From contig QMPG01000101.1 of assembly GCA_003648455.1 (NCBI GenBank), forward strand, positions 1-9,380: a DNA stretch of 9,380 nucleotides, given 5' to 3'. Positions 1 to 9,380 of this stretch are shown piece after piece. The stretch comes from Bacteroidota bacterium (GTDB lineage Bacteria; Bacteroidota; Bacteroidia; Bacteroidales; B39-G9). The notes below the pieces were generated by a model. The model saw only the letters and a list, made by a program, of their open reading frames with translations. It had not been told where the DNA came from and did no database searches. The number at the start of each line of letters is the position of its first letter. Within the stretch, counting starts at the first letter, position 1. The position numbers and the translations under genes are program-made.

Positions 1-6
1 CATTGT

Positions 7-85
7 TGTCATTTCGAGCGATAGCGAGAAATCTAACTCGCTCACAGTAAGGGAACAAGATTTCTCGCTATCGCTCGAAATGACA
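7..85. repeat. 28-bp perfect inverted repeat (dispersed REP/MITE-like palindrome)
   Basis: The arm at 7-34 is the exact reverse complement of the arm at 58-85, with a 23-nt spacer at 35-57. The arms begin TGTCATTTCGAGCGATAGCG on the left. Such a long perfect palindrome would form a very stable hairpin in either transcript. The sequence resembles short palindromic repeats scattered between genes in many Bacteroidetes genomes; this is from memory, not a search. No open reading frame of note lies in or around it, and no target-site duplication is evident. Confidence 0.85.
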
Positions 86-158
86 GTTTGAATTAAATTT
101 CATTACTTTACGGATGGACACTAGTTAAATAAAATTAATGGATTTTGCGTTTATTCCT

Positions 159-197
159 AAAACTGCCGATTTAAAAAAATCGGCAGTTTTTTGTTTT
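159..197. terminator. Intrinsic terminator, probably bidirectional, downstream of ssnA
   Basis: The segment 159-172 pairs perfectly with 177-190 (14 bp, core ACTGCCGAT/ATCGGCAGT) around a four-A loop. On the plus strand it is followed by a T-rich tail (187-197), the classic rho-independent form. On the minus strand the stem itself ends in four T after an A-rich lead, and it lies about 30 nt past the ssnA stop. It therefore probably ends the ssnA transcript and may also stop a plus-strand transcript entering from outside the window. Confidence 0.85.
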
Positions 198-219
198 CTA
201 ATATTTTGAAATGAGTATT

Positions 220-1491
220 TTATAATTTCGCCATCTTATCCCAAAGTTTTTTACTAAGTTCTTGAGACATTGATAAAATTTTCTGCTCGTCAACAGTTTG
301 AATAATTTTGTTTTTAACAATTAGTTTGCCCGAAGAAATAACATGTTCAACATGTTTCGATTCAATGCCAAAAATGAAATGCCCTAAAAAATTATTTTGA
401 TTAATCTCAGTAGGAGAGTCGTAGTCTAAAACTACCAGGTTATTATCACCATCTCCAATAAAATTGTTATCAGCAATGTATTGATGCACTTTTCTAAACC
501 GAGAGTAAGCACCGGGGAAATCAATATTATCAAAACCTTGTCCTACATAAAAAGCAGCTTTAGCACTACGTAACATGTCGCTGTGCATTCCGTCTGTTCC
601 AAGCATAATGTTGTCGCCAAGATTTTGCGAATTAAAATAACCAACATTATTATTTAAATTGCTTTCGGTATTTTGAACAACATAAGCATTTGAGTTTCTT
701 ACAATTTGTTTTTCATTATCGTCAAGATGAAGACAATGACCAAGTATTGTTTTAGAAGAGTTTAAAACACCAAAATCGTTAAACCGTTCAATAATTCGTT
801 TGTTGTAGTTTTTTATACTGTGATCTTCATCATATTTATCTTCTGCAACATGAACATGAATACCTGAATTGTATTTATTTGATAGGTCAACAGCTTTTTT
901 TAAAGTGTCGTTACAAACAGTAAATGAAGCATGCAAGCCAACTAAACCCTGTTGTGTTTTTAAATAGTTCTCTGTTTCATCTAATCCTTTTTGAGCAATA
1001 TCTAAGCCGTCTCGGTCAGATATTTCGTAACATAGCAAATGAGATACACCAACTTTGTCAAAAGCTGCTGCAATTGTTTCTAATGAGCCTTCAATTGCAA
1101 AAGGAGAGGCGTGATGATCAATAGCAAAAGTAACTCCACTTTTTGCACATGCCATTGCTGTTGTTAAGGCACTAGCCTCAATCATTTCTTTATCAAGACA
1201 TTTGTCGAGTGTCCACCAAATGTAGGTTAATACATCAAGAAAATTTTCGGGATTTTTTTTAGGAGCACCCATGCCTCTCGACAATGCAGAGTAAACATGA
1301 TGATGTCCGCATGCAAACGATTTAGTAACAATTTTATTATTACAGTCAATTATTTCGTTTGGATTGATGTTCTCAGGAAGTTTATCAATAAATTGTATTT
1401 TCCCTTTTTTCCCTTGTTCTACTTGTATGTTTGTTTTTTTAAATTCTAGGGTAACGCTATCAACGTAAGTAGCGTTTTTTAAGTAAATCAT
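220..1491 (-). CDS. ssnA: SsnA-family amidohydrolase/aminohydrolase
   Basis: A 423-residue metal-dependent amidohydrolase of the chlorohydrolase/cytosine-deaminase superfamily, slightly shorter than E. coli SsnA (about 440). The HxH metal motif is at H63/H65 in CGHHHVYSALSRGM. Other likely ligands are H212/H214 with E217 (HVHVAED), H252/H255 and D300 (LGTDGMHSDM). SsnA-specific stretches are DHHASP (125-130) with EGSLETI just after, and LDYDSPT near 355-361. The usual GxxADLxI strand before the last of these has decayed to GDGDNNLVVL. The protein should act in the cytosol, hydrolysing a C-N bond in a heterocyclic or amidine-like substrate; the exact substrate is not evident. The start ATG lies 15 bp after the SiaC-family stop, implying coupled expression, and a strong hairpin follows the stop. 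Homologues sit beside ygfK in purine/selenium-linked clusters, and ygfK is in this window. Family assignment is firm; the reaction is inferred. Confidence 0.93.
   Translation of the reverse strand: MIYLKNATYVDSVTLEFKKTNIQVEQGKKGKIQFIDKLPENINPNEIIDCNNKIVTKSFACGHHHVYSALSRGMGAPKKNPENFLDVLTYIWWTLDKCLDKEMIEASALTTAMACAKSGVTFAIDHHASPFAIEGSLETIAAAFDKVGVSHLLCYEISDRDGLDIAQKGLDETENYLKTQQGLVGLHASFTVCNDTLKKAVDLSNKYNSGIHVHVAEDKYDEDHSIKNYNKRIIERFNDFGVLNSSKTILGHCLHLDDNEKQIVRNSNAYVVQNTESNLNNNVGYFNSQNLGDNIMLGTDGMHSDMLRSAKAAFYVGQGFDNIDFPGAYSRFRKVHQYIADNNFIGDGDNNLVVLDYDSPTEINQNNFLGHFIFGIESKHVEHVISSGKLIVKNKIIQTVDEQKILSMSQELSKKLWDKMAKL
1453..1476 (-). promoter_or_regulatory. Small hairpin in first codons of ssnA
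   Basis: AACGCTA (1453-1459) and TAGCGTT (1470-1476) pair over 7 bp around a 10-nt loop. In the mRNA the stem covers roughly codons 6 to 13 of ssnA, about 15 nt after the start codon. In a message without a Shine-Dalgarno this could affect translation initiation. It may equally be chance, because the bases also code for ordinary residues (NATYVDSV). Confidence 0.25.
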
Positions 1492-1506
1492 ATTTAGTCT
1501 AAAATT

Positions 1507-1899
1507 TTAAGTGTTATAATCATAATCATGAAGAGGAATGAAATTCATTGGGATCTTTACTAAAGTGGCAAATATTTTACCATCATTAAAAATTTCTTCG
1601 TCATCATAGTACCAATCAATTTCAATATTTGAACCGGAATTATAAAAATGTTCAATTTTTTTTAAAAGAGTTAATATAATCCTGTTTGATGCAGAGTTAA
1701 AGTAATAAAGTTTTAGTGAGAAAACTATTTTTTGGGTTTTAAATTTTCCTAAATTATTTTCAATCCAATTAAAAACAGGTTTATATTCTTCAATTGGATC
1801 CTGGGGATAAGAATGACCTGAAATTTCAAATTTATTAATCTCAGGAATAAACATAATATTTGGAAAAGATTTTGTACCTTCAATAATTAGATTGTCCAT
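1507..1899 (-). CDS. SiaC-family regulatory phosphoprotein (DUF1987)
   Basis: A 130-residue soluble protein with no signal peptide or membrane segment. It shows the DUF1987/SiaC pattern: an N-terminal strand pair around TKSFPNIMF and INKFEISGHSYPQDP (residues 9-35), helix VFNWIENNL (42-50), then LKLYYFNSASNR (62-73) and a long helix. In Pseudomonas SiaC the equivalent loop (FNTSS) carries the phosphorylated threonine; here the matching residue would be S69, with S71 nearby. SiaC proteins are anti-sigma-like partners controlled by a kinase (SiaB) and a PP2C phosphatase (SiaA), neither of which is in the window. The gene lies between the threonine-synthase-like gene (60 bp upstream) and ssnA (15 bp downstream), so it is probably co-transcribed with them. 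Why it sits in a catabolic operon is unclear. The role is inferred from the family, which is mostly uncharacterised in Bacteroidetes. Confidence 0.82.
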   Translation of the reverse strand: MDNLIIEGTKSFPNIMFIPEINKFEISGHSYPQDPIEEYKPVFNWIENNLGKFKTQKIVFSLKLYYFNSASNRIILTLLKKIEHFYNSGSNIEIDWYYDDEEIFNDGKIFATLVKIPMNFIPLHDYDYNT

Positions 1900-1905
1900 A
1901 AGTTG

Positions 1906-1932
1906 ATAGTTGATAGTTAATAAAACAACTAT
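1906..1932. repeat. Short inverted repeat with heptamer duplication before siaC-like gene
   Basis: The intergenic gap holds a tandem heptamer (GTTGATA twice, about 1902-1915). A 7-bp inverted pair, ATAGTTG (1906-1912) and CAACTAT (1926-1932), lies just ahead of the start codon on the minus strand. It might act as an mRNA processing or translational element, but the sequence is AT-rich and the match is short. Confidence 0.3.
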
Positions 1933-1959
1933 AAATTTATAAATAATTTATTAATAACC

Positions 1960-3207
1960 TTACAAAAGAGATAAAATTTTTTCTAAATCATCTAGATTCG
2001 GATTGATTGGTTTTGGGAAATCTATCAAACTTTGTACAGAATTCAGGTCTTTTAAGCCACTTCCTGTCAATAAAACAACATTTTTTGAATTATCTTTTAT
2101 TTTTTTATTCTCTTTATATTTTAAAATTCCTGCAAAAGCCGCTGCTGCTGCCGGTTCTGAAAAAATACCGGTGTTTTTGCTTAAAGTTAATGATGCTTTC
2201 ATAATTTCATCATCAGAAACCGATACGATTTCTCCTTTATACTTTTTAATAAAATCTTTAGCCATATAATAATTTCGCGGTATATCTACAGCAATTGAAT
2301 CTGCAATTGTGTTGCTTGCTTTTGAAACAAATTTATCATTATCGATATTATTAATTATGTTACTGCTACCTTCTGATTGCACAGCTACAATTGTGGGGAT
2401 TTTATTAATGACACCTAATTTTAATAAATCTTCAAAACCTTTGTAAACACCGGATATAATTACACCATCACCAACAGGTACAAAAATTCTATCAGGAATA
2501 TGTTTCCCTAATTGTGAGAATATTTCAAACGAAACAGTTTTTTTTCCTTCAATAGTGAACGGGTTAAAAGCAGTATTTCTGTTATACCAGCCAAATTTTT
2601 TTGTAGCTTCAATGCTAAGATCAAAAGCATCGTCGTAAGTTCCGGCAACAGGAATTATTTGTGCACCATACATAACAATTTGTGTTAGCTTTGCTTTTGG
2701 TGCTGATGCTGGCACGAATATTATGGCTTTTTGCTTTTGAGAAGCACAAATACCTGCAAGCGACGAACCTGCATTGCCTGTTGATGCAGCTACTATTGTA
2801 TTTATTCTGTTTTCTTTTGCATAGCCAGATACTATATATGAAGCTCGGTCTTTAAAAGAGAATGTTGGATTTTGAGAATCGTCTTTTAAAAAGATTTCAA
2901 AATCTATTTTTTCTCCGTCTATTGAATCAATTTTATACAAAGGAGTTTTCCCAACACGTAAATATGGTAAGTTCGTTTTTGAATTAATAGGAAGAAGTTC
3001 TAAAAAATCATTTTTTTCAAGATTATCAAATATATCTTGTGGTTTTACATTGCTTTTAATTGTGTCATATTCATAAATGGTTTTTAGAACACCTTTGGGT
3101 GGCATTGTGTTTGTGTTATCTTTTTCACAATCGGGACAAAGATAGCTTACTTCGTTTGAAGCATATTTTTTACCACAGTTTATACATTCAAAATAAAATT
3201 TACTCAT
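1960..3207 (-). CDS. Threonine synthase-like PLP-dependent enzyme with zinc ribbon
   Basis: A 415-residue fold-type II PLP enzyme of the archaeal/actinobacterial threonine synthase type. An N-terminal zinc ribbon has C8, C11, C24 and C27 (CxxC...CPDC). The Schiff-base lysine is K119 in FSFKDRAS. The substrate/PLP loop is STGNAGSS (142-149), the phosphate-binding glycine loop is PVGDG (244-248), and the C-terminal PLP-ring motif is TGSGLKD (381-387). Canonical activity converts O-phosphohomoserine to threonine and phosphate. In most Bacteroidetes the biosynthetic enzyme is the longer E. coli/yeast type in a thrABC operon, so this zinc-ribbon form may be a paralogue with another substrate, perhaps a beta- or gamma-eliminating step. 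It leads a probable operon with the siaC-like gene and ssnA. The start at 3207 places the zinc ribbon at the very N-terminus, as expected. There is no Shine-Dalgarno. Fold and family are firm; calling it biosynthetic ThrC is not. Confidence 0.85.
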   Translation of the reverse strand: MSKFYFECINCGKKYASNEVSYLCPDCEKDNTNTMPPKGVLKTIYEYDTIKSNVKPQDIFDNLEKNDFLELLPINSKTNLPYLRVGKTPLYKIDSIDGEKIDFEIFLKDDSQNPTFSFKDRASYIVSGYAKENRINTIVAASTGNAGSSLAGICASQKQKAIIFVPASAPKAKLTQIVMYGAQIIPVAGTYDDAFDLSIEATKKFGWYNRNTAFNPFTIEGKKTVSFEIFSQLGKHIPDRIFVPVGDGVIISGVYKGFEDLLKLGVINKIPTIVAVQSEGSSNIINNIDNDKFVSKASNTIADSIAVDIPRNYYMAKDFIKKYKGEIVSVSDDEIMKASLTLSKNTGIFSEPAAAAAFAGILKYKENKKIKDNSKNVVLLTGSGLKDLNSVQSLIDFPKPINPNLDDLEKILSLL

Positions 3208-3316
3208 GATTTCAGTTTAAAAAGTCAGGTTTTGAATATTTTTACAAATCCCAACAATGTTTAAATGTTGATATTCAGTCTGTTAGAAATTTAAGCCCTG
3301 GCTATAGAATATACTC

Positions 3317-3345
3317 GCTATTTCGAATTTGAAATCCGAAATAGC
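3317..3345. repeat. Hairpin repeat (GCTATTTCG / CGAAATAGC)
   Basis: A perfect 9-bp inverted repeat, 3317-3325 against 3337-3345, encloses an 11-nt loop. It lies in the gap between the TrpB-like gene and the threonine-synthase-like gene, and no T-run follows on either strand, so it is not a standard terminator. It might be an mRNA 3'-end stabiliser or processing site for the TrpB-like transcript, or part of a dispersed repeat. Confidence 0.6.
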
Positions 3346-3354
3346 TGTGAATAA

Positions 3355-3413
3355 AACACAGATAACATAGGTTTTATTCTGCGATTATCCGCTTAATCTG
3401 TGTCATCTGTGTT
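3355..3413. repeat. Dispersed intergenic inverted repeat of the ATCTGTGT type
   Basis: AACACAGATAACA (3355-3367) pairs with TGTCATCTGTGTT (3401-3413) at 12 of 13 positions. The right arm also holds a direct duplication, ATCTGTGTCATCTGTGT (3396-3412). Between the arms is a partly palindromic GCGATTATCCGC (3381-3392). Closely similar ATCTGTGTCATCTGTGTTC strings recur between genes in many bacterial genomes, which I recall rather than searched. It starts 17 nt past the TrpB-like stop and could serve as its 3' structure. Confidence 0.65.
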
Positions 3414-3429
3414 CTAAATTAATACTCTT

Positions 3430-4899
3430 TTACAAATTTTTTAAGACGCCGGTTCTCTCGTTAAATTCCATAATTTCTTGATCCCACTCCTCGACTTTTG
3501 AGTATTCATTTTTCCAATAGTTTTCGTCATACCATTGGGCATTTAATTCTTCAACAGTTTTGCCTTGTTGCTCAATCCATGTGAAATATTTAAGGTTGTG
3601 CATACGTTTCTTTTCGTAATATGTCATTTCAATCATATTATCAATGGTTAATCCCATTAAGTCAGCAGTAAAACAAACATCAGCTTTACGTGCATTATAC
3701 TCACCGAATTTTGCTTTCTCTTCAACCATACGAGATTGGTACATTTCCATTGAATCTGTAGCAACAGTAAATACAACATCATTCTCGTTCATTTCGTAAT
3801 ATTTTGCCATTTTAATAGCACCCATTACGTTAGCGATAGAAGATATTCCCAATAATTCAAGTTTATTAACTAATTCAGGATCAATACCTTTTTCTTCAAT
3901 TAAGAATTTTTTACCTTCAGGCTCGTTAAACAATCTCATAATGTGCATGTTAGGCTCATCATCGATACCTGCAACCATATCCATATTTTTTAAGTTATGA
4001 ATCCATGGAACGTGCTTGTCACCAATACCTTCAATACGGTGACCACCATAGCCGTTATACAATAGGGTAGGGCACTGTAATGCTTCTCCTGCACAAACTT
4101 TTACCTGTGGATGAATTTCTCTAATATAATCGGCACAACCTAAGGTACCTGCGGAACCCTGAGTTAAGAAAATTGCGCTAAAGCGACTTTTGTCGTTCTT
4201 ATCTGCATTGAAAACTTCTTCCATTGCAGGACCTGTAACTGCATAATGCCATAATGAATTACCAATCTCACTAAATTGATTAAGATTAACAATACCATCG
4301 CCTCTTTCGTGTAATAATTCTTTAGCTTTGTCGTAAATCTCTTTTACATTACTTTCACATCCGGGTGTTGCAAAAACTTCTGCACCTACTTTATGTAACC
4401 AGTCAAAACGTTCTTGCGACATTTGTTCAGGTAATACAGCAACAGAATCGCAACCTAAAAGATAAGAGTCGTAAGCACCACCACGACAATAATTTCCTGT
4501 TGATGGCCATAAAGCTTTTTGTGTTGTTGGGTCAAAAGTTCCGCTAACCAATTTCTCAACCAATGGACCAAATGTTGCTCCAACTTTATGTGCTCCTGTT
4601 GGAAAAAATTTCCCAATAAGAACTTTAATTTTTGCTTTTACTCCTGTTAGTTCAGGTGGTAATTCAATGTAATTAACGTTACCAAAACCGCCACCAAATT
4701 TTACAGGTTCGTTTTTCCAAGTGATTCTAAAAAGGTTTAGTGAATTTAAGTCCCATAAACCAATATTTTTTAACCTATCTTTAATCTTGTCGGGAATTAA
4801 TTCAGGATTTCTCATTTGTTTGTATGTAGGGATAATCATTTTTCTTTCCCTGCATCGTTTAATAGTATTCTCTAATACTTGTTCTTTTGTTTTTGCCAT
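3430..4899 (-). CDS. TrpB-like fold-type II PLP-dependent enzyme, substrate unknown
   Basis: A 489-residue cytosolic enzyme related to the tryptophan synthase beta/cysteine synthase superfamily. The probable Schiff-base lysine is K105 in FFPTGAHKVGATFG, strikingly like the TGAHK motif of TrpB. Then follow STGNYCRGG (133-141), the substrate-binding loop, and TQGSAGTLG (246-254), the phosphate-binding glycine loop. GIGDKHVPWI (291-300) and a conserved-looking acidic/aromatic C-terminal tail after about residue 410 are additional. At 489 residues it is longer than TrpB (about 400), with an N-terminal extension of about 60 residues and a C-terminal extension of about 80. It lacks the TrpB context (no trpA or trp genes) and does not have the YgeX or OrtB lysine motifs as I remember them, so neither label is supported. 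It is divergent from an Lrp regulator and upstream of the threonine-synthase-like operon. Similar proteins are usually annotated only as PLP-dependent enzyme. A lyase or beta-replacement role on an amino acid is likely but not proven. Confidence 0.85.
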   Translation of the reverse strand: MAKTKEQVLENTIKRCRERKMIIPTYKQMRNPELIPDKIKDRLKNIGLWDLNSLNLFRITWKNEPVKFGGGFGNVNYIELPPELTGVKAKIKVLIGKFFPTGAHKVGATFGPLVEKLVSGTFDPTTQKALWPSTGNYCRGGAYDSYLLGCDSVAVLPEQMSQERFDWLHKVGAEVFATPGCESNVKEIYDKAKELLHERGDGIVNLNQFSEIGNSLWHYAVTGPAMEEVFNADKNDKSRFSAIFLTQGSAGTLGCADYIREIHPQVKVCAGEALQCPTLLYNGYGGHRIEGIGDKHVPWIHNLKNMDMVAGIDDEPNMHIMRLFNEPEGKKFLIEEKGIDPELVNKLELLGISSIANVMGAIKMAKYYEMNENDVVFTVATDSMEMYQSRMVEEKAKFGEYNARKADVCFTADLMGLTIDNMIEMTYYEKKRMHNLKYFTWIEQQGKTVEELNAQWYDENYWKNEYSKVEEWDQEIMEFNERTGVLKNL

Positions 4900-4950
4900 T
4901 TTTTTAATTTAATTATGTTTGTCGTTATAAATTTATTTTCATTTGAGATA

Positions 4951-4958
4951 CAAAAGTA
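4951..4958 (-). promoter_or_regulatory. Candidate -7 promoter box for the TrpB-like gene
   Basis: Read on the minus strand this is TACTTTTG, an exact fit to the Bacteroidetes TAnnTTTG -7 element. It lies about 52 bp ahead of the ATG, which would give a leader of about 45 nt. No TTG element is visible 17-23 bp upstream, so support rests on this box and its position alone. Confidence 0.5.
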
Positions 4959-5002
4959 AGTATTTTTTTAGTTTATAGATAAATATTTTGTAATTATATG
5001 AT

Positions 5003-5049
5003 AATAATAGAAAATATTACTAATTTTTTGCAAATAATAGGAAATATAA
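5003..5049. promoter_or_regulatory. Direct repeat, possible Lrp-type operator
   Basis: AATAATAGAAAATATTA (5003-5019) recurs as AATAATAGGAAATATAA (5033-5049), identical at 15 of 17 positions with a 30-bp period, near three helical turns. It lies between the two divergent start codons, just upstream of the lrp -7 box. Lrp/AsnC proteins bind AT-rich phased sites and often regulate their own gene and divergent neighbours, so this is a plausible operator. The AT-rich background raises the chance of coincidence. Confidence 0.45.
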
Positions 5050-5060
5050 TTAAATATACG

Positions 5061-5068
5061 TATTTTTG
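5061..5068 (+). promoter_or_regulatory. Candidate -7 promoter box for the lrp/asnC gene
   Basis: TATTTTTG matches TAnnTTTG exactly and lies 38 bp before the chosen ATG at 5107. A TTTG at 5027-5030 is the nearest upstream -33-like element, but its 30-bp spacing is longer than the usual 17-23. The box also argues against translation from the GTG at 5068, which overlaps it. Confidence 0.5.
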
Positions 5069-5106
5069 TGTTAATAAATAAGCCAAATGAACTGAGATTT
5101 TTAATT

Positions 5107-5574
5107 ATGAAAAAATTAGATAAGATAGATTTTAATTTAATTAGTATTTTGCAAACCAATGCACGGATAACAATAAAAGAAATATCGGCAAAATTAGGAC
5201 TATCGAAAACACCAATTTACGAGAGAATAAAAAAGCTTGAAAAATTCGGATTCATAAAACAATATGTAGCATTAGTCGATAATAAAAAAATTGATAAGGG
5301 CTTAATAATTTATATTTCAGTATCACTTAACAAACATCATAAAAGTGTTGTTGATAATTTTATTAAAAAGGTAAATAGTTTGCATGAAGTAATGGAGTGC
5401 TATTACATATCGGGTAATGCAGATTTTTTGTTAAAAGTATACACAAAAGACATGGATGGATATAAAGATTTTATTGAAAATAAGTTTTCTGTTATTAGTG
5501 ATATTAATCAATTTTTCAGCTCATTTGTTATGGACACTACAAAATATCAAACTGCTTTTGAGTTTAACGAATAA
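5107..5574 (+). CDS. Lrp/AsnC-family transcriptional regulator
   Basis: A 155-residue DNA-binding regulator of typical Lrp/AsnC length. The N-terminal winged helix-turn-helix covers residues 4-50, starting with LDKIDFNLISILQTNAR and with the recognition helix in LGLSKTPIYERIKKLEKFGFI. The C-terminal RAM (ligand-binding, oligomerisation) domain runs from about 63 to 148 and holds the characteristic ISGNADFLLKV (101-111), where D106 is the usual effector-loop aspartate. The start at the ATG of MKKLDKID gives the family's normal N-terminus; an in-frame GTG 39 bp earlier overlaps the promoter box and is rejected. It is divergent from the TrpB-like gene and convergent with ygfK. Members usually sense amino acids and control neighbouring amino-acid or nitrogen genes, so autoregulation plus control of the adjacent PLP enzyme and ygfK is likely. 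The effector cannot be read from sequence. Confidence 0.93.
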   Translation: MKKLDKIDFNLISILQTNARITIKEISAKLGLSKTPIYERIKKLEKFGFIKQYVALVDNKKIDKGLIIYISVSLNKHHKSVVDNFIKKVNSLHEVMECYYISGNADFLLKVYTKDMDGYKDFIENKFSVISDINQFFSSFVMDTTKYQTAFEFNE

Positions 5575-5588
5575 CAGATTTTTTTTAT

Positions 5589-5613
5589 TCCCTCTTGGAG
5601 AAGAGTGTTAGGG
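5589..5613. repeat. Degenerate hairpin repeat after lrp
   Basis: CTCTT (5592-5596) pairs with AAGAG (5601-5605) around GGAG, flanked by CCC on the left and an offset GGG on the right. The string resembles a worn copy of the CCCTCTCC...GGAGAGGG palindromes common between Bacteroidetes genes (recalled, not searched). It begins about 15 nt after the lrp stop and may contribute to the transcript's 3' structure. Confidence 0.4.
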
Positions 5614-5648
5614 AGATTGAATTGTTTCAAATTGCTATGTAATTTTTA

Positions 5649-5678
5649 AAATCTCGCAGATTTGGAAATTTTTTTTTT
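5649..5678 (+). terminator. Weak candidate intrinsic terminator for lrp
   Basis: AAATCT (5649-5654) pairs with AGATTT (5658-5663) around CGC. Five bases later comes an uninterrupted run of ten T (5669-5678). The stem is short and AT-rich and the T-run is not directly adjacent, so efficiency would be modest. It lies about 75 nt beyond the lrp stop on the correct strand. Confidence 0.4.
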
Positions 5679-5712
5679 ATACAACACAACCAAGTCATGC
5701 AAAAACAGAGAT

Positions 5713-5823
5713 CGTCATGCTGAACTCGTTTCAGCATCCCTCAATTGAAACAAGAACCAGATCCCGAAACGAGTTCGGGATGACAGGTAATACAACCCGT
5801 CATGCTGAACTTGTTTAAGCATG
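5713..5823. repeat. Triplet of related hairpin repeats with compensatory stem changes
   Basis: Three copies of a roughly 26-nt hairpin unit: A at 5713-5738 (plus), B at 5760-5784 (inverted) and C at 5798-5823 (plus). A has stem ATGCTGAA/TTCAGCAT (5717-5724, 5730-5737). B has ATCCCGAA/TTCGGGAT (5761-5768, 5774-5781). C matches A except for three bases, one of which breaks a pair. A and B share GTCAT and GAACTCGTTT when B is reverse-complemented, but their stems differ as GCT..AGC against CCC..GGG, so pairing is kept. Copy C ends four bases from the ygfK stop codon and could form the 3' end of that mRNA. This family is familiar as a dispersed intergenic repeat in bacteria (recalled). No transposase is present. 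Confidence 0.85.
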
Positions 5824-5826
5824 ATT

Positions 5827-8800
5827 TTAATCCTCAAAGAAATACAAACCCTGTGCAGCTTCAATTAACACACTCATTTGTGCTGCAAAATCAAAAGTCG
5901 CATTGTTTACAGATTTGTCAAAATTAGCTTCAATTAAAGAGAAACCAGCTTTTTCAAATTTAGCATTAATCTTTTCTTCTTTATAGATAAAAGTTTTTTC
6001 ATCAGAAATTAATTCCTTTATGCCTTTTTCATCTTTATAAATCAAATGATTTTTAGCTTTTAAGATAAATCCGTATTCGGCATCGTCAAAACTTTGCTGT
6101 GATAAATAAAATTTAGGTTTATCTTTAAATGGTGCTCCGTTTGTAGGACAAAAAGTAGTACAGTTGCCACATTCATTACAGAAATCACCTATATTTAAAA
6201 CTTGATGCTTTTGTTTAATAGAGAAAAGTTTATCATCTTCAAATACAATATTATTACCTTTTCTAACGGCTTTTTTTAACTTATATGCAACCGGTTTTGT
6301 GTCATAAGAGTAATTAGCTCTGTTTGGACAAACGGTTACGCAAACGTTGCATATTTCATCACAGAATAAACATCTAGAGGCTTCTTTCATAGCTTCTTCT
6401 TTTGTGAGAGTTGAAGTTATGAGATTAAAATTGTTTCTGTCGCTTAAAGGAGTTTCTTTAATTTTTAAACCATATTCACGCTTAGCTCGTTTTACTAATA
6501 GTTCATCATAAGTTATATCCTTTTTATTTTCGACAGGTTTAATATTATATTCTTTGTGAGATTTTTCAATAATATTTTGAGCAACTTTTTTACCATCTGC
6601 AACAGCACTAATAATTGAAGTGCCACCGGTTAAAGCATCACCGCCAAGAAAAACATTCTCTATTTTTGTTTCAAATGTGAAATCATTCACTTCTAATAAA
6701 TCATTATCAACAAAATCAATATCAAGGTCTTGTCCAACCGAAGGAATTATTGTGTCGAAAGGGATTTCAAATTCAGAACCGTCAATCTTTACAGGACGAG
6801 CTCTTCCGCTTTCATCTTTTTCAGAAAGCTTCATTTTACTGCATTTCAATGATTTTATTTTACCTTTTTCTGCAATAATTTCTTCAGGTGAAGTGAGTTC
6901 CAGAATTTCAATTCCTTCTTGCAAACAAGCGTTAATCTCATAATAATCAGCTGGCATCTGGTTAATTGTTCTTCTATAAACAATGCTTACTTTTGCATTA
7001 TCACCTGCAAGGCGGAGAGCTGTTCGTGCTGCATCCATTGCAGTATTTCCACCGCCAATTATTGCAATATTTTTACCAATATTTACTTGCTTGTTATTTT
7101 TTATATCAAATAAAAATTGTAAAGGCTCAAAAACTCCTTTAGTTTCAATTCCGTTTATTCTTAATTTTTTTGATGCCTGTGCACCTGTTGCCAGATAAAT
7201 ATAATTGTTTTCTTTCTGTAATTGTGAAAATTTATCTTTGTCAATTTTAGTATTGTAATTAATGTTAACACCGAGTTTTTCAATTCGTTCAACATCTTTT
7301 TTAATATCTTCATCAGTTAATCTGAACGATGGAATTGCATTTGCAACCATTCCTCCCGATTTACTGTAATTTTCATAAATATTTACTTCAAATCCTGATA
7401 ATGCTAAGAAATATGCACACGATAACCCTGACGGACCTGCACCAATAATAGCAACTTTAATACCATTTGCAGAAGCTTTTTTAGGCATAAAATTTTCATG
7501 ATTTTGCTCTGTTACGAAGCGTTTTATATCTCTAATTAATAATGAGTTATCGTAATTAATGCGAGTGCATTTTGTTTGGCACAAATGGTCGCAAACCATT
7601 CCTGTAACCGATGGCAACGGATTTGTATTCATAATAACCTCAAAAGCTTTATCAAAATCTCCTTTTGAAGTGTGATACATATATTCGGGAATTGCTTGAT
7701 TCGTTGGACAAGTGCCAACACACGGAGCACTAATGCAATCGAAATAATTTAATTCTCTGTCTGTTTTAATACTTGGTTCTTTCAAGTATTGTCTTTTATA
7801 GTGTTCATTATCTACAACATTATCGGCATATCTGTTCAGATTATTGAGAGCTGCTTTTTTAACATCTATATCGTTGTTCGATTTATTTTTTCTTAAAATA
7901 AACTGTTCAATTTTTGCGGCTTTATTATCAATAAAATCTTTTTGCAACTCATCAACATACTGCTTTAGACGACCATAACCTCCGGGTTTTAAAATGTCTG
8001 ACGAAACAGTAACTGTATTAAATCCGCAAGAAATTAAATCACTAATATTAAATGAATTTGCACCTCCTGAAAAAGATATAGCCAATTCGCCATTAAATTC
8101 ATTTTGGAGTTTTCTTGCCAAATTAACAGAAATTGGATGCAAAGCACGTCCGCTCATATACATCATGTTTGCTGTTTCTTTTGCAAAAACATCTCTGTTG
8201 TTTATGCTTTCGAGAGTGTTGGTTAGTTTTAAGCCAAAATCAACATTATTGTCTTTTGCACTTTGTGTAAGCGATTTAATAATATTAATTGCATCTTTGT
8301 ATTTTAAATCGTGTTCAAAAGCAATATCGGGAATAACAGCTGTAAAATTTAATTTATTGTTTAAAATATCTCTGAGTTCTTTTGCTCCTATAAGAGTAGG
8401 GTTTAACTTAATTATTGTATTAAGTTTTTTATCTTCAATAAGATATAAACCAATTTTTTCAATTTCATCGGGTGGACATCCGTGCATTGTCGATAAAGTA
8501 ATATTATCTGAAATACAATCGGGAATATTTAAGTTAACAATGTTTGGGTAGATGTCTTTAAGCTGGTTTATCTTCTCGTCTTTTTCAGCCTTACAGTTTT
8601 TCATTTTTTCGAAAAACCATTGAACGTTGTCGTTTAATATGCCTTCTAGATTATATCCTACACTCATATTGAAAATTGTACCAATATCTGCTTTCCAATT
8701 AAATTTATCTCGTAAAATATGAATTATTATCCATGCATTAAGGTATTCGTCAAAAGCTTGGTGAATTTTCAACTCTTGCGACCATTCACAGTTATAACCT

Positions 8801-9114
8801 TCGTCTTGCATGTCAATACAAGGTTTTGGAACATCAAGCTCGTCAAGAGTTTGAATTGTTTTTAATTCAATATATCGGGCTCCGCACAACCATGCAGATA
8901 TAATATTTTCAGACAATTGAGTATGTGGACCTGCAGCAACGCCAATAGGAGTTTCAAGGGCTTGATTGAAACGACTTGTTTCAAAAACGTCATATTCTTT
9001 AGGAGTGAAAAATAAATTTTTATGAATACCAAATATTTGATTTTTAGTTTTTTCTTCGTTTAAGATTAATTGTAAAAGTGTTTTAATGTTTGCAGGGAAA
9101 AATTTATCAGACAT
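5827..9114 (-). CDS. ygfK: YgfK-type multidomain flavo-iron-sulfur oxidoreductase
   Basis: A 1095-residue cytosolic oxidoreductase, slightly longer than E. coli YgfK (about 1030). Residues 1-395 form a dihydroorotate/dihydropyrimidine dehydrogenase-like barrel, with PIGVAAGPHTQL (56-67), FNMSVGYNLEG (148-158), STMHGCPPDEIE (208-219), KLNPTL (236-241), GLKLTNTL (294-301), SGRALHP (321-327) and an FMN-phosphate-like SGGAN (349-353). Residues 455-535 carry GltD-type [4Fe-4S] cysteines C460, C465, C469, C508, C512 and C516. An FAD dinucleotide fold has GAGPSG (558-563), an NAD(P)H fold GGGNTAMD (687-694) with VYRR (712-715), and GGDALTGG (824-831) closes the FAD site. The C-terminal ferredoxin module has C915, C918, C922, C925, C929 and C979, C982, C985, C989. 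Electrons likely run from NAD(P)H through FAD and Fe-S clusters to the barrel, reducing a heterocycle. Family annotation as selenate reductase is doubtful; homologues are tied to purine/uric acid breakdown. The start fits E. coli YgfK alignment. It is convergent with the lrp gene. Confidence 0.95.
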   Translation of the reverse strand: MSDKFFPANIKTLLQLILNEEKTKNQIFGIHKNLFFTPKEYDVFETSRFNQALETPIGVAAGPHTQLSENIISAWLCGARYIELKTIQTLDELDVPKPCIDMQDEGYNCEWSQELKIHQAFDEYLNAWIIIHILRDKFNWKADIGTIFNMSVGYNLEGILNDNVQWFFEKMKNCKAEKDEKINQLKDIYPNIVNLNIPDCISDNITLSTMHGCPPDEIEKIGLYLIEDKKLNTIIKLNPTLIGAKELRDILNNKLNFTAVIPDIAFEHDLKYKDAINIIKSLTQSAKDNNVDFGLKLTNTLESINNRDVFAKETANMMYMSGRALHPISVNLARKLQNEFNGELAISFSGGANSFNISDLISCGFNTVTVSSDILKPGGYGRLKQYVDELQKDFIDNKAAKIEQFILRKNKSNNDIDVKKAALNNLNRYADNVVDNEHYKRQYLKEPSIKTDRELNYFDCISAPCVGTCPTNQAIPEYMYHTSKGDFDKAFEVIMNTNPLPSVTGMVCDHLCQTKCTRINYDNSLLIRDIKRFVTEQNHENFMPKKASANGIKVAIIGAGPSGLSCAYFLALSGFEVNIYENYSKSGGMVANAIPSFRLTDEDIKKDVERIEKLGVNINYNTKIDKDKFSQLQKENNYIYLATGAQASKKLRINGIETKGVFEPLQFLFDIKNNKQVNIGKNIAIIGGGNTAMDAARTALRLAGDNAKVSIVYRRTINQMPADYYEINACLQEGIEILELTSPEEIIAEKGKIKSLKCSKMKLSEKDESGRARPVKIDGSEFEIPFDTIIPSVGQDLDIDFVDNDLLEVNDFTFETKIENVFLGGDALTGGTSIISAVADGKKVAQNIIEKSHKEYNIKPVENKKDITYDELLVKRAKREYGLKIKETPLSDRNNFNLITSTLTKEEAMKEASRCLFCDEICNVCVTVCPNRANYSYDTKPVAYKLKKAVRKGNNIVFEDDKLFSIKQKHQVLNIGDFCNECGNCTTFCPTNGAPFKDKPKFYLSQQSFDDAEYGFILKAKNHLIYKDEKGIKELISDEKTFIYKEEKINAKFEKAGFSLIEANFDKSVNNATFDFAAQMSVLIEAAQGLYFFED

Positions 9115-9147
9115 GGCTTTATTGTTTATTTATTAAAAATGTGATTA

Positions 9148-9155
9148 CAAATATA
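9148..9155 (-). promoter_or_regulatory. Candidate -7 promoter box for ygfK
   Basis: On the minus strand this reads TATATTTG, an exact TAnnTTTG match, 33 bp ahead of the ygfK ATG. No convincing -33 TTG is seen at the usual spacing. A 7-bp inverted pair, AATTTCA (9177-9183) and TGAAATT (9198-9204), lies just upstream and could be a regulator site, although the background is AT-rich. Confidence 0.5.
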
Positions 9156-9301
9156 TAAATATTACGGAATTTTTTAAATTTCATATTATAAATTAATTGA
9201 AATTAGAAATTCAACATTATATATTGGACAATATTCAGATTATTTAACTATGAGCGTATATAAATTTAAGTTTATTTTTATAACCCTATCGGCTGTCGCC
9301 A

Positions 9302-9322
9302 CTTTCCCTTAAAAAGGGAAAG
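9302..9322. repeat. Perfect 9-bp hairpin, probable dispersed repeat
   Basis: CTTTCCCTT (9302-9310) pairs perfectly with AAGGGAAAG (9314-9322) around three A. With the preceding GGCTGTCGCCA it resembles a palindromic intergenic repeat often seen in Bacteroidetes (recalled, not searched). It lacks a T-run on either strand, so terminator function is doubtful. The rest of 9156-9380 is AT-rich with no gene that I can support. Confidence 0.6.
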
Positions 9323-9380
9323 AAGCATTAATAAACAGATTAATAAAATTTAGATGTTTAGTAATAAATTTAATATAAAG

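What the first reader, a model, noticed from the sequence alone, without database searches (positions are those of the whole stretch)
220..9114. Possible variant anaerobic purine-catabolism island with two unassigned PLP enzymes
YgfK and SsnA are recognisable members of the ygeW/ygeX/ygeY/ygfK/ssnA/xdh gene set. Here they bracket a TrpB-like enzyme, a zinc-ribbon threonine-synthase-like enzyme and an Lrp regulator, while YgeX, YgeY and YgeW are not in the window. YgeX (2,3-diaminopropionate ammonia-lyase) is itself a fold-type II PLP enzyme, so one of the two PLP proteins could replace or extend that step. This pairing could define a Bacteroidetes variant of the pathway. Presence of the genes is seen; the pathway role is inferred.
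Basis: partly seen in the sequence, partly recalled or inferred. Interest (0 to 1): 0.7.

Follow-up and report, generated by a model that had tools for sequence, protein, structure and literature searches.

The report
Alternative ending for anaerobic uric-acid breakdown
Many uncultured anaerobic bacteria appear to finish uric-acid breakdown with a matched pair of uncharacterised vitamin-B6 enzymes where E. coli uses one known enzyme, and this stretch of DNA carries that pair.

Summary
The finding holds up. The window carries YgfK and SsnA of the reductive uric-acid pathway with two PLP enzymes between them: "ThrCL" (zinc-ribbon, threonine-synthase-like) and "CysKL" (489 aa, cysteine-synthase/CBS-like, not TrpB-like). 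YgfK passes its cut-off in 91 of 393 genomes of the Bacteroidales order. In 50 YgfK+ and 30 YgfK- genomes, ThrCL was in 43 and 0, CysKL 46 and 0, SsnA 47 and 0, YgeW 46 and 0, YgeY 49 and 0, but YgeX, the known last enzyme, in 3 and 1. Of 47 CysKL genomes, 43 have ThrCL; three of the other four carry YgeX. In L067 YgeX sits in the ThrCL slot. The pair is almost certainly part of the pathway, and ThrCL most likely replaces YgeX. CysKL keeps an Asp aligned with Asp232 of Fn1055, which makes L-serine from cysteine and water, so it may turn 2,3-diaminopropionate into L-serine. No activity was measured. New variant of a known kind; the held pathway paper calls YgeX by the generic domain PF00291 and its main text never mentions Bacteroidota.

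The parts
220..1491 (-). SsnA, amidohydrolase that opens the reduced pyrimidine ring of dihydro-yanthine
   Evidence: Best NCBIfam models NF005540 (389.7 bits) and TIGR03314 (341 bits), both below their cut-offs; 94% and 87% identical to SsnA of the nearest genomes G133 and G234.
1507..1899 (-). SiaC-family (DUF1987) regulatory phosphoprotein; probably a passenger, not part of the conserved cluster
   Evidence: PF09345 101 bits. No SiaC hit printed among the 80 CysKL loci and none between ThrCL and SsnA of G133.
1960..3207 (-). ThrCL, zinc-ribbon threonine-synthase-like fold-type II PLP enzyme; proposed stand-in for YgeX
   Evidence: PF00291 and TIGR00260; in 43 of 50 YgfK+ and 0 of 30 YgfK- Bacteroidales; diagnostic R210, K222, D247, D303; model pLDDT 94.7.
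3430..4899 (-). CysKL, 489-aa CysK/CBS-like fold-type II PLP enzyme; proposed Fn1055-like hydrolytic beta-replacement enzyme
   Evidence: CysK 100 bits; in 46 of 50 YgfK+ and 0 of 30 YgfK-; D294 aligned with Fn1055 Asp232 and unchanged in all 105 readable rows of 106; model pLDDT 92.7.
4900..5067 (.). AT-rich divergent control region between cysKL and lrp, with TACGTA/TAAGTA-type half-sites flanked by A/T runs
   Evidence: Imperfect inverted repeats, not tested against chance; similar motifs are kept in G234.
5068..5574 (+). Lrp/AsnC-family regulator, divergent from cysKL; likely local regulator
   Evidence: Lrp 118 bits. Lrp sits next to CysKL on the opposite strand in L050, L064, L070, L142 and L132 = G234.
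5827..9114 (-). YgfK, NAD(P)H-dependent Fe-S/flavin reductase of yanthine
   Evidence: TIGR03315 930 bits, cut-off 835.3.

Best explanation
The window is part of a reductive uric-acid (purine) degradation cluster whose last step is not done by YgeX. The upper pathway is the known one: XdhD, YgfK, SsnA, HyuA, YgeW and YgeY turn uric acid into 2,3-diaminopropionate. ThrCL then takes the place of YgeX as the ammonia-lyase that yields pyruvate and ammonia. CysKL is a second, regular part of the variant. By analogy with Fn1055 it most likely forms aminoacrylate from 2,3-diaminopropionate and adds water, giving L-serine, which can be deaminated by ThrCL or used for glycine and one-carbon units. SHOWN: linkage and co-occurrence of both genes with the pathway, rarity of YgeX, and the ThrCL/YgeX alternation. 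INFERRED: every reaction and substrate of ThrCL and CysKL. My split: both enzymes belong to the pathway, about 0.95; ThrCL is the functional counterpart of YgeX, about 0.7; CysKL is an L-serine-forming beta-replacement enzyme, about 0.35.
For: In 50 YgfK+ against 30 YgfK- Bacteroidales: ThrCL 43/0, CysKL 46/0, SsnA 47/0, YgeW 46/0, YgeY 49/0, YgeX 3/1 (Fisher p about 1e-15 or below for all but YgeX, not corrected for kinship). Of 47 CysKL genomes from many phyla (47 of the 80 loci, chosen mainly for purine or ThrCL context), 43 have ThrCL; of the 4 without it (G022, G029, G034, G038) the last three carry YgeX, while 2 of the 43 do (p = 0.0024). L067 has ygfK-cysKL-ygeX with 10-base gaps where relatives have ygfK-cysKL-thrCL. 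G117 has YgfK, SsnA, YgeW, YgeY and a YgeX match (499 bits, below the cut-off of 532) but neither PLP gene. Of 17 genomes where CysKL lies apart from a recognised cluster, 14 still carry ThrCL and 12 carry SsnA (at least 340 bits), close together in four. ThrCL differs from threonine synthases at sites that do not vary in its family. CysKL D294 aligns with the Fn1055 residue whose D232N mutant traps aminoacrylate. Serine hydroxymethyltransferase lies between ThrCL and CysKL in L068.
Against: No activity was measured. ThrCL keeps neither of the YgeX residues D120 and D189 (their catalytic role is recalled). ThrCL scores over the curated cut-off of TIGR00260 threonine synthase (197.7 against 167.1). 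The alternation is not clean: in the 50 YgfK+ Bacteroidales only 2 of 7 ThrCL-less genomes have YgeX (1 of 43 with ThrCL; p = 0.048), and pooled over all sets 9 of 14 ThrCL-less genomes lack YgeX too while 4 of 100 ThrCL genomes have it. Many genomes are incomplete MAGs, which may explain part of this. CysKL is retained where YgeX is present, so CysKL alone cannot be the YgeX replacement. If the pathway intermediate is D-configured, as proposed in one study, L-specific CysK- and ThrC-type enzymes would need unusual stereochemistry or a racemase.
Confidence: 0.62

Rival explanations
1. Strict two-step route: CysKL converts 2,3-diaminopropionate plus water to L-serine plus ammonia, and ThrCL is an L-serine ammonia-lyase that makes pyruvate; ThrCL does not act on diaminopropionate itself.
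For: CysKL D294 aligns with Fn1055 Asp232. Serine/glycine genes lie near CysKL in a few loci: GlyA in L068, GcvH/GcvPA in L030, a PGDH-like gene in L016. ThrCL also matches threonine/serine deaminases.
Against: In G029, G034 and G038 ThrCL is missing and YgeX, a diaminopropionate lyase, is present while CysKL stays; in a strict relay YgeX would make CysKL dispensable.
Confidence: 0.3
2. ThrCL is a true threonine synthase and CysKL a cysteine synthase, carried in the cluster for biosynthesis.
Against: 0 of 30 YgfK- Bacteroidales have either gene, so neither is a housekeeping gene of the order. Residues aligned with T. thermophilus ThrC Arg160 and Asn188 (substrate-phosphate contacts, recalled) are T/M/L and Asp in ThrCL. 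CysKL scores 100 against a CysK cut-off of 351.
Confidence: 0.05
3. CysKL acts one step earlier: it cleaves albizziin (2-amino-3-ureidopropionate) by releasing urea, bypassing YgeY.
Against: YgeY is kept in 49 of 50 YgfK+ Bacteroidales, 45 of which hold CysKL, so the step is not lost.
Confidence: 0.1
4. CysKL is a racemase/epimerase that converts D- to L-diaminopropionate so that an L-specific ThrCL can use it.
For: A D-configuration has been proposed for the intermediates; fold-type II contains racemases; YgeX is reported active on both isomers, so an L-specific replacement would need such a partner.
Against: CysKL's best matches are CysK/CBS beta-replacement enzymes; no racemase is among the 60 sequences or 50 folds shown (capped lists). 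YgeX proteins found in CysKL genomes keep residues aligned with both D120 and D189 where readable, so they show no sign of having become L-specific.
Confidence: 0.12
5. CysKL serves sulfur or selenium supply (for the molybdenum hydroxylase of the cluster) rather than carbon flow.
For: SelA lies two genes from CysKL in L016; CysK-type enzymes handle sulfide or selenide.
Against: SelA or SelB-like genes were noticed near CysKL in only 4 of 80 loci (the SelB-like ones by eye), and the E. coli K-12 cluster region lists no CysK-like gene besides ygeX.
Confidence: 0.06

Closest known systems
E. coli reductive uric-acid degradation cluster (xdhD, ygfK, ssnA, hyuA, ygeW, yqeA, ygeY, ygeX)
   Same: YgfK and SsnA in the window; YgeW and YgeY in the nearest genomes G133 and G234 and in 46 and 49 of 50 YgfK+ Bacteroidales.
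   Different: YgeX is mostly missing and two other PLP enzymes are present; an Lrp regulator stands next to cysKL here and in five related loci.
C. difficile variant (UacX for YgfK, UacY for YgeW; as described in PMC12507026)
   Same: Also a variant in which single steps are carried by unrelated enzymes.
   Different: There YgeX is kept; here it is the last step that differs.
YgeX, 2,3-diaminopropionate ammonia-lyase (TIGR03528)
   Same: Fold-type II PLP; ThrCL aligns along most of its length (hhalign 99.8%) and tends to alternate with it across genomes.
   Different: Residues aligned with D120 and D189 are T143 and N211 in ThrCL; CysKL gives no useful hhalign match to a 4-sequence YgeX alignment.
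Threonine synthase, short form (B. subtilis, T. thermophilus, A. aeolicus)
   Same: Closest sequences and, with the Arabidopsis enzyme, closest folds of ThrCL.
   Different: Substrate-site signature changed throughout the family: GNAGN to GDGxI, EGQK to EGKK, R210 and D303 gained; zinc ribbon at the N-terminus.
Fn1055 (CysK2) of Fusobacterium nucleatum, L-serine-forming cysteine (hydroxyl) lyase
   Same: CysK fold and the same Asp in HRIEGIxD.
   Different: CysKL is about 150 residues longer, about 22% identical, and has an unusual PSTGNYCRGG loop; substrate unknown.
CapA2 cysteate synthase of Alistipes finegoldii
   Different: 20% identical; sulfonate chemistry (recalled), no link to purine genes known to me.

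Membership tests
Reductive uric-acid degradation cluster | YgfK yanthine reductase | tested here: met
   930 bits, cut-off 835.3.
Reductive uric-acid degradation cluster | SsnA aminohydrolase | tested here: met
   Best NCBIfam models are both SsnA, but below their cut-offs (390/444 and 341/455.5); met by best match and conserved neighbourhood.
Reductive uric-acid degradation cluster | YgeW and YgeY in the genome | tested here: inconclusive
   Not testable in the window's own genome. Present in G234 and G133, the nearest genomes found (YgeY of G234 is split over two contigs).
Reductive uric-acid degradation cluster | HyuA and XdhD | tested here: inconclusive
   Linked in related loci (L003, L050, L143); not searched in G234 or G133.
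Reductive uric-acid degradation cluster | YgeX as last enzyme | tested here: not met
   No YgeX among the six window proteins or in G234 at E 1e-30; a 294-bit partial hit in G133; 3 of 50 YgfK+ Bacteroidales, none over the cut-off.
YgeX / diaminopropionate ammonia-lyase (ThrCL, CysKL) | Match to TIGR03528 over its cut-off | tested here: not met
   TIGR03528 is not among the 25 ThrCL families shown of 42 and not among the 12 of CysKL. All 47 genomes hold CysKL, yet 42 of them give at most 69 bits to TIGR03528, and 41 of these 42 hold ThrCL.
YgeX / diaminopropionate ammonia-lyase (ThrCL, CysKL) | Residues aligned with D120 and D189 (role recalled) | tested here: not met
   T143 and N211 in ThrCL by hhalign.
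Threonine synthase (ThrCL) | TIGR00260 over its cut-off | tested here: met
   197.7 bits, cut-off 167.1; below the cut-offs of the five PRK-type threonine synthase models shown.
Threonine synthase (ThrCL) | Substrate-phosphate residues such as Arg160 and Asn188 of T. thermophilus (identity recalled; paper not held) | tested here: not met
   Aligned positions are T/M/L218 and D247.
Cysteine synthase A (CysKL) | TIGR01139 over its cut-off | tested here: not met
   100.5 bits, cut-off 350.95.
   No TrpB family among the 12 NCBIfam matches at E 0.001.
Fn1055-type L-serine-forming beta-replacement enzyme (CysKL) | Asp aligned with Fn1055 Asp232 | tested here: met
   D294 in all 105 readable rows of 106. 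The residue number follows from a 340-residue chain against a native length of 336, so a 4-residue N-terminal tag is assumed.
Fn1055-type L-serine-forming beta-replacement enzyme (CysKL) | Forms L-serine | not testable with these tools
   Needs an enzyme assay.

The most novel reading that the evidence does not exclude
A two-enzyme terminus of reductive purine degradation, spread over at least ten phyla by co-occurrence, in which a CysK-like enzyme hydrolytically exchanges the beta-amino group of 2,3-diaminopropionate for hydroxyl to give L-serine, and a threonine-synthase-like enzyme re-purposed for a cationic substrate deaminates diaminopropionate and/or serine to pyruvate. Uric acid would then feed directly into serine, glycine and one-carbon metabolism, and both proteins would be new enzymes mis-annotated as threonine and cysteine synthase.
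Probability: 0.35. Interest if true: 0.75.

Novelty: new variant of a known kind. Interest (0 to 1): 0.62.

Why it matters
The steps of the reductive uric-acid pathway were reported in 2025, and the pathway is of interest for gout and for nitrogen recycling. The held pathway paper names six phyla with SsnA, Bacteroidota not among them, and calls YgeX by the generic PALP domain PF00291, which ThrCL and CysKL also carry, so that domain alone could not tell them from YgeX. The data here indicate that about a quarter of a sample of the Bacteroidales order carries YgfK (91 of 393) and that these organisms, with many candidate phyla, use another ending. It gives two widespread, probably mis-named enzyme families a testable function and adds a route by which uric acid could supply serine.

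Tried and rejected
TrpB for CysKL: rejected. OrtB (2-amino-4-oxopentanoate thiolase), considered from memory: no such model among the CysKL matches; one literature search gave nothing I used. A riboswitch near the cluster: none at gathering score in the window and 8 of the 189 loci then held. Loss of D-isomer chemistry in YgeX proteins of CysKL genomes, as a sign of a racemase partner: not seen. 'Lone' CysKL as a generic enzyme: mostly rejected, since 14 of 17 such genomes have ThrCL, but G440, G446 and G450 (Aminicenantes, KSB1, Heimdallarchaeota) have neither ThrCL of at least 260 bits nor SsnA of at least 340 bits and remain unexplained. The glycosyltransferase next to CysKL in several Chloroflexota (cluster c14) was looked at and set aside. 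VIA-align lists are second looks at Foldseek matches, so no absence is claimed from them.

Of the 80 loci, 47 were given to (chosen mainly for purine or ThrCL context, so 43 of 47 with ThrCL is partly by choice), 18 'lone' ones to (17), and 15 to neither. The 50 YgfK+ genomes are the first 50, in draw order, of the 85 over-cut-off genomes not already met through CysKL (six known CysKL carriers were left out, which works against the claim); one of the 50, G081, later proved to be the genome of CysKL locus L048. Genomes with partial or sub-cut-off YgfK were put in neither group. Counts include partial or weak matches (CysKL of G189, YgeW of G158, YgeY of G234 below cut-off, SsnA of G174 at 35%). 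The Fisher tests ignore kinship; YgfK+ and YgfK- genomes may belong to different families of the order. Some CysKL and ThrCL rows are the same gene fetched twice.

Searches behind 'not in print': over the held open-access library only; subscription papers (for example the 2025 C. sporogenes study) and supplements were not read. Papers: PMC12507026, outline and abstract, Results part 1 of 3, Discussion, passages; PMC12990295, part 1 of 2 of the text; PMC2276186, PMC9865163 and PMC9600241, passages only; all others, search listings only.
Full report
What is in the window. Six genes with full open frames were found. On the minus strand, in transcription order, are YgfK (9114-5827), then after an opposite-facing Lrp gene (5068-5574, +), CysKL (4899-3430), ThrCL (3207-1960), a SiaC-family gene (1899-1507) and SsnA (1491-220). 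YgfK passes its curated cut-off. SsnA is the best match but falls below the NCBIfam cut-offs, which may be why such loci escape annotation (inference).

The known pathway. In E. coli, uric acid is reduced to yanthine (XdhD), dearomatised (YgfK), opened by SsnA and HyuA, stripped of its ureido groups by YgeW and YgeY to 2,3-diaminopropionate, and cleaved by YgeX to pyruvate and ammonia (PMC12507026; commentary PMC12990295). The commentary says that an R (D-type) configuration has been proposed and is not settled.

Neighbourhoods. With E. coli and window proteins as references, 41 of 80 loci lie in recognisable purine clusters, 45 of 80 hold ThrCL, and 4 of 80 hold a YgeX match; many loci are on short contigs, so these are minimum counts. 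In Bacteroidales the order ygfK-cysKL-thrCL-xdh-ssnA(-hyuA) recurs, sometimes with genes in between (L003, L050, L080, L142, L143), with Lrp opposite cysKL in several. In Chloroflexota, Halanaerobiales, Synergistota and others, CysKL and ThrCL lie with various of YgeW, YgeY, HyuA, SsnA and YqeA. A tree of 81 CysKL proteins shows purine-linked members in both main halves.

Test by YgfK. YgfK is over its cut-off in 91 of 393 genomes drawn from the order of L080 (titled Bacteroidales). Fifty of these, taken in draw order and not for carrying CysKL, and 30 without YgfK were searched. ThrCL: 43 of 50 and 0 of 30. CysKL: 46 and 0. YgeW: 46 and 0. SsnA: 47 and 0. YgeY: 49 and 0. YgeX at E 1e-30: 3 and 1, none over the curated cut-off. 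CysKL and ThrCL follow YgfK about as tightly as the proven enzymes SsnA, YgeW and YgeY do, and YgeX does not (Fisher tests, not corrected for kinship). Forty-one of 50 have both PLP genes. G117 has neither but has YgeX; G174 has none of the three; G173 has CysKL and YgeX without ThrCL; G133 has ThrCL and a partial YgeX. The nearest genomes to the window found are G234 (CysKL 96%, YgfK 89%, SsnA 87%, Lrp 88% and again opposite CysKL; ThrCL not found, with SsnA cut off at a contig start) and G133 (ThrCL 89%, SsnA 94%, YgfK 91%; CysKL not found); their missing genes may be assembly gaps.

Alternation of ThrCL and YgeX. Forty-seven of the 80 loci, chosen mainly for purine or ThrCL context, were taken to their genomes. 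Five of 47 have a clear YgeX (366-618 bits, 2 over the cut-off); the other 42 have at most 69 bits or none. ThrCL (at least 270 bits) is in 43; of the four without it, G029, G034 and G038 carry YgeX and G022 (a 1.3-Mb assembly) does not; p = 0.0024. In the 50 YgfK+ Bacteroidales the trend is weaker: YgeX in 2 of 7 ThrCL-less and 1 of 43 ThrCL genomes, p = 0.048; pooled with the 'lone' set it is 5 of 14 and 4 of 100, p = 0.0013. So most ThrCL-less genomes show neither enzyme, perhaps through incompleteness. In L067 (genome G038) the order is ygfK-cysKL-ygeX with 10-base gaps, so YgeX sits in the ThrCL slot. Of 17 genomes where CysKL lies apart from a recognised cluster, 14 have ThrCL and 12 have SsnA of at least 340 bits; SsnA and ThrCL are neighbours or nearly so in four of them. 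ThrCL is therefore the part that tends to trade places with YgeX, and CysKL is a regular companion of the variant.

CysKL models well (pLDDT 92.7) and is closest in fold to beta-cyanoalanine synthase, CysK-type enzymes, Fn1055, O-ureidoserine synthase and CBS. It is highly conserved (58-83% identity to the window among the 41 locus proteins aligned). Fn1055 turns cysteine and water into serine and sulfide (PMC9865163, passage), and its D232N mutant was crystallised with an aminoacrylate intermediate (PDB title). Its HRIEGISDEFIP aligns with the CysKL HRIEGIGDKHVPW. The chain has 340 residues against 336 native, so chain position 236 would be Asp232 if the tag is N-terminal. This Asp (D294) is unchanged in all 105 readable CysKL rows of 106, whereas the five CysK and CBS examples printed have A or Y there. 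Some loci join CysKL with serine/glycine genes: GlyA between ThrCL and CysKL in L068, GcvH/GcvPA after CysKL in L030, a PGDH-like gene next to CysKL in L016. These are few of 80 and only suggestive.

Reading. Shown: the pair goes with the reductive purine pathway in Bacteroidales and several other phyla; YgeX is mostly missing there; ThrCL and YgeX tend to alternate. Inferred: ThrCL is the pyruvate-forming ammonia-lyase; CysKL makes L-serine from diaminopropionate; Lrp regulates. The order and stereochemistry of these steps are open.

Novelty. The held papers that I saw on the pathway do not describe this. 'Yanthine' occurs in two held papers; the words threonine, serine and Bacteroid* do not occur in the main text of the pathway paper, which labels YgeX by PF00291. 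Subscription papers and supplements were not searched. I rate it a new variant of a known kind.

Noticed in passing
window 1507-1899: A SiaC-family phosphoprotein gene stands where several related Bacteroidales loci have the xdh gene between thrCL and ssnA; G133 has a 613-base gap there with no ORF of 70 aa or more.
   Followed up: partly
L016 5143-9803; SelB-like genes also in L022, L065, L077: SelA (466 bits) and a SelB-like gene lie beside a PGDH-like gene and CysKL in L016; SelB-like genes (cluster c23, identified by eye from sequence) also lie within 10 kb of CysKL in three other loci.
   Followed up: no
L140 5978-16528 (G133): Between ygfK and thrCL of a close relative lies a minus-strand set that by eye resembles [FeFe]-hydrogenase/NuoE/SpoIIE-type genes with YgfT-like matches, possibly an electron-transfer partner.
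   Followed up: no
L151 (G174): A cluster with YgeY, YgfK, SsnA, HyuA and XdhD/C/YgfM whose genome gave no YgeX, ThrCL, CysKL or YgeW hit: either an assembly gap or yet another ending.
   Followed up: no
window 4950-5069: Inverted repeat with arms ACAAAAGTAAGTATTTTT and AAATATACGTATTTTTGT in the cysKL-lrp divergent region, similar motifs kept in G234; candidate Lrp sites, not tested against chance.
   Followed up: partly
L030 and L032 (both in Candidatus Euphemobacter frigidus MAG_3300031227_11): One genome holds two CysKL copies, one before gcvH/gcvPA and one before a YgeX gene, plus two YgeX matches and a ThrCL.
   Followed up: partly
CysKL tree: The window's CysKL groups with two Cloacimonadota MAGs (L001, L002; 99/88) although its nearest genomes lie in the Bacteroidales order, suggesting transfer between the phyla or mis-binning.
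   Followed up: no
L026, L034, L059 (Aminicenantes, KSB1, Heimdallarchaeota): CysKL without ThrCL (at least 260 bits) or SsnA (at least 340 bits) in the genome: possible other use of CysKL.
   Followed up: partly
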